A stretch of DNA of 64,000 nucleotides from Caulobacter sp. RHG1 (GTDB taxonomy: Bacteria; Pseudomonadota; Alphaproteobacteria; Caulobacterales; Caulobacteraceae): positions 62,001 through 126,000 of the forward strand of contig NZ_SMZP01000007.1 of assembly GCF_013181195.1 (NCBI RefSeq), written 5' to 3'. Every line of letters starts with the position of its first letter. The stretch's first letter is position 1. Below are positions 1-64,000 of the stretch, in pieces. The position numbers and the translations under genes were made by a program. The notes below the pieces were generated by a model. That model was not told the origin of the DNA. It searched no databases and saw nothing but the letters and a program-made list of their open reading frames with translations.

Positions 1-132
1 GACGTCCCGGCCCCACAGACGAGACAGCGCCAGACCCAGCACGCGCAGGATTTCACGGGTCCAGTGGAGCGGGTCTAGGTCGAGGTCGCGCCAGCGGATG
101 CGGTGCAGCGGGTCTTGCATCCGGCGGACCAT
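1..132 (-). CDS. N-terminal fragment of an unidentified protein, cut by the window edge
   Basis: An open frame on the minus strand starts at ATG 132, or at the in-frame ATG 120, and runs off the left edge. It reads about 44 residues (MVRRMQDPLHRIRWRDLD... ending LSRLWGRDV) without a stop. The hydrophobic stretch followed by LWGRDV is reminiscent of the start of YihY/BrkB-type membrane proteins, but the visible part is too short to assign. No strong ribosome binding site precedes either ATG. It lies downstream of the CoA-transferase gene on the same strand, separated by 175 bp containing an inverted repeat. Confidence 0.4.
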   Translation of the reverse strand, partial: MVRRMQDPLHRIRWRDLDLDPLHWTREILRVLGLALSRLWGRDV

Positions 133-157
133 GAGGGCGCCCGCCTTTAGAGTCAAA

Positions 158-187
158 GACGCGCCGCCCAGGAAAGGACGGCGCGTC
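158..187. terminator. Inverted repeat between two minus-strand genes, possible terminator
   Basis: Arms 158-166 (GACGCGCCG) and 179-187 (CGGCGCGTC) are perfectly complementary over 9 bp with a 12-nt loop. It lies just beyond the stop of the CoA-transferase gene and before the edge gene. On the minus strand only three T residues follow the stem, so it is a weak intrinsic terminator at best. Confidence 0.35.
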
Positions 188-307
188 TCCGCAGGACGGG
201 CCTGTGTATCGATCGCCACATCGAGGGACGGATGGCGCAGCGACCGATCGACCCTCGCAACCTAAGACCCGCCGCCTGAACCGCACCTGAACGCGGCGCT
301 CATCCTT

Positions 308-1435
308 CTAGAGGGCGCCGGACGCCTTCAAGCCGGCGATGGCCTCGCTGGAAAAGCCCCAGTCGGCCAGGGCCTCGTCGTTGTGGGCGCCGATCTTCGG
401 CGGCGCGCCCTGGATCGCGCCGGGCGTCGCCGAAAAGCGCGGCGCGGGAGCCGGCTGGGTGACGCCGCCGATCTCCACGAAGGTCTCGCGGGCGGCGTTG
501 TGGGCGTGCTTGGGGGCCTCGTCCATGCTCAGGACCGGAGCGAAGCAGACGTCGGTGGCGTCCATGATCGCGCACCAGTCGTCACGGGTCTTGGTCTTGA
601 TGACCACGGCCAGCTTCTCGCGCAGCTCCGGCCACTCCTCGCGGCTCATCTGGTGCTGGAACTGCGGGTCCGTGATGCCGGTCTTCTCCAGCAGCAGCAG
701 ATAGAATTGCGGCTCGATCGAGCCGATCGAGATCCACTTGCCGTCCGAGCACTCGTAGGTGTCGTAGAAGTGCGCGCCGCCGTCGAGCAGGTTGGTGCGG
801 CGGCCTTCGTTCCACATGCCGCCAGCCTTGAAGCCGTAGAACATGGCCATCAGCGAGGCCGCGCCGTCGCTCATGGCGCAGTCGATCACCTGTCCCTGGC
901 CCGTCGACCGCGCATGGATCACGCCGGCCAGCAGGCCGAAGGCCAGATAGAGCGCCCCGCCCCCGAAGTCGCCCACCAGGTTCAGCGGCGGCACGGGCTT
1001 GGCCTCGGTGCCGATGGCGTGCAGCGCGCCGGTGATGGCGATGTAGTTCATGTCGTGGCCCGCGGCCTTGGCGTAGGGACCGGTCTGGCCCCAGCCGGTC
1101 ATGCGGCCGAAAACCAGCTTGGGATTGCGCGCCAGCACGACGTCGGGACCCAGGCCCAGGCGCTCCATCACGCCCGGCCGGAAGCCCTCGATCAGGCCGT
1201 CGGCGCTTTCCAAGAGCTTGAGGCAGGTTTCGATCGCCTCGGGGTTCTTGAGGTCCAGCGCCACCGAGCGACGACCGCGGGCGGTGATGTCGGCCGGCGA
1301 CGACCGCCCCTGCCCCTTGCGGTCGATGCGGATCACGTCGGCGCCCAGGTCCGACAGCAGCATGCCGCAGAACGGCCCCGGACCGATGCCGGCGAACTCG
1401 ACGATCTTCAGTCCCGAAAGCGGCCCCTGGCCCAT
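308..1435 (-). CDS. Class III CoA-transferase family protein, alpha-methylacyl-CoA racemase type
   Basis: A 375-residue member of the CaiB/BaiF CoA-transferase family, most similar in pattern to alpha-methylacyl-CoA racemases, which interconvert R and S 2-methylacyl-CoA esters in branched-chain fatty acid breakdown. The opening [20 protein letters not shown] is typical. His127 (in GHDMNY) and Asp156 (in LVGDFGGG) fall where the catalytic His/Asp pair of bacterial racemases sits. The start at 1435 is preferred over the upstream in-frame start at 1480 because GGGAG lies about 9 nt before it and the protein then begins at the family's normal N-terminus. It is divergent from popA, and the neighbours do not reveal its substrate. 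A CoA-transferase in the strict sense is the main alternative, but the His/Asp pair favours racemase. Confidence 0.85.
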
Positions 1436-1641
1436 GATCCATATCTCCCTGTCGGCTCTTCGACGCGGCCGGTCTCGCACACTAGAACGCCCCTGACGTT
1501 CGGTCAGGCAAGCCCTTGCTGTTTACCCCCAGCCTGCGGCGTTCCGTACCTTTGACCGCGCCAAGCCTCTGCTATGTTGCCGTGTCGAATCTCGGCGGTC
1601 TTTGCATGACCGGTCAGGCGAGCGTTCGGGCGGAGGTTGGT

Positions 1642-2967
1642 TTGGCGGTTGACGCCCGGATCCTGATCGTGGCGCGCGACGATGTTCGCGCCGGACCGCT
1701 GGCCGAAGGGCTGGACCGGTTGGGCTGGCGCACCATCACCGCCCGCGGCCCCTATGCCGCCCTCGCCGCCTTGGGCGACCTGCCGATCGAAGCGGTGATC
1801 GTCGATCTGGCCAGCGCCGGTCCCGAGACCCAGACCCTTGCTCGACGCCTGAAGGCCGCCGTCGCCCCGCGTCGCCTGCCGGTCATCGCCATCGGCGAGC
1901 CCGAAGGCGACTATCGCAATCAGGCCTTCGATCTGACCCTATCGCCGCCGCTGCACCCGTCGCAGGCCGCTCTGCGGCTGGAGACCCTGGTCCGCACCGC
2001 CATCGCCGAGGAAGAGTTCGAGTTGCGGCTCGAGACCTTCGGCGATCGCGGCCGCCGGCTGGAGCAGCCCGAGCCGGACAGCGCGCCCTATCGCATCCTG
2101 GCGGTCGGCGAGCCGGCCCCGCAGTTCCTGGCCCTGTCCAACGCCCTGCAGGCCAGCGGCGCGGAAGTAGTCGGCGCGTTCACCGCCTATACGGCCTTCG
2201 ACTATCTGCACGAGCGGGCCTTCGACTCCGTGGTGCTGTGGGCCGGCGACAGCCAGCAGGAAGCCCTGTCGATCGCGGCCGGCATGCGCCGCAACACCCG
2301 CCTCTTCCACATCCCGGCCCTGCTGTATCTGAAGGCCGAGAGCTATGTGACCATGTCAGAGGCGTTCCATCGCGGCGTGTCCGACGTGGCCTCGCCCGAG
2401 ACGCCCGAAGTCGAGACCGCCCTGCGCGTCATGGAGCTGGCCCGCAGCTTCCGGCGCGGCGAGGCCATTCGTGGCGCCCTGGAGAAGGCTCGCAGCTCAG
2501 GTCTGATGGACGCCGCCACCGGCCTGTTCACCCGCGACCTGTTCGCCGCCCATCTGGCGCGACTGTCTTCCGCGGCGCGCGAACGCGCTCGGCCGCTGTC
2601 GATCTGCGTGCTGCGCATCGCCGAGAAGCCCGAGACCACCTGGGCCCGTCAGAATGGGTGGCTGGACCGCGCCATTCCGCAGATCGGCTCGATGGTCGGC
2701 CGCCTGGTGCGCGTCGAGGACACCCCGGCCCGCCTGGCCACCGAGGTCTTCGCCCTGGCTCTGCCGGCCACCAATCTGAACGCCGCCCGCGCGGCGGCCG
2801 AGCGGATCGCGGCCGTGATCGGTTGCACGGCCTTTGACGCCGGCGAAGACCGCCCGCCGTTCGTCTGCGAGTTCGACATCGGCGTCGCCGAGGTCCAGCC
2901 CGGCGAAGGCGCGGTCAAGGCCCTGGAGCGAGCCGCCTCCAGCGCGCTCAAACGCGACGCCGGCTGA
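1642..2967 (+). CDS. popA: PopA, degenerate GGDEF cyclic-di-GMP receptor with two receiver-like domains
   Basis: PopA is a paralogue of PleD that binds c-di-GMP and, at the old cell pole of Caulobacter, helps recruit RcdA and CtrA for ClpXP degradation at G1-S. The 441-residue protein has two receiver-like domains (about 1-125 and 150-275) and a GGDEF domain (about 300-441). The catalytic GGDEF motif is degenerate (ATEVF, 366-370), while the allosteric I-site RxxD is intact (Arg357-Asp360). I chose the TTG start because GGAGG (1632-1636) precedes it by 5 nt and because this numbering puts the receiver aspartate at 55 and the I-site arginine at 357, the numbers I remember for C. crescentus PopA. 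ATG 1606 would add 12 residues and has no clear ribosome binding site. Confidence 0.9.
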   Translation: MAVDARILIVARDDVRAGPLAEGLDRLGWRTITARGPYAALAALGDLPIEAVIVDLASAGPETQTLARRLKAAVAPRRLPVIAIGEPEGDYRNQAFDLTLSPPLHPSQAALRLETLVRTAIAEEEFELRLETFGDRGRRLEQPEPDSAPYRILAVGEPAPQFLALSNALQASGAEVVGAFTAYTAFDYLHERAFDSVVLWAGDSQQEALSIAAGMRRNTRLFHIPALLYLKAESYVTMSEAFHRGVSDVASPETPEVETALRVMELARSFRRGEAIRGALEKARSSGLMDAATGLFTRDLFAAHLARLSSAARERARPLSICVLRIAEKPETTWARQNGWLDRAIPQIGSMVGRLVRVEDTPARLATEVFALALPATNLNAARAAAERIAAVIGCTAFDAGEDRPPFVCEFDIGVAEVQPGEGAVKALERAASSALKRDAG

Positions 2968-3026
2968 CGTTCCCCGATCGGGCGCCTATATGGAACCCGT
3001 CCAGTCGCGTTCCCGAGGAGACCCAC

Positions 3027-3677
3027 GTGAGCCAGCCCCAACCCATGCTCGTCGACGTCGTCGCCGATGTGGTCTGCCCGTGGTGTTATCTCGGCTGGCG
3101 ACGACTGAAGTCCGCCCTCGCCTTGCGTCCCGACGTTCCGGCCCAGCTCATCTGGCGCGCCTATCAGCTGGATCCGTCGATCCCTGAAGAGGGCGTGGAC
3201 CGCAAGGAATACATGGCCAACAAGTTCAAGGACCCCGAGCGCCTGAAGGCCGTACACGCGGCCCTGGTCGAGGGCGGGGCTGAGGAAGGCATCGCCTTCG
3301 ACTTCGAGGCCATCCAGTTCTCGCCCAACACCAACGCCGCCCATCGCCTGATCCGTTGGGGGCTGTCTGCCGGCGTGCAGGACCAAGTCGTCGAGGCGCT
3401 GTTCAAGGCCTATTTCGAGCAGGGCCTGGATATCGGCGATCCGATGGTGCTGGGCGACATCGCCGAGGCCGCCGGCATGGAGCGCCTGGTGGTGCTGCAA
3501 CTGTTGTCCGAAGGCGCGGACAAAGAGGCCGTGGCCCGCGAGCACGCCATGGCGGTTCAGGGGGGCGTGACCGGCGTGCCGTTCGCCATCTTCGCGGGCA
3601 AGGTCGCGGTCGTCGGCGCCGAAACGCCCGAACGCATCGTCGAGGCGATTGACCAGGCCCTGGCTTCCGGGGCCTGA
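3027..3677 (+). CDS. DsbA-family oxidoreductase, FrnE-like
   Basis: A 216-residue thioredoxin-fold protein of the DsbA/FrnE/2-hydroxychromene-2-carboxylate isomerase superfamily. The redox motif is Cys17-Pro-Trp-Cys20 at the end of the first strand, followed by the helical insertion and a C-terminal GVTGVPFAIF segment carrying the cis-proline. No signal peptide is visible, so it is probably cytoplasmic, like FrnE, rather than a periplasmic DsbA. It starts at GTG 3027 with GAGGAG at 3015-3020. It lies 59 bp downstream of popA and 34 bp upstream of the CcdC-like gene. The substrate cannot be told from sequence. Confidence 0.85.
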   Translation: MSQPQPMLVDVVADVVCPWCYLGWRRLKSALALRPDVPAQLIWRAYQLDPSIPEEGVDRKEYMANKFKDPERLKAVHAALVEGGAEEGIAFDFEAIQFSPNTNAAHRLIRWGLSAGVQDQVVEALFKAYFEQGLDIGDPMVLGDIAEAAGMERLVVLQLLSEGADKEAVAREHAMAVQGGVTGVPFAIFAGKVAVVGAETPERIVEAIDQALASGA

Positions 3678-3711
3678 TCCTCGTCACACCAGAGTCGTCG
3701 GGGGACGCATC

Positions 3712-4236
3712 GTGGATCATTCGAAACAGCAGATGATCAGCTACGCCATCACCGGCGTCGTGATCGGTCTCGTTCTCTTCTTTCGCATACGCCGCCTGAA
3801 CCAGGAACGGCGGCTGAAGCTGGAATGGATGTGGGTGCTGCCCGCGGTGATGGTCGCGGCGACGGTGGCTCTGCTGATGCAGTTTCCGCCGCACGGCCTG
3901 GACTGGTTGTGGCTAGCCCTGGTGTTCGCGGTCGGCGCGGGCATCGGCTGGATGCGCGGCAAGCTGGTCCCGATCAGCATCGATCCCGAGACGCACCTGC
4001 TGAACACCAAGCCGTCGCCGGCCGCCCTGCTCTTCCTGCTGGGCCTGTTCGTGGTGCGTTTCGCGGCTCGCGCCTATCTGGAGAGCAACGCCGCCGCCCT
4101 GCACATCAGCATCGGCCTGCTGACCGACGGCTTCGTGGTGCTGGCCGTGGGTCTGTTCGGCGTCTCGCGGCTTGAGATGGCCTTGCGCGCCTGGGGCCTG
4201 CTGAAGGCGGCCCGGGCGGCGAAGGCGGCGGCTTAG
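3712..4236 (+). CDS. CcdC-like multispanning membrane protein
   Basis: A 174-residue protein with about four hydrophobic segments (MISYAITGVVIGLVLFF, VLPAVMVAATVALLM, WLWLALVFAVGAGIGW and two later ones near residues 100-150). Its length and the charged loop RRLNQERRLKLEWMWVLP resemble the CcdC/DUF1453 family, named for a Bacillus cytochrome c maturation locus but of unknown function in proteobacteria. I chose GTG 3712 because GGGGGA stands 6 nt before it. ATG 3733 is a possible shorter start. It follows the DsbA-family gene, so a redox or envelope role is conceivable. It ends in an Ala/Lys-rich tail next to the palindromic repeat. Confidence 0.65.
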   Translation: MDHSKQQMISYAITGVVIGLVLFFRIRRLNQERRLKLEWMWVLPAVMVAATVALLMQFPPHGLDWLWLALVFAVGAGIGWMRGKLVPISIDPETHLLNTKPSPAALLFLLGLFVVRFAARAYLESNAAALHISIGLLTDGFVVLAVGLFGVSRLEMALRAWGLLKAARAAKAAA

Positions 4237-4238
4237 GC

Positions 4239-4340
4239 TGTGCGTCCTTCGAGGCTCGGCTTCGCCTCACACCTCAGGATGAGGAACTACAGATAACCTC
4301 ATCCTGAGGCGCCCGCGCAGCGGGCCTCGAAGGACGCACA
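4239..4340. repeat. Large intergenic palindromic (REP-like) element
   Basis: Nested inverted repeats fill the gap between two convergent genes. Outer arms 4239-4254 and 4325-4340 match perfectly over 16 bp (TGTGCGTCCTTCGAGG). Inner arms 4272-4284 and 4297-4309 match over 13 bp (CCTCAGGATGAGG). The cores GTCCTTCGAGG and CTCAGGATGAGG are of a kind that recurs between genes in many Caulobacterales and Rhizobiales genomes. The element ends before the mfd stop and probably forms a long hairpin acting as a bidirectional transcript boundary. Confidence 0.85.
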
Positions 4341-4349
4341 CAGCTTCCG

Positions 4350-7300
4350 TCAGGCCTTCGCCAGCCGCGCCAGCACCGTCAGGATTTTCTCGGCCGCGTC
4401 CAACCGCTGAGCCGGCGTGTCCCACTCGCCCTTGACCACGACCTTCTGGTCCGGGCGGACCTTCCAGATCAGGTGGTTCTTGGCGACGTGCTGCATCAGC
4501 CCGAGCGGATTGGCGTAGGTGTCGTTGCGGAAGCTGGCCACCGCACCCTTGGGGCCGACGTCGATCTTGGCGACATTGGCCTCGCGGCACAGGCCCTTGA
4601 TGGCGACGACCTTGAGCAGGCTGTCGGTCTCGGGCGGCAGCGGGCCGAAGCGGTCGATCATCTCGGCGGCCAGGGCTTCACGGTCGTTGGCCTGTTCGGC
4701 GTCGGACAGGCGGCGATAGAGCGACAGGCGCACGTTCAGGTCGGGCACGTACTCGTCGGGGATCATCACGGCCGCGCCGGTGTTGATCTGCGGCGACCAG
4801 CCCCGGTCTTCCAGCAGAGCCTCCTGGCCCTGACGCTGACGCAGCTCGGCGACCGCGTCTTCCAGCATCTGCTGATAGAGCTCGACGCCGATCTCCTTGA
4901 TGTGGCCGCTCTGCTCGTCGCCCAACAGGTTGCCGCCGCCGCGCTGGTCCAGGTCGTGGCTGGCCAGTTGGAAGCCGGCCCCCAGGCTGTCCAGGGACTG
5001 CAGCACCTGCAGGCGCTTCTCGGCCGACAGGGTCAGGGTCTTTTCGACCGGCGTGGTCAGATAGGCATAGGCGCGGGCCTTGGACCGGCCGACGCGGCCC
5101 CGGATCTGATAGAGCTGGGCCAGGCCGAACATGTCTGCGCGGTGGACGATCAGGGTGTTGGCCGACGGGATGTCCAGGCCGCTCTCGACGATGGTGGTCG
5201 CCAGCAGCACGTCGTACTGGCCCTCGTAGAAGGCCGTCATCACGTCTTCCAGCTGGGTGGCCGCCATCTGGCCGTGGCCGACGACGTACTTCACCTCGGG
5301 CACCTGGGTGCGGAGGAACTTCTCGATGTCCTCCAGGTCCTTGATGCGCGGCACGACGTAGTAGGACTGACCGCCGCGGTACTTCTCGCGCAGCAGGGCT
5401 TCGCGCAGGGTCACCGGGTCGAACGGGCTGATATAGGTGCGCACCGCCAGGCGATCGACCGGCGGGGTGGCGATGATCGACATCTCGCGGATGCCCGACA
5501 GCGCCATCTGCAAGGTGCGCGGGATCGGCGTCGCGGTCAGGGTCAGCATGTGCACGTCGGCGCGAAGCTCTTTGAGCTTCTCCTTGTGCTTGACCCCGAA
5601 GTGCTGCTCCTCGTCGACGATCACCAGGCCCAGGTCCTTGAACGCGACCTGCTTGGACAGCACCGCGTGGGTGCCGACCACGATCTCGAACTGACCATTG
5701 GCCAGGCCCTCGCGGGTCTCGGCGGCTTCCTTGCCGGTGACCAGGCGCGACAGGCGCGTGACCTTGATCGGCCAGCCCTGGAAACGGTCCTTGAAGGTCT
5801 TGTAGTGCTGGCGGGCCAGCAGGGTCGTCGGGCAGACAACCGCGACCTGCTTGCCGCTCATCGCCACCACGAAGGCCGCGCGCAGGGCGACCTCGGTCTT
5901 GCCGAAGCCGACGTCGCCGCAGATCAGGCGGTCCATCGGCTTGCCCGAGCCCAGGTCCTCGAGAATGTCCTGGATGGCGCTGAGCTGGTCGTCCGTCTCC
6001 TCGTAGGGGAAGCGGGCGCAGAACTCGTCGAACACGCCCTGGGGCGCGTCGGTCTCCTCGACGGACTTCAGCGAGCGGGCGGCGGCGATCTGGATCAGGC
6101 CCTCGGCCATGACCCGCAGGCGCTCCTTCGCCTTGGCCTTGCGGCCCTGCCAGGCCGCGCCACCCAGTTTGTCCAGCTGGACGCTGTCGGGGTCGGACGC
6201 GCCGTAGCGGGTCAGCAGGTCGATGTTCTCGACGGGCAGATACAGCTTGGCCTCGCCGCCGTACATCAGGTCGAGGCAGTCGTGCGGCGCGCCCTGGACG
6301 TCCAGGGTCTTCAGGCCCTCATAGCGACCAATGCCGTGGTCGATGTGGACGACCAGATCGCCCGGCGTCAGCGCGGATGCTTCGGCCAGGAAGTTGGCGG
6401 CGCGGCGCTTCTTACGCGGGCGGGCCAGGCGGTCGCCCAGGATGTCGGTCTCGGAGATCACCGCCAGCTGGTCGGTCTCAAAGCCGTGGTCCAGCGGCAG
6501 CACGACGCGTTGCGGGGCTTTCGGATCGTTGGCCTTGGCCGCCTGCCAGTAGCCGGCATAGGGGATCTTCTTCAGGCCATGGTCGGCCAGCATGGTCCCC
6601 AGGCGTTCGGACGAGCCCTCGGACCACGAGGCGAACAGGACGCGCTTGCCCTCCCCGGCCAGCTTTTTCGCATGGTCGGCAGTCGCCTCGAACAGGTTGA
6701 CGCTGTCCTGCGCCCGCTCGGCGGCGAACACTCGGCCCAGCTTGGCGCCGAGGTCGACGACGTCCAGGCCCTGGGGCTGGAACGGTGTGAACAGGCGGTG
6801 CGTGCGGTCGGTGAGCTCGCGGTCCCACTCGGCGGCGGTCAGGTACAGCGCCTCGGGCGCCAGGGGGCGATAGGCCGATTTGCGGTCGGCGCTGGCGCGG
6901 GCCTCGTAGGCGTCCTGGATCATGGCCAGGCGCTCGTCGCGAGCCTCGGCGGCTTGGTGATCGACGCCGATCAGCGCGCCGTCCGGCAGGTAATCGAACA
7001 GGGTCGACATTCGCTCGTAGAACAGCGGCAGCCAATGCTCGAGACCGGCGCGGCGGCCGCCCTCGCTGACGGCGGCGTACAGCGGATCATCGCCCGGTGC
7101 GCCGAACTCCGCGACATAGCCCTTGCGGAACCGCGAGATGCCGTCGGCGTCCAGCAGCGCCTCGCTGACCGGCAGCAGGTCGATTTCCTTCAGCTGCTTG
7201 GTCGAGCGCTGGGTCTCGGGATCGAAGGCGCGGATGCTTTCCAGCGTGTCGCCGAACAGATCGAGGCGCACAGGCTCCTCGGCGGCCGGCGGATAGACGT

Positions 7301-7817
7301 CGATGACGCCGCCGCGAATGGCGAACTCGCCGCGCTCGGAGACGGTGGAGGCGCGGGTGTAGCCGTTGACGGCGAAATAGCGCTCCAGGTCCTTGATATC
7401 GACGCTGTTGCCGACCTTGGCGCTGTAGCTGGCGCGCAGCAGCACGTCCTTGGTCGGCACGCGCTGCAGCAGGGCCGGCGCGGCGATGACCAGGATGGCG
7501 GCCTTCTTGTCGCCGAGGCCTCGGGCCAGGCGCGATAAGGTCGCCATCCGAGTGGCCGACACGCCCGATGACGGGCCGATGCGGTCGTAGGGCAGGCAGT
7601 CCCACGAGGGCAGCAGCACCGCCTCGATCTCGGGGGCGAAGAACTTCAAGGCGTCGATGAACGCGCCGGCGCGGGCCGTGTCTCGGGCCACGAAGGCGGT
7701 CAGGCCGCCGCGCGCTCGGGCGATGTCGGCCATCACCAGGGCGTCGAAGCCCTCCGGCGCGCCGGCCAGGGTCAGGCCGCCGGCGGCCTTGGCGATCTGT
7801 TTGGCGTCGTAGGCCAT
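4350..7817 (-). CDS. mfd: Mfd, transcription-repair coupling factor
   Basis: Mfd removes RNA polymerase stalled at template-strand lesions and recruits UvrA for nucleotide excision repair. The 1,155-residue length is usual. The N-terminal UvrB-like region covers about 1-350. The RNA-polymerase-interaction (CarD-like) domain lies near 490-550 (LTPGDLVVHIDHGIGRYEGL). The RecG-like translocase has Walker A GDVGFGKTE with Lys640, a DEEQ box near 735, and TATPIPRTLQ. The C-terminal TRCF domain occupies roughly the last 150 residues. The start at ATG 7817 gives the standard MAYDAKQIAKAAGG opening. It lies 21 bp downstream of sdhE on the same strand and ends against the palindromic repeat. Confidence 0.98.
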   Translation of the reverse strand: MAYDAKQIAKAAGGLTLAGAPEGFDALVMADIARARGGLTAFVARDTARAGAFIDALKFFAPEIEAVLLPSWDCLPYDRIGPSSGVSATRMATLSRLARGLGDKKAAILVIAAPALLQRVPTKDVLLRASYSAKVGNSVDIKDLERYFAVNGYTRASTVSERGEFAIRGGVIDVYPPAAEEPVRLDLFGDTLESIRAFDPETQRSTKQLKEIDLLPVSEALLDADGISRFRKGYVAEFGAPGDDPLYAAVSEGGRRAGLEHWLPLFYERMSTLFDYLPDGALIGVDHQAAEARDERLAMIQDAYEARASADRKSAYRPLAPEALYLTAAEWDRELTDRTHRLFTPFQPQGLDVVDLGAKLGRVFAAERAQDSVNLFEATADHAKKLAGEGKRVLFASWSEGSSERLGTMLADHGLKKIPYAGYWQAAKANDPKAPQRVVLPLDHGFETDQLAVISETDILGDRLARPRKKRRAANFLAEASALTPGDLVVHIDHGIGRYEGLKTLDVQGAPHDCLDLMYGGEAKLYLPVENIDLLTRYGASDPDSVQLDKLGGAAWQGRKAKAKERLRVMAEGLIQIAAARSLKSVEETDAPQGVFDEFCARFPYEETDDQLSAIQDILEDLGSGKPMDRLICGDVGFGKTEVALRAAFVVAMSGKQVAVVCPTTLLARQHYKTFKDRFQGWPIKVTRLSRLVTGKEAAETREGLANGQFEIVVGTHAVLSKQVAFKDLGLVIVDEEQHFGVKHKEKLKELRADVHMLTLTATPIPRTLQMALSGIREMSIIATPPVDRLAVRTYISPFDPVTLREALLREKYRGGQSYYVVPRIKDLEDIEKFLRTQVPEVKYVVGHGQMAATQLEDVMTAFYEGQYDVLLATTIVESGLDIPSANTLIVHRADMFGLAQLYQIRGRVGRSKARAYAYLTTPVEKTLTLSAEKRLQVLQSLDSLGAGFQLASHDLDQRGGGNLLGDEQSGHIKEIGVELYQQMLEDAVAELRQRQGQEALLEDRGWSPQINTGAAVMIPDEYVPDLNVRLSLYRRLSDAEQANDREALAAEMIDRFGPLPPETDSLLKVVAIKGLCREANVAKIDVGPKGAVASFRNDTYANPLGLMQHVAKNHLIWKVRPDQKVVVKGEWDTPAQRLDAAEKILTVLARLAKA

Positions 7818-7838
7818 GACGTCTCTTCTAAGTGTGCT

Positions 7839-8132
7839 TTAGGCGCCGTCGCCGATCGGACGCGCGGCGTGCGCTTCGAACCTGAACGCGCGGATCATCG
7901 CCAGGACGTCGGTCTCGAACGTTTCGGGCGTCTCTTCCTGGCCGACGATCCAGGCATAGATCTCGCGATCCGGCTGTTCCAGCAGGGTTTCCAAGGTGTC
8001 GAACTGCTCGGGGGTGAGGTTCGGGCCATGGACGTCCGCAAACGGACCCAGGATCAGGTCCGCTTCCCGGAAGCCGCGATGCCAGGCGCGAAAACGAAGG
8101 CGCTTGAGGCGGGAGTCGTGATCGATAGTCAT
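7839..8132 (-). CDS. sdhE: SdhE, succinate dehydrogenase FAD assembly factor
   Basis: A 97-residue member of the SdhE/YgfY (DUF339) family, small cytoplasmic proteins that promote covalent attachment of FAD to SdhA. The signature RGxxE appears as RGFRE, followed by the acidic helical stretch LTPEQFDTLETLLEQPDREIYAWI that is typical of the family. I chose ATG 8132, which begins MTIDHDSRLKRLRFRAWHRG as in other family members. An upstream GTG or CTG region would add a non-conserved extension. The gene is divergent from rhlB and directly upstream of mfd, a pairing I know from other alphaproteobacteria. Confidence 0.9.
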   Translation of the reverse strand: MTIDHDSRLKRLRFRAWHRGFREADLILGPFADVHGPNLTPEQFDTLETLLEQPDREIYAWIVGQEETPETFETDVLAMIRAFRFEAHAARPIGDGA

Positions 8133-8221
8133 GTGTCGGCGGATATAGAGCGGTGCTCGCCCAGGCGCCAGCGTCACGGATGCTCGAACATGTCAGCAGA
8201 GATCCTGTGCCCTTGCAGAGA

Positions 8222-8250
8222 TTGACTTTGCCGACTTTCGGCCTATTTAT
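8222..8250 (+). promoter_or_regulatory. Possible sigma-70-type promoter of rhlB
   Basis: TTGACT at 8222-8227 is followed after 17 nt by ATTTAT at 8245-8250, inside the 198-bp divergent gap between sdhE and rhlB. This would give a leader of roughly 70 nt. The -10 match is only moderate. Confidence 0.35.
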
Positions 8251-8330
8251 CCCCACCTTCGGAGCAGGTCTGGCGAATCCGCGCCGCCCGCTCGCCCAAG
8301 CACGGGCGGCTCCGTCAGACCAGCGTGTAC

Positions 8331-9938
8331 ATGACCGAATTTACCGACCTCGGGCTTTCGCCCACGACCCTGCAGGCGGTCGCCGACACCGGCTATACCA
8401 CTGCGACCCCCATTCAAGCCCAGGCCATTCCGGTCGCCCTCGCGGGCCAGGACGTGCTCGGCATCGCCCAAACGGGCACCGGCAAGACCGCCGCCTTCAC
8501 CCTGCCGCTGATCGACAAGCTGCAGTCGGGCCGCGCCAAGGCTCGCATGCCGCGCGCCCTGGTCATCGCCCCGACCCGCGAGCTGGCCGACCAGGTCGCC
8601 TCCAGCTTCGAGAAGTACGCCAAGGGCACCAAGCTCTCGTGGGCGCTGCTGATCGGCGGCGTCTCGTTCGGCGACCAGGAAAAGAAGCTGGACCGCGGCG
8701 TCGACGTGCTGATCGCCACGCCGGGCCGTCTGCTCGACCATTTCGAACGCGGCAAACTGCTGATGACCGGCGTCCAGTTCCTGGTCGTCGACGAAGCCGA
8801 CCGCATGCTGGACATGGGCTTCATCCCGGACATCGAGCGCATCTTCAAGATGACGCCGCCCAAGAAGCAGACCCTGTTCTTCTCGGCGACCATGCCGCCG
8901 GAAATCACGCGCCTGACCAAGCAGTTCCTGAAAGACCCTGTCAGGATTGAAGTGGCCAAGCCGGCGACGACCAACGCCAACATCACCCAGCTGCTGGTCA
9001 AGGTGCCCTCCTCCGACCCCAAGGCCAAGCGCCTGGCGCTGCGGGCCCTGGTCGAGAAGGCCAACATCGAAACCGGCATCGTGTTCTGCAATCGCAAGAC
9101 CGAAGTCGACATCGTCGCCAAGTCGCTGAAGGTGCACGGCTTCGACGCCGCCCCGATCCATGGCGACCTGGACCAGAGCCAGCGCACCAAGACCCTGGCG
9201 GACTTCCGTTCGGGCGCGCTGAAGATCCTGGTGGCCTCGGACGTCGCCGCCCGCGGGCTGGACATTCCGGCCGTCAGCCACGTCTTCAACTACGACGTCC
9301 CGCACCACGCCGACGACTATGTCCACCGCATCGGCCGCACCGGCCGCGCCGGGCGCACGGGCGTGACCTACATGCTGGTGACCCCGGCCGACGACAAGGG
9401 CTTCGACAAGGTCATCAAGCTGATCGGCATGACGCCGGACGAAGAGAAGCTCGAGCTCGACTACTCCAACGCCGTGACGGTCAAGCGCGAGGGCGACCGC
9501 GATCGCAAGCGCGGCGCTCGTGACCGCGACAAGGATCGTGACCGCAGCGAGCGTCCGGGCGGCCGTGGCCGCAACCGCGGCCGCGCCTCGGAAGAGGCCG
9601 CCGCCGAAACTCCGGCCGAGGCCGAAGTTGTCGAAACGCCGGAAGCCGCGCCCGTCGAGGAGCGTCCCGCCCGCGAACGCAAGCCGCGCCGCGAGCGTGA
9701 ACCGCGTCCGACCGCCCCGGCCTCGACCATCGAAGCCGCCGAGCGTCCCGCACGTCCGGAACGCACCGAGCGTGCGGAACGCCCTGAGCGCGCCGAACGT
9801 CAGGATCGCCCTGAACGTCCCGAGCGTCCGGTGCGTGGCGTTCAGCCGATCCGCGACCGCGATGACGACGACCGTCGCGTCGTCGGCTTCGGCAATGATG
9901 TGCCGGCCTTCCTGGCGCGTCCGCCCCGCGGCAAGTAA
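8331..9938 (+). CDS. rhlB: RhlB, DEAD-box RNA helicase of the RNA degradosome
   Basis: A 535-residue ATP-dependent RNA helicase. It has the Q motif TPIQAQAIP (26-34), Walker A with Lys52, DEAD at 154-157, SAT at 185-187 and HRIGRTGR at 332-339. Residues after about 385 form a low-complexity tail rich in Arg, Glu and Pro with repeated RPE/ERP units. In Caulobacter RhlB unwinds RNA within the RNase E degradosome. I assign RhlB rather than RhlE mainly from genomic position, about 30 kb from rne in an order like that of C. crescentus. ATG 8331 is preferred to GTG 8325. No clear Shine-Dalgarno is visible, as is common in Caulobacter. A terminator follows. Confidence 0.82.
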   Translation: MTEFTDLGLSPTTLQAVADTGYTTATPIQAQAIPVALAGQDVLGIAQTGTGKTAAFTLPLIDKLQSGRAKARMPRALVIAPTRELADQVASSFEKYAKGTKLSWALLIGGVSFGDQEKKLDRGVDVLIATPGRLLDHFERGKLLMTGVQFLVVDEADRMLDMGFIPDIERIFKMTPPKKQTLFFSATMPPEITRLTKQFLKDPVRIEVAKPATTNANITQLLVKVPSSDPKAKRLALRALVEKANIETGIVFCNRKTEVDIVAKSLKVHGFDAAPIHGDLDQSQRTKTLADFRSGALKILVASDVAARGLDIPAVSHVFNYDVPHHADDYVHRIGRTGRAGRTGVTYMLVTPADDKGFDKVIKLIGMTPDEEKLELDYSNAVTVKREGDRDRKRGARDRDKDRDRSERPGGRGRNRGRASEEAAAETPAEAEVVETPEAAPVEERPARERKPRREREPRPTAPASTIEAAERPARPERTERAERPERAERQDRPERPERPVRGVQPIRDRDDDDRRVVGFGNDVPAFLARPPRGK

Positions 9939-9961
9939 CGCTCCACGATCGCAAGATCTTG

Positions 9962-9996
9962 AAAGGCGCCGGACCCGTCCGGCGCCTTTCTCGTTT
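9962..9996 (+). terminator. Intrinsic terminator of rhlB
   Basis: Arms 9962-9973 (AAAGGCGCCGGA) and 9978-9989 (TCCGGCGCCTTT) pair over 12 bp with a 4-nt loop, followed by CTCGTTT. It lies 23 bp after the rhlB stop. Confidence 0.85.
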
Positions 9997-10104
9997 GCGG
10001 ACACGGCCGATGGTCGCGCTTGCGGAACGGTGTTATTCTGAGCTCGTTCTCGGCTTGATCGCGCCGGAGCCCGGCCGGTCGCCCAACGAATGGGAGGACT
10101 GCCC

Positions 10105-10395
10105 ATGACCGTCATCGACTTCAACACCGCCAAGGCGCCTGACCCGGCGAAGGAAGCCGACCTGATCGCGCACGAGAAGACCTATCACGGCTTCAACATG
10201 CTTCTACGCTGGTCAATGCTGGCGCTCGCGGCCGGGATCAGCGGCCTGACCGTGGCGTTCGCAACGCCCGGCGGCTTCTGGGGCGGCGCGATCGTCTTCG
10301 CGCTGGTCTGGGTAGCGGGCTATTACGGCATGGTCCGCCGCGAGGAGAAGCAGCCGCTGGACCCCTGGGTTCCGGGCCGCAAGGGCATCCTATAG
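10105..10395 (+). CDS. Small membrane protein of the aa3-type cytochrome c oxidase subunit IV family
   Basis: A 96-residue protein. The segment HEKTYHGFNMLLRWSMLALA resembles the short bacterial aa3 oxidase subunit IV, whose hallmark is H-x-x-TYxGF followed by one transmembrane helix. Here there are two hydrophobic segments (about 34-52 and 58-76). The gene stands alone, away from any ctaCDE cluster. ATG 10105 is chosen because GGGAGGA (10092-10098) lies 6 nt upstream. It overlaps the convergent glycosyltransferase gene by 6 bp at their stops. The family assignment is from pattern, and an oxidase role is inferred. Confidence 0.65.
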   Translation: MTVIDFNTAKAPDPAKEADLIAHEKTYHGFNMLLRWSMLALAAGISGLTVAFATPGGFWGGAIVFALVWVAGYYGMVRREEKQPLDPWVPGRKGIL

Positions 10396-11541
10396 CGCCT
10401 CGTCGACGAACCGCAGCAGGTCGTCCAGCCGCGGCCGATAAGCGAACCTGAACCCACGGCGCAGTTGGGCCATCGGCGGCGTCCGCCAGCGCGGGATCGG
10501 CGAAGCGCAGACATAGCCGCGCCAGTCGACGCCGACCTGGCGGCAGGCCGCCCTCACCCATTGGCTGGTGAAGTTGGTCGGTTGGACTTCCACCACCCGC
10601 GCGTCGCGGGGCAGGAAGACGGCGTTGGCCAGGGCCGCGCCGCTGGCGCCGACCACGACCTCGGCGTCGCGCATCAGGGCGATCTGTTCGGCGGCGCTGA
10701 GGGTTTCGGGGCTCACGATGACGAAGCCGCGCTTGGCCAAGGCCCGCTCGAACGCCGCCTCGCCGACCATGACCCGCATCGACTGACCGCGCCGCGAGAG
10801 ATAGACGCGTCGCGCGCCTTGCCCGGCCGGCGCCCGCGCCAGCACGCGCTCGGCGACCTCGGCCAGCAGCGCATTGGGATGGTGCAGGAAGTGATCCATG
10901 CAGGTGGCGTAGGTCACCCGGCCCAGGCGCACGGACGGCGCATCGACCTCGGTGATCTCCAGATCCGGAAAGGCCATGGCGATCAGGTCACGCTGCCAGG
11001 CCGTCAACGGCGGCGCCAGCACCGGCGTCCCGTCCAGCAGGCCCGCCTTCTCCAGCGCCAGCAGCGACGTCAGGGCGTCGATGACGAAGTGGCCGTAGTT
11101 GAACGTGCCGCCCCAGGGCAGGAACACCGCGCCAGCCTCGATGAACGGCGCGTCGACCGGCGGCGTGAAGCGCGCGGCGTTATCGGTGACGCCGGTCAGC
11201 GCCGAGAGGTCCGGCGAACCCTGCCGCGCCTCGACGATGGTCGCGTTGTAGAGCGCGCCGTCGGTTCCGATCAGCCCGCCGAAGCGCGGGAACCACCAGG
11301 CCTCCCCGATCGCGCACAAGGCTGGCGCGTTGACCGGCGGCGGGGCGTCGATGTCATGCGGCCAGACGCTGGCCTGCGGACCGCCAATCCGTCCGGCCGG
11401 CGCGCCGTCTGAGGCGTCGGCCGCCGGCAGCCAGGCGACGCCGCTCTCGCCTTGGACGAAGCGCTCGCGCAGGGCGTCCAGCAGCAGCGGCGGCAGGTCC
11501 TGGGCTTCGACGATCAGGCGCAAGGGCAGCGGCGCGGTCAT
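10390..11541 (-). CDS. Glycosyltransferase family 61 protein
   Basis: A 383-residue protein resembling GT61 (DUF563) glycosyltransferases used in capsule, exopolysaccharide or glycan decoration. Conserved-looking segments are the central PWGGTFNYGHFVIDALTSLL, the RRVYLSRRG stretch near residue 240, and VVVGASGAALANAVFLP, with a C-terminal VVEVQPTNF. The first hundred residues are variable. There is no signal peptide or membrane segment. It begins at ATG 11541, 45 bp from the aldehyde dehydrogenase stop, on the same strand. Donor and acceptor sugars cannot be inferred, and no polysaccharide cluster surrounds it. Confidence 0.8.
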   Translation of the reverse strand: MTAPLPLRLIVEAQDLPPLLLDALRERFVQGESGVAWLPAADASDGAPAGRIGGPQASVWPHDIDAPPPVNAPALCAIGEAWWFPRFGGLIGTDGALYNATIVEARQGSPDLSALTGVTDNAARFTPPVDAPFIEAGAVFLPWGGTFNYGHFVIDALTSLLALEKAGLLDGTPVLAPPLTAWQRDLIAMAFPDLEITEVDAPSVRLGRVTYATCMDHFLHHPNALLAEVAERVLARAPAGQGARRVYLSRRGQSMRVMVGEAAFERALAKRGFVIVSPETLSAAEQIALMRDAEVVVGASGAALANAVFLPRDARVVEVQPTNFTSQWVRAACRQVGVDWRGYVCASPIPRWRTPPMAQLRRGFRFAYRPRLDDLLRFVDEAL

Positions 11542-11586
11542 GCGCCGCTTGGAGCATGCCGCGCCCGAGAAATCAAAGCGACCCGA

Positions 11587-13044
11587 CTACTTCTTGATCT
11601 GGCCGGCCAGGTACTTGCGGATCCCCTCCCCGTACGGCGGGCGCAGGCCCAGCATCGGGGCGATGTCCTTCTTCAGCTGATGGAAGACCGCCTTGCGGTG
11701 GCTGAACTCCAGGAAGCCGTCATGACCGTGATAGGCGCCCATGCCAGCCGGACCGACGCCGCCGAACGGCAGGTCCTCCTGAGCGACGTGGAAAATCACG
11801 TCGTTGACCGTCACCCCGCCACTGGTGGTGCGGCTCAGTACCCGCTCCTTCTCGGCATCGTCGGTCCCGAACCAGTAGAGCGCCAACGGCCGGTCGTGGG
11901 CGTTCACATAGTCCACGGCCTCGTCGAGCGTCTTGTAGGTCTTCACCGGCAGGACGGGCCCGAAGATCTCTTCCTGCATCACCTTCATGTCGTCGGTGGG
12001 GTCCAGGATCAGGGTCGGGGCGATCTTGCGGTGCTCCTGCTGCGAGAGATCCTCGCCGCCGGGATTGATCTCGATGACCCGTGCGCCCTTGGCCCGGGCG
12101 TCGTCGACATAGCCCTTGACCCGGTCATAGTGCCGCTGGGCGACCAGGGCCGTATAGTCGGGATTGTCTTTCAGGGTCGGGAAGTAACGGCCGACAGCGG
12201 CCTGAGCTTCCGCGACGAAGGTCTCCACCTCTTCCTGGGGCGCCAGGACGTAGTCGGGCGCCAGGCAGATCTGGCCGGCGTTGAGGGTCTTGCCGTTCAT
12301 GATCCGCGCCGCGGCCGTGGCCATGTCGGCCCCGCGCGACAGGATCACCGGGCTCTTGCCGCCCAGCTCCAGGGTCACTGGCACCAGGTTCTCCGCCGCC
12401 GCGCGCATCACGTGCCGGGCCACGGAAGTCGCGCCGGTGAACACCAGGTGGTCGAAGGCCAGACCCGAGAACGCCTCGCCCACTTCGGGCCCGCCGACGA
12501 ACACCGCGACCTCATCCTCGGAGAAGACCTTGGCGAACATGACCTTGAGCAGCTCGGAGGTCGCCGGGGTGTATTCCGACGGTTTGATCATGGTGCGGTT
12601 GCCCGCTGCGAAGATCCCCGCCAGCGGCGCGAAGGTCAGATTGACCGGGAAGTTCCAGGGACTGATCACGCCCACGACGCCCTTGGGCTGATACTGGATG
12701 CCGGCCTTGGCCCCGAACAGGCCCAGGATGGCGGGGGTGGTCTTGCGCTTCTGCGGCTTCATCCACTTGGCGACGTTCTCGCGGGCGAATTTCAGCGGAC
12801 CGATCGAGCCGGCGACGTCGGTCAGGGCCGTGGCTTCGGGCGAGCGCGAGCCGAAATCGGCGTTGATGGCGCGGGCGATCTCTGTCTGGTGGCCGACCAA
12901 GAGGTCGATCGAGCGGTTAATCCACTCGATCCGGGTTTCGACGCTAGGCGGACCGTCCCGAAGACTTGCGGCTTTCTGACGCTGAAGAACGACGTTCATG
13001 CTGGCGCGATGCGCCTCGGACCCAAGATTCACCGGTGCATTCAT
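11587..13044 (-). CDS. Aldehyde dehydrogenase, coniferyl-aldehyde dehydrogenase type
   Basis: A 485-residue NAD(P)-dependent aldehyde dehydrogenase. Glu226 (in VTLELGGKSP) is the general base and Cys260 (in NAGQICLAPDY) the nucleophile. The motif PWNFPVNL near 129-136 belongs to the cofactor site. The Q-x-C-L-A-P-D-Y environment and the short form near 480 residues match the coniferyl-aldehyde/long-chain class 3-like group (CalB), so the substrate may be an aromatic or medium-chain aldehyde. It starts at ATG 13044 and is divergent from dgcB. No lignin or aromatic pathway genes lie nearby, so the specific substrate is inferred from family only. Confidence 0.85.
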   Translation of the reverse strand: MNAPVNLGSEAHRASMNVVLQRQKAASLRDGPPSVETRIEWINRSIDLLVGHQTEIARAINADFGSRSPEATALTDVAGSIGPLKFARENVAKWMKPQKRKTTPAILGLFGAKAGIQYQPKGVVGVISPWNFPVNLTFAPLAGIFAAGNRTMIKPSEYTPATSELLKVMFAKVFSEDEVAVFVGGPEVGEAFSGLAFDHLVFTGATSVARHVMRAAAENLVPVTLELGGKSPVILSRGADMATAAARIMNGKTLNAGQICLAPDYVLAPQEEVETFVAEAQAAVGRYFPTLKDNPDYTALVAQRHYDRVKGYVDDARAKGARVIEINPGGEDLSQQEHRKIAPTLILDPTDDMKVMQEEIFGPVLPVKTYKTLDEAVDYVNAHDRPLALYWFGTDDAEKERVLSRTTSGGVTVNDVIFHVAQEDLPFGGVGPAGMGAYHGHDGFLEFSHRKAVFHQLKKDIAPMLGLRPPYGEGIRKYLAGQIKK

Positions 13045-13201
13045 AGTCTTAGCTCCCTCCGCCCGAGTGGCGCTGGCCGTGCCGCGCTCATCTTATCGGC
13101 GATCACCATGGGCGAGGGAAAGAGCCCGCGCAAGCGAACGTTGTTCGCGCTTAACGCCTCGTAAGACTCTTCTGACTACGGTGTGGCTCCAAGCGATCGG
13201 T

Positions 13202-13218
13202 CTTTCCGTACGGGAAAG
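13202..13218. promoter_or_regulatory. Short palindrome in the dgcB leader
   Basis: CTTTCC (13202-13207) and GGAAAG (13213-13218) flank GTACG, 18 nt before the dgcB start. It could be an operator or a small hairpin near the ribosome binding site. No known regulator is recognised. Confidence 0.3.
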
Positions 13219-13236
13219 TCGAGCCGGGGAAGAAAG

Positions 13237-14298
13237 ATGTCGGACGTCGAAACCATCCTGCGCGGTCCTGAAGCCTACCGGATCGCCTCGCGCGCGGTGG
13301 AACTGATGGAGCGCCACCAGGTGTGGCCGACCGCCTTGAATTTCGAGCTATGGACGCACTACGTCGCCGACCCCGACGGGGCCCTGGCGCGTGAGCTGAC
13401 CCGTCTGATCTCGCTGGGCGAACCGATGACCGAGCTGGTCAGCGAGGAGCTGGCCGCGCACTACCTGCCCAAGGCGCGCCTGAACGAACAGATCCGCGAC
13501 GCCGGCGACATCCTCTCGAAGGAACTGGAAGCGGTCTCCAAGGCCATCCAGAACGCCCAGAAGACCAACGCCGCCTTCGGCCAGCAGCTGGCCGGCGCCA
13601 GCAAGAGCCTGGATGGTTCGACCGACGTCGAGGCGATCAAGACCGTCGTCACCCATCTGGCCGACGCCACTCGCCGCGTCCACAAGGAGAACCAGTCGCT
13701 GGAATCGCGTCTGGCCGAATCGACCTCCGAGGTCGAACGCCTGCGCGAGCACCTGGAACAGGTCCGCCGCGACGCCACCACCGACGGCCTGACCAACTTG
13801 GCCAACCGCAAGGCCTTCGACGACGAGCTGGACCGCGCCTGTTCGGACGCCGACGAGCAAGGCTCCAGCATCTGCCTGGCTGTGCTCGACATCGACCATT
13901 TCAAGGGCTTCAACGACACCTGGGGCCACCAGACGGGCGACCAGGTCATCCGTTACGTCGCCTCGGTGATTGGCCGCGTGGCCGCCCCGCCGCGCTTTGC
14001 CGCGCGTTACGGCGGCGAAGAGTTCGCGATGATCTTCCCGCGCGAGGCCGCTTCGATCGTGGCCACGACCCTGGAAGAAATCCGCGTCGAAGTGTCATCG
14101 CGCATGCTCAAGCGTCGCTCGACCAACGAGGACCTGGGCGCCATCACCGTGTCGTCGGGCTTTGCCGACCGTCGCCCGGGCGAAACCGGCCACTCGCTCA
14201 TGGAGCGCGCCGATGCGGCGCTCTACGCCTCCAAGCGCGGCGGCCGTAATCGGGTCACGGCCGCGGAGTCGATGCCGGCCTCGGCCAACGCCGCCTAA
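13237..14298 (+). CDS. dgcB: DgcB, diguanylate cyclase
   Basis: A 353-residue soluble diguanylate cyclase that condenses two GTP to c-di-GMP. Residues 1-150 are helical and end in a coiled coil (about 145-180: heptad-like ENQSLESRLAESTSEVERLREHLEQV). The GGDEF domain follows with TTDGLTNLANRKAF (181-194) and an intact GGEEF at 259-263. The I-site position nine residues before the motif reads APPR, so there is no RxxD and no classic product inhibition is expected. In Caulobacter DgcB works with PleD in the motile-to-sessile transition. ATG 13237 has GGGGAAG just upstream. Its placement 10 kb from popA agrees with C. crescentus. Confidence 0.88.
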   Translation: MSDVETILRGPEAYRIASRAVELMERHQVWPTALNFELWTHYVADPDGALARELTRLISLGEPMTELVSEELAAHYLPKARLNEQIRDAGDILSKELEAVSKAIQNAQKTNAAFGQQLAGASKSLDGSTDVEAIKTVVTHLADATRRVHKENQSLESRLAESTSEVERLREHLEQVRRDATTDGLTNLANRKAFDDELDRACSDADEQGSSICLAVLDIDHFKGFNDTWGHQTGDQVIRYVASVIGRVAAPPRFAARYGGEEFAMIFPREAASIVATTLEEIRVEVSSRMLKRRSTNEDLGAITVSSGFADRRPGETGHSLMERADAALYASKRGGRNRVTAAESMPASANAA

Positions 14299-14327
14299 GC
14301 AAGCTTCAGCAGAAGACCTACCTGTCG

Positions 14328-14363
14328 CGCCGCTGGTCTCACGATCGGCGGCGTTTCCTTTTT
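14328..14363 (+). terminator. Probable terminator after dgcB
   Basis: CGCCGC (14328-14333) pairs with GCGGCG (14348-14353) around a 14-nt loop, followed by TTTCCTTTTT. The stem is short but the T-rich tail is good. Confidence 0.55.
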
Positions 14364-14438
14364 GAAATTTCCGCTAGCCTTCCCAAGCGGCAAAGGCGCC
14401 TAGAGTCTCCCCAACGAACAGAGATGGGAGCCCAGGCC

Positions 14439-15239
14439 GTGGACTATCAGAAGATCCGTGTCTCGACGGAAGGCGGCGTCGCCACCGTCACCCTCGCCGA
14501 TCCGTCGACGCTGAACGCGGCCAGCCTGGAGATCGCCCGCGAGCTGATCCACGCCTTCTCGGCCATCGCCCACGGCCGTGAAGCCCGCGCAGTGATCCTG
14601 ACCGGCGAAGGCCGCGGCTTCTGCTCGGGCGCCAATCTGTCGGGCGGCGGCGCGGCCGGGCGCGAGCTCGATGTTGACGGCAAGCCCGACGCCGGCTCGG
14701 CGCTGGAAAGCACCTACAACCCGCTGATGACCCTGCTGCGCGATTTCCCGCTGCCGATCGTGACGGCGGTGAACGGTCCGGCGGCCGGCGTCGGCTGCTC
14801 GATCGCGCTGATGGGCGACATCATCGTGGCCGCCGACAGCGCCTATTTCCTGCAGGCCTTCCGCCGCATCGGCCTGGTCCCCGACGGCGGCTCGACCTAT
14901 CTGCTGCCGCGCCTGATCGGCAAGGCGCGCGCGATGGAGATGATGCTGCTGGGCGACAAGATCCCTGCCGCAACGGCTCTGCAGTGGGGCCTGGTCAACC
15001 GCGTCGTGGCGGACGCCGACCTGATCCCGACCGCTCACGCCCTAGCGCTCGAACTGGCCCAGGGCCCAGCGGCGCTTGGCACGATCCGCAAGCTGGTCTG
15101 GGACAGTCTGGACAGCGACTGGACCGGCCAGTTGCACGCCGAGCGCAAGGCTCAGAAGGTCGCCGGCAAGACCGAGGACTTCCTCGAAGGCGTCAGCGCC
15201 TTCCTCCAGAAACGCGCGGCGGCCTTCAAGGGGCGGTAG
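14439..15239 (+). CDS. Enoyl-CoA hydratase/isomerase family protein
   Basis: A 266-residue crotonase-fold protein. The first oxyanion-hole strand is ARAVILTGEGRGFCSGANL. The second is IVTAVNGPAAGVGCSIALMGD, followed by ADSAYFLQAFRRIGLVPDGGSTYLLPRLIG, whose acidic residue position matches a hydratase rather than a pure isomerase only loosely. It would act on enoyl-CoA esters in fatty acid or branched acid breakdown. I prefer GTG 14439, with GGGAG 8 nt upstream, to ATG 14424, which lies inside that purine-rich stretch and has no site of its own. It converges with the interrupted ACT gene, overlapping its 3' end by 14 bp. Confidence 0.85.
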   Translation: MDYQKIRVSTEGGVATVTLADPSTLNAASLEIARELIHAFSAIAHGREARAVILTGEGRGFCSGANLSGGGAAGRELDVDGKPDAGSALESTYNPLMTLLRDFPLPIVTAVNGPAAGVGCSIALMGDIIVAADSAYFLQAFRRIGLVPDGGSTYLLPRLIGKARAMEMMLLGDKIPAATALQWGLVNRVVADADLIPTAHALALELAQGPAALGTIRKLVWDSLDSDWTGQLHAERKAQKVAGKTEDFLEGVSAFLQKRAAAFKGR

Positions 15240-15633
15240 CGGCGGCCTGCAGATTCAACAGGATTCGAACTGCTTCGTCAGCGCGATCCAGTGGCACGAA
15301 AACATGGTCGTGGTTCAGCGCCGCGACCATGTTGCAGGCGATGTTGGTCTTGGCCAGCGCCGAGGCGACGGCGGCGGTCAGGCCCACGCCGTCGAGGGCC
15401 GAATAGACGTTCAGCGTGATCAGAGCCATCGGCGCATCGACGGGAAAGCCCGCCGCTGCGGCGGCGTCGCGCTCCAGGATCAGGCTGATCCCTTCTGACT
15501 CACGGAACATGGCTAGCGGGTCCAGGGCAGCTCAGTCGCGGTCGCCGGCCGCGCAGAACACGTAGGCTCCAGGCATCAGCTGGGGCGTCATGCCGGCGAC
15601 CATCTCGCGGGCGCCGCTAACAAGCTGCGTCAC
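15226..15633 (-). pseudogene. ACT-domain protein gene with an in-frame TGA
   Basis: Reading from GTG 15633, which overlaps the DUF6165 stop as GTGA, the frame encodes MTQLVSGAREMVAGMTPQ... up to YVFCAAGDRD, meets TGA at 15534-15532, and continues in the same frame as AALDPLAMFRESEGISLILERD... through a C-terminal ACT domain ending at 15226. Both halves match the usual two-part layout of a family of about 130-residue ACT proteins, in which the first half is joined to the L-x-x-FRE-x-EG segment. So the stop looks like a nonsense change in one gene. Reinitiation at ATG 15510 could still give a 94-residue ACT domain. Amino-acid binding is inferred only. Sequencing error or stop-codon readthrough cannot be excluded. 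Confidence 0.75.
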
Positions 15634-16034
15634 TTCTCGGGAACCGCCAGATAGGGCCGGTAGCTCTTTTCCTCGATGATCTCCGAGCCCGCGGCCTCGT
15701 TGATCGCCCGCTTGATGGCGGCGCGCTGGTCGTTGTCGATATAGACGCGGCGGGCCAGGGCGACGAAGTCGGGACCAAAATCCTGGCGGCGCTCGCAGTC
15801 GCGCTTGCCGTCCTCGATGTCCCAGAGGGCGGCGTTGACGGTCATGAGCGCGTCGGTCAGCCGGGCGATCTCGGCATTGTCGGGCAGGTGCTCGCGGGCG
15901 GTGGCCTCCAGCAGAGCCAGCTCCTTGCGAACATTGGCCTCCTTGACCGGATCGCCGATGCGCTGGGCCTTAACCCTCAGGATGGTGATCTTGTCGACCA
16001 GTTCGCCCGCCGAGATCGGCGCGAGGATGGACAT
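15630..16034 (-). CDS. DUF6165 family protein
   Basis: A 134-residue soluble protein with the DUF6165 pattern: MSILAPISAGELVDKITILRVKAQRI at the start, a central WDIEDGKRDCE and a C-terminal VYIDNDQRAAIKRAIN. Its function is unknown. Genes of this family often sit in sugar or surface-polysaccharide loci, and here it directly abuts a GT9 glycosyltransferase gene (start 16034, neighbour's stop at 16035). Its stop overlaps the GTG start of the ACT gene downstream, so the three minus-strand genes form a compact unit. Confidence 0.8.
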   Translation of the reverse strand: MSILAPISAGELVDKITILRVKAQRIGDPVKEANVRKELALLEATAREHLPDNAEIARLTDALMTVNAALWDIEDGKRDCERRQDFGPDFVALARRVYIDNDQRAAIKRAINEAAGSEIIEEKSYRPYLAVPEK

Positions 16035-17009
16035 TCAGGACGCTCCGGAGACCAATTTCTGCAGCGCCAGCCAAGCCGCATCGACCGGCAGAGCGCCCAT
16101 GCCGCTTCCGTAGTCTTCCGCGACCAGTAGCTCAAGCCGCTCCGCCGCCGGACGGAATTTCACCGACTTGCGACGGTCCTGCTGCAGCGACAGCAGAGGC
16201 GCGCCGCCAGCGGCCAGCATGTGACCGGGACCGGCGTCGTTAGCCACGCCAGCCGCCAGGCGTCCGGCCAGGGCGATGACCAGCAGCGGCCCCTTCACCG
16301 CGCTGAAGTCGTCGGTGCGGTTGCGCTCGGGCTGGAGGGCCTGAGGAACCTCCCGCGCGGCGATGGCGGCGTCCTCGGCCTCGTCGGGGCCAAAGAAGAA
16401 CACCGGCGCCCAACCGTTGGCTGCGATCCGGCGGGCCAGCTCCAGATAGTTCTCAAGCGGCCAGCGCTTATCCTGGCCGCCGGCGCCGGGCGCCAAGCCG
16501 ACAAAGGTAGGGCCGGCTGGCAGCAAGGCCTGCGCGGCCTTCAAGGCGTCGGGATTGTTCAGCGTCAGAGGGCGAGGCGCACCCTGCCCGTCCGTGGCGA
16601 GACTCAACAGTCGCGCCAGACGGTCGGTGACGGCGACGGGCCAGTCCTTGCTTCGCGCCTGATGAGCGGCCGAGACGAACCGACCGCTGGCGCCGCGCTT
16701 GGCGACGCCGCTACGGCCGACATGCTCCTGGGTGTCTATGACGAGATCGAACTTGCGACCGCAGAACGGCCGGTTCCACGGCAGCATGTCCAGCGGTGCG
16801 CCGCCGTTGCGACCTTCCAGGATGAGCTCGTCGATATAGCCCGCCACCACGCTCTTCAGCGGGCCGGCGTAGACGGTTTCGACCTTGGCGGCGCACCAGC
16901 TGATGCGAGCGTCCGGGAACGCCGCGCGCAGGCCGGCGATGAAGGGCAGCTTGATCAGGCCGTCGCCGATCACCTCGCCCATCGAATAGATCAGGACTGT
17001 CTGGACCAT
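16035..17009 (-). CDS. Glycosyltransferase family 9 (heptosyltransferase-like) protein
   Basis: A 324-residue protein of the GT9 family that includes LPS heptosyltransferases. It has the IYSMGEVIGDGLIKLPFIAGLRAAFPDARISW opening of the acceptor domain. The donor-domain segment VGLAPGAGGQDKRWPLENYLELARRI contains the typical G-x-x-x-x-KRWP motif, and AAGVANDAGPGHMLAAGGAP ends it. ATG 17009 gives a normal length. It heads a minus-strand unit with the DUF6165 and ACT genes and is divergent from a TetR regulator with a palindrome between them. A role in surface glycan assembly is likely; the exact sugar is unknown. Confidence 0.85.
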   Translation of the reverse strand: MVQTVLIYSMGEVIGDGLIKLPFIAGLRAAFPDARISWCAAKVETVYAGPLKSVVAGYIDELILEGRNGGAPLDMLPWNRPFCGRKFDLVIDTQEHVGRSGVAKRGASGRFVSAAHQARSKDWPVAVTDRLARLLSLATDGQGAPRPLTLNNPDALKAAQALLPAGPTFVGLAPGAGGQDKRWPLENYLELARRIAANGWAPVFFFGPDEAEDAAIAAREVPQALQPERNRTDDFSAVKGPLLVIALAGRLAAGVANDAGPGHMLAAGGAPLLSLQQDRRKSVKFRPAAERLELLVAEDYGSGMGALPVDAAWLALQKLVSGAS

Positions 17010-17052
17010 GGCCGTGTGTCGCCGCCTCGCTCGTCACGGTCAATCACGGAAA

Positions 17053-17074
17053 TGTAAGTGAACACTCACTTGCA
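17053..17074. promoter_or_regulatory. Operator-like palindrome for the adjacent TetR regulator
   Basis: AAGTGA (17056-17061) and TCACTT (17066-17071) flank ACAC, extended by matching TG/CA at the outer ends (17053-17054 and 17073-17074). The AGTGA-TCACT core is a common TetR-family operator form. It lies 30 bp before the TetR start in the divergent gap with the GT9 gene. Confidence 0.65.
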
Positions 17075-17103
17075 TATTCTGGGCGTTGTGAGAGGGTCTG
17101 GCC

Positions 17104-17664
17104 ATGAGCGCCAAGCCCCGCATCGAACGCGCCGCCCTGGAGGCCTTCGTCACCGAAGGCGTCGACGCGGCCACGACCAAGACCATCGCCGCCCGCGCCG
17201 GCGTCTCCGAGGGGGCGATCTATCGTCACTGGAAGAGCAAGGACGCTCTGGCCGTGGGCCTGTTCATGGACTGCCACCGGCGCCTGTCGACCTTGATCGG
17301 GGGTGAGGCCAACGCCGTCCAAGGCATCGAGGCCAAGGCCGAGGCTGTGGTTCGGGCCTATTGCGCGGTTGCCGACGAGGACTGGCTGCTGTTCTCCTTC
17401 CATCTGCTGCAGCTGCACCATTTCCTGCCCTACTACCAGGAGGACGGGCGCGACCCGGTCACCCTGGTCGAGGACATCATCAAGCGCGCCATGATGGATA
17501 TGCAGCTGCCGCCGGCCGATCCCCGGGTGCTGGCGGCCATGGCCATCGGGGTCATCACCCAGACCGCGCAGAACAAGGCTTATGGCCGCCTGGGCGACGA
17601 CGCCCTGTCGGTCCATGCTCCCCTGATGACCGCGGCCGTCAAGGCCGTGCTCTTCGCCCGCTAA
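17104..17664 (+). CDS. TetR/AcrR-family transcriptional regulator
   Basis: A 186-residue repressor-type protein. The N-terminal helix-turn-helix covers about 10-52 (AFVTEGVDAATTKTIAARAGVSEGAIYRHWKSKDAL), and the rest is the variable ligand-binding helical domain. The palindrome 30 bp upstream is a likely self-operator. The gene is followed after 15 bp by an acyltransferase gene, so it probably controls lipid or envelope functions and perhaps also the divergent GT9 unit. The inducer is unknown. Confidence 0.88.
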   Translation: MSAKPRIERAALEAFVTEGVDAATTKTIAARAGVSEGAIYRHWKSKDALAVGLFMDCHRRLSTLIGGEANAVQGIEAKAEAVVRAYCAVADEDWLLFSFHLLQLHHFLPYYQEDGRDPVTLVEDIIKRAMMDMQLPPADPRVLAAMAIGVITQTAQNKAYGRLGDDALSVHAPLMTAAVKAVLFAR

Positions 17665-17679
17665 CGAGGTCCCGAATTC

Positions 17680-18465
17680 ATGCGCAGCGCGCTGTTCAAC
17701 GCCTACTACTGGGTCCTGTCGATCTTCTACGGCCTGTCGGCGGCGCTGGCCGCGTTGGCGCCGGGCCGTGACGCGGTGACCTTCGTGCTGCGGCTCTACA
17801 GCAAGCGCATGCTGGCGACGCTGGACACGCTGGCCGGTGTGAAGGTGCAGTTGAAGGGGCTTGAGAACCTGCCGGCCGGCCCCTGCATCATCGCTGCCAA
17901 GCACCACAGCTGGGGCGACGGCTTCGTGATGTTCGCTCATGTCGACAACTTGAGCTTCGTGACCGGCGACCACCTGGAGAAGTTTCCGCTGGTCGGGGCG
18001 ATCCTGAAGAAGTTCGGGGCCATCGTCGTCGACAGCTGCGGCGGCCCAGAAGCCCGCGCCGCCCTCTCCAAGAGCGCCGCCCAGGTCGCGTCGGAAGGTC
18101 GTCGGATCCTGATCTATCCCGAGGGCCACCTGGCAGCGCCGGGCGAGCGGTTCCGTTATCGGTCGGGCGTGTACTTCATGAGCAAGGACTTCGACCTGCC
18201 TGTCGTGCCGGTGGCGACGAACCTGGGCTGCTTCTGGCGGCAGACCGAGAAGAAGAAGACACCCGGGACCGCCACCGTAGAGTTCCTGCCCGCCCTGCCC
18301 CAGGGCCTGGAGAAGGACGACTTCATGGCGCTGATGGAAGCGACCATTGAGGGCCGCACCAACGAACTCATCGCTCAGGCGCGCGGCGAACCTGTCCGAT
18401 CGTCAGTGTTGGTGGAATGGAACGGTCGAGAGAACGTGGCCAAGGCCGAGCCGGCGCGGGCCTAG
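17680..18465 (+). CDS. 1-acyl-sn-glycerol-3-phosphate acyltransferase (PlsC-like)
   Basis: A 261-residue membrane-associated acyltransferase of the PlsC family, which transfers an acyl chain to lysophosphatidic acid in phospholipid synthesis. His75-x4-Asp80 (HHSWGD) is the catalytic motif, and Pro-Glu-Gly at 147-149 (IYPEGH) forms the substrate-binding block. An N-terminal hydrophobic segment (about 8-28) anchors it. GAGGT precedes ATG 17680. It is probably co-transcribed with the TetR gene. Its stop overlaps the convergent small Cys-rich gene by 4 bp. Another lysophospholipid acyltransferase specificity is possible. Confidence 0.85.
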   Translation: MRSALFNAYYWVLSIFYGLSAALAALAPGRDAVTFVLRLYSKRMLATLDTLAGVKVQLKGLENLPAGPCIIAAKHHSWGDGFVMFAHVDNLSFVTGDHLEKFPLVGAILKKFGAIVVDSCGGPEARAALSKSAAQVASEGRRILIYPEGHLAAPGERFRYRSGVYFMSKDFDLPVVPVATNLGCFWRQTEKKKTPGTATVEFLPALPQGLEKDDFMALMEATIEGRTNELIAQARGEPVRSSVLVEWNGRENVAKAEPARA

Positions 18466-18662
18466 ACCTCGACGGGGCACTCCGCCGGAACGCCTGCGAA
18501 TGTGCCTTCAGCCCGGCGTTTGGCGAAATGGGTCTGGGCGCAGCCGCTGGAACACAGCAGGCCGGTGTCGGACCAGTAGAGCGGCGCATCGTCCTCGTGC
18601 TTGAAGCGCGGCGCGCCCCACGGCAGGCCACATTCGACGCAGGACGGGGTCTTGGCCAGCAT
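18462..18662 (-). CDS. Small cysteine-rich protein at the end of the suf operon
   Basis: A 66-residue protein whose ATG shares a base with the sufA stop (TGATG), so it is translationally coupled to the operon. It has Cys8-x2-Cys11, Cys37 and Cys41 spaced like a small metal-binding site, plus Cys62. The text between includes GLPWGAPRFKHEDDAPLYWSDTGLLCSSGC. I do not recognise a named family. The pattern suggests a zinc-ribbon-like or cluster-binding protein, inferred from cysteines and context only. Confidence 0.7.
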   Translation of the reverse strand: MLAKTPSCVECGLPWGAPRFKHEDDAPLYWSDTGLLCSSGCAQTHFAKRRAEGTFAGVPAECPVEV

Positions 18663-19054
18663 CAGTCCTGAACCTCGGCCGCCGGCTGGATCGTCACGCT
18701 CTCGCCGCAGCCGCAGGCGTCGGTTTCGTTCGGGTTGTTGAACACGAACTTCGACGACAGCTTGGTGGTCTCGTAGTCGATCTCGGTCCCGATCAGGAAC
18801 AGCACCGCCTTGGCGTCGATCAGGATGGTGACGTCCTTGTCCTCGACCACCTCGTCCAGCGGGGCCTTCTCGGCGGCGTATTCGAAGATGTACTCCGACC
18901 CCGCGCAGCCGCCGTTCTTCACGCCGACTCGCAGGCCGGCATAGGGCTTGTCGGCCCGGGCCATGATCTCCTTCACGCGCGCGGCCGCGGCGTCGGTCAG
19001 GGTGACGACCTTGGGGCGCGGGCGGCGGGGACGTGCGGTGATCGCGGTTTCCAT
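18662..19054 (-). CDS. sufA: SufA, A-type iron-sulfur carrier
   Basis: A 130-residue HesB/IscA-type protein that receives Fe-S clusters from the SufBCD scaffold and passes them to apoproteins. The three conserved cysteines are Cys50 (GGCAGSEYIF) and Cys114/Cys116 (ACGCG). An N-terminal extension rich in Pro and Arg (about 1-15) precedes the fold. I chose ATG 19054, since the longer frame upstream would overlap sufT with unrelated sequence. It lies 14 bp after sufT and overlaps the small Cys-rich gene. Confidence 0.92.
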   Translation of the reverse strand: METAITARPRRPRPKVVTLTDAAAARVKEIMARADKPYAGLRVGVKNGGCAGSEYIFEYAAEKAPLDEVVEDKDVTILIDAKAVLFLIGTEIDYETTKLSSKFVFNNPNETDACGCGESVTIQPAAEVQD

Positions 19055-19068
19055 GGCTTTCGAACCGA

Positions 19069-19428
19069 TCAGAACATGTTCAGTTGCAGCTTGGCTTCGT
19101 CGCTCATCCGCGAGGAATCCCACGGCGGCTCGAACACCAGCTCGACATTGCACGACTTCAGCCCGGGGATCTCCATGACCGCGTCGCGGACCCAGCCCGG
19201 CATTTCCCCCGCCACCGGGCAGCCCGGCGCGGTCAGGGTCATGTCGATGGCCACATCCTTGTCGTCGCTGACATCGACCTTGTAGATCAGGCCCAGCTCA
19301 TAGATGTCGACCGGGATTTCCGGGTCGTAGACGGACTTCAGCTTCTCGATCAGCAGGTCCGTCAGGCGGTTCAACTCGTCTTTCGACAGGGCCGAAACGG
19401 GTTCCGGAGAGGCGGCGGCGTCGGTCAT
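19069..19428 (-). CDS. sufT: SufT, MIP18-family Fe-S maturation protein
   Basis: A 119-residue protein with a MIP18/DUF59 domain (VYDPEIPVDIYELGLIYKVDV and MTLTAPGCPVAGEMP) as in SufT and PaaD, helper factors in Fe-S protein maturation. The conserved cysteine is in APGCP. ATG 19428 is chosen over an upstream in-frame TTG at 19440. It starts 9 bp after the sufS stop. It is probably translated as part of the same message as sufS and sufA. Confidence 0.9.
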   Translation of the reverse strand: MTDAAASPEPVSALSKDELNRLTDLLIEKLKSVYDPEIPVDIYELGLIYKVDVSDDKDVAIDMTLTAPGCPVAGEMPGWVRDAVMEIPGLKSCNVELVFEPPWDSSRMSDEAKLQLNMF

Positions 19429-19436
19429 CGTCAGGC

Positions 19437-20651
19437 TCAACTAAAGAAACTGCGGGCCTTGGCCAGCGCGTCCACGAACGCGTCGGCCTCGGCCTCTGTG
19501 TTATATAGGGCGAAGGAGGCGCGCGCGCTCGACGTTACGCCGAAACGGCGCATCAGCGGCTCCGCGCAATGGGTTCCGGCGCGGACGGCGACACCGTAGC
19601 GGTCCAGAACCTGGGCGATATCGTGGGCGTGAGCGCCCTCGACCGTGAACGACAGCACCGCGCCCTTGCCGGGGGCCTCGCCCAGGATCCGCACGCCGTT
19701 GACGCCGCGCAACTGCTCGGCGACGCGCTCATAGAGGGCGTGCTCATGGGCGAAGATGGCGTCGCGATCCAGGCCGTTCAGCCACTCGATCGCCGCGCCC
19801 AGGCCGACGGCCTCCAGAATCGCCGGGGTGCCGGCCTCGAAGCGATGCGGCGGATCGGCATAGGTGATGCGATCCATCGACACCGAGCCGATCATCTCGC
19901 CGCCGCCCTGATAAGGCGGCAGGGCCGCCAGGCGCTCGGCCTTGCCGTAGAGCACGCCGATCCCCGTGGGGCCGTACAGCTTGTGGCCGGAGAAGACGTA
20001 GAAGTCGACGTCCAGGGCTTTGACGTCGACCTTGGCGTGGACGATGGCCTGGCAACCGTCCAGCAGCACCGGCGCGCCGGCCGCATGGGCCAGGCGGACG
20101 ATCTCGGCCACGTCGTTGACCGTGCCCAGCACGTTCGACATGTGGGTGACGGCGACCATCTTGGTCTTCGCCGACAGCAGGCCCTTGAAGGCCTCCATGT
20201 CGAGGCGGCCGTCGTCGAGCACCGGAATGAACCTCAGCACCACGCCCTTGCGCTCACGCAGGAAGTGCCACGGCACGATGTTGGCGTGGTGCTCCATCTC
20301 GGAGATCACGATCTCGTCGCCGGCTTCCAGCGACTGGCCGAACGACGACGCGACCAGGTTCACCGCCTCGGTGGCGCTCTTGGTCCAGACGACTTCATTG
20401 GTGTCGGCGTTGATGAAGCGCGCAACGGTTTCGCGCGCCTTTTCATAGGCTTCCGTCGTTTCGTTGGCCAACGTGTGCAGGCCGCGGTGGACGTTGGCGT
20501 ACGAAGTGCGAGCCAGGCCGACCATGGTGTCCAGCACCACGTCCGGCTTCTGGGCGCTGGCGGCGCTGTCCAGATAGATCAGCGGCTTACCGTGCACGGT
20601 GCGCTGCAGGATCGGGAACTGGGCGCGGATCGCCGCGATATCCAGAGCCAT
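19437..20651 (-). CDS. sufS: SufS, group II cysteine desulfurase
   Basis: A 404-residue PLP enzyme that takes sulfur from cysteine for Fe-S cluster assembly. Lys224 (in FSGHKLYGPTG) forms the Schiff base, and Cys362 (in AGTHCAEPLMRR) is the persulfide cysteine in the SufS-type context. ATG 20651 overlaps the last base of the sufD stop. A second desulfurase gene of different type lies at the head of the same operon. No SufE-like partner is visible in the operon; one may be encoded elsewhere. Confidence 0.96.
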   Translation of the reverse strand: MALDIAAIRAQFPILQRTVHGKPLIYLDSAASAQKPDVVLDTMVGLARTSYANVHRGLHTLANETTEAYEKARETVARFINADTNEVVWTKSATEAVNLVASSFGQSLEAGDEIVISEMEHHANIVPWHFLRERKGVVLRFIPVLDDGRLDMEAFKGLLSAKTKMVAVTHMSNVLGTVNDVAEIVRLAHAAGAPVLLDGCQAIVHAKVDVKALDVDFYVFSGHKLYGPTGIGVLYGKAERLAALPPYQGGGEMIGSVSMDRITYADPPHRFEAGTPAILEAVGLGAAIEWLNGLDRDAIFAHEHALYERVAEQLRGVNGVRILGEAPGKGAVLSFTVEGAHAHDIAQVLDRYGVAVRAGTHCAEPLMRRFGVTSSARASFALYNTEAEADAFVDALAKARSFFS

Positions 20652-21679
20652 CAGCGGACACCGCCCAGCTTGTGCGCGACCCAGGCGGCGGCGATCTCGC
20701 GCGCGCCCTCGTGCTCGATGCGGTCGACCACTTCACCGACGAAGGCTTCGGTCAGCATGGCCTTGGCCTCGACCTCGGGGATGCCGCGCTGTTCGGCGTA
20801 GAACAGGGCGTTCTCGTCCAGGGCGCCGATCGTGTTGCCGTGCGCACAGGAGACGTCGTCGGCGAAGATCAGAAGCTCGGGCTTGGCGTCGATCTCGGCC
20901 TTGTCCGACAGGATCAGGGCATGGTGGCCCATGCGCGCGTCAGTCTGGTCAGCGCCCTGCGCCACCACGATGCGGCCCTGGAAGACGCCGCGGGCCTGGT
21001 CGGCAGCCATGCCCTTGGTCAGCTGGCTGGTAATCCCGTCGACGCCGGCGTGGGTGACGACCGTGGTCTGGTCGGCGTGGCGCTGGCCATCCAGCAGATA
21101 GACGCCGTCCAGTCGAACCTGCGCATGGGCGCCGGGATGGTTGACGCGGGTCTCGATCCGTTGGCGACGCGCGCCGCCGGTCAGGACGGTCTGGGCGTAG
21201 CGAGCGCCGGGCGCGAGCACGACTTCGGCGGTGACGACATTGACCGCCTCGGCGTCGTCCTCGACTAACACGATGCGCTCGACGAAGGCGCCTTCGCCCA
21301 CGGCGATGTCCAGCAGGACGTCCGACACGTAACCCGAGGCGCGGCCTTCGTGGCTTTCCAGCAAGACCAGGGTCTCGCCGGCCTTGACGACCAGGCTATG
21401 GCTCGCGCCCTGCGAGGCCTTGTCGGCCAGGGCGACGAAACGCAGCGCCACGACGCCCGAAGCGGCTTCGGCGTCCGCGACACGGCGGCCGTTGACGAAC
21501 AGGGTCTCGGTCTCGGCCAGGCCCGCGAACGGACTAGCCGGGATCTTGCCGTCATGCGCCGGCGCGGCGGGCGGCAGCGTCCGCAGCAGCCCGCGCAGGT
21601 CGGTCCAGCGCCAGTCCTCGTCGCGCCGCGAGGGCAGCGCGGTCAGGTCGCCGGTCTTGAGGGCGGTCGAAAGGGTCAA
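20651..21679 (-). CDS. sufD: SufD, Fe-S scaffold subunit
   Basis: A 342-residue SufBD-fold protein that pairs with SufB in the SufB-C2-D scaffold. The N-terminus carries the RRDEDWRWTDLRGLL segment typical of SufD. The C-terminal beta-helix region includes DDVSCAHGNTIGALDENALFYAEQRGIPEVEAKAMLTEAF. It starts with TTG at 21679, overlapping the sufC stop as TTGA, with GGAG 7 nt upstream. SufD is the least conserved part of the complex, and the assignment rests on the C-terminal motifs plus operon order. Confidence 0.93.
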   Translation of the reverse strand: MTLSTALKTGDLTALPSRRDEDWRWTDLRGLLRTLPPAAPAHDGKIPASPFAGLAETETLFVNGRRVADAEAASGVVALRFVALADKASQGASHSLVVKAGETLVLLESHEGRASGYVSDVLLDIAVGEGAFVERIVLVEDDAEAVNVVTAEVVLAPGARYAQTVLTGGARRQRIETRVNHPGAHAQVRLDGVYLLDGQRHADQTTVVTHAGVDGITSQLTKGMAADQARGVFQGRIVVAQGADQTDARMGHHALILSDKAEIDAKPELLIFADDVSCAHGNTIGALDENALFYAEQRGIPEVEAKAMLTEAFVGEVVDRIEHEGAREIAAAWVAHKLGGVR

Positions 21680-22425
21680 GCCGCCACTCCGACGTAGCGG
21701 TCGTAACCCTCGGCTTCCAGCTGCAGGGCCAGTTCCGGACCGCCCGAGGCGACGATGCGGCCCGCGGCCAGGACGTGCACCTTGTCGGGTTTGATGTAGT
21801 CCAGCAGGCGCTGATAGTGGGTGATCACCAGCATGCCGCGCTCAGGGCTGCGCAGGGCGTTGACGCCTTCGGAGACGATCTTCAGGGCGTCGATGTCCAG
21901 GCCGCTGTCGGTCTCGTCCAGGATCAGGAACTTGGGCGACAGCATGGACATCTGGAAGATCTCCATCCGCTTCTTCTCGCCGCCCGAGAAGCCGACGTTC
22001 AGGCCGCGCTTGAGCATGTCGAAGTCGATCTTCAGCGCCGCCGCCTTCTCCTTGGCCAGCTTCAGGAAGGCTGGGGCGGCGATCTCGTCCTCGCCGCGCG
22101 CGCGGCGCTGGGCGTTCAGCGCGGTGCGGATGAAGGTCAGGGCCGGAACGCCAGGGATTTCAAGCGGATACTGGAAAGATAGAAACAAGCCCTTCGCGGC
22201 CCGTTCGTTCGGCTCCAGCGCCAGCAGATCATCGCCGTTCAGCGCCGCCGAGCCCTCGGTGACCTCATAGCCGCCACGGCCGCTGAGCACGTAGGACAGG
22301 GTGGACTTGCCGGCCCCGTTCGGGCCCATGATCGCATGGACCTCGCCCGCCGGAACGTCCAGCGTGACGCCCTTCAGGATCGGCTTGTCCTCGACGCGGG
22401 CGTGCAGGTTGTTGATAGAAAGCAT
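21676..22425 (-). CDS. sufC: SufC, ABC-type ATPase of the Fe-S scaffold
   Basis: A 249-residue ATPase that drives rearrangement of the SufBCD complex. Walker A is GPNGAGKS with Lys40. The signature FSGGEKKR spans 146-153. Walker B and the D-loop are LILDETDSGLD (167-177), the DETDSGLD form being characteristic of SufC. ATG 22425 directly follows the sufB stop. Confidence 0.97.
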   Translation of the reverse strand: MLSINNLHARVEDKPILKGVTLDVPAGEVHAIMGPNGAGKSTLSYVLSGRGGYEVTEGSAALNGDDLLALEPNERAAKGLFLSFQYPLEIPGVPALTFIRTALNAQRRARGEDEIAAPAFLKLAKEKAAALKIDFDMLKRGLNVGFSGGEKKRMEIFQMSMLSPKFLILDETDSGLDIDALKIVSEGVNALRSPERGMLVITHYQRLLDYIKPDKVHVLAAGRIVASGGPELALQLEAEGYDRYVGVAA

Positions 22426-23894
<1,469 letters not shown>

Positions 23895-23895
<1 letters not shown>

Positions 23896-25034
23896 TACGC
23901 CACCTCCCGGCGCCGGGCGCCGATACGCTTCCAGGCGGCGAGCCAGGCGTCGCCACACTTTATCCAATCCGCTTCGGTGCTGGCCCATCCGCCGCTCACT
24001 CTGAGAGCGTAAGGAGCCAGATCCGAGCGGCCCATGGCCTCGACCACACGGCTGGCCTTGACCTTGCCCGACGAGCAGGCGCTGCCGGCGCTGACCATCA
24101 CGCCCGCCAGATCCAGGTTCATGACCTGCACCTCGGAGCCGAAGCCTTCGCCGGCGAAACAGAGGGTTTGGGGCAGGCGTTGCGCGCCCTCCCCGAGCAC
24201 GACCGCGCCTTCCGCCTTGAGCCGGAAGGCCAAGGCGTCGCGCCAGTGGCCCTGTTCGGCCAGGGAGGCAAGGCCTTCTGGGGCGGCGAGCGCGGCCGCG
24301 CCGAAGGCGGCGATGCCCGCCACGTTCTCGGTGCCGGCCCGGCGACCACGTTCCTGGCCGCCGCCATGTTGGCGACGGGTGACGGCGGCGCGCGTGCCGG
24401 CGACCAGGGCGCCGACGCCTTGAGGGCCGCCCAGCTTGTGCGCCGACAGCGCCATGGTGTCGGCGCCGAGGCCGGAGAAATCGATGGCGATCTTGCCGGC
24501 CGCCTGGACGGCGTCGACATGCAGCCAGCTCTCGTGGGCGCGGACCAGGGCCGAAGCCTCAGCCACCGGCTGGATGACGCCCGTCTCGTTGTTGGCCAGC
24601 ATCAGGCAGACCAGGGCCTTGCCGGGCGTTTCGAGCGCTTGGGCCAGCCAGGCGAGATCGGCCACGCCATTGCTGTCGACGGGCAGGATCTCGACCGGCA
24701 AGCCGGAAACCTTGGCGGTCTCGACCACGGCGTCGTGCTCGACGGCGCTGATGATGATGCGCTGAACGCCTGCGGCCTTGGCGCTGTCGATGGCCAGGGC
24801 GTTGGCCTCGGTGCCGCCGCTGACGAAGGTCACAGAACCGGCCGGCACGCCGACCAAGGCGCCGACCTGGGCGCGGGCGCGTTCGACGACATCACGCGCG
24901 GCGCGGCCGGCGGCGTGGACGGACGAGGGATTGGCCGGGCTCTCCAGGGCGCGCAGCAGCGCCTCACGCGCTTCCGGCCTCAAAGGGGCCGTGGCGTTAT
25001 AGTCGAGATAGACCGATGTGCGGTTGATGCTCAC
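23895..25034 (-). CDS. Class V aminotransferase, IscS/NifS-type cysteine desulfurase
   Basis: A 379-residue PLP-dependent cysteine desulfurase of the IscS/NifS group, distinct from SufS downstream. It begins [15 protein letters not shown]. Lys200 (in [11 protein letters not shown]) is the PLP lysine. Cys320 lies in [10 protein letters not shown], the flexible active-site loop of group I desulfurases. GTG 25034 overlaps the iscR stop as GTGA. It probably feeds sulfur to the Suf scaffold or to tRNA thiolation, and the presence of two desulfurases in one operon suggests divided labour. The symbol iscS would fit, but there is no iscU here. Confidence 0.9.
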
Positions 25035-25507
25035 TCGGCCGCCATCTCCATGGGGCGACCGCCGATGGCGCCTTGCGGGCGCAGTTCGCCCTTCAGCACA
25101 TCGGCGACCGACACGCTGGCCAGGTAGCCGTGGATCTGCCGGCCCATCTCTTCCCACAGGTCGTGGGTCATGCAGCGTTCGCCGCCGGCCATGCAGCCCT
25201 TGGCCTGGTTCTTCGACAGGCCGCAGCGGGTGGCGCGCAGGGGTTCGTCGACCGCCAGCACGATGTCGGCGATGAAGGTCTCGGTGGCCTTGCGGGCCAG
25301 GCGATAGCCGCCGCCGGGGCCGCGGGCGCTGATCACCAGGCCCTTGCGGCGCAGGCGCGCGAACAGCTGCTCCAGATAGGAGAGCGAGATTTGCTGGCGC
25401 GCGGCGATCTCGGCCAGGGCCACGGCCCGGCCCTCGCTTTCGTCCTGGCGCTTGGCCAGGTCGGTCATCGCCATGACCGCGTAACGTCCCTTGGTGCTCA
25501 GGCGCAT
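25031..25507 (-). CDS. iscR: IscR-type Rrf2-family regulator
   Basis: A 158-residue Fe-S-sensing transcription factor. The winged helix covers about 1-80 (MRLSTKGRYAVMAMTDLA, then ISLSYLEQLFARLRRKGLV). Cluster ligand candidates are Cys95, Cys105, Cys112 and His115 in a loop with spacing x9-x6-x2, close to the C-x5-C-x5-C-x2-H of E. coli IscR. AAGGGG stands 7 nt before ATG 25507. As first gene of the suf operon it is expected to repress its own promoter when iron and sulfur suffice. Other Rrf2 regulators such as RirA differ in this cysteine spacing and lack the downstream suf genes only sometimes, so RirA remains an alternative. Confidence 0.88.
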   Translation of the reverse strand: MRLSTKGRYAVMAMTDLAKRQDESEGRAVALAEIAARQQISLSYLEQLFARLRRKGLVISARGPGGGYRLARKATETFIADIVLAVDEPLRATRCGLSKNQAKGCMAGGERCMTHDLWEEMGRQIHGYLASVSVADVLKGELRPQGAIGGRPMEMAAE

Positions 25508-25602
25508 CGCCTTACCCCTTGCAGATTCCGCGCGCATCGGCTTTTGCGTGTGCTACAAGCCGCGACTTCGCGCGCGGGCCCTCCAGCCCGCGAACTGGTT
25601 GC

Positions 25603-25631
25603 GATCTAGGAAGACCAAGCGCAGTAGTCAA
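25603..25631 (-). promoter_or_regulatory. Promoter of the iscR-suf operon with an IscR half-site
   Basis: On the minus strand TTGACT (25631-25626) is followed after 17 nt by TAGATC (25608-25603), giving a leader of about 90 nt before iscR. The -35 is embedded in ATACTTGACTA, which fits the left half of the E. coli type 1 IscR consensus at every position. The right half is not recognisable. Confidence 0.6.
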
Positions 25632-25688
25632 GTATTCGACGACCCAAATCGTCGGACGACGGACCGCTGACGAGCTCAAGGGAACGAC

Positions 25689-26339
25689 ATGCCTGATGTG
25701 ATTTTGACCGGCGCGTCTGGGCGGATCGAAGGCCGCTATTCTCCGGGCAAGACCGAGACGGCGCCGATCGCGCTGATCCTGCACCCGCACCCCAAGGCCG
25801 GCGGTCACATGAACCACCCGGTTTCTGTGCAGCTGTATCACCTGTTCATGAAGCGCGGTTTCGCGACCCTGCGCTTCAATTTCCGCGGCGTCGGCCGTAG
25901 CCAGGGTGAGTTCGACGCCGGCATCGGCGAGCTGGCCGACGCAGCCACGGCGCTGGACTGGCTGCAGACTTCCAACCCGGCCGCCAGCCAGACCTGGGTC
26001 GCCGGCTTCGACTTCGGCGCCTATATCGGCATGCAGCTGCTGATGCGCCGTCCGGAAACGGACGGCTTCATCTCGGTGTCGCCGCCGACCAATATGTACG
26101 ACTTCAGCTTCCTGGCCCCCTGCCCGGCCTCGGGCCTGTTCCTCACGGGCTCGGCCGACACCATCACCCCGCCCGTCGAGGTGGAGCGCGTGGTCACCAA
26201 GCTGCGGACCCAGAAGGGCATCACGATCGACTACGAGGTCATCGACAAGGCCACCCACTTCTGGGCCGAACACCTGCCCAGCGTCGAGAAGAGCGTCAGC
26301 GACTATCTCGACAAGCGCCTGGCGGAAAACCCGATCTAG
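25689..26339 (+). CDS. Alpha/beta-hydrolase-fold protein with Asp at the nucleophile elbow
   Basis: A 216-residue alpha/beta hydrolase of the small COG2945-like group. The oxyanion region is LILHPHPKAGGHMNHPV (30-45). The strand-turn motif after RFNFRGVGRSQG is AGFDFGAYIG (105-114), where the usual Ser of G-x-S-x-G is Asp108. A candidate acid (SADTITPP) and histidine (ATHFWAE) follow in order. The Asp could be the nucleophile, as in haloalkane dehalogenases and epoxide hydrolases, or the protein may not be an esterase. GGGAA precedes ATG 25689. It is divergent from iscR and ends at a clear terminator. The substrate is unknown. Confidence 0.8.
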   Translation: MPDVILTGASGRIEGRYSPGKTETAPIALILHPHPKAGGHMNHPVSVQLYHLFMKRGFATLRFNFRGVGRSQGEFDAGIGELADAATALDWLQTSNPAASQTWVAGFDFGAYIGMQLLMRRPETDGFISVSPPTNMYDFSFLAPCPASGLFLTGSADTITPPVEVERVVTKLRTQKGITIDYEVIDKATHFWAEHLPSVEKSVSDYLDKRLAENPI

Positions 26340-26350
26340 ACGACGTTTTG

Positions 26351-26378
26351 AAGGCCTCCCTCCGGGGAGGCCTTTTTC
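26351..26378 (+). terminator. Intrinsic terminator of the hydrolase gene
   Basis: AAGGCCTCCC (26351-26360) pairs with GGGAGGCCTT (26365-26374) around TCCG, followed by a T run. It is 11 bp past the stop. Confidence 0.92.
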
Positions 26379-26464
26379 ATTGTGCGGTGCAGAACAAGCC
26401 CCTGGCGTAACGTCGATCTCGCGCCTATGTTTTCATCGATTGATGAATATCAAGCGAGGCGGTG

Positions 26465-27745
26465 ATGCACTACGACATCGTCATCGTCGGCGGGGGCGCC
26501 GGCGGACTGGAACTGGCCTCGCGGCTCGGCCGCAAGTTGGGTGGCCGAAATGGCAAGCGGCGCGTGCTCTTGATCGACCGCTCCAGCTTCCACATCTGGA
26601 AGCCAACGCTGCACGAGGTAGCCGCCGGCACGCTGGACGTCCACCAAGAGGGCATTTCCTATTCGATCCTGGGCCGCTCGAACGGCTTCAACTTCCTGCT
26701 AGGCGAACTGGCGACCTTCGATCCGGCCGCCAAGCGCCTGACGCTGAAGGCGATCCTGGCCGAGGACGGCCAAGTCCTGGCGCCCGAGCGCGCGATCACC
26801 TTCACCTATGGCGTGCTGGCGATCGGCTCGGGCTCGAACCTCTTCGGCACGCCGGGCGCGGAAAAGGCGCACCTGCTGGAGCGTACCGAGGACGCCGAAG
26901 CCTTCCATGTCCGCCTGCTGGCGGCCTTCACCAAGGCCTCGTTCTCGGCCGACAAGATCATGCGCGTGGCCATCGTCGGCGGCGGGGCGACCGGGGTCGA
27001 GCTGTCGGCCGAACTGATCGAGGCCCATCGCGAACTGCTCGGCAGTCTCGGCGACGAGCAGCGCTTCCGCCTGGACGTCACGGTGGTCGAGGCCGGGCCG
27101 CGCATCCTCAACGGCCTGCCGCAGAAGATCGCCGACAAGGCTGCGCTGGCTCTGGAGCGCAAGGGCGTCGCCGTCCGCACCGACGCCAAGGTGCTGGCCG
27201 TCCATGCCGACCGTCTGGAGACCAGTCAGGGCGACATCCCGGCCGACCTGATCGTCTGGGCGGCCGGGATCAAGGCCGCCGACGCCAACGCCAGCTTTGG
27301 CCTGGAGACCAATCGCGGCAACCAGTTCGTGGTCAACGATCGGCTGGAGACCTCTGCGCCGGACGTCTGGGCCTTGGGCGACTGCGCCGCCGCGCCGTGG
27401 AAGGACGGTCGCACTGTCCCGGCCCGCGCCCAGGCCGCTCACCAGCAGGCCAGCTATCTGGAAAAGGCCCTGCTGGCGCGCCTGCGCCAGGGCCGGGTCA
27501 CCGAGCCGTTCGTCTATCGCGATTTCGGCTCGCTGGTGTCGCTGGGCGACGACAAGGGCGTCGGGGCGCTGATGGGCGGTCTGGGAGGGCCGAACTTCTT
27601 CGTCGAGGGCCTGATCGCCAAGTGGGCCTACATGTCGCTGCACCTGGACCACCACCGGGCGATCCTGGGCGTGGGCCGCACCGCGACGCTAGCCCTGGCG
27701 CGGCTGCTGCAGCAGCGAGTGTCAGGCCGACTGAAGCTGCACTAG
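26465..27745 (+). CDS. ndh: Type II NADH:quinone oxidoreductase (NDH-2)
   Basis: A 426-residue non-proton-pumping NADH dehydrogenase that passes electrons from NADH through FAD to quinone at the inner membrane face. The FAD motif is VGGGAGGLELA near the N-terminus, and the NAD motif is VGGGATGVELSAEL near residue 175. The conserved DVWALGDCAA and AQAAHQQASYLEKAL follow. A C-terminal hydrophobic/amphipathic stretch (TATLALARLLQQRVSG) likely docks it to the membrane. ATG 26465 is chosen over GTG 26462. Its stop codon overlaps the anmK stop on the other strand. Confidence 0.87.
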   Translation: MHYDIVIVGGGAGGLELASRLGRKLGGRNGKRRVLLIDRSSFHIWKPTLHEVAAGTLDVHQEGISYSILGRSNGFNFLLGELATFDPAAKRLTLKAILAEDGQVLAPERAITFTYGVLAIGSGSNLFGTPGAEKAHLLERTEDAEAFHVRLLAAFTKASFSADKIMRVAIVGGGATGVELSAELIEAHRELLGSLGDEQRFRLDVTVVEAGPRILNGLPQKIADKAALALERKGVAVRTDAKVLAVHADRLETSQGDIPADLIVWAAGIKAADANASFGLETNRGNQFVVNDRLETSAPDVWALGDCAAAPWKDGRTVPARAQAAHQQASYLEKALLARLRQGRVTEPFVYRDFGSLVSLGDDKGVGALMGGLGGPNFFVEGLIAKWAYMSLHLDHHRAILGVGRTATLALARLLQQRVSGRLKLH

Positions 27746-28848
27746 GGCTTGGCGATCCGCCCGCCGGTCATCGGCGCTGTCACGCCCGTGGTGCCAGGGA
27801 AGCTGATCGGCAGGCCTCTCGCCGTCCGCGCCGCCAGATAGGCGAAGGCTTCGGCCTCGATGGCGTCGCCGCGCCAGCCATAGGCCTCGGCGGCCTTGAC
27901 CGGCACAGGCGCGCGGTCGGCCAGGGTCTTCATGATCGCCGGATTGTGCCGGCCGCCACCGCAGACAATCAGGGCGCTGGGCGTCTCGCCGCCTTGGCTG
28001 AAGGCCCGGAATACGCCTGCGGCCGTGAAGGCCACCAGCGTCGCGGCGGCGTCCTCGGGCGACAGGTGCGCAACCGGGGCCAGGGAGAAGTCGTAGCGGT
28101 CGAGCGACTTGGGAACCGGGGCGTCGAAATACGGGCTGGAGAGCAGCGCGTTCAGGGCCAGTTCGTCGACGCGGCCGACCGAGGCCAGCTTGCCGTCCTG
28201 ATCGAAGCGGGCGATGCCGCGCTCCTGCAGCATCAGGTCGATCATGCCGTTGCCGGGGCCGGTGTCGAAGGCCAGCAGCGATCCATCCGCCCCGATCAGG
28301 GTGATGTTGGCCACCCCGCCGATGTTCAGCGCCGCGACCGGCGCGGCCAGGCCCGAAGCCCGCGCGCGGGCGGCGTGGTAGATCGGGGCTAGCGGAGCGC
28401 CCTCCCCGCCGGCCGCGACGTCGGCGGTGCGGAAGTCGTAGGCCACCGGACGGCCGCAGGCCTTGGCCAGGCGTTCTGCGTCCAGCAACTGAACGGTGCG
28501 ACCTACGCGCTCGGCGGTCGGGCGCTCGTGCAGCACCGTCTGACCGTGGACGCCCAGGAGATCGAAGTCGGCCCAGGAAAGGCCGTGCTCCTCCAGGAAG
28601 CTCGTTGCGGCATGGAAATGCTCGTCGGCGACGGCTTTGCGAGCCTCGTCGAAGATCGCCGGTTCGGGCTCGCCGCGTGGCCAGGCGCGGGCGATGTCGG
28701 TGGTCTTCAGCAGCAGATCGCGGGTCGCCTCGCGCAGCTTGCGCTCGCCCGCCGGGCCGAAGCCCTGGATCTCTTCGCCGTCGGTCTCCAGCACCGCCAT
28801 GTCGACCGCGTCGAGCGAGGTGCCGGTCATGAATCCCAGGATCTTCAT
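27742..28848 (-). CDS. anmK: AnmK, anhydro-N-acetylmuramic acid kinase
   Basis: A 368-residue sugar kinase that opens and phosphorylates 1,6-anhydro-MurNAc to MurNAc-6-phosphate during cell-wall recycling. It begins GFMTGTSLDAVDMAV, the phosphate-binding loop of the family. It continues with VHGQTVLHERP, NIGGVANITLIG, FDTGPGNGMIDL and the C-terminal ICVGGGR-like LIVCGGGRHNP and WRGDAIEAEAFAYLA. ATG 28848 is the natural start. It is divergent from the tyrS leader, with promoter elements in the 42-bp gap. No other recycling genes are adjacent. Confidence 0.95.
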   Translation of the reverse strand: MKILGFMTGTSLDAVDMAVLETDGEEIQGFGPAGERKLREATRDLLLKTTDIARAWPRGEPEPAIFDEARKAVADEHFHAATSFLEEHGLSWADFDLLGVHGQTVLHERPTAERVGRTVQLLDAERLAKACGRPVAYDFRTADVAAGGEGAPLAPIYHAARARASGLAAPVAALNIGGVANITLIGADGSLLAFDTGPGNGMIDLMLQERGIARFDQDGKLASVGRVDELALNALLSSPYFDAPVPKSLDRYDFSLAPVAHLSPEDAAATLVAFTAAGVFRAFSQGGETPSALIVCGGGRHNPAIMKTLADRAPVPVKAAEAYGWRGDAIEAEAFAYLAARTARGLPISFPGTTGVTAPMTGGRIAKP

Positions 28849-28854
28849 GCGACG

Positions 28855-28886
28855 TTGACTGCCACGCCCGCCCCGCTGTAGCTAGG
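28855..28886 (+). promoter_or_regulatory. Promoter of the tyrS leader transcript
   Basis: TTGACT (28855-28860) is followed after 18 nt by TAGCTA (28879-28884), which overlaps GCTAGG (28881-28886), close to the Caulobacter housekeeping -10 GCTANA. Transcription would begin at about 28,890, essentially at the leader ATG. Confidence 0.6.
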
Positions 28887-28890
28887 CCCC

Positions 28891-28941
28891 ATGATCGACG
28901 CTTTCGTCCTGGCTCGCCCTTATTACCGCCCGCTGCCATAG
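28891..28941 (+). CDS. Putative 16-residue tyrosine leader peptide upstream of tyrS
   Basis: ATG 28891 to TAG 28939-28941 encodes MIDAFVLARPYYRPLP. Two adjacent tyrosine codons (TAT TAC, 28921-28926) lie near the end, directly before a hairpin, in front of the tyrosyl-tRNA synthetase gene. The predicted transcription start coincides with this ATG, so the peptide would be read from a leaderless mRNA, which Caulobacter does often. This is what a ribosome-mediated attenuation peptide should look like. It is too short for routine gene calling and I know of no description of it. Confidence 0.6.
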   Translation: MIDAFVLARPYYRPLP

Positions 28942-28994
28942 CGGGAGGCCGACCAGACACGTCGCCGCCCCGCCTTGCCGGGGTCGCTCTTTTT
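28929..28994 (+). promoter_or_regulatory. Predicted tyrS attenuator: alternative hairpins and terminator
   Basis: Four segments are visible. Segment 1, CCCGCT (28929-28934), pairs with segment 2, AGCGGG (28940-28945), around a 5-nt loop. Segment 3, CCCCG (28968-28972), pairs with segment 4, CGGGG (28979-28983), followed within 6 nt by TTTTT (28990-28994). Segment 2 can instead pair with CCCGC at 28969-28973 inside segment 3. A ribosome stalled on the two Tyr codons would cover segment 1, letting 2 pair with 3 and blocking the terminator. The pairings are read directly from the sequence; regulation is inferred. The stems are short (5-6 bp). Confidence 0.55.
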
Positions 28995-29100
28995 CCAGTC
29001 GATCATGCGCTCCGGCCCCTCCCCGGAGTATGAAATGAAACCCTCACATTCGGACCCCGCCGTGCTAGACGGCGCCCCATCGCAATCAGAGAGTCGAGCC

Positions 29101-30360
29101 ATGTCCGCCGCCGCGTCCTTCAAGTCGGATTTCCTGCGCACCATGCAGGCGCGCGGCTACATCCATCAGATCACTCATCCGGATGAGCTGGACGCCGCCG
29201 CGGCCGCCGGAACGATCGTGGCCTACATCGGCTTCGACGCCACCGCCGCCAGCCTGCACGTCGGTCACCTGATTCAGATCATGATGCTGCGCCGCCTCCA
29301 GAAGGCCGGTCACAAGCCGATCGTCCTGATGGGCGGCGGCACGACCCGCGTCGGCGATCCCAGCTTCAAGGACACCCAGCGCCCGCTGCTGACCGACGAG
29401 CAGATCCAGGCCAACATCGCCGGCATCAAGCAGGTCTTCACCAACTTCCTGACCTTCGGCGACGGCCCGACCGACGCTGTGATGGTCGACAACGACGAGT
29501 GGCTGAGCAAGCTGGGCTACGTGCAGTTCCTGCGCGACTACGGCGTGCACTTCACCATCAATCGGATGCTGACCTTCGACTCGGTCAAGCTGCGGCTCGA
29601 GCGCGAGCAGCCGATGACCTTCCTCGAATTCAACTACATGCTGATGCAGGCCACCGACTTCCTGGAGCTGAACCGCAAGTACGGCTGCGTGCTGCAGATG
29701 GGCGGCTCGGACCAGTGGGGCAACATCCTGAACGGCGTCGAACTGACCCGCCGCGTCGACCAGAAGGCCGCCTTCGGCCTGACCACGCCGCTGTTGACCA
29801 CGGCCTCGGGCGCCAAGATGGGCAAGACCATGTCGGGCGCAGTGTGGCTGAACGCCGACCAACTGAGCTCGTACGACTACTGGCAGTTCTGGCGAAACAC
29901 CGAAGACGCCGACGTCGGCCGCTTCCTGAAGCTGTTTACCGACCTGCCGCTTGAAAAGATCGCCGAACTGGAAGCCTTGGAAGGCGCCCAGATCAACGAA
30001 GCCAAGAAGGTGCTGGCCGACGAGGCCACGACCCTGGTCCACGGCGCGGACGAGGCTCGCAAGGCGCGTGAAACCGCCGAGAAGGCCTTCGAACAAGGCG
30101 TGCTGTCGGCCGACCTGCCGACCTTCGAGGTTGCGGCTGCGGATCTGGAAGCCGGCATCGTGCTGGCGGCCCTGTTCACCGACGCTGGTCTGGCCGCGTC
30201 GCGCGGCGAGGCGCGTCGCCTGGCCCAGGGCGGCGGCGTGAAGGTCAATGACGCGGCCGAGGCCGACGCCAATCGCACGATCACCTCGGCCGACCTCGTC
30301 GAGGGCGTGGTCAAGCTGGCCGCCGGCAAGAAGAAGATCGTGTTGGTGAAGCCCGTTTAG
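29101..30360 (+). CDS. tyrS: Tyrosyl-tRNA synthetase
   Basis: A 419-residue class I synthetase that charges tRNA-Tyr. The HIGH motif appears as HVGH (53-56) and the KMSKS loop as KMGKT (239-243), both usual for bacterial TyrRS. Tyrosine-pocket sequence includes [15 protein letters not shown] and the [11 protein letters not shown] stretch (199-209). An S4 RNA-binding domain fills about 350-419 ([21 protein letters not shown]). I chose ATG 29101, where homologues begin. The in-frame upstream ATGs at 29,005 and 29,035 would add unconserved sequence over the attenuator trailer. A leader peptide and possible attenuator precede it. Confidence 0.96.
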
Positions 30361-30477
30361 TTATCTAGTTTCCCTTGCGGGATATCTGGTTGATTGTCGT
30401 CCCGGCAGCGGCTTAGCCAAGGATTCGCGTCCTGGCGGCGCCCGGCCGGGACGGCCGTTCATGTGGAGACGCGTTCG

Positions 30478-30939
30478 ATGCTGCAACCCGGCGACAAGGC
30501 CCCCGACTTCGACCTGCCGACCGACACCGGCCGGGTCAGCCTGGCGGGCCTGAAGGGCAAGAACGTCGTGCTCTATTTCTATCCGAAGGACGACACCGCC
30601 GGCTGCACGTCCGAGGCTCTGCAGTTCTCGTCGGAAGTCGAGGAGTTCCAGAAGCTGGGCGCGGTGATCGTGGGCGTGTCCAAGGACAGCGCCGCCTCGC
30701 ACGCCAAGTTCCGCAAGAAGCACGACCTGACCATCGAACTGGCCGCCGACCCGCTGGGCGACATCGTCGAGGCCTATGGCGCCTGGGTCGAGAAGAGCAT
30801 GTACGGCCGCAAGTACATGGGCATCGATCGCTCGACCTTCCTGATCGACCGCGAGGGCGTCGTCCGCGAGGTCTGGCGCAAGGTTAAGGTGCCGGGGCAC
30901 ATCAAGGCGGTGATGAACGCCGCCAAGGCCATCAAGTAA
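30478..30939 (+). CDS. Peroxiredoxin, BCP/PrxQ family
   Basis: A 153-residue thiol peroxidase of the Bcp/PrxQ type that reduces peroxides in the cytoplasm. The peroxidatic cysteine is Cys43 (in DDTAGCTSEA). The resolving cysteine five residues on, present in E. coli BCP, is Leu48 here, and Cys43 is the only cysteine, so it must work as a 1-Cys enzyme or with an external thiol. The sequences VVLYFYPKDDT and STFLIDREGVVREVWRKVKVPGH are family-typical. GGAG lies 9 nt before ATG 30478. It is 117 bp downstream of tyrS. Confidence 0.9.
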   Translation: MLQPGDKAPDFDLPTDTGRVSLAGLKGKNVVLYFYPKDDTAGCTSEALQFSSEVEEFQKLGAVIVGVSKDSAASHAKFRKKHDLTIELAADPLGDIVEAYGAWVEKSMYGRKYMGIDRSTFLIDREGVVREVWRKVKVPGHIKAVMNAAKAIK

Positions 30940-31189
30940 GCTTCACACAATAAATTCGCCTGGCGCGGGAACCTTCGCTCGCCATCTGTGTTGTATCTCA
31001 GCCTCTACCTGTGACCTTTCGGCAGAGCCTCACGCTTAACGCGTGGTCTTGGCGGTTAGGATTCATTAAGAAATGGGGCGCAAGGTGCTATTTCGCGACT
31101 CGCGCTCACTTGGGGCGCTAAGAGTCTTGCGCCTTTCCGCTTTCTCGTAGCATATCCCCCAGACCTGAAACGGGGGGTTTCCTGGTACG

Positions 31190-32341
31190 ATGGCGATCAA
31201 GCGCTTCAAGCGGCTGCGGCATTCTCTGGAAGCGCTGTTTCCCGAGCGACACATCTATATCCGCTCCGGCGGCGAGATGCGTGGGTACGTCTTTTCCACC
31301 ACCAAACAGCTTTTGGGCGCGACCTGCGTCGCCGCCGGCGCGCTGTGGATGGGGGTCTGCACCGCTTCGATGATGGTCAACGCCCTGGCGGTCAGCTCGA
31401 CCGACCAGCAGGTCATCCGCCAAAAGGCCTATTACGAGCGCCTCAACGCCGATCGCCAGGCCCGCCTGAACAGCGCCGTGGCCCAGCTGTCGGCCACCAA
31501 CGGCTCGCTGGACGATCTGGCCAGCTCGGTCGAGAAGCGCCACGCCGCCCTCGCTATCCTGGTCTCCGACTTCAAGGGCGTGCCCGGCGCCGCCGACGCT
31601 CTGAAGGTCGCCAAGCCGCGCCTGCTGGCCGCCAGCCCGGTCCAGCGCATCCAGGCCACGCGCATGGACCAAGAACGCCTGATCGACGCCGCCGAAGGCT
31701 TCGCCAAGAGCCGCGCCGAGCGCCTGCGCCTGGCCATGAAGATGGCGGGCCTGGACGCCGGCAACTTCACCAATCGCGGCGCTTCGCTGGGCGGTCCGCT
31801 GATCGAGGCCAAGGACCCGCGCGCCCTGGCCGCCGTGCTGGACGTCGACGAAGAGTTCGCCACCCGCATTCAACGCGCCGCCAACGACATGTCGGACATG
31901 CGCTCGCTGGGCGCGGCGACCAAGAAGCTGCCGCTGTATCGTCCGACCAGCAATCCGGCCCTGTCGTCCAGCTACGGCGTCCGGTTCGACCCGTTCACGC
32001 GCCGGCCGGCCTTCCATTCGGGCCTGGACTTCCCGGGCGCCTTCTACACTCCGATCATGGCCACCGCGCCGGGCGTCGTGTCGTTCACGGGCGTACGTTC
32101 GGGCTACGGCAACACGGTCGAGATCGACCACGGCAACGGCTTCAAGACCCGCTACGCCCACCTGGCCACCATCGGCGTCCGCGTCGGCCAGCGCGTGGCG
32201 ATCGGCAACCGGATCGCCGCCATGGGCTCGACCGGCCGTTCGACCGGTCCGCACCTGCACTACGAAGTCTGGGTCAACGGTAAGGCCCAGAACCCCAATC
32301 GTTTCTTGAAGGCTGGTGAGTATGTTCAGCAAGCAAGCTAA
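31190..32341 (+). CDS. Membrane-anchored M23 (LytM) peptidase linked to bactofilin
   Basis: A 383-residue bitopic protein: a short basic cytoplasmic tail (1-40), one membrane segment (about 41-65), a periplasmic coiled-coil-like region (70-120) and a C-terminal LytM endopeptidase domain. The zinc ligands are His276 and Asp280 (HSGLD), with HLH at 355-357, so the domain should be active in cutting peptide cross-links in peptidoglycan. Its gene overlaps the bactofilin gene bacA by 20 bp. LmdC/LdpA-type peptidases are known to be encoded next to, and to interact through their cytoplasmic tail with, bactofilins, and this is the likely identity. GGGGGG stands upstream of ATG 31190. Confidence 0.9.
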   Translation: MAIKRFKRLRHSLEALFPERHIYIRSGGEMRGYVFSTTKQLLGATCVAAGALWMGVCTASMMVNALAVSSTDQQVIRQKAYYERLNADRQARLNSAVAQLSATNGSLDDLASSVEKRHAALAILVSDFKGVPGAADALKVAKPRLLAASPVQRIQATRMDQERLIDAAEGFAKSRAERLRLAMKMAGLDAGNFTNRGASLGGPLIEAKDPRALAAVLDVDEEFATRIQRAANDMSDMRSLGAATKKLPLYRPTSNPALSSSYGVRFDPFTRRPAFHSGLDFPGAFYTPIMATAPGVVSFTGVRSGYGNTVEIDHGNGFKTRYAHLATIGVRVGQRVAIGNRIAAMGSTGRSTGPHLHYEVWVNGKAQNPNRFLKAGEYVQQAS

Positions 32342-32813
32342 GTCGTCCAAGACCCCGGCCCGCATCGAGCCGCTGCCGACCCCGATGGCCATGCCGCCGG
32401 TAGAGCCGGCCCGTCGCGCCCCGCCCAAGGTCGCCTCGCTGCTCTCGGCCGACCTGACCATCGAAGGCGGCGTCACCGGCGAAGGCGAGCTGCAGATCGA
32501 CGGCGTGGTCAAGGGCGACGTCCGCGTCGGCCGCCTGACCGTGGGCGAGACCGGCCACATCGAAGGTAGCGTCTATGCCGAGGCCGTCGAAGTGCGCGGC
32601 CGTGTCGTCGGCGCGATCACCTCCAAGCAGGTCCGCCTGCACGGCACCTCGTACGTCGATGGCGACATCACCCACGAGCAGTTGGCCATGGAAACCGGCG
32701 CCTTCTTCCAGGGTCGCAGCCTGAAGTTCCAGCGCCCCGCCCCGCCAGTCGCCCAACCGGCCCCGGCGCCGCATCCCGAGACCCTGGCGATCGCCAAGCC
32801 CGCCGCCGGCTGA
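32322..32813 (+). CDS. bacA: BacA, bactofilin
   Basis: A 163-residue cytoskeletal protein. The bactofilin beta-helix occupies about 40-125 with regular hydrophobic turns (DLTIEGGVTGEGELQIDG, GETGHIEGSVYAEAVEVRG, and YVDGDITHEQLAMETGAFFQG). Pro-rich tails flank it. BacA forms polymers at the stalked pole of Caulobacter and recruits the synthase PbpC for stalk growth. The start is ATG 32322, giving the MFSKQAKS N-terminus that I recall for C. crescentus BacA and that contributes to membrane binding. GTG 32316 would add two residues. The overlap with the M23 peptidase gene and a terminator downstream define a two-gene operon. Confidence 0.93.
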   Translation: MFSKQAKSSKTPARIEPLPTPMAMPPVEPARRAPPKVASLLSADLTIEGGVTGEGELQIDGVVKGDVRVGRLTVGETGHIEGSVYAEAVEVRGRVVGAITSKQVRLHGTSYVDGDITHEQLAMETGAFFQGRSLKFQRPAPPVAQPAPAPHPETLAIAKPAAG

Positions 32814-32837
32814 GGCTTCATCAAGGCTAGATACAAG

Positions 32838-32870
32838 AACGCCCCGGATCGCTCCGGGGCGTTTTCGTTT
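32838..32870 (+). terminator. Intrinsic terminator after bacA
   Basis: AACGCCCCGGA (32838-32848) pairs with TCCGGGGCGTT (32853-32863) around TCGC, followed by TTCGTTT. It separates bacA from the convergent prfB. Confidence 0.93.
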
Positions 32871-32887
32871 GTGTCTACGAGAAGCCC

Positions 32888-34010
32888 TTAAGCCTCGCCG
32901 CCATCCCGCGTCGCGCCGACCCGCTGGGCCAGAGAAGCGCCCATGAAGGCGTCCAGATCGCCGTCCAGCACGCCGGCGGTGTCGGAGGTCTCGACGTTGG
33001 TCCGCAGGTCCTTGACCATCTGGTAGGGCTGCAGGACGTAGCTGCGGATCTGGTGACCCCAGCCGATGTCGGTCTTCTGGTCTTCCAGCGCCTGCTGGGC
33101 GGCTTCCCGCTTTTGCAGTTCCACCTCGTAAAGGCGCGCGCGCAGCATCTTCCAGGCCTCGTCGCGGTTCTGGTGCTGCGAGCGACCGGTCTGGCAAGCC
33201 ACGGCGATGCCGGTCGGAATGTGCGTCAGGCGCACGGCCGAGTCGGTCTTGTTGATGTGCTGACCGCCGGCGCCCGAAGCGCGGTAGGTGTCGGTCCGCA
33301 CGTCGGCCGGGTTGATCTCGATCTCGATCGTGTCGTCGACGACGGGATAGACCCAGGCCGAGGCGAACGAGGTGTGGCGACGAGCGCTGCTGTCATAGGG
33401 GCTGATGCGCACCAGACGGTGCACGCCGGCTTCGGTCTTCAGCCAGCCATAGGCGTTGGGACCCTTGACCAGCAGCGTGGCGGACTTGATGCCCGCCTGG
33501 TCGCCATCGGTCTCTTCGATCAGCTCGGTCGTCATGCCGTGGGCGTTGGCCCAGCGCGTGTACATGCGCAGCAGGATGCCGGCCCAGTCGCACGACTCGG
33601 TGCCGCCGGCCCCGGAGTTGATTTCGACATAGCAGTCGTTGCCGTCAGCCTCGCCCGAGAGCAGAGCCTCCAGCTCGGCGCGGCCGGCGCGGTCCTTCAG
33701 CGCCTTCAGCTGGGCGCGGGCGTCGTTCAGGGAGTCCTCGTCGGACTCCATGTCGGCCAGTTCGGCGTATTCGACCGCGTCCTTCAGGTCGCGTTCGATC
33801 GACTGCACGGCCTCGACCTTGGCGGCTAGGGCGGCGCGGTCCCGCGAAACGGCCTGGGCCTCGGACGGACGATCCCAAAGAGTCGGGTCTTCGACCCGGG
33901 CGTTCAGCTCATCGAGCTTTCGGAGGGCGACATCCCAGTCAAAGACGCCTCCTGAGCAGTCCCAGGGACTGCTCGATGTCGGCTGCAGCAGCCTCGACAT
34001 CCGGTCTCAT
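32888..34010 (-). CDS. prfB: Peptide chain release factor 2 with programmed +1 frameshift
   Basis: RF2 releases peptides at UGA and UAA. The gene is split in two frames: ATG 34010 encodes 23 codons ending LLRRRL, then meets TGA at 33941-33939. A +1 shift at CTT-TGA-C continues as [13 protein letters not shown] to the stop at 32888, giving 373 residues. AGGAGG lies 3 nt before the CTT, the same layout as the E. coli autoregulatory site. GGQ is present ([11 protein letters not shown]) and the specificity tripeptide is SPY in [16 protein letters not shown]2 level controls its own synthesis by competing with the shift. It follows pbp1A on the same strand after 84 bp. Confidence 0.97.
33938..33953 (-). 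promoter_or_regulatory. prfB programmed frameshift site
   Basis: On the minus strand it reads AGGAGG CGT CTT TGA C. The internal Shine-Dalgarno (33953-33948), a 3-nt spacer, the slippery CTT and the in-frame TGA are all present. Skipping T33941 restores the RF2 frame. Confidence 0.96.
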
Positions 34011-34037
34011 CACGTTACTCCGTGACAGTGTTGAAGG

Positions 34038-34070
34038 GCGCGGGAGATAGCGTGCGTCGCCCTCCCGCGC
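34038..34070. other. Inverted repeat between pbp1A and prfB
   Basis: GCGCGGGAG (34038-34046) and CTCCCGCGC (34062-34070) pair over 9 bp with a 15-nt loop. It lies upstream of prfB and downstream of the pbp1A stop. No T run follows on the minus strand, so it may be a processing or partial termination site. Confidence 0.45.
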
Positions 34071-34094
34071 AATGCGCGATCAGGTGGAGACCCC

Positions 34095-36461
<2,367 letters not shown>

Positions 36462-36590
36462 GCGACCTCCGTCGGGCGGATCCCCTGGCCCGCCGCACAC
36501 ACTTCACTAGATCGCTTGGCGCAGAACCGTAAGCGGTTTTGCGGTCGCACCCTCGTTGCAAGGGCGCGCGGCGATGTCCTTGTCGTGATT

Positions 36591-36623
36591 AGAGCGCGCC
36601 GCGAAAAAGGGGAAGCGCGCTCT
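36591..36623. other. Inverted repeat between amiC and pbp1A
   Basis: AGAGCGCGC (36591-36599) and GCGCGCTCT (36615-36623) pair over 9 bp around a 15-nt loop. Located 11 bp beyond the amiC stop, it may stop or stabilise the amiC transcript before pbp1A. Confidence 0.5.
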
Positions 36624-36633
36624 ACCTTTGGGA

Positions 36634-37830
36634 CTAGGACTTGCGCAGTTGCGGGGTGAAATACGCCTCGATCGAGTCCGCCACCGCATCGACCATCCGC
36701 TTGCGGCTGGACTTGGTGGTCAGGAACGCTTCGTCGTCGGGATTGGTGATGAAGCCCATCTCCAGCAGCACGGCCGGGATGTCCGGAGCCAGCAGCACGA
36801 TGAAGCCCGCGTCGCGGTGGCTGCGGCGTAGCAGCGCCGTCTCCTGGCCGACATTGGCCAGCAGCAGTTGAGCGAAAGCCGCCGAGCGGTTCTTGGTGGC
36901 GCGCTGCGACAGGTCCAGCAGGATCTGGCTGACGGCGCGATCGCGGCCCGGCATATTGGCCTTCATCAGCCAGTCGTCCTTCTCCAGGACGAGGCCGACG
37001 CGATCGGCGCCCTTGTCGGACAGCGTATAGACCGAGGCGCCGCGGGTGCTGGCGTCCGGACCGCTGTCGGCGTGCAGAGAGATAAAGAGGTCCGCATCGG
37101 CGCGGCGGGCGATCTGCACGCGCGATTCCAGCGGCACGAAGGTGTCGGTCTCGCGGGTCAGCACGACCTGATAGCGGCCCGAGCGCTCCAGGCGATCCTT
37201 GAGCGCCTTGGCCGCAGCAAGGGTCACTTCCTTCTCGTGGACGTTGGCGCCCAGCGAGCCGGGATCCTTGCCGCCGTGACCGGCGTCGATGACGATGACC
37301 TTCTTCAGGCGCAGCGGCGCGGCCTTGATCGGCGTGGACGCCTGGGTGACGCGCGGCAGGGTCTGCGGCGCAGCGCTGACGGCGCCGCCCACGGCCTTCA
37401 GATCGATGACATAGCGATAGGCCGTCGCGCCGTCGCCGGGCGGCAGCAGGAAGCGGCGGCGGACCTCGGCCTTGTCGGCCAGATCCAGGCGCAAGCGAGC
37501 GCCGCCGGCGGCCTCGTCGATGACCCAGCGCTTGACCAGGCCCTGGCCCGAGCCCTGCAGATCGCCGGAAACCACGACATTCGGCAGCGCCATCACCAGG
37601 CGCTGGTCCTTCATGCCGTCGGAAAGAAGCTTGCCCACCGCAGCGCGATCCAGGTCGATGACCACGCGGGTCTCGTTGCGGTCGCCGCCGAAACGCACTT
37701 TCTGCACACCCGCAGGCGCGGCCGGCCCCTGGGCCGTCGCCACAGCGACGCCAGCCGTCGTCAGGCCCCCGATGATCAGAGCCGCCCGAACCCAGCCCAT
37801 ACGGGCCAAACTGATAAGAACCTTACGCAT
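36634..37830 (-). CDS. amiC: AmiC, N-acetylmuramoyl-L-alanine amidase
   Basis: A 398-residue exported zinc amidase that removes stem peptides from peptidoglycan during daughter-cell separation. An N-terminal signal segment (about 12-33) is followed by an AMIN localisation domain (about 42-146) and an amidase_3 domain (about 176-393). Zinc ligands His185, Glu199 and His253 are visible, with the catalytic Glu in LLEMGFITN near residue 361. In C. crescentus AmiC is the single cell-separation amidase and needs LytM factors; the M23 peptidase and PBP1A nearby fit that setting. ATG 37830 is divergent from the long rne leader. Confidence 0.94.
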   Translation of the reverse strand: MRKVLISLARMGWVRAALIIGGLTTAGVAVATAQGPAAPAGVQKVRFGGDRNETRVVIDLDRAAVGKLLSDGMKDQRLVMALPNVVVSGDLQGSGQGLVKRWVIDEAAGGARLRLDLADKAEVRRRFLLPPGDGATAYRYVIDLKAVGGAVSAAPQTLPRVTQASTPIKAAPLRLKKVIVIDAGHGGKDPGSLGANVHEKEVTLAAAKALKDRLERSGRYQVVLTRETDTFVPLESRVQIARRADADLFISLHADSGPDASTRGASVYTLSDKGADRVGLVLEKDDWLMKANMPGRDRAVSQILLDLSQRATKNRSAAFAQLLLANVGQETALLRRSHRDAGFIVLLAPDIPAVLLEMGFITNPDDEAFLTTKSSRKRMVDAVADSIEAYFTPQLRKS

Positions 37831-38393
37831 ACCCGCCCGCGGTAGCCGGAACTGGTGAACCGATCGTCAATATCGTTCGGAGGCGGTAGCCAAAGGGTTA
37901 AGTCGAGACGCCGATCTCGGGTGCTTTTCTTTTGTGCGGCAATGTGGCTACAGTCCCGCCGCGCGCGTAGTCCGTGATCGTCACGTCTCCGCGCGAGCCG
38001 TCTGTGTTTCGAAAGTGGTCCTGAACCCCTTCCGGCGCGGAGGCGGCAGACTAGATAGTGTTCGAGACACGGCCGACCGAGTGGGCAAGACGCCTGCTTC
38101 GACGCGGTGTCGCGGGGCTCGCGTCGGGCTCACACGCCCCTTCGGCCCAAGGCTGAGAGTGGCGACGACGCGCCATCCGATCCGCGCAATCCGGCGCGGT
38201 AACAAGCACTCCAGTCCGCGCCTGTCGCGGTAAGGACAAAACGAAACCCCTATGGGCTGCGCCGCACCCGTCCGCCTTTGGCATCCGACCTCTCGCAACC
38301 GCACTGGCGGAGCGACGGACGGCGACGCGCGCGTCCTTCATTCATATCGGCGCCCGGGCCTCGCGCCCGCCGCGCGCCGTGGAGACTTCCTTA
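37831..38393 (+). promoter_or_regulatory. Long intergenic region holding the rne leader
   Basis: This is the only gap over 300 bp without a convincing gene. A -10-like GCTACA (37947-37952) would give an rne leader of some 435 nt, though no good -35 is visible. The region is GC-rich with many short self-complementary stretches, such as the ggcgcccgggcctcgcgcccgcc part near 38,350. RNase E messages in other bacteria are autoregulated through structured 5' leaders, and the length here is compatible with that. Small open frames inside overlap the rne start and show no family resemblance. Confidence 0.45.
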
Positions 38394-41123
38394 ATGTCGA
38401 AGAAGATGCTGATCGACGCAGCACACGCCGAAGAGACGCGTGTGGTCGTCGTGGACGGAACCCGGGTTGAAGAGTTCGATTTCGAAAGCCAGACCCGCAA
38501 ACAGCTTCGCGGTAACATCTATCTCGCCAAGGTGACGCGCGTCGAACCCAGCCTGCAGGCTGCGTTCATCGAGTACGGCGGTAACCGCCACGGCTTCCTG
38601 GCGTTCAACGAAATCCACCCGGATTACTACCAGATCCCGGTCGCCGACCGTGAAGCGCTGATGCGCGACGATTCGGGTGACGACGAGGACGACACCCCGA
38701 TCTCGCGTCGCGCCTCGGGCGGCGATGACGAGGATGACGGCAACGGTCGCGATCACGCCATCGACGACGATGAAGACGACGTCGAAGAAGAACTGGCGCG
38801 CCGCAAGCGTCGCCTGATGCGCAAGTACAAGATCCAGGAAGTGATCCGCCGCCGGCAGATCATGCTGGTTCAGGTCGTCAAGGAAGAGCGCGGCAACAAG
38901 GGCGCGGCTCTCACCACCTACCTCTCGCTGGCCGGCCGCTACGGCGTCCTGATGCCCAACACCGCCCGCGGCGGCGGCATCAGCCGCAAGATCACGGCGG
39001 TGACCGACCGCAAGCGCCTGAAGAGCGTCGTTCAGAGCCTGGACGTGCCGCAGGGCATGGGCCTGATCGTCCGCACGGCCGGCGCCAAGCGCACCAAGGC
39101 TGAGGTCAAGCGCGACTACGAGTATCTGCTGCGTCTGTGGGAAAACATCCGCGAGAACACGCTGCACTCGATCGCGCCGGCGCTGATCTACGAGGAAGAA
39201 GACCTCGTCAAACGCGCCATCCGCGACATGTACGACAAGGACCTGGACGGCATCTGGGTCGAAGGCGACGCCGGCTACAAGGAAGCGCGCGACTTCATGC
39301 GCATGCTGATGCCGAGCCAGGCCAAGAAGGTCTTCAACTACCGCGACCCGACCCCGCTGTTCGTGAAGAACAAGATCGAGGACCATCTGGCCCAGATCTA
39401 TTCGCCGGTCGTGCCGCTGCGTTCGGGCGGCTATCTGGTCATCAACCAGACCGAGGCCCTGGTCGCCATCGACGTCAACTCGGGCAAGGCCACGCGCGAG
39501 CGCAACATCGAGGCCACCGCGCTGAAGACCAATGTCGAGGCCGCCGAGGAAGCCGCTCGCCAGCTGCGCCTGCGCGACCTGGCCGGCCTGATCGTCATCG
39601 ACTTCATCGACATGGATGAAGGCAAGAACAACCGCACGGTCGAGAAGGTCCTGAAGGACGCCCTGAAGGACGACCGCGCCCGCATCCAGATGGGCAAGAT
39701 CTCGGGCTTCGGCCTCATGGAGATCAGCCGCCAGCGTCGCCGCACCGGCGTGCTGGAAGGCACCACCCACGTCTGCGAACACTGCGAAGGCACCGGCCGC
39801 GTCCGCTCGGTCGAATCCAGCGCCCTGGCCGCCCTGCGCGCGGTCGAGGCCGAAGCCCTGAAGGGTTCGGGTTCGGTGATCCTGAAGGTCGCCCGTTCGG
39901 TCGGCCTCTATATCCTCAACGAAAAGCGCGCCTATCTGCAGCGCCTGCTGCAGACGCACGGCCTGCACGTCACCGTCGTGGTCGACGACAGCCTGCACGC
40001 CGGCGACCAGGAAATCGAGCGCACCGAGCTGGGCGAGCGCATCGCCGTCGCTCCGGCGCCCTATGTCGAGGAAGATGACGGCTTCGACGCCGACGCCTTC
40101 GCCGACGAGGAAGAAGACGACGAGATCATCGACGACGAGGACGAAGACGACGTCGAACGCGAAGACACCGACGACGACGACGCCTCGGCCCGCAAGCAGG
40201 CCCGCGACGACGATCGCGGCGACCGCAAGGGCCGTCGTGGCCGTCGCGACCGCGGCCGCGGCCGTGGTCGTCGCGACGAGCGTGAAGCCGACGCCGAGAT
40301 CGAAGCCGACGAAGACGACGCCGAGGGCGATGCCGACGGCCGCGCCGAGTTCGGTGGCGAGGAAGACGACGACGACCGTCGCCGTCGCCGTCGCCGCGGC
40401 CGCCGTGGCGGTCGCCGTGGCGGTCGTGAGGACGGCGATCGTCCGGCCGACGCCTTCGTCTGGATCCGTCCGCGCGTCCCGTTCGGCGAGAACGTCTTCA
40501 CCTGGCACGACCCCGCCGTCCTGGTCGGCGGCAACAGCGAACCGCGCCGTCCGGCGCCGGAAGCCCGCGCCGAAGTCGAAACGGTCGAACGCGCCGAGCG
40601 TCCTGAGCGTCCCGAGCGCGAGGAACGTGAAGGCGGCCGTCGCGAGCGTGGCCGTCGCGGCCGTGACCGCGGTCGCCGTGGCGAGCGCGCCGAGGCCGCC
40701 GAGGTCGCTCCGGTCGAGACCGTAGTCGCCGAGCAAGCCGCTGAACCGGCCGAGCCGTTCGAAGCCCCGATCCTGGCTCCGCCCGTGATCGCCGGCCCGC
40801 CGGCCGACGTCTGGGTCGAGCTGCCCGAGGCCGAAGAAGCGCCGAAGAAGCCCAAGCGCACCCGCTCGCGCAGCAAGAAGGCCGCCGAGCCGGCGCCGGA
40901 AGCGGTCGAGGCGGTCGCCGAAGCCGTGACCGAAAGCGTCGCTGTGGTTCCGCCGGAACCCGAGGCGGCTCCCGAGCCTGTCGTCGAAGCGGCGCCGGAA
41001 CCGGTCGTCGCACCGGAGCCTGAGCCCGTCGTGGAGGCTGCGCCCGCAGCCCCGGCCGAACCCGATCCGAATGAGATCGGCACGCCGCCCGAAAAGCCCC
41101 GCAAGGGCTGGTGGCGCCGCTAG
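38394..41123 (+). CDS. rne: Ribonuclease E
   Basis: A 909-residue endoribonuclease and degradosome scaffold. The S1 domain (about 36-165) is interrupted by an acidic insertion (92-135, Asp/Glu rich). Catalytic Asp360 (VAIDVNSGKAT) and Asp403 (VIDFIDMD) and the zinc-link cysteines 461/464 (CEHC) are intact. From about 560 the chain is disordered: acidic blocks, RG-rich blocks and Pro/Ala repeats, which in Caulobacter drive BR-body condensates. The last residues, PRKGWWRR, contain the GWW motif that binds PNPase. ATG 38394 has GGAG 10 nt upstream; GTG 38379 would add five unconserved residues. A strong terminator follows. Confidence 0.97.
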   Translation: MSKKMLIDAAHAEETRVVVVDGTRVEEFDFESQTRKQLRGNIYLAKVTRVEPSLQAAFIEYGGNRHGFLAFNEIHPDYYQIPVADREALMRDDSGDDEDDTPISRRASGGDDEDDGNGRDHAIDDDEDDVEEELARRKRRLMRKYKIQEVIRRRQIMLVQVVKEERGNKGAALTTYLSLAGRYGVLMPNTARGGGISRKITAVTDRKRLKSVVQSLDVPQGMGLIVRTAGAKRTKAEVKRDYEYLLRLWENIRENTLHSIAPALIYEEEDLVKRAIRDMYDKDLDGIWVEGDAGYKEARDFMRMLMPSQAKKVFNYRDPTPLFVKNKIEDHLAQIYSPVVPLRSGGYLVINQTEALVAIDVNSGKATRERNIEATALKTNVEAAEEAARQLRLRDLAGLIVIDFIDMDEGKNNRTVEKVLKDALKDDRARIQMGKISGFGLMEISRQRRRTGVLEGTTHVCEHCEGTGRVRSVESSALAALRAVEAEALKGSGSVILKVARSVGLYILNEKRAYLQRLLQTHGLHVTVVVDDSLHAGDQEIERTELGERIAVAPAPYVEEDDGFDADAFADEEEDDEIIDDEDEDDVEREDTDDDDASARKQARDDDRGDRKGRRGRRDRGRGRGRRDEREADAEIEADEDDAEGDADGRAEFGGEEDDDDRRRRRRRGRRGGRRGGREDGDRPADAFVWIRPRVPFGENVFTWHDPAVLVGGNSEPRRPAPEARAEVETVERAERPERPEREEREGGRRERGRRGRDRGRRGERAEAAEVAPVETVVAEQAAEPAEPFEAPILAPPVIAGPPADVWVELPEAEEAPKKPKRTRSRSKKAAEPAPEAVEAVAEAVTESVAVVPPEPEAAPEPVVEAAPEPVVAPEPEPVVEAAPAAPAEPDPNEIGTPPEKPRKGWWRR

Positions 41124-41137
41124 GCTGACCTGAAGAT

Positions 41138-41172
41138 GGCCCGTGCGTCGCCTGACGCGCGGGCCTTTTTCG
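41138..41172 (+). terminator. Intrinsic terminator of rne
   Basis: GGCCCGTGCGTC (41138-41149) pairs with GACGCGCGGGCC (41154-41165) with one G-U wobble around GCCT, followed by TTTTT. It lies 14 bp after the stop. Confidence 0.93.
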
Positions 41173-41264
41173 TTGTGGGGCAAAGCGGAACCCTTGTTCC
41201 CTCGCCTTTTGAATCCAAGTTAGACTGGTCGTGGTTCGCGGGGGCGCGATCTGGAGATCATGCG

Positions 41265-42671
41265 ATGACCTCGCGTAGTGGACGTGTTGGACGGCGATTT
41301 GGCGTGGCTGCAGCCGCGCTATCCGTCCTTGCGTCCGGAGCCGTCGTCACGTCCGCCTCGGCCCAGTCCCTGATCCGGGACACCGAGATCGAGGAAATCC
41401 TTCATCACGACTCCGCCCCGATCTTCGCGGCGGCGGGCCTGGAGCCCAAGAACGTCAGGATCCTGATCGTCGGCGATAAGTCGCTGAACGCCTTCGCCAC
41501 GCCGGGTTTGCAGATGGGCCTCAACACCGGCCTGATTCTGCAGACCGAGAACCCTAACCAGCTGCGCGGCGTCATTGCGCACGAGACCGGGCACCTGGCC
41601 GGCGGCCACCCGATCCGCTCCGACGAGATGATGAAGGCCGGCCTCAAGCCGATGATCCTGACCATGGGCTTAGGGATCCTGGCCGCCCTTGCCGGCTCGG
41701 TCGATGGCGGCGCGATGCTGATCGCCAATTCCCAATATGCGGGCGCGCTGGGCGCGCTGGGCTATAGCCGCGAGCAGGAATCGCGCGCCGACCAGGCCGG
41801 GGCCGGCTTCCTGGAAGCCACCAACCAGTCGGGCCGCGGCCTCGTCGAGTTCTTCGACAACTTCCGCTACCAGGAGGTCTTCGACCAAGCTCGACGCTTC
41901 GCCTATTTCCGTAGCCACCCGCTGTCCTCGGAACGGATCGAGGTGCTGCGCAGCCGCGTCGAGCGCCAGCCGCACTATACCGCCGTCGACACGCCCGAGG
42001 ATCTGGCCCAGCACGAGGTCATGAAGGCCAAGCTGGAAGGCTTCCTGAACCCTCAGGTCGCCCTGATGAAGTACAAGGAAACCGACACCGGTTTCCCGGC
42101 GCGCTACGCCCGAGCCATCGCCTACTACCAGATGAAGGACCCCGACCGGGCCCTCTCCCTGATCGACGGCCTGCTGGCCGACCATCCCGATAATCCCTAC
42201 CTCTGGGAATTGAAGGGCCAGGTCTTGTTCGAATTCAACCGCGTCGACCAAGCCGAGGAACCACAGCGCAAGTCCGTGGCGCTCAAGCCCGATGCGGCCT
42301 TGCTGCGAGTCAATCTGGGTCAGACGTTGATTGGCTTGAAGGACCCGAAGAAGGTCGAGGAAGGCGTCCAGGAGCTTAAGCGCAGCCTGCTGAACGAACC
42401 CGACAACTCGGTGGCCTGGCGCCTGCTGGCCCAGGCCTATGACACTCAGAAAAAGGATGGCGAAGCCCGTCTGGCCACCGCCGAACAGTACTATTCGCTG
42501 GGCGCGGTCAGCGAAGCCAAGGTCTTCGCCATGCGAGCCCGTGAGCTGTTGACCAAGAACACCCCCGACTGGCGCCGCGCCACCGACATCGTCCTGGCCT
42601 CGCGGCCGTCCAACCAGGAGCTGAAGGACCTGGCCAAGGACGGTCTCGCGCCTTCCCCTGCCGGCCACTAG
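41265..42671 (+). CDS. M48-family metallopeptidase with TPR repeats, BepA-like
   Basis: A 468-residue periplasmic protein. A signal peptide (1 to about 33, ending ASAQ) is followed by an M48 peptidase domain with His106-Glu-Thr-Gly-His110 and a downstream SREQESRADQAG that supplies the third zinc ligand. Residues from about 290 hold TPR-like helices (ARAIAYYQMKDPDRALSLIDGLLADHPDN). This is the layout of BepA/YfgC, which degrades or assists stalled outer-membrane proteins such as LptD. GGAG is 8 nt before ATG 41265. A DsbA-like lipoprotein gene follows after 24 bp. Confidence 0.9.
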   Translation: MTSRSGRVGRRFGVAAAALSVLASGAVVTSASAQSLIRDTEIEEILHHDSAPIFAAAGLEPKNVRILIVGDKSLNAFATPGLQMGLNTGLILQTENPNQLRGVIAHETGHLAGGHPIRSDEMMKAGLKPMILTMGLGILAALAGSVDGGAMLIANSQYAGALGALGYSREQESRADQAGAGFLEATNQSGRGLVEFFDNFRYQEVFDQARRFAYFRSHPLSSERIEVLRSRVERQPHYTAVDTPEDLAQHEVMKAKLEGFLNPQVALMKYKETDTGFPARYARAIAYYQMKDPDRALSLIDGLLADHPDNPYLWELKGQVLFEFNRVDQAEEPQRKSVALKPDAALLRVNLGQTLIGLKDPKKVEEGVQELKRSLLNEPDNSVAWRLLAQAYDTQKKDGEARLATAEQYYSLGAVSEAKVFAMRARELLTKNTPDWRRATDIVLASRPSNQELKDLAKDGLAPSPAGH

Positions 42672-42695
42672 GCCGCCTACCGACCTGAGATTTCC

Positions 42696-43439
42696 ATGAC
42701 CCTGCTCCGTCGCGCCGCGACCCTCGCCCTCCCCCTGGCCGTCGCCGGTCTGGCCCTCGCCGGCTGCGAGCGGCCCGATCCCAAACCCAGCGATCGGTTC
42801 GGCGAAAAGGTCCGCGCCTACCTGCTCGAGCACCCCGAGGTGCTGATGGAGGCCAGCGCCAAGCTGCAGGAAAAGCAGGTCGCCCAGCAGGCTGCCGACG
42901 CCCAGAAGTCCATCGGTCAGTACCGGCAGGCCATCGAGCGCGACCCGCGCGACATCGTCATCAATCCGACCGGCACGATCACCGTCACCGAGTTCTTCGA
43001 CTACCGCTGCAGCTTCTGCCGCCACGCCACGCCCGAGATCGTCGAGCTGGTCCAGAAGAACCCCGACGTGCGCCTGGTGCTGAAGGACTTCGTGATCTTT
43101 GGCAACGACAGCGAAGCCGCGGCCCGTATCGCCCTCGGCTCCAAGGACCAGGGCAAGAGCCTGGAACTCTACAAGGCACTGATGGCCGAGAACGCCTTGG
43201 ACGCCGCCGGCGCTCTGCGGATCGCCCAAGGCCTGGGTATCGATCTGGCCAAGGCCAAGGCCGCCGGCGAGAGCCAGGCCGTCACCCAGCATCTGGCCGA
43301 CACCAGCGCCCTGGCCAAGACCCTGGGTCTGCAAGGCACCCCGGCCTTCATCGTCGGCGAGACCCTGGTTCCGGGCGCAGACATCAACGCCCTGAAACTG
43401 GCGATCGACCAGACCCGCGCCAGCAAGGCGAAGGGCTGA
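42696..43439 (+). CDS. DsbA-family thioredoxin-fold lipoprotein
   Basis: A 247-residue exported protein. The signal peptide ends in a lipobox Leu-Ala-Gly-Cys24, so it is probably lipid-anchored in the envelope. An alpha-helical linker (about 35-85) precedes a thioredoxin-fold domain with redox Cys105-Ser-Phe-Cys108 and a cis-proline in LQGTPAFIVG. CSFC is a variant of the usual DsbA CPHC. It resembles the DsbA/BdbD/ScsC-like group and may oxidise or reshuffle disulfides. It is probably co-transcribed with the BepA-like gene, as disulfides matter for LptD folding; that link is inference. Confidence 0.88.
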   Translation: MTLLRRAATLALPLAVAGLALAGCERPDPKPSDRFGEKVRAYLLEHPEVLMEASAKLQEKQVAQQAADAQKSIGQYRQAIERDPRDIVINPTGTITVTEFFDYRCSFCRHATPEIVELVQKNPDVRLVLKDFVIFGNDSEAAARIALGSKDQGKSLELYKALMAENALDAAGALRIAQGLGIDLAKAKAAGESQAVTQHLADTSALAKTLGLQGTPAFIVGETLVPGADINALKLAIDQTRASKAKG

Positions 43440-43444
43440 GGCAA

Positions 43445-43481
43445 TCGCCCTCGCCGTGCGACAAACGCAGGGCGAGGGCGA
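43445..43481. terminator. Hairpin between convergent dsbA-like and thiG genes
   Basis: TCGCCCTCGCC (43445-43455) pairs with GGCGAGGGCGA (43471-43481) over 11 bp, and TGCG/CGCA inside adds 4 bp around ACAAA. There is no T run. It is likely a shared transcript end for both strands. Confidence 0.6.
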
Positions 43482-43486
43482 CTGGC

Positions 43487-44299
43487 TTAGATGAGGCCCG
43501 CCAGCGGCGAGCTGGGGTCCGCGTACAGGCGCTTCTGCATCCGGCCGGCCAGATAGGCTTCGCGGCCGGCAATGACCGCGTGTTTCATGGCCTTGGCCAT
43601 GCGGATCGGGTCCTTGGCTTCGGCGATGGCGGTGTTCATCAGGATGGCGTCACAGCCCAGCTCCATGCCGATGGCCGCGTCCGAGGCGGTGCCGACGCCA
43701 GCGTCGACCAGGACCGGGACCTTGGCGTTCTCGACGATGATCCGCAGGTTGACGCGGTTCTGGATGCCCAGGCCCGAGCCGATCGGGGCGCCCAGCGGCA
43801 TGATCGCCACGGCGCCGGCGTCTTCCAGCTTGCGGGCGTAGACCGGATCGTCGGAGCAGTAGACCATCACCTGAAAGCCCTCGGAGACCAGCAGCTTCAG
43901 CGAGCGCAGGGTCTCTTCCATGTCGGGATAGAGGGTCTTGGGGTCGCTGAGGACTTCCAGCTTGACCAGGTCCCAGCCGCCGGCCTCGCGGGCCAGGCGC
44001 AGGGTGCGCACGGCGTCCTCGCCGGTGAAGCAGCCTGCCGTGTTGGGCAGATAGGTGAACTCGGTGGGCTTGACGTAGTCGACCAGCAGCGGCTGGGTCG
44101 GGTCGGTCAGGTTCACGCGGCGCACGGCCACGGTGACGATCTCGGCCCCTGCCGCGCGGGCGGCGGCGGCGTTGGTCGCATAGTCCTTGTACTTCCCCGT
44201 GCCGACGATCAGGCGCGAGCGGAAGGTGCGGCCGGCGACGGTCCAGGTTTCGTCGGTGTCGGGAGCCGAGACGGAGTCGGGGGAAACGTGCGCGTTCAT
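43487..44299 (-). CDS. thiG: Thiazole synthase ThiG
   Basis: A 270-residue TIM-barrel enzyme that joins deoxyxylulose phosphate, dehydroglycine and ThiS thiocarboxylate sulfur to make the thiazole of thiamine. Lys113 (in [10 protein letters not shown]) forms the substrate Schiff base. The [36 protein letters not shown] and [19 protein letters not shown] motifs are all intact. ATG 44299 gives a 20-residue N-terminal lead before the barrel. It lies 45 bp downstream of thiS, with which it should be co-transcribed. Confidence 0.97.
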
Positions 44300-44344
44300 G
44301 CGGCTGGTTTACGCCCCGTCAGCCGGCGTTTCAAATGTCCAGGA

Positions 44345-44545
44345 TCAGCCGCCGCCGATAAAAGTGACGATCTCGATGCGGTCGCCGTCGGCCAGGGCCG
44401 TATCGCCATAGGTCGAGCGCGGGGCGATCTCGAGATTGCGCTCGACCGCCACCTTGCGGGCGTCCAGGCCCAGCTGAGCCACCAGATCGGCGATCGTGAC
44501 CACCCCGGCCACGTCCCGTTCTTCCCCGTTCAGTAAAAGCCTCAT
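44345..44545 (-). CDS. thiS: ThiS, sulfur carrier protein
   Basis: A 66-residue ubiquitin-like protein that carries sulfur as a C-terminal thiocarboxylate to ThiG. It ends FIGGG, giving the required Gly-Gly terminus, and has the LNGEERDV and VAVERNLEI strands typical of ThiS. GGAGG lies 4 nt before ATG 44545, which fixes the start; a longer upstream frame is unsupported. No TPP riboswitch is visible in the 79-bp gap shared with aroQ. Confidence 0.93.
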
Positions 44546-44624
44546 CTCACCTCCGAAGCGAGCCGTGCTTGTGACCCGGCGGAACCGGCTATACAAGACC
44601 TCCCGGAATCGACGGCGGAGCCGC

Positions 44625-45065
44625 ATGGTAAAACCGATCCACGTGCTGAGCGGACCCAATCTCAACCTGTTGGGGACCCGCGAGCCTGAGATTTACGGCA
44701 AGGACACCCTCGACGATGTCCGGGCGCGCTGCGAGGCGCGGGCGGCTTCGCGCGGGCTTTCGGTGGTTTTCCGCCAGTCCAATCATGAGGGTGTGCTGAT
44801 CGATTGGGTTCAGGAGGCGCGTGAGTCGGCCTCGGCCTTGATCCTCAATCCGGCTGGCTACGGCCACACTTCGATCGCGCTTCTGGATGCGCTCAAGACC
44901 TTGAGCATCCCGGTGATTGAGTGCCACCTGTCCAATCCGGCGGCGCGGGAGGAATTCCGCCGCCACACCTATGTTTCGCTGGCCGCCACGGGGATCGTCT
45001 CCGGGTTCGGCGCGGCGAGCTACGAACTGGCGATCGAGGCCGCTTTCGGCCTGATCGGCGTTTAA
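44625..45065 (+). CDS. aroQ: Type II 3-dehydroquinate dehydratase
   Basis: A 146-residue dodecameric-type enzyme converting 3-dehydroquinate to 3-dehydroshikimate in the shikimate pathway. It has [18 protein letters not shown] with the catalytic tyrosine, [27 protein letters not shown] and [24 protein letters not shown] precedes ATG 44625. It starts the aroQ-accB-accC cluster common in proteobacteria and is divergent from thiS. Confidence 0.97.
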
Positions 45066-45127
45066 CAACGATATCGCACCGGCGTTTTCCGCCGCCGTCG
45101 CGCTACAGAAGAACAAGGTAAGCTTCC

Positions 45128-45640
45128 ATGTCGAACCCCAAGGCCCCCGCCGATCCGGTCGAAGCTCCGGCCATCGACGCCCGTCTGGTCCGCAAGCTGG
45201 CGGACATCCTGAAGGACACCGGCCTGTCGGAGATCGAGGTCGAGCACGCCGGCCTGAAGATCCGCGTGGCGCGCGAACTGACCGCCGCGCCCGTCAACTA
45301 CGTCCAGCAGGCCGCGCCGGCCTACGCTCCGGCTCCGGTCGCCGCCGCGCCGACTCCGGCCGCTGCGCCAGTCGCTGAAGCCGCGCCGGCTCCGGCCGCC
45401 GTCCGTGGCGACGCTGTGAAGTCGCCGATGGTCGGCACCGTCTATCTCTCGCCCCAGCCCGGCGCCGACGCCTTCATCAAGGTGGGCGACACCGTTTCGG
45501 CCGGCCAGACCCTGCTGATCGTCGAAGCCATGAAGACCATGAACCCGATCTCAGCCCCGAAGGCCGGCAAGGTCGTCGAGATCCTGGTCGCCGACGCCCA
45601 GCCCGTCGAGTTCGGCGAGCCGCTCGTCGTCATCGAGTAG
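45128..45640 (+). CDS. accB: AccB, biotin carboxyl carrier protein
   Basis: A 170-residue subunit of acetyl-CoA carboxylase for fatty acid synthesis. Lys136 in EAMKTMN is the biotinylation site. An Ala/Pro-rich flexible linker (about 60-92) joins the N-terminal region to the biotinyl domain. It is 62 bp after aroQ and 5 bp before accC, so aroQ-accB-accC probably share a transcript. Confidence 0.97.
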
Positions 45641-45645
45641 CCCGC

Positions 45646-46992
45646 ATGTTCGACAAAATCCTCATCGCGAACCGGGGCGAGATCGCGCTCCGGGTTCACC
45701 GCGCCTGCAAGGAAATGGGCATCGCCACCGTGGCGGTCCACTCCGAGGCCGACCGCAACTCCATGTGGGTGCGCCTGGCGGACGAAAGCGTCTGCATCGG
45801 CCCCGCGCCGGCCGCCAAGAGCTATCTCAACATCCCGTCGATCATCGCGGCGGCCGAGATCACCGGCGCCCAGGGCATCCACCCGGGCTACGGCTTCCTG
45901 TCGGAGAACGCCCGCTTCGCCGAGATCGTCGGCGCGCACGGCTTCACCTTCATCGGTCCCAAGCCCGAGCACATCCGGATGATGGGCGACAAGATCACCG
46001 CCAAGCAGGCCGTGAAGGACGCCGGCATTCCGGTCGTCCCCGGCTCGAACGGCGGCGTGTCGACCGAGGAAGAGGCCTTCGCGGCCGCCGACGAGATCGG
46101 CTTCCCGGTGCTGATCAAGGCCGCCTCCGGCGGCGGCGGTCGCGGCATGAAGGTCGCCCAGACGCGTGAAGACCTGGCCGAAGCCGTTTCGACGGCCCGC
46201 GCCGAGGCCCGCGCCGCGTTCGGCGACGACACGGTCTATATGGAGCGCTACCTCCAGAAGCCGCGCCACATCGAGCTGCAGGTCATCGCCGACAGCCACG
46301 GCAATGTGGTGCACTTGGGCGAGCGTGACTGCTCGCTGCAGCGCCGCCACCAGAAGGTGCTGGAAGAAGCGCCCTCGCCGGCCCTGTCCGCCGAAGGTCG
46401 CGCCAAGATCGGCAAGATCGTCGTCGATGCGGTCAAGGCCATCGGCTATCTGGGCGTCGGGACCATCGAGTTCCTGTGGGAGAACGACGAGTTCTTCTTC
46501 ATCGAGATGAACACCCGCCTGCAGGTCGAGCACCCGGTCACCGAAGCCATCACCGGCATCGACCTGGTCCGCGAACAGATCCGCATCGCCGCCGGCCTGC
46601 CGCTGTCGTTCACCCAGGAAGACGTCGTCTTCGAGGGCCACGCCATCGAGTGCCGGATCAACGCCGAGAACGCGCGGACCTTCACGCCGTCGCCCGGCAC
46701 GATCACCGACTTCCACGCTCCCGGCGGCCTGGGCGTTCGCCTGGATTCGGCGATCTACACCGGCTATGCGATCCCGCCCTACTACGACAGCCTGATCGGC
46801 AAGCTGATCGTGCACGGCCGCGACCGCGCCGAGTGCATCGCTCGCCTGAAGCGCTGCCTGGGCGAAATGGTCGTCGGCGGCATCGAGACCACGATCCCGC
46901 TGTTCCAGGACCTGCTGGTGCAGCCCGACATCCTGGCCGGCGACTACGACATCCACTGGCTGGAACGCTGGATCAAAGCCCAAGAGGCCTAG
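45646..46992 (+). CDS. accC: AccC, biotin carboxylase
   Basis: A 448-residue ATP-grasp enzyme that carboxylates the AccB biotin. It starts [16 protein letters not shown]. It has [16 protein letters not shown], the glycine-rich ATP loop [31 protein letters not shown] and [14 protein letters not shown] with the conserved metal and bicarbonate ligands. Length is standard. It is followed 12 bp later by aat. Confidence 0.97.
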
Positions 46993-47004
46993 TCTGAAGT
47001 GGCG

Positions 47005-47658
47005 ATGGAAGAGGCCTTCTCGGTCGACGACCTGATCGCCTGCTATGCGCGCGGCGTCTTCCCCATGGCGGACGCCCGCGAAGACGAAAGCGTCTTCCTG
47101 ATCGATCCCGAGCGGCGGGGCATCCTGCCGCTCGGGGGCTTTCATATCCCAAAGCGCCTCGCGCGCACCGTGCGTACTGGTCCTTATGAGGTCCGCGTCG
47201 ACACCGCCTTCGAGGTCGTGATCGAGCACTGCGCGGCGTCCAAACCCGGCCGGGTCGAGACCTGGATCAATCACCCTATTCAGCGGCTCTACGGTCAGCT
47301 CTACGCCCGTGGCCTTGCGCACAGCGTCGAGACCTGGCTGGACGGCGAGCTGGTCGGCGGCCTCTACGGCGTCTCGCTGGGGGGGGCGTTCTTCGGCGAA
47401 AGCATGTTCTCGACGGCGCGCGACGCCAGCAAGGTGGCGCTGGTGCATCTGGTCGCGCGGCTACTCGCGGGCGGCTATCAGCTGCTGGACACCCAGTTCA
47501 TCACCGATCACCTGATGCAGTTTGGCACGGTCGAGATCAGCCGCGCGGACTATCGCCGGCGGTTGGCCAAGGCCCTGGCGGTTCCGGGCGACTTCTACGG
47601 CTTGGCGGGCGGCGCGACCGGCGCGGCCTGCTTGCAGGCGATCAACCAGGCGTCATAG
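47005..47658 (+). CDS. aat: Leucyl/phenylalanyl-tRNA-protein transferase
   Basis: A 217-residue enzyme that adds Leu or Phe to proteins with N-terminal Arg or Lys, marking them for ClpAP via ClpS. It has [15 protein letters not shown], the WWSPDPRG-type segment here altered to [40 protein letters not shown] and [18 protein letters not shown] 47005 is chosen; GTG 46999 would add two residues. Its last 64 bp overlap the convergent DUF2155 gene. The pairing accBC-aat-DUF2155-NDUFA12 is one I associate with alphaproteobacteria. Confidence 0.95.
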
Positions 47659-48260
47659 ACCGGGTGCTGCAGCGGGTTCAGGCTGGGCGTGCTGGCGTAC
47701 ATCCAACCCTTGTAGACCTGTCGTCCGGGCGGCGCGGCGCGACCGGCCTGGGCCTTGGGCTGGGTGTCGACGACGACATAGGCGGACGTCTCCGGCGCGA
47801 TCTCGTCCGACGCGGCCGTCTCGCAGGCGCGGACGGTGAAGATCAGGGTCTTGTAGCGGATCGGCTGACCCACCGGGACCTCGAACCGCATGGTCTCGGT
47901 CGTGACCTTGTCCAGGGCCTGCAGAATGGCGATCGTATAGCGGCCGCGCTTGGCGGCCTCGACCGGCTTGGCCGGCGCGGTCTCGGCGACCGGCTTGCGC
48001 GTGGTCGCGGGCGGCGGCGAAGCCGGCGGATTGGGATTGGCGACGGCCGGCGAGACCTGAACCGGCTGAGCGGCCTTTTGCTCACCTGTCGGCGCGGGCA
48101 GCTGGCCAGCCGGACGCGGCGTCGGCGCCACGGGCGCTTGCGGCGCCAGAGGCGCGGTCGGCGGCTGGTACTGGGCGTTCTGACGCGCCAGGGCGGCGCC
48201 CGTCACGGCCAGGCCGGACAAGGCCGCGGCTGCGGCGAGCAGGAGCGCCCGGCGGGCCAT
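47595..48260 (-). CDS. DUF2155 domain exported protein
   Basis: A 221-residue protein with a signal peptide ([20 protein letters not shown]..., about 1-25), a long Pro/Ala/Gln-rich linker (about 28-95), and the DUF2155 domain (about 115-215) with the hallmark [24 protein letters not shown] and two cysteines that may pair (RACET and LIACK). Function is unknown; it is exported in many alphaproteobacteria beside the NDUFA12 gene, as here (5 bp gap). ATG 48260 sets the signal peptide at the N-terminus. It overlaps aat by 64 bp tail-to-tail. Confidence 0.88.
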
Positions 48261-48265
48261 GCGGC

Positions 48266-48661
48266 TTATTCCGGCTTCCAGGCTTCGTAGTCGCTGGTGG
48301 CGGCGGCGCGTTCGCCGCCACGGGTCAGCGAACCCTTCGGACGCCAGGCATGGACGGTGCCGGTCAGGTTGGGCAGGTGATCCTTTTCCCACGCGCGACG
48401 CGGCAGTGGAACCTGGGTCGGCGGCTCGTCGAAGGTGTAGTGCAGCCAACCGCTCCAGTCCGGCGGGACCTTCGAGGCTTCGGCATAGCCGTTGTAGATC
48501 ACCCAACGGCGCTTGCGCTGATCGTACGAGTCACTGTTGTCGCGGGCTTCGAAGTAGCGGTTGCCCTGTTCGTCCTGGCCCACAAAGATACCGCGGCGGC
48601 CGATATGGAAGCGCTGACCCAAGGTCGCGCCATTCCACCAGGTAAAGATCGCTTTCAGCAC
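48266..48661 (-). CDS. NDUFA12-family complex I accessory subunit
   Basis: A 131-residue protein of the NDUFA12/B17.2 family, the alphaproteobacterial counterpart of a mitochondrial complex I accessory subunit. It shows TWWNGATLGQRFHIGRRG, FVGQDEQGNRYFEAR, RRWVIYNGYAEASKVPPDWSGWLHY and PRRAWEKDHLPNLTGT. It starts with GTG 48661. It sits upstream of the DUF2155 gene in one unit, far from any nuo operon here. Confidence 0.93.
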   Translation of the reverse strand: MLKAIFTWWNGATLGQRFHIGRRGIFVGQDEQGNRYFEARDNSDSYDQRKRRWVIYNGYAEASKVPPDWSGWLHYTFDEPPTQVPLPRRAWEKDHLPNLTGTVHAWRPKGSLTRGGERAAATSDYEAWKPE

Positions 48662-48942
48662 TACGTTCGCACCCGAAAATCTGAGGGCTCAAAAGGCGTC
48701 GCGGCAGGCGCGACGAAGCGGCCGGACTATAGGGCTCCAGGCCCTCAGCGTCCAGCGCCGCCAAGCCTCACCGCACTTCAACATGTTGTGGATTAGGCCG
48801 TGCCGACCCACGACATCTATTGAGGCCGATCAACCAAGGTTCTAGGTTGACGTGCGACCTTACGCGCATCCCATGCATCTAGAATCGGGCATTAGGGATT
48901 TGGTAAGATTATGAACTGGCAGACCGAGACCAGGAAGTAGCG

Positions 48943-51666
48943 ATGCGCACGACCGCCAAAGCCGCCGGACTGGTTCCCGCCATGGAATGGCGCGATCTCG
49001 AACGCGCCGATAGCGTGGTGGTGGTTTCCGCACCACCAGCCTGGAGTGACGCCCGAGTCGAGGCCTGGCTGGACTGGGCTGGTGAGATCGAGCCTAAAGC
49101 GCCGCTGGGCGGCGGTCCTGCCCGTTACGCCGAACGCATCGCCAAGATCGGTCTGGCCCGCGGCGTGTTCGGCGACAAGGCGGATGCCGCCGCCTTCAAG
49201 GACGCCCTGCTGGCCACCATGCTCTCGGGCATCGCCACCCCGGCTGGCGGCCAGTCGCCCCTGGATCTGCTGCCCGAGATCGTCGAGTTCGAGTTCCAAA
49301 GCACGGTCAAGGATCGCCTGGCCCGCCGCCGCGGCCGCGTCCTGGCCGCCCAGGCGGCCGCGCGCCTGGATGCGGCCCTGGCCCAAGTCGCCGACGCTGT
49401 TCGCCGGTGCTCGGGCGACGCCCGCGCTTGCATGGACGTGCGCAAGAACCCGGCCCTGGCCCGCGCCGCTCGCAAGGCGCGTGAGCTGGGCGCCGACGAC
49501 CGCACCATTCTCGACGCCATCGCCACGGCCGACGCGCCACGTGTCGCACCGCTGGAAACCGCGCCTGAGCCTGAGCTGGCCATGATCGCCTCGGCCACGC
49601 GCCAGAGCGTGGCGGCCGGCGACGAAGGCGCCGCCCTCGCCGCCCAGGTCGGCTGGGAGACTAGCGCCCTGACCCTGGCCCTGTCCCCGAACGACGCCGA
49701 ATTGCTGTCGCGCGGCGTGGGCGTCGGCGCGGCGATCGACGCCAGCGCCTTCCTCGACGCCGACGGCTTCGACGTCGAACGCTTCACCTATGTCTGCCAC
49801 CTGTGGGGCACGGCCCTGGAGCTGGATCGCGACGAGGTTCCTGCCCGCCTGGCCCTGGCTGGGGTCGGCGACTGCCTGCTCAGCCTGGGCTATGCCCAGA
49901 CGAGCATCGAAGGCCGCGACGGCGCCGCCGCGCTGTGGGCTCTTGCTGTCGGCGCCGCCTTGTCGGCCAGCGCCGAGGCCGCCGCGGTGCTGGGCCACGA
50001 CCCTGCTTTCGCCCAGGACAAGCAGGGGGTGCTGAAGACCCTGGCCGAACGCCGCGTCCGCGCCGCCGCGCTGCGCTCAGCCCTGGCGACCGAGGCCGCC
50101 GCCGCTCTGGCCACCGCCCACGCCTTGGCCCGCAAACACGGCCTGCGCTCGGCGGCCCTGGTCGGTCCATTCGAGGACGCCGAAGCCGCCTTGCGTCTGG
50201 GCGGTTCGCCTGTCGGCGCAGCCGGCGCTCAGTCTCCCGTGTCAGTCAGCCAAACTGCCGATGGCTTCCTGCTGCCCACCTTCAGCCCCGCAGCCTTCGA
50301 GGCGCTGTCAGCCGAAGGTGTCGACCTGGACGCCGCCCGACGCCACGCCCTGGGCCACGGCTCGCTGGCCGAGAGCCCGGCGATCGACCACGTGATGCTG
50401 CAGGCCCGCGGCTTCACCGCCCACGAGATCGAGAAGGCCGAGAACGCCTTGCGTGAAAACCACGGTCTGCGCGACGCTTTCGCCCCGGCCGTGGTCGGCG
50501 CGGGCTTCCTGCGCGACGTGCTGGGCGCCTCGGCCGAGGATGTCGCCCGCCGCGACTTCGACACCCTGGCCTTCGCCGACTTTTCGCCGACGGAGATCGC
50601 CGTTGCCGAGCGTCACGCGCTGGGTGCGGGCCGCCTTGGCGATTGCGACGCCCTGAACCCAGAGCTGCGCGAAGCCTTCCAGTCGGTGGAGGGCCCGACC
50701 TTCGCCGATCGTCTGGCCATGCTGGCCGCAGTCGAGAGCTTTGCCTGCCGGCCCAGCCCGGTGACCATTCCCGTGGCCTTCGACAGCCGTCCAGCCGACG
50801 CCGTGCGCGCCCAGGCCGCCGCCGCGCGCGCTGGCGTTCGCGCCCTGCGCTTGCAACGGGCCGAGGCGCCGGCCGACTTCAAGCTGGACCTGCCCGAGGA
50901 GCCGACCGCCGAGCCGGCCCGCGCGGCGCCGGTCCGCGAACCCGTCGTCACCGAACGCGTGGTCGAGAAGATCGTCGAGCGCGACCGCTCGCGCCGCCGC
51001 CTGCCCGATCGCCGCAAGGGCTATATCCAGAAGGCGGCCGTCGGCGGCCACAAGGTCTATCTGCATACCGGCGAGTACGAAGACGGCGAGCTGGGCGAGC
51101 TGTTCATCGACATGCACAAGGAAGGCGCGGCGTTCCGCAGCCTGATGAACAACTTCGCCATCGCCGTGTCGCTGGGCCTGCAGCACGGCGTGCCGCTGGA
51201 CGAGTTCGTCGAAGCCTTTGTATACACCAAGTTCGAGCCGGCCGGTCCGGTGACCGGCAACGACTCGATCAAGTCGGCGACCTCGATCCTGGACTACGTT
51301 TTCCGCGAGTTGGGCGTGTCCTATCTGGGCCGCGACGACCTGGCCAACGGCGACCCTGGCGAGTTCAACGCCGACGGTCTCGGCGCGGGCAAGCCCCTGG
51401 ACGACGAGGCGCTGGCCGATGTCGAGCTGGATCCGGTGCCGGCCAGTCGCTTCATCTCCAAGGGCTTCTCGCGCGGCACCACGCCCGACAACCTGGTCTT
51501 CGCCTCGTTCGGCCGGCCGCGTGTGGAAGGCGCCGATCGCCCCGGCAACGAAGGCGAGATGTGCCCGGCATGCGGCGATCTTTCGTTGGTTCGCCGCGGC
51601 GGCATGACCGTTTGCGACACCTGCGGGGCTCAATCGGACCGACCGGGCCCGATGGCGTCGTCTTGA
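48943..51666 (+). CDS. NrdJ-like protein with lost catalytic core: TSCPD domain and zinc ribbon
   Basis: A 907-residue protein. Residues 684 to about 800 match the C-terminal (TSCPD) part of class II, B12-dependent ribonucleotide reductases closely ([53 protein letters not shown]). The tail has a four-Cys ribbon, Cys874/877/891/894, as in NrdJ. The middle (about 270-680) can still be matched to NrdJ order ([45 protein letters not shown]), but the catalytic NPCSE-type motif and the phosphate-binding segments are absent. It cannot be a normal reductase. Possible roles are nucleotide sensing or a partner of a real NrdJ; none is shown. ATG 48943 stands alone in a 281-bp gap. Confidence 0.8.
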
Positions 51667-51729
51667 GTTGGCGTTAAGCTTGCTGCGGCAGGGTGAACAC
51701 GACCCCTTCCGCGTAGGATCTGCGCCAGA

Positions 51730-52221
51730 ATGAAACCGATCGCTCTTCTTTCGGCTCTCGCCGTGCTGACTCTCGCCACGGCGGCGTCCGCCCAGAACGC
51801 CGGCCAGATCGCCTCCGTGCGCAAGGGCGCCAACTGTCCGCGCTGCAATCTCTTCCAGGCGGATCTGTCGAACCTGACGCTGAACGGCAAGAACCTTGCG
51901 GGCGCGCGCCTGCGTCAGGCCGATTTCTCGACGGCGATCATGAACCGCACCAGCTTCGCCGGCAGCGACCTGCGCGACGTCAACGCCTATGGCGCGGTGC
52001 TGACCGGCGCCAGCTTCGCCCGCGCCGACCTGACCAACGCCAGCTTCGTCGGCGCCTATCTGCAGGGGGCGAGCTTCGCCGGCGCCAAGCTTTCGGGCGT
52101 CAATTTCTCGGGCGCTGAAATGAACCGCGCGACGGGCCTCACCCAGGGCCAGTTGAACCAGGCCTGCGGCGATGACTCCACGTTGACTCCGCGCGGTCTT
52201 TCTATCCCCCGCTGCCGTTAA
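51730..52221 (+). CDS. Exported pentapeptide-repeat protein, first of a tandem pair
   Basis: A 163-residue protein with a signal peptide (about 1-21, ending ASAQ), a Cys36-x2-Cys39 motif (NCPRCNL) and about 16 pentapeptide repeats of A(D/N)LXX type (ADLSNLTLNGKNLAGARL... to LSGVNFSGAEM), followed by LTQGQLNQACGD and a C-terminal Cys. The repeats should form a right-handed beta-helix. The periplasmic location and four cysteines suggest disulfides. It follows the NrdJ-like gene by 63 bp. Function is unknown. Confidence 0.85.
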   Translation: MKPIALLSALAVLTLATAASAQNAGQIASVRKGANCPRCNLFQADLSNLTLNGKNLAGARLRQADFSTAIMNRTSFAGSDLRDVNAYGAVLTGASFARADLTNASFVGAYLQGASFAGAKLSGVNFSGAEMNRATGLTQGQLNQACGDDSTLTPRGLSIPRCR

Positions 52222-52315
52222 ATCCCCGTCATTACCGCGATTTAAGTGGTCTCTGGCCCGCCGTCGGTTCAAACCGTAACTCACACAGTCGCGTATGGAC
52301 TGCACGGAGAAGTCG

Positions 52316-53182
52316 ATGTCCCGCCTGGGCGTTTCCATTGCCGCCTTGACCCTGAGCCTCGTGGCCATGACCGGCCAGGCGCAGGCGTCGATGGACGACA
52401 AGAACGTCGCCAAGCTCACCTCGTTCGGCGGCATGTGCGTCAATTGCGACCTGGCTGGCCGCAAGCTGATGAACGCCAAGTTCACCGGCGCCAACTTCGT
52501 TCGCGCCGTGATGATCGGCGCCGACCTGCGCGGCGCAATGTTCTTCGGCAGCAATTTCACCCGGGCCGATCTGAGCCGCGCCGATCTGCGCGGCGCGGAA
52601 ATGCGCGGCGCCAACTTCACCAACGCCATCTTCTCCGACGCCAAGATGTCGGGCATCGAGAGCAGCGGCGCCAACTTCACCAACGCCGTCATGATGCGGG
52701 TGGACCTGTCGTCCTCCGAACTGCATGGCGCCAGCATGCCCGGCGCCAATCTGGAGCGGGCCAACCTGTCGAGCAGCGAGCTGCAGGGCGCGGACCTGCG
52801 CGAGGTCAATGCCCGGGGGGCCAACTTCAGCTCGGCGGAGCTGATCGCCAGCAATCTGACCGGCGGGAATTTCGAGCGAGCCGTCTTCCGCAACGCCGAA
52901 TTCAACAACGCCAACCTGCGCGGCGCGATCTTCAACGGCGCCGATTTCCGGAACGCAGACCTGTCGGGGGCCAATCTCAGCGCCGTGGATCTGTCGGGCG
53001 TGCGCGGCCTGGACCAGGATCAACTGGATGAGGCCTGCGGTGACAGCCGCACCCGCTTGCCTTCCGGATTGTCGGTTCGGTCCTGCAACGGCCGGCCTAC
53101 ACGGATCATGCTGCTGCGCGAGATGCCCAAGGCGCCGCCCGCCCCGCCGGCGCCGCCAGCCGCTCCTCGGCCGCCGCGCTAA
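52316..53182 (+). CDS. Exported pentapeptide-repeat protein, second of a tandem pair
   Basis: A 288-residue relative of the preceding protein. A signal peptide (about 1-24, ending AQAS) is followed by Cys-x2-Cys (MCVNCDLAG), some 35 pentapeptide repeats (about 45-245), then LDQDQLDEACGD, a further Cys and a Pro/Ala tail. Start at ATG 52316 rather than 52295 because GGAGAAG lies just upstream and the signal peptide then leads. Both proteins share the same order of parts, so they arose by duplication with change in repeat number. Role unknown. Confidence 0.85.
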   Translation: MSRLGVSIAALTLSLVAMTGQAQASMDDKNVAKLTSFGGMCVNCDLAGRKLMNAKFTGANFVRAVMIGADLRGAMFFGSNFTRADLSRADLRGAEMRGANFTNAIFSDAKMSGIESSGANFTNAVMMRVDLSSSELHGASMPGANLERANLSSSELQGADLREVNARGANFSSAELIASNLTGGNFERAVFRNAEFNNANLRGAIFNGADFRNADLSGANLSAVDLSGVRGLDQDQLDEACGDSRTRLPSGLSVRSCNGRPTRIMLLREMPKAPPAPPAPPAAPRPPR

Positions 53183-53202
53183 GCGCCCCACCCGCCAAGA
53201 AA

Positions 53203-53237
53203 AAGCCCTCCGATCGCAAGACCGGAGGGCTTCTTTG
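53203..53237. terminator. Bidirectional terminator between pentapeptide gene and aspS
   Basis: AAGCCCTCCG (53203-53212) pairs with CGGAGGGCTT (53223-53232) around a 10-nt loop. T-rich sequence follows on the plus strand and an A run precedes it, so it can serve both convergent genes. Confidence 0.9.
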
Positions 53238-53259
53238 TTTTTGAGCGTTCCGCTCGCCT

Positions 53260-55089
53260 TTAGACCTTGATGGGCGGGGCGGTGCGGATGTGCAGCTCTT
53301 TCAGTTGCTTATCCAGCACATTGGCCGGCGCATTCATCAGCAGATCCTGGCCCTGCTGGTTCAGCGGGAAGGCGATGACTTCGCGGATGGCGACCTGCTC
53401 GGCCAGCAGCATAACGATGCGGTCGATGCCGGGGGCCAGACCGCCGTGCGGCGGCGCGCCGTAGCGGAAGGCGTTCAGCATGCCGCCGAACTGCTCCTCG
53501 ACCACTTCCGGGCCGTAGCCGGCGGTGGCGAAGGCCTTGAGCATGATCTCGGGCTTGTGGTTCCGGATCGCGCCCGAGCACAGCTCGTAGCCGTTGCAGA
53601 CGATGTCGTACTGGTAGGCGCGGATGGTCAGCGGGTCCTGGGTCTCCAGGGCTTCCAGACCGCCTTGCGGCATCGAGAACGGGTTGTGGCTGAAGTCGAC
53701 CTTCTTCTCGTCCTCGTTCCACTCGAACATCGGGAAGTCGACGATCCAGCAGAACTTGAACTGCTCCTCGGCGACCAGCTTCAGCTCCGTGCCGACGCGC
53801 GTGCGCGCCAGGCCTGCGAACTTGGCGAACACGGCCGGATCGCCGGCCACGAAGAAGGCGGCGTCGCCCGAGCCCAGGCCCAGCGATTCCATCAGGGCTT
53901 GCGTAGGCTCGCCCAGGTTCTTAGCAATCGGGCCGCCCCAGCCGCCTTGGTCTTCCGACCAGAAGACGTAGCCCAGGCCCGGCTGGCCTTCGCCCTGCGC
54001 CCAGCTGTTCATGCGGTCGCAGAAGGCGCGCGAGCCGCCGGTGGGGGCCGGGATCGCCCAGATGGCGTTCTTGGCGTCTGCGCCCAGGATCTTGGCGAAC
54101 AGGCCGAAACCGCCGTCACGGAAGTGCTCGGAGACGTCCTGCATCTTGATCGGGTTGCGAGTGTCGGGCTTGTCGCTGCCGTACCACTTCATCGACTGAG
54201 CATAGGTCAAGCGCTCGAAGCCCTGGTGCTCGAACGATTGGCCCACATCATTGGTGAAAGTGTGCGTGCCTGAGATCGGCGACACCGGCTTGCCGTTCGA
54301 GAACTCTTCGAAGACGCCGTGCATGACGGGCTCGATGGCCGCGAACACGTCCTCCTGGGTCACGAAGCTCATCTCGACGTCGAGCTGGTAGAACTCCAGC
54401 GAACGGTCGGCGCGCAGGTCTTCGTCGCGGAAGCACGGGGCGATCTGGAAATAGCGGTCGAAGCCCGAGACCATCAGCAGCTGCTTGAACTGCTGGGGCG
54501 CCTGCGGCAGGGCGTAGAACTTCTCGGGATGCAGACGCGACGGCACCAGGAAGTCGCGCGCGCCTTCCGGCGAGCTGGCGGTGAGGATCGGCGTCTGGAA
54601 CTCGTTGAAGCCCTGCGCGAACATGCGGTTGCGGATCGACTGGATCACACGCGAGCGCAGCACGATGTTCTTGTGCAGGGTCTCGCGACGCAGGTCGAGA
54701 TAGCGGTGCTTGAGGCGGATTTCTTCCGGATAGTCCGGCTCGCCGAAGACCGGCAGCGGCAGCTCGGCGGCTTCCGACAGCACCTCGACGGCCGAGACGC
54801 GAATCTCGATCTCGCCGGTCGGCAGGTTGGCGTTCACGACGCTGGCGTCACGGGCGATGACCTCGCCGTCGATCTTGATCACGCTTTCGGCGCGCAGACG
54901 CTCGACGGTCGCAAAGCCTGGCGTTTCCGGGTGCAGGACCAGCTGCGTCAGGCCGTGGTGGTCGCGCAGGTCGATGAAGACCAGACCGCCGTGGTCGCGC
55001 TTGCGATGGATCCAGCCCGACAGACGCACCGAAGAACCGGTGTCGGACGCGCGCAGGGCGCCGCAGTTATGGGTGCGATAGGCGTGCAT
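53260..55089 (-). CDS. aspS: Aspartyl-tRNA synthetase
   Basis: A 609-residue class IIb synthetase of the long bacterial type. The N-terminal OB-fold binds the anticodon ([23 protein letters not shown]). Class II motif 2 is [23 protein letters not shown], and motif 3 is [14 protein letters not shown]. The GAD insertion is between them. ATG 55089 ([10 protein letters not shown]) is the start I remember from C. crescentus; ATG 55098 would add three residues. It may be a non-discriminating enzyme that also charges tRNA-Asn, which I cannot judge here. It follows tpiA by about 150 bp. Confidence 0.96.
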
Positions 55090-55241
55090 GGAGGTCATGA
55101 AAGTCTTGAATACGCGGTGATTTGTAAGGCGCGGACAGGCGCACGTGGGCGCCCTGATGTCAAGGATTCTGGGACCTTTTAGGCCTTTGTCTTGGCGCGC
55201 GTTAAACGGCGAAACCGCTTCACACTTTCGCCTAACGCGCT

Positions 55242-56003
55242 TTAGGCGGCCTCGATAATGGCCAGGAAATCCTTGGCCTTCAACGATGCGCCACCCACCA
55301 GCGCCCCGCCGACCTCGGCCGCGGCCAGGATCTCGCGGGCGTTGTCAGGCTTGACCGAGCCGCCGTAGAGGATCGGCGTGACCTTGCCTTGCTCGCCGAA
55401 CTTGGCGACCAGCTCGGCGCGGATGGCCGCGTGCATCTCGACGATATTGTCGATCGAGGCGACATGGCCGGTTCCGATGGCCCAGATGGGCTCGTAGGCG
55501 ACGTTGAAGGCCTGGCCCGTCAGGCTGGCCGGCAGCGAATTGCGGATCTGCTCGACGACATAGGTGACGGCCTGGCCGGCCTCGCGCTTTTCGAGCGGTT
55601 CGCCGACGCAGACGATCGGCTCCAGGCCCGCGGCCAGCGCCGCCTCGACCTTGCCAGCCACCTGAGCGCAGGTTTCGGCGTGATCCGTGCGACGTTCGGA
55701 GTGGCCCACGATCACCATAGTCCCGCCGGCGTCGACGACCATCTCGGCCGAGACGTCGCCGGTATGGGCGCCGCTAGCCTTGCCGTGACAGTCCTGGGCG
55801 CCGACCAGCACGGCCCCGCCTTCCACCGTTTCCGCCAGGCGGTGCAGCAGCAGCGCTGACGGGAAGATGGCGACGCGGGCCGCAGCCGGCTTCTGGTCCA
55901 GGGCGGCGGCGACGGCGCGGGCTTCGTCGAGAGCGGCCGAAAGGCCGTTCATCTTCCAGTTGCCGGCAACCAGCGGTCGGGGAGTCGTGCTCGAAAGGGT
56001 CAT
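55242..56003 (-). CDS. tpiA: Triosephosphate isomerase
   Basis: A 253-residue TIM-barrel enzyme interconverting dihydroxyacetone phosphate and glyceraldehyde-3-phosphate. Lys17 (in GNWKMNG), the catalytic His in IVGHSERR and the catalytic Glu in [11 protein letters not shown] are present, along with the phosphate-binding [12 protein letters not shown] 56003 gives a normal length. It is divergent from the PpiD-like gene across 139 bp. Confidence 0.97.
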
Positions 56004-56142
56004 GAGCGCCTTCTTGGGGCCACGCTTACCGCGGAAGTCAAGTCCGCGCCGCTTGCCCCCCCGCCTTCGGCTCTACTATACCCGCTGCTCTCGACCGCTT
56101 TGCTCGTTCGCTTGGCGGTCCGACTGGAAGGTTTTCGCTCCC

Positions 56143-58104
56143 ATGCTCGCCGGTTTCCGTTCCTTCGCCAAATCGCCGTTCGCGGTGCTGCTGTTTGGCC
56201 TGCTGATCGTCAGCTTCGCCATCTTCGGCATCAGCGACGTCTTCAAGGGCCCGCGCGGCTCGGGCGTGATCAGCGCCGGCTCGCGCAGCCTGTCGGCCCA
56301 GGACTTCAAGGTCCGGTTCGACAACTATCGCAAGGCGATGGAGCAGCAGAACGGCCAGGCCATGACGCCCGACCAGGCGGTCGAGCGCGGCGTGGACCGT
56401 CAGATCGTCCAGGAACTGGCGCTGCAGGAATCGATCGCCGCCTCGATCAGCAAGATGGGCGTCGTCCCGTCGGACGCCCTGGTCGCCAAGATCGTCCACG
56501 AGCAAATGAGCCAGCTTGCCCCGGGCCAGCGCCCGTTCGACTCGATCACCGGCAAGTTCGATCCCAAGCTCTATGCAGCGCTGCTGGCTCAGAACAACCT
56601 GACGCCCCAGTCCTACGAAGCCTCTCTGCGCGACGAGATCGCTCAAGGCCACTTCTTCTCGGCAGTCGCCGGCGGCCTGAAGGCCCCGCGCATGTACGCC
56701 GCCCTGCAGGCCGCCTTCGCCATGGAAGGCCGTAACGTCTCGGCCTTCGCGGTGAACCCGGCTTCGGTCGAAAAGCCCGGTCAGCCGACCGACGCCCAGC
56801 TGACCGCGTTCATGAACGAGAATCGCGAGCGCCTGACCCGTCCGGAGACTCGCGTGCTGTCGATCATGCGCGTCAGCGCCAAGGCTCTCGAGCCGACCGT
56901 GGCCCTGAACCCTGCCGACCTGCAGAAGGCCTTCGACTTCCGCAAGGACACTCTGGCCAAGCCGGAAACGCGTTCGCTGATCCAGATCGTGGCCCCCGAC
57001 GCCAAGGCCGCCGCCACCATCTCGCAGCGTCTGCAGAAGGGCGAAGACCCCGCTGTCGTCGCCAAGGCGTTCGGCCGCACGCCGGTGGCCATCGTCGACA
57101 AGCCCAAGACCGCCCTGCCCGATCGCAAGGTCGGCGACGCCGCCTTCAGCCTCGCCGCCGGCCAGGTCAGCGCGCCGATCACGGGCGAGCTGGGCGTCTC
57201 GGTCATCAAGGTCACCAAGGTCACGCCGGGCGTCGCCGCGTCGCTCGAGTCCGTCCGCCCGCTGATCGAGGCCGAGGTTCGCGCCCAGACGGCCCAGAGC
57301 AAGGCCTACGATCAGACCCAGACCTATCAGGACGCTCATGACGCTGGCGCCGACCTCGTCGCCGCCGCCAGCAAGGCTGGCGCCCTGGTCGTCACAACTG
57401 CGCCGATCACCGCGCAGGGCGCGGACCAGACCGGCCAACCGATCGTCGGCCTGACGCCGGACATCCTGAAGACCGCCTTCGACCTGTCGCAAGGCGGCGA
57501 AAGCGACCTGATCGAAGCCGGCAAGGGCGAATACTACGCCGTCAAGGTCGAGAAGGTCATCGCCGCTTCGATGCCCGCCCTGGCCGAGATCAAGCCGCAA
57601 CTGACCGCGGTCTGGCTGGGCCAGGAGCTGAGCAAGCGCGTGAAGGCCAAGGCCGACGAACTGGCCGCCCGCGCCAAGAAAGGCGAAGCCCTGACGGCAA
57701 TCGCCGCCTCGGCCCAGTCGAACGTGCAGAAGGTCGACAACCTGTCGCGCCAGAACGCCCAGCAGCACATGGGTCTGGGCCGCGAGTTCCTGACCTCGGC
57801 CTTCAGCGCCAAGCCGGGCGATGTCTTCGTCGCGCGCGCCGGTCCGCAGGGCGAAGCCTATGTCGTGGCCAAGCTGGACGCCGTTCTCGGCGCTCCGACC
57901 GCCGACGTCGCCCGCCTCGCCGTCATGGGCCAGGCCCAGTCCGGCAACGCCCTGATGCGTGACCTGGGCGAAGCTTCGCGCGCCGCCGCCAGGACGCAAC
58001 TGAAGACCAAGACCAACCTGACCCTGGCCCGCCAAGCCATCGGCGTCGACACCGACGCTCTGGCCAAGGCGGAAGCCGCCAAGGGCGGAAAGAAAGCCGA
58101 GTAA
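56143..58104 (+). CDS. ppiD: PpiD-like periplasmic chaperone (SurA-N / parvulin type)
   Basis: A 653-residue protein with a single N-terminal transmembrane segment (about 12-30, SPFAVLLFGLLIVSFAIFGI) and a large periplasmic part, as in PpiD/YfgM-type folding factors for exported proteins. The N-terminal SurA-like helices cover about 35-240. A parvulin-like domain spans roughly 270-365 (ETRSLIQIVAPDAKAAATISQRLQKGEDPAVVAKAFG). I cannot tell whether isomerase activity remains. ATG 56143 is chosen because it begins at the membrane anchor; a longer frame lies over the tpiA promoter. Its stop overlaps the trpE start (TAATG). Confidence 0.9.
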   Translation: MLAGFRSFAKSPFAVLLFGLLIVSFAIFGISDVFKGPRGSGVISAGSRSLSAQDFKVRFDNYRKAMEQQNGQAMTPDQAVERGVDRQIVQELALQESIAASISKMGVVPSDALVAKIVHEQMSQLAPGQRPFDSITGKFDPKLYAALLAQNNLTPQSYEASLRDEIAQGHFFSAVAGGLKAPRMYAALQAAFAMEGRNVSAFAVNPASVEKPGQPTDAQLTAFMNENRERLTRPETRVLSIMRVSAKALEPTVALNPADLQKAFDFRKDTLAKPETRSLIQIVAPDAKAAATISQRLQKGEDPAVVAKAFGRTPVAIVDKPKTALPDRKVGDAAFSLAAGQVSAPITGELGVSVIKVTKVTPGVAASLESVRPLIEAEVRAQTAQSKAYDQTQTYQDAHDAGADLVAAASKAGALVVTTAPITAQGADQTGQPIVGLTPDILKTAFDLSQGGESDLIEAGKGEYYAVKVEKVIAASMPALAEIKPQLTAVWLGQELSKRVKAKADELAARAKKGEALTAIAASAQSNVQKVDNLSRQNAQQHMGLGREFLTSAFSAKPGDVFVARAGPQGEAYVVAKLDAVLGAPTADVARLAVMGQAQSGNALMRDLGEASRAAARTQLKTKTNLTLARQAIGVDTDALAKAEAAKGGKKAE

Positions 58105-59639
58105 TGAGTCTGGAACCCGCGTTCGACGCCTTTTCGGAAGCCTATGAGTCCGGAAAACCGCAGGTCGTCTGGACCCGCCTGATCGATGATCTCGAGACCC
58201 CGGTCTCGGCCTATCTGAAGATCGCCCAGGCGCGTCCCTACAGCTTCCTGTTCGAGAGCGTCGAGGGCGGGGCCTGGCGCGGCCGCTATTCGATCGTCAC
58301 CCTGAACCCGGATCTCGTCTGGCGCTGCCGCGGCGACCAGGCCGAGATCGCCCAAGGCGACGATATCGCCGCTGGCCGCTACACGCCCCAGCCGGGCGGC
58401 GCGCTGGACAGCCTGCGTGACCTGGTCGCGCAGTCCCGCATGGAGCTGCCGGCCGGCCTGCCCCCGATGGCCGCCGGCGTGTTCGGGGCCCTGGGCTATG
58501 ACCTGGTGCGCCTGGTCGAGCGCCTGCCCGACATCAACGAGGACACGCTGGGCCTGCCGGACGGGATCATGACCCGCCCGCAGATCGTGGCCATCTTCGA
58601 CGCGATCGCCCAGGAGATCATCCTGACCACGGCCGTGCGTCCGCAAGCCGGCGTCTCGGCCAAGGACGCCTACGCCGCCGCTCGAACGCGAATCGAGGCG
58701 GTGATGGCCGATCTGCACCGGCCGCTGTCGCACGACGCTCCGCGTCCTCCGCGCGGTCCGATGGAGTTCACCACGCCGGTCAGCCGCGCCGACTACGCCG
58801 ACGTGGTGGCCAAGGCCAAGAACTACATCGCCGCCGGCGACATCTTCCAGGTCGTGGCCAGTCACCGCTTCCGCGCGCCCTTCGACCTGCCGCCGTTCGC
58901 CCTCTATCGATCGCTGCGTCGGACCAATCCGTCGCCCTTCCTGTTCTTCCTGAACCTGGACGGCTTCAACCTGGTCGGCTCCAGCCCCGAGATCCTGGTG
59001 CGCCTGCGCGATGGCAAGATCACCATCCGCCCGATCGCCGGCACCCGTCCGCGCGGCGCCACGCCGGCCGAGGATGCGGCGCTGGAAGCCGAGCTGCTGG
59101 CCGATCCGAAGGAGCGCGCCGAGCACCTGATGCTGCTGGACCTAGGTCGCAACGATGTGGGCCGTGTGGCGATGCTGCGCGAGGCGGGCAAGAACCAGCC
59201 CAGCCAGATCGCCAAGGGCCCGCAGGTGCGCGTCACCGAGAGCTTCAAGATCGAGCGCTACAGCCACGTCATGCACATCGTCTCGAACGTCGAGGGCAAT
59301 GCGCCCGAAGGCGTCGATCCGGTCGACGTGCTGATGGCCGCCCTGCCCGCCGGCACGCTGTCTGGCGCGCCCAAGGTGCGGGCTATGGAGATCATCGACG
59401 AGCTGGAGGTCGAGAAGCGCGGCATCGGCTATGCCGGCGCGGTCGGCTATTTCGGCGCTGACGGCTCGGTCGACACCTGCATCGTGCTGCGCACGGCCCT
59501 GGTCAAGGATGGCATGATGTACGTCCAGGCGGGCGGCGGCATCGTCGCCGACAGCGATGCGGACGGCGAGTACGACGAAACCCTGCACAAATCCCGCGCC
59601 CTCAAGCGGGCGGCCGAGGAAGCTTGGCGATTCAGCTGA
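58104..59639 (+). CDS. trpE: Anthranilate synthase component I
   Basis: A 511-residue chorismate-using enzyme of tryptophan synthesis. It has the feedback-site region YSFLFESVEGGAWRGRYS near residue 45 and the catalytic blocks NPSPFLFFLNLDGFNLVGSSPEILVRLRDGKITIRPIAGTRPRG (abbreviated here) and RNDVGRV, EYSHVMHIVSNVEG-like RYSHVMHIVSNVEG, LPAGTLSGAPKVRAMEIIDELE. Translation is coupled to the PpiD-like gene by overlapping stop and start. trpG follows after a 350-bp interval holding a small reverse gene, so trpE and trpG need not share a transcript. Confidence 0.97.
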   Translation: MSLEPAFDAFSEAYESGKPQVVWTRLIDDLETPVSAYLKIAQARPYSFLFESVEGGAWRGRYSIVTLNPDLVWRCRGDQAEIAQGDDIAAGRYTPQPGGALDSLRDLVAQSRMELPAGLPPMAAGVFGALGYDLVRLVERLPDINEDTLGLPDGIMTRPQIVAIFDAIAQEIILTTAVRPQAGVSAKDAYAAARTRIEAVMADLHRPLSHDAPRPPRGPMEFTTPVSRADYADVVAKAKNYIAAGDIFQVVASHRFRAPFDLPPFALYRSLRRTNPSPFLFFLNLDGFNLVGSSPEILVRLRDGKITIRPIAGTRPRGATPAEDAALEAELLADPKERAEHLMLLDLGRNDVGRVAMLREAGKNQPSQIAKGPQVRVTESFKIERYSHVMHIVSNVEGNAPEGVDPVDVLMAALPAGTLSGAPKVRAMEIIDELEVEKRGIGYAGAVGYFGADGSVDTCIVLRTALVKDGMMYVQAGGGIVADSDADGEYDETLHKSRALKRAAEEAWRFS

Positions 59640-59661
59640 GCCTTAGGGCTAATATTTTTCG

Positions 59662-59871
59662 CTAGGGACCGCCGAGCCGGTCGTCCGGGAGGTGCTGGGT
59701 GACCGCCGGCGGCGCCAGCACCATCACCGTGGCGAAGCTGAGCGCACAAACCGCGGCGAAGGCGGCGGCGGCCAGCACCGGCGCCATCTTCTGCACACGC
59801 TGCTTCTGCCGCAGCAGAGCGCGGGCATAGGCGACGGCGACGGGGTCCAGGGCGGAATCACGCGGGTCCAT
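59662..59871 (-). CDS. Small hypothetical membrane protein between trpE and trpG
   Basis: A 69-residue frame on the opposite strand to the trp genes. It begins MDPRDSALDPVAVAYARALLRQKQRVQKM, then has one hydrophobic segment (about 30-52, APVLAAAAFAAVCALSFATVMVLAPP) and a short tail. ATG 59871 is used; GTG 59877 is possible. No clear ribosome binding site is visible and I know no family, but the soluble-helix plus single-span layout and the lack of any competing gene make it plausible. Confidence 0.5.
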   Translation of the reverse strand: MDPRDSALDPVAVAYARALLRQKQRVQKMAPVLAAAAFAAVCALSFATVMVLAPPAVTQHLPDDRLGGP

Positions 59872-59986
59872 GCGCACATGATGCTCAAGTCTGCGACCGC
59901 TGTAACCGTAACTGAAGGCCGCGCGCGAAAATGCCGCTACACATAGGGCCAGCGCAGGCTAAGAACGAACCGCGAAAGGCGGCGTC

Positions 59987-60583
59987 ATGATCCTGGTCAT
60001 CGATAACTACGACAGCTTCACCTACAATCTGGTCCACTATCTGAACGAGCTAGGGGCCGAGACCGTCGTCTACCGCAACGATGCGCTGACGGTGCACGAA
60101 GCGTTGGGTCTCAAGCCCGCCGCCGTCCTGCTGTCGCCTGGCCCCAAGGCCCCCGACCAGGCCGGCATCTGCCTGCCCCTGCTGGCCGGTGCCCCCGTCG
60201 ATCTGCCGATCCTGGGGGTTTGCCTGGGCCACCAGGCCATCGGCCAGGCGTTCGGCGGCGAGGTGATCCGCGCCAAGGCCGTCATGCACGGCAAGGTCAG
60301 CAAGGTCCGCCACGAGGACAAGGGCATCTTCAAGGGCCTGCCCAACCCGTTCACCGCCACGCGCTACCACTCGCTGGCCGTCCGCCGCGAAGACTTGCCG
60401 GCCGACCTGGAGGTCACCGCCTGGACCGACGACGGCGAGATCATGGGCGTGCAGCACAAGACCCGCCCAATCCACGGCGTGCAGTTCCACCCTGAATCCA
60501 TCGCCACCGAGGGCGGCCACCAGATGCTGGCCAACTTCATCGACCTGGCCGGCGTCAAGCGCGACGCGGCGGTGTGGGTCTAG
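59987..60583 (+). CDS. trpG: Anthranilate synthase component II (glutamine amidotransferase)
   Basis: A 198-residue class I amidotransferase supplying ammonia to TrpE. Cys79 lies in [12 protein letters not shown], and the His/Glu of the triad are in [13 protein letters not shown]. The start [19 protein letters not shown] is family-standard. It may also serve PabB in folate synthesis. trpD begins 2 bp after its stop. A GCTACA -10-like sequence about 45 bp upstream suggests it can have its own promoter. Confidence 0.97.
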
Positions 60584-60585
60584 CC

Positions 60586-61611
60586 ATGTCTGACGCTTTC
60601 AAGCCGCTGCTGGCCAAGCTGGCCGACGGCCAGACCCTGGGCGACGAGGACGCCGAGATCTTCTTCGCCGCCTGCCTGCGCGGTGAGCCGACCCCGGCCC
60701 AGGTCGCCGCGGCCGTCACCGCCATGCGTTTGCGGGGCGAGACGGTGGGCGAGATCGCCGCCTGCGCCCGCGCAATGCGTCGGGCTGCCGTGCAGTTGGA
60801 GCATCCGTACGACGTCATCGACGTCTGTGGCACCGGCGGCGATGGCCTGCACACGCTGAACATCTCCACCGCCGTGGGCTTTGTGGCCGCTGGCGGTGGC
60901 CTGAAGGTCGCCAAGCACGGCAACCGCGCCATCACCTCGAAGTCGGGCACCGCCGACGTCCTGACCGCCCTGGGCGTCAATATCGACGCCACGCGCGAAC
61001 AGCAGCGCAAGGCGCTGGACGAGGCCGGGATCTGCTTCCTGTTCGCCCAAGCCCATCACGGGGCGATGAAGCACGTCTCGCCGATCCGCCAGCAGTTGGG
61101 CTTCCGCACGATCTTCAACCTGCTGGGTCCGCTGACCAACCCGGCCGGCGCCAAGCGGCAGGTGGTCGGCGTCTCGGCCCCGCGCTTCGTCGAGCCGATC
61201 GCCAAGGCCCTGGGCGCATTGGGCGCCGAGCGCGCCTGGTCGGTGCACGGCTCAGGCCTGGACGAGCTGACCACGACCGGCGAGACCGAGGTCGCCGAAT
61301 GGCGCGACGGCCGCATGCACCTGTTCACGATCACGCCCGAGGCCGTGGGCCTGCAGCGCGCCTCGCTGGCAGACATCACCGGCGGTGAGCCAGCCTTCAA
61401 CGCCGCGGCCCTGACCCGCCTGTTCGACGGCGAAAAGGGTCCCTATCGCGACATCGTGCTGCTGAACGCCGCCGCGGCCTTCCTCGTCGCCGACAAGGTC
61501 GAGACCCTGTCCGAAGGCATCGACCTGGCCGTCCAGGTCATCGACAAGGGCGCCGCCAAGGCCGCCCTCGCCGGCCTTGTGGCCGCCACGAATACGGAAG
61601 TGCCCGCTTGA
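60586..61611 (+). CDS. trpD: Anthranilate phosphoribosyltransferase
   Basis: A 341-residue enzyme joining anthranilate to PRPP. It has the PRPP-binding [16 protein letters not shown] and [17 protein letters not shown] (both short of the full stretch here) and [40 protein letters not shown] 60586 avoids overlap with trpG; an in-frame upstream start at 60574 lies inside trpG. Its TGA overlaps the TTG start of trpC. Confidence 0.97.
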
Positions 61612-62396
61612 CCGACATCCTTGCGAAGATCGCTGCGTACAAGCGCGAAGAGGTGACAGACCGCAAGCGTCGCCGCACCCAGGCCGCCCTCGAGAACGCA
61701 GCCAAGAGCGCCTCATCGCCGCGGGGCTTCAAACAGGCCCTGGTCGACGGCCACGCGCCCGGCAAGCTGTCCCTGATCGCCGAGATCAAGAAAGCGTCGC
61801 CGTCCAAGGGCTTGATCCGCGCCGACTTCGATCCCCCGAACCTGGCCCGCGCCTATCAGGCCGGCGGCGCCTCATGCCTTTCCGTGCTTACGGATGGGCC
61901 CAGCTTCCAGGGCGCCGACGCCTATCTGATCGACGCTCGCGCGGCGACCACCCTGCCCTGTATCCGCAAGGACTTTCTGGTCGATCCCTGGCAGGTGGCC
62001 GAGAGCCGCGCCCTCGGCGCCGACGCCATCCTGGTCATCCTGGCGATGATCGACGATGTCCTCGCCGCCGAACTGATGGCCGAAGCCAAGCGCCTGGGCA
62101 TGGACGCCCTGGTCGAGGTGCATGACGAGGCCGAAATGGCCCGCGCCGGCACCCTGGGCTCGGATCTGGTCGGGATCAACAACCGCGACCTCAAGAGCTT
62201 CGTCGTCGACCTGGCGGTCACCGAGCGGCTGTCGGCCCAGGCTCCGGCCGGCGCCCTGCTGGTCACCGAGAGCGGCGTCTTCACCCACGAGGACGTCGTG
62301 CGGATGGAGAAGACCGGCGCCAAGGCCATGCTGGTCGGCGAAAGCCTGATGCGCCAAGCCGACGTCACCGCCGCCACCAAGACGCTGATTGGCTGA
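61608..62396 (+). CDS. trpC: Indole-3-glycerol-phosphate synthase
   Basis: A 262-residue TIM-barrel enzyme closing the indole ring. It has [51 protein letters not shown] and [12 protein letters not shown], with [12 protein letters not shown] at the end. It starts with TTG 61608 overlapping the trpD stop (TTGA), so translation is coupled. trpF, trpB and trpA are not in this window. Confidence 0.96.
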
Positions 62397-62481
62397 CGGA
62401 TCGGGGACGCGCCACCTGGCGTTTTCCCCCTCGTCCGCTCAAAGTTGTCTCAACAAGAAGCCGCCAGGCGAGGAAACGCGT

Positions 62482-63048
62482 ATGCATTGGGTCGCCCGCC
62501 TGGTGAATTGGTCCCTCGTGGCCTTCTTCAAGCGCGAGGGCTGGACGATCGAGGGCTCGGCCCCGACGACGACCCGCAAGTTCGTGATCATCGCCGCGCC
62601 GCACACCAGCAACTGGGACTTCGTCTATTTTCTGGGCGCGGCCGACGCGCTGAACTTGAAGCTCAGCTTCATGGGCAAGGCCTCGCTGTTCCGCTGGCCG
62701 TTCGAAAAGCTGATGAAGGACCTGGGGGGCGTGCCGATCGACCGCTCGCAATCGCGCGACACCGTCCAGGCCATGGCGGACGAGTTCGCCCGTCGCGACG
62801 AGTTCATGCTGACGATCGCGCCCGAAGGCACCCGCGGCAAGGCGGGCGGCTGGAAGACCGGCTTCTACAACATCGCCCTGAAGGCCGGCGTGCCGATGGT
62901 GCCTGGCTTCATGGACTATGAGCGCAAGGTGGTGGGCCTGGGCCCGGCGATGATGCCCAGCGGCGACTATGAGAAGGATCTGGCGATCCTGGCGGCGTTC
63001 TATGCGCCGGTGACGCCCAAGCACCCGGAATTGAAGACCGTTCTCTAG
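62482..63048 (+). CDS. Lysophospholipid acyltransferase family protein
   Basis: A 188-residue protein with the acyltransferase motif His-x4-Asp in APHTSNWDF near residue 35, a substrate block GGVPIDRSQSRD near 80, and APEGTRGKAGGWKTGFYNIA near 115-130. It is shorter than PlsC and lacks an obvious membrane anchor. Members of this compact group occur widely, and the acyl acceptor is not settled. ATG 62482 has GAGGAAA upstream. It lies 85 bp after trpC and 70 bp before lepB. Confidence 0.85.
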   Translation: MHWVARLVNWSLVAFFKREGWTIEGSAPTTTRKFVIIAAPHTSNWDFVYFLGAADALNLKLSFMGKASLFRWPFEKLMKDLGGVPIDRSQSRDTVQAMADEFARRDEFMLTIAPEGTRGKAGGWKTGFYNIALKAGVPMVPGFMDYERKVVGLGPAMMPSGDYEKDLAILAAFYAPVTPKHPELKTVL

Positions 63049-63118
63049 GCCGGGCCGACGCCACGATTTGGCCAAGCTTGCCATCCTACCCTGGCGCGAA
63101 CTTGGAGGGGCGACCACC

Positions 63119-63916
63119 ATGAGCAAGCCGCGCTGGGCCCAAGGCCTTGTCGAGACCGCCAGGACGGTCGGTCTGGTCATGGCCATCGCTCTCGTCCCGC
63201 GCGCGGTCTTCTGCCAGCCGTTCACGATCCCGTCGGAGTCGATGCAGCCCACCCTGCTGGTCGGCGACTACATCCTGGTCTCGAAGTATCCTTATGGCTG
63301 GAGCCGCCACTCGCTGACCTTCAGCCCGCCGGTCGGTCATGGCCGATTTATGGAACAAGCCCCTGAGCGCGGCGACATCGTCGTGTTCAAGAAGCCTGCC
63401 GACGGACGCACCGACGTGATTAAGCGCGTCATCGGCCTTCCGGGCGACCACATCCAGATGCGCGGCGGCGTGGTCCACATCAACGGCGCGCCGGTCCAGC
63501 AGACCCTGACCGGTATCGACACCGACGGCGCCCCCGGGCCCTATCCAATCCCGGTCCGCCACCTGCGCGAGACCCTGCCCAATGGCCGGACCTACGCCAC
63601 CAACAGCTTCGGCGCCGACACCCAGGCGGCCAACACCGGCGCCTATACCGTGCCCGCCGGGTGCTTCTTCGTGATGGGCGACAACCGCGACAACTCGCTG
63701 GACAGCCGTTTCAACCCCGGTTCGACGGCCAAGGGCTACGCTTCCTGCGCCTGGGATGTGGCCCGCGACGCCGACCTGCCGCCCGAGCTGGGCATGGGTT
63801 TCATACCGGCCGAGAACCTGGTCGGCCGCGCCGAGCGGATCCTGTTCTCGTGGGACGGCTGCGGCCTGCGCCCGGACCGCATCTTCCGCAAGCTTGCGGC
63901 CCCCAAGGTTGGCTGA
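63119..63916 (+). CDS. lepB: Signal peptidase I
   Basis: A 265-residue membrane serine protease that removes signal peptides. One N-terminal transmembrane segment (about 14-30) precedes Ser41 (IPSESMQPTL) and Lys102 (DVIKRVIGLPGD), the Ser/Lys dyad, and box E MGDNRDNSLDSR. A long insertion carries two cysteines (GCFFVMG and SCAWDV) that could pair. ATG 63119 has GGAGG upstream. It is not next to rnc-era, where the main lepB usually lies, so it may be a second, specialised copy. Confidence 0.93.
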   Translation: MSKPRWAQGLVETARTVGLVMAIALVPRAVFCQPFTIPSESMQPTLLVGDYILVSKYPYGWSRHSLTFSPPVGHGRFMEQAPERGDIVVFKKPADGRTDVIKRVIGLPGDHIQMRGGVVHINGAPVQQTLTGIDTDGAPGPYPIPVRHLRETLPNGRTYATNSFGADTQAANTGAYTVPAGCFFVMGDNRDNSLDSRFNPGSTAKGYASCAWDVARDADLPPELGMGFIPAENLVGRAERILFSWDGCGLRPDRIFRKLAAPKVG

Positions 63917-63967
63917 AGCCCTTCGCATCGCTAGGGTCCGCGCGCTTTTGTGCCGAAAGGGAATCGG

Positions 63968-64000
63968 ATGCGGGCCTTCCTGAGTAAACTGCGTCGTGCG
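63968..64000 (+). CDS. Start of an unidentified gene, cut by the window edge
   Basis: ATG 63968, preceded by AAAGGGAA with good spacing, opens a frame reading MRAFLSKLRRA to the end of the window. The basic opening could lead into a signal or membrane segment, but eleven residues do not allow identification. Confidence 0.4.
   Translation, partial: MRAFLSKLRRA

Follow-up and report, generated by a model that had tools for sequence, protein, structure and literature searches.

We found that tyrS of Caulobacter sp. RHG1 is probably preceded by a tyrosine-responsive translational attenuator that combines a leader peptide of 16 codons with six pairing arms, lying in the intergenic stretch between anmK (minus strand, from 28848 downwards) and tyrS (plus strand; TIGR00234, scoring 375.4 bits over 29035–30357 where the cut-off is 113.8). 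Positions are those of the window, the whole 64,000-nt stretch of DNA that was analysed, and the features are collected in Table 1. In the mechanism that we propose, the first transcribed base would be the A of the leader ATG, no 5′ untranslated region would precede it, and a ribosome would load right at this codon. When Tyr-tRNA is sufficient, this ribosome would reach the stop codon and cover arms 1 and 2, hairpins 3-4 and 5-6 would form and tyrS translation would be low; untranslated RNA would also adopt an off state, folded as P0, 1-2, 3-4 and 5-6. With too little Tyr-tRNA, the ribosome would instead stall on the Tyr codons and cover arm 1, upon which arm 2 would take arm 3, arm 4 would take arm 5 and the Shine-Dalgarno sequence of the start at 29035 would be freed. 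A shortage of charged Tyr-tRNA would in this way lead to more synthetase.

Table 1. Features of the tyrS leader region, in window positions.
Feature	Position	Strand	Sequence or pairing	Remarks
Promoter	28856–28884	+	TTGACT 28856–28861, TAGCTA 28879–28884	Spacer of 17 nt; read in the sequence
Leader peptide	28891–28941	+	MIDAFVLARPYYRPLP, stop TAG 28939–28941	Reading frame read; conserved in relatives
Helix P0	28891–29006	+	28891–28899 with 28998–29006, 9 of 9 pairs	Predicted fold without ribosome
Hairpin 1-2	28926–28948	+	CCCGCT 28929–28934 / AGCGGG 28940–28945, extended by CC/GG	Directly behind the Tyr codons
Alternative helix 2-3	28941–28973	+	Core GCGGG 28941–28945 with CCCGC 28969–28973; 28947–28949 with 28964–28966; 28951–28953 with 28961–28963	Predicted fold with stalled ribosome
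Hairpin 3-4	28964–28987	+	CCCCG 28968–28972 / CGGGG 28979–28983	Terminator stem of the original prediction
Alternative helix 4-5	28977–29016	+	GCCGGGG 28977–28983 with CTCCGGC 29010–29016, one G-U	
T-tract	28990–28994	+	TTTTT	Read; poorly conserved
Hairpin 5-6	29009–29029	+	GCTCCGG 29009–29015 / CCGGAGT 29023–29029	Predicted fold; covers GGAG 29025–29028
tyrS	29035–30360	+	Probable start ATG 29035	ATG 29101 alternative, in frame downstream
Possible second, proximal promoter (−10)	29062–29071	+	GTGCTAGACG	Putative; downstream of the switch

The original prediction had placed a promoter, TTGACT/TAGCTA, just before ATG 28891, and both elements are indeed found there. They were absent from the output of a sigma-70 scan; in an alignment of 28 same-genus loci, −35 and −10 are nearly invariant, with TTGACTGCC...TAGCTAG conserved. 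Weak as the elements are when taken alone, their conservation confirms that the observation is real and more than chance: we judged the arrangement real because, the T-run excepted, it is conserved, though single-sequence statistics would not single it out. Only 6 nt separate TAGCTA from the leader ATG, and from this spacing we infer a transcription start at 28891, the A of that ATG, and translation of the leader without a 5′ untranslated region by a ribosome beginning at the start of the message. A leaderless-type start, as had been proposed, is consistent with spacing that is conserved across the family, the start codon being 35–38 nt away from the T that opens TTGA in all but one of the 86 leaders, under a detection rule that accepted start codons at 31–41 nt.

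The 16-codon reading frame with adjacent Tyr codons (TAT TAC, 28921–28926, in MIDAFVLARPYYRPLP) was likewise as predicted, and Tyr-Tyr is nearly invariant in the same-genus alignment. To build the latter, DNA of 28830–29130 was matched to the family, with hits in 53 of 199 genomes at E≤0.001 and loci obtained from 30 of them; L029 and L030, which matched only partially, were left out. Near-invariance in this alignment extends beyond the promoter and Tyr-Tyr codons to the ATG, the stop and the two arms of the first hairpin; the T-run, the second hairpin and the peptide's N-terminal half are variable. Stretches from 20 of the 23 further matching genomes contained tyrS in 19 cases (the L050 stretch being without it), all 19 with the leader, and among the best 80 of 590 related tyrS loci 44 had a leader and 36 had none. 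The original prediction hinged on conservation of the Tyr-Tyr peptide in close relatives, and conserved it is: after removal of seven duplicates, 86 distinct Tyr leaders are left upstream of tyrS in Caulobacteraceae. Most of them belong to Caulobacter, to Phenylobacterium and to part of Brevundimonas. Their detection required one Tyr codon; the Tyr run has two codons in 78, three in five and one in three leaders. The leader is 16 codons long in 59 cases, 15 in 25, and 17 and 18 in one each, the Tyr run is separated from the stop by 3–5 codons, and the stop is TAG in 61, TAA in 14 and TGA in 11.

When Tyr was not required, 68 of the 71 distinct loci with TGACTGCCA upstream of tyrS still had a Tyr leader, and the three exceptions, L029, L070 and L077, lack a working one. 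L077 has no leader ahead of tyrS, whereas decayed leaders are seen in the other two, with His-Trp in place of the Tyr codons and no nearby stop in L029, and Asp-Asn in their place and a decayed hairpin in L070. These data bear on another reading, in which TyrS itself or another protein uses the conserved RNA as an operator and the peptide is incidental. Autoregulation of synthetases is known elsewhere, as for E. coli thrS, and conserved structure over the Shine-Dalgarno sequence of a synthetase gene would suit it; nevertheless, we regard this reading as highly improbable, given that the Tyr codons keep a fixed place relative to the stop in the 86 leaders, recur in the 68 of 71 unconditioned loci, and have decayed in L070 along with the hairpin and in L029 along with the stop. 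Among the best 80 of 590 loci, no such leader was found in four from Asticcacaulis (L073, L074, L079, L107), in several from Brevundimonas or in Parvularculaceae, and we read these loci as suggesting that the switch was lost or gained within Caulobacteraceae. By eye, a promoter close to the gene may read tyrS in Asticcacaulis and Brevundimonas loci that are without the switch.

The pairing arms of the proposed tyrosine-responsive attenuator were assessed with an alignment-free coevolution test, where the 86 leaders were clustered at 80% into 35 clusters and pairing of each arm with its own partner was compared to that with the partner from another cluster. The first stem, CCCGCT/AGCGGG directly after the Tyr codons, is present as claimed and its arms coevolve (z −6.7), as do those of 2-3 (z −3.9) and 3-4 (z −7.7, a value inflated by the choice of this hairpin by energy), so that the mutually exclusive 1-2, 3-4 versus 2-3 design originally predicted appears to be conserved. 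Moreover, coevolution extends to 4-5 (z −3.5, and −4.8 with wider windows) and to 5-6 (z −4.5), whose arm 6 holds the Shine-Dalgarno sequence GGAG of tyrS, and the two regions forming P0, at the leader start and behind the stop, also coevolve (z −6.5 and −6.3 in two runs). Of 36 region pairs, the five with the lowest z values are precisely those of neighbouring arms, the other 31 ranging from −2.6 to +2.8, and a letter-shuffled null had a standard deviation of 1.03 and a minimum of −2.94 in 100. One off-chain pair, the P0 partner region with arm 3, reached −4.2 in the wider-window run, perhaps owing to overlapping windows. The 35 clusters are still related and the permutation keeps this relatedness, so the z values are not strict probabilities and the control pairs are the better guide. 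Different letters can be seen in equivalent arms: Phenylobacterium-type leaders have CGCCTGC/GCAGGCG in place of the hairpin 1-2 arms, and the 5-6 arms read, by eye, CTCCGG/CCGGAG in one Caulobacter group and GTCTCC/GGAGAC in another. The P0 partner lies mostly just behind hairpin 1-2 in the other clades shown.

A column-wise count in a 24-sequence Phenylobacterium-type alignment supported P0, 1-2 and 3-4 by three of five measures (the covariation score, the fraction of cells that are paired and the cells with a change on either side, each reached by 0 of 500 shuffles); for the same helices, the numbers of pairs changed on both sides and of pair types were reached by 109 and 217 of 500 shuffles respectively. 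No covariation beyond shuffles was detected in this alignment for 2-3 and 4-5, in our view because their register shifts between clades. The covarying stems that the original prediction called for were found as coevolving arm pairs over the 35 clusters, but not column by column for 2-3 within this one clade.

Folding without a ribosome gave, in 14 of 16 leaders judged by eye, P0 enclosing 1-2 around the stop, followed by 3-4 and then by the Shine-Dalgarno hairpin, while 2-3 formed already without a ribosome in L012. To model the switch, the part under the ribosome was removed and folds with the ribosome on the Tyr codons were compared to those with it at the stop. Mean expected pairs over the 86 leaders, stalled versus at stop, were 4.3 versus 0.0 for 2-3, 4.4 versus 8.2 for 3-4, 3.2 versus 0.7 for 4-5 and 6.2 versus 8.6 for 5-6. 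With arm 2 shuffled, the stalled values became 2.5, 6.3, 1.9 and 7.0 respectively; some of the shift is kept, and part of it is therefore not specific. Hairpin 3-4 lost at least two pairs in 49 of 86 leaders with native arm 2 compared to 37 with shuffled arm 2, 4-5 was gained in 31 versus 18 and 5-6 was lost in 35 versus 26. Over four modelled 3′ ends, 3-4 lost at least two pairs on stalling in 36–57 of the 86 leaders and gained them in 0–1, and 5-6 lost them in 17–49 and gained them in 1–3.

In the window itself, folded under 21 settings that varied the ribosome edge and the 3′ end, 2-3 had 7.6–10.0 expected pairs with the ribosome on the Tyr codons, which largely answers the original doubt about short stems, though for this helix only. 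Hairpin 3-4 fell to 0.0–2.0 expected pairs when stalled versus 6.7–8.3 at the stop in 19 of the settings, and was lost at the stop too in the remaining two, which had the longest 3′ end. The change from 5-6 to 4-5 appeared with some modelled 3′ ends and was absent with others. Shine-Dalgarno accessibility at equilibrium was nearly unchanged, rising by more than 0.2 in eight of 86 leaders and falling in two for a stall at the first Tyr codon, and rising in nine and falling in three for one at the second; pair counts between named arms gave a clearer picture, but one dependent on the 3′ end. The first half of the relay, 2-3 displacing 3-4, is thus well supported in the modelled folds, whereas the second half, from 5-6 to 4-5, is suggested mainly by coevolution, its folds varying with the 3′ end chosen.

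The translation start of tyrS also deserves attention. From leader stop to the start of the Shine-Dalgarno sequence the distance is 83–116 nt in the 86 leaders, with a standard deviation of 6.8, although the TyrS N-terminus shifts; measured to the place equivalent to window residue 29101, the standard deviation is 36.7 nt. The start was chosen by best Shine-Dalgarno sequence, which favours the tight value somewhat, and no Shine-Dalgarno word of at least four letters occurs at the chosen start in 10 of the 86. The chosen start is upstream of the place of 29101 in 65 of the 86 leaders. ATG 29035 is the probable start of tyrS on the leader transcript, and the narrow Shine-Dalgarno distance together with the scarcity of T-runs led us to place the main output of the switch at translation from this codon. 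The segment 29035–29100 of the window would be a 22-codon in-frame extension of TyrS, and it carries the possible proximal promoter. GTGCTAGAC is nearly invariant in the 28 same-genus loci, and several relatives that have no leader show a similar GTGCTACACG a short distance ahead of tyrS. If active, this promoter may provide a basal, unregulated transcript that escapes the switch, with TyrS made from ATG 29101.

Hairpin 3-4 and the T-tract behind it had originally been taken for a terminator. Both are present in the window, with TTTTT 6 nt behind the CCCCG/CGGGG stem and 2 nt behind the extended stem, but the arrangement is not general: at least five T in eight positions follow 3-4 in just 9 of 86 leaders, among which the window's genome is the only one with a run of at least four T, and L061 has a run of four T yet falls below the five-of-eight rule. 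Taken by itself, this genome does have a stem with a T-run; terminator-like sites in 27000–31000 are at chance level (2 found, 1.9 expected, standard deviation 1.6). Because most leaders lack the T-tract, intrinsic termination is not supported as the general mechanism, although it may add transcription termination in the window's own subclade. Classical transcription attenuation, in which 3-4 with the T-tract would act as intrinsic terminator while a stall at Tyr favours 2-3 and readthrough as in the trp and phe operons, appears unlikely. Coevolution of 1-2, 2-3 and 3-4, the displacement of 3-4 by 2-3 on stalling in the window, and the 6-pair stem and five T present there would all fit it, but the T-run begins 2–6 nt behind the stem, depending on the stem extent counted, few leaders have one, and the coevolving arms of 4-5 and 5-6 and the narrow Shine-Dalgarno distance would be left unexplained.

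With most leaders devoid of a T-tract and with 83–116 nt, from the leader stop to the start of tyrS, in which the leader frame is absent, termination could alternatively depend on Rho, the translation state of the leader exposing or hiding a Rho site behind the stop and the hairpins being secondary. We consider this quite improbable, as such a mechanism needs neither the chain of coevolving arms nor a hairpin over the Shine-Dalgarno sequence.

Searches beyond individual loci were made with covariance models. RNAalifold found no consensus pairs in a MAFFT alignment of 38 of the 86 leaders, and model R1 was for this reason sequence-only; model R2 was built from a hand-set structure on the 24-sequence alignment. 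Run on 89 loci, R2 finds leaders outside its training set. At E≤1e-6 it has a match in 105 of the 199 family genomes and at E≤0.01 in 125, the weak matches among the latter including wrong places; a position next to tyrS was confirmed for the 86 leaders. Four same-genus leaders identified by reading (in G101, G126, G142 and G164) were missed by R2, as was the tyrS leader of G035, where a weak match lies elsewhere than at tyrS.

Across the class, R2 matched 15 of 385 genomes at E≤0.01, the window's own included, and no tyrS leader outside the family was present among those judged, four of the 14 others. The L165 and L167 matches appear to lie inside a coding frame, there is no such leader at L168, and the match at L163 is a different attenuator-like leader. 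The latter, in a genome of another alphaproteobacterial family (G383), has a leaderless-type peptide, MTGRRHHFGWYFTSLP, with Phe, Trp, Tyr and Phe, a helix joining the peptide start to sequence after its stop, and a hairpin whose tail is rich in T, and precedes a gene that by eye is acetyltransferase-like. tyrS itself is present in 272 of 289 class-wide genomes. Among 27 tyrS loci from outside the family, an ATG-started reading frame with Tyr-Tyr was found in one, L144, and looked unrelated by eye. Region 28800–29160 matched none of 4227 Rfam families at E≤5, T-box included, and a T-box riboswitch was rejected on these grounds. Elsewhere in the window, Rfam CC1840, a Caulobacter sRNA, matched 158–252 on the minus strand with 82.6 bits.

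A sister leader was found at trpS. In the genome of the window, trpS (G000:C12:375906–376904; L161, minus strand) is preceded by MALIGLLAARWRGSN, which contains one Trp codon, starts just behind a −10-like stretch and is followed by a folded region; it has the same size and plan as the tyrS leader. A Trp-containing leader precedes trpS in 22 of 23 same-genus loci, under a detection that needed a Trp; the DNA search had matched 23 of 41 genomes. No such leader was seen by eye at pheS of the same genome. A possible, still tentative, generalization is that synthetase attenuators with a leaderless start form a class of their own in Caulobacteraceae, with Tyr-Tyr at tyrS, Trp at trpS and perhaps further members. 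A ribosome would load on the first nucleotides, a six-arm relay would carry the signal about 90 nt to the ribosome-binding site and P0 would reset the untranslated leader. The main text of Schrader and colleagues (PMC4117421) describes, from ribosome profiling of C. crescentus, a small putative CDS in the leader of the trpS mRNA, and numerous leaderless messages (375) translated about as well as others in this species. Like the tyrS leader, that trpS leader encodes a peptide upstream of a synthetase gene, and it comes from the same genus, but with Trp as a single codon and with no alternative structure mentioned in the passage describing it; 'tyrS' and 'tyrosyl' are absent from the main text. 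The trpS leader CDS and the well-translated leaderless messages reported there (PMC4117421) offer a plausible experimental neighbour for our reading of tyrS. As a laboratory model in which leaderless messages abound, Caulobacter crescentus suits direct study of the tyrS leader, and the translation start site of tyrS merits another look.

To our knowledge, control of synthetases by leader peptides is sparsely documented outside gamma-proteobacteria and Actinobacteria. Titles and abstract openings of the open-access papers searched yielded no tyrS leader peptide, and an older subscription paper may exist; in the papers that join tyrS, leader peptide and attenuation, tyrS figures, as far as these parts tell, in a reference title, an Enterococcus gene cluster or as neighbour of chlamydial tyrP. 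Leader-peptide transcription attenuators are known for the trp, phe and his operons and for pheST, and the classical ones end in a terminator. The tyrS leader shares with them a short reading frame with cognate codons, found in 86 leaders, a hairpin behind these codons and the exclusive 1-2, 2-3 and 3-4 alternatives, backed by coevolution and by the stalled versus stop folds; unlike them, it has no conserved T-tract, an apparent leaderless start, tyrS as target and a chain that reaches the Shine-Dalgarno sequence, so that the conserved output would be a ribosome-binding site reached through a relay rather than a terminator. Leader-peptide attenuators of amino acid operons (trp, phe and his; pheST) are named in the text of PMC1262725, along with Streptomyces trpS and leuS candidates of the classical type, those of leuS with terminator hairpins and poly-U tracts. 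These candidates resemble the tyrS leader in having a cognate-codon peptide ahead of a synthetase gene and in having been found by comparison, but belong to another phylum, with tyrS present there only in a reference title (PMC1262725).

In the erm and cat translational attenuators, stalling on a leader reading frame rearranges hairpins and frees the Shine-Dalgarno sequence, ermA being a multi-arm relay. The proposed tyrS switch would have this stalling-driven rearrangement in common with them and, following the erm/cat plan, has its Shine-Dalgarno sequence in a hairpin, 5-6, which coevolves (z −4.5) and has 8.6 expected pairs at the stop as the mean of 86 leaders. It would differ from erm and cat in its signal, a shortage of charged Tyr-tRNA in place of a drug, and in its target, a housekeeping synthetase.
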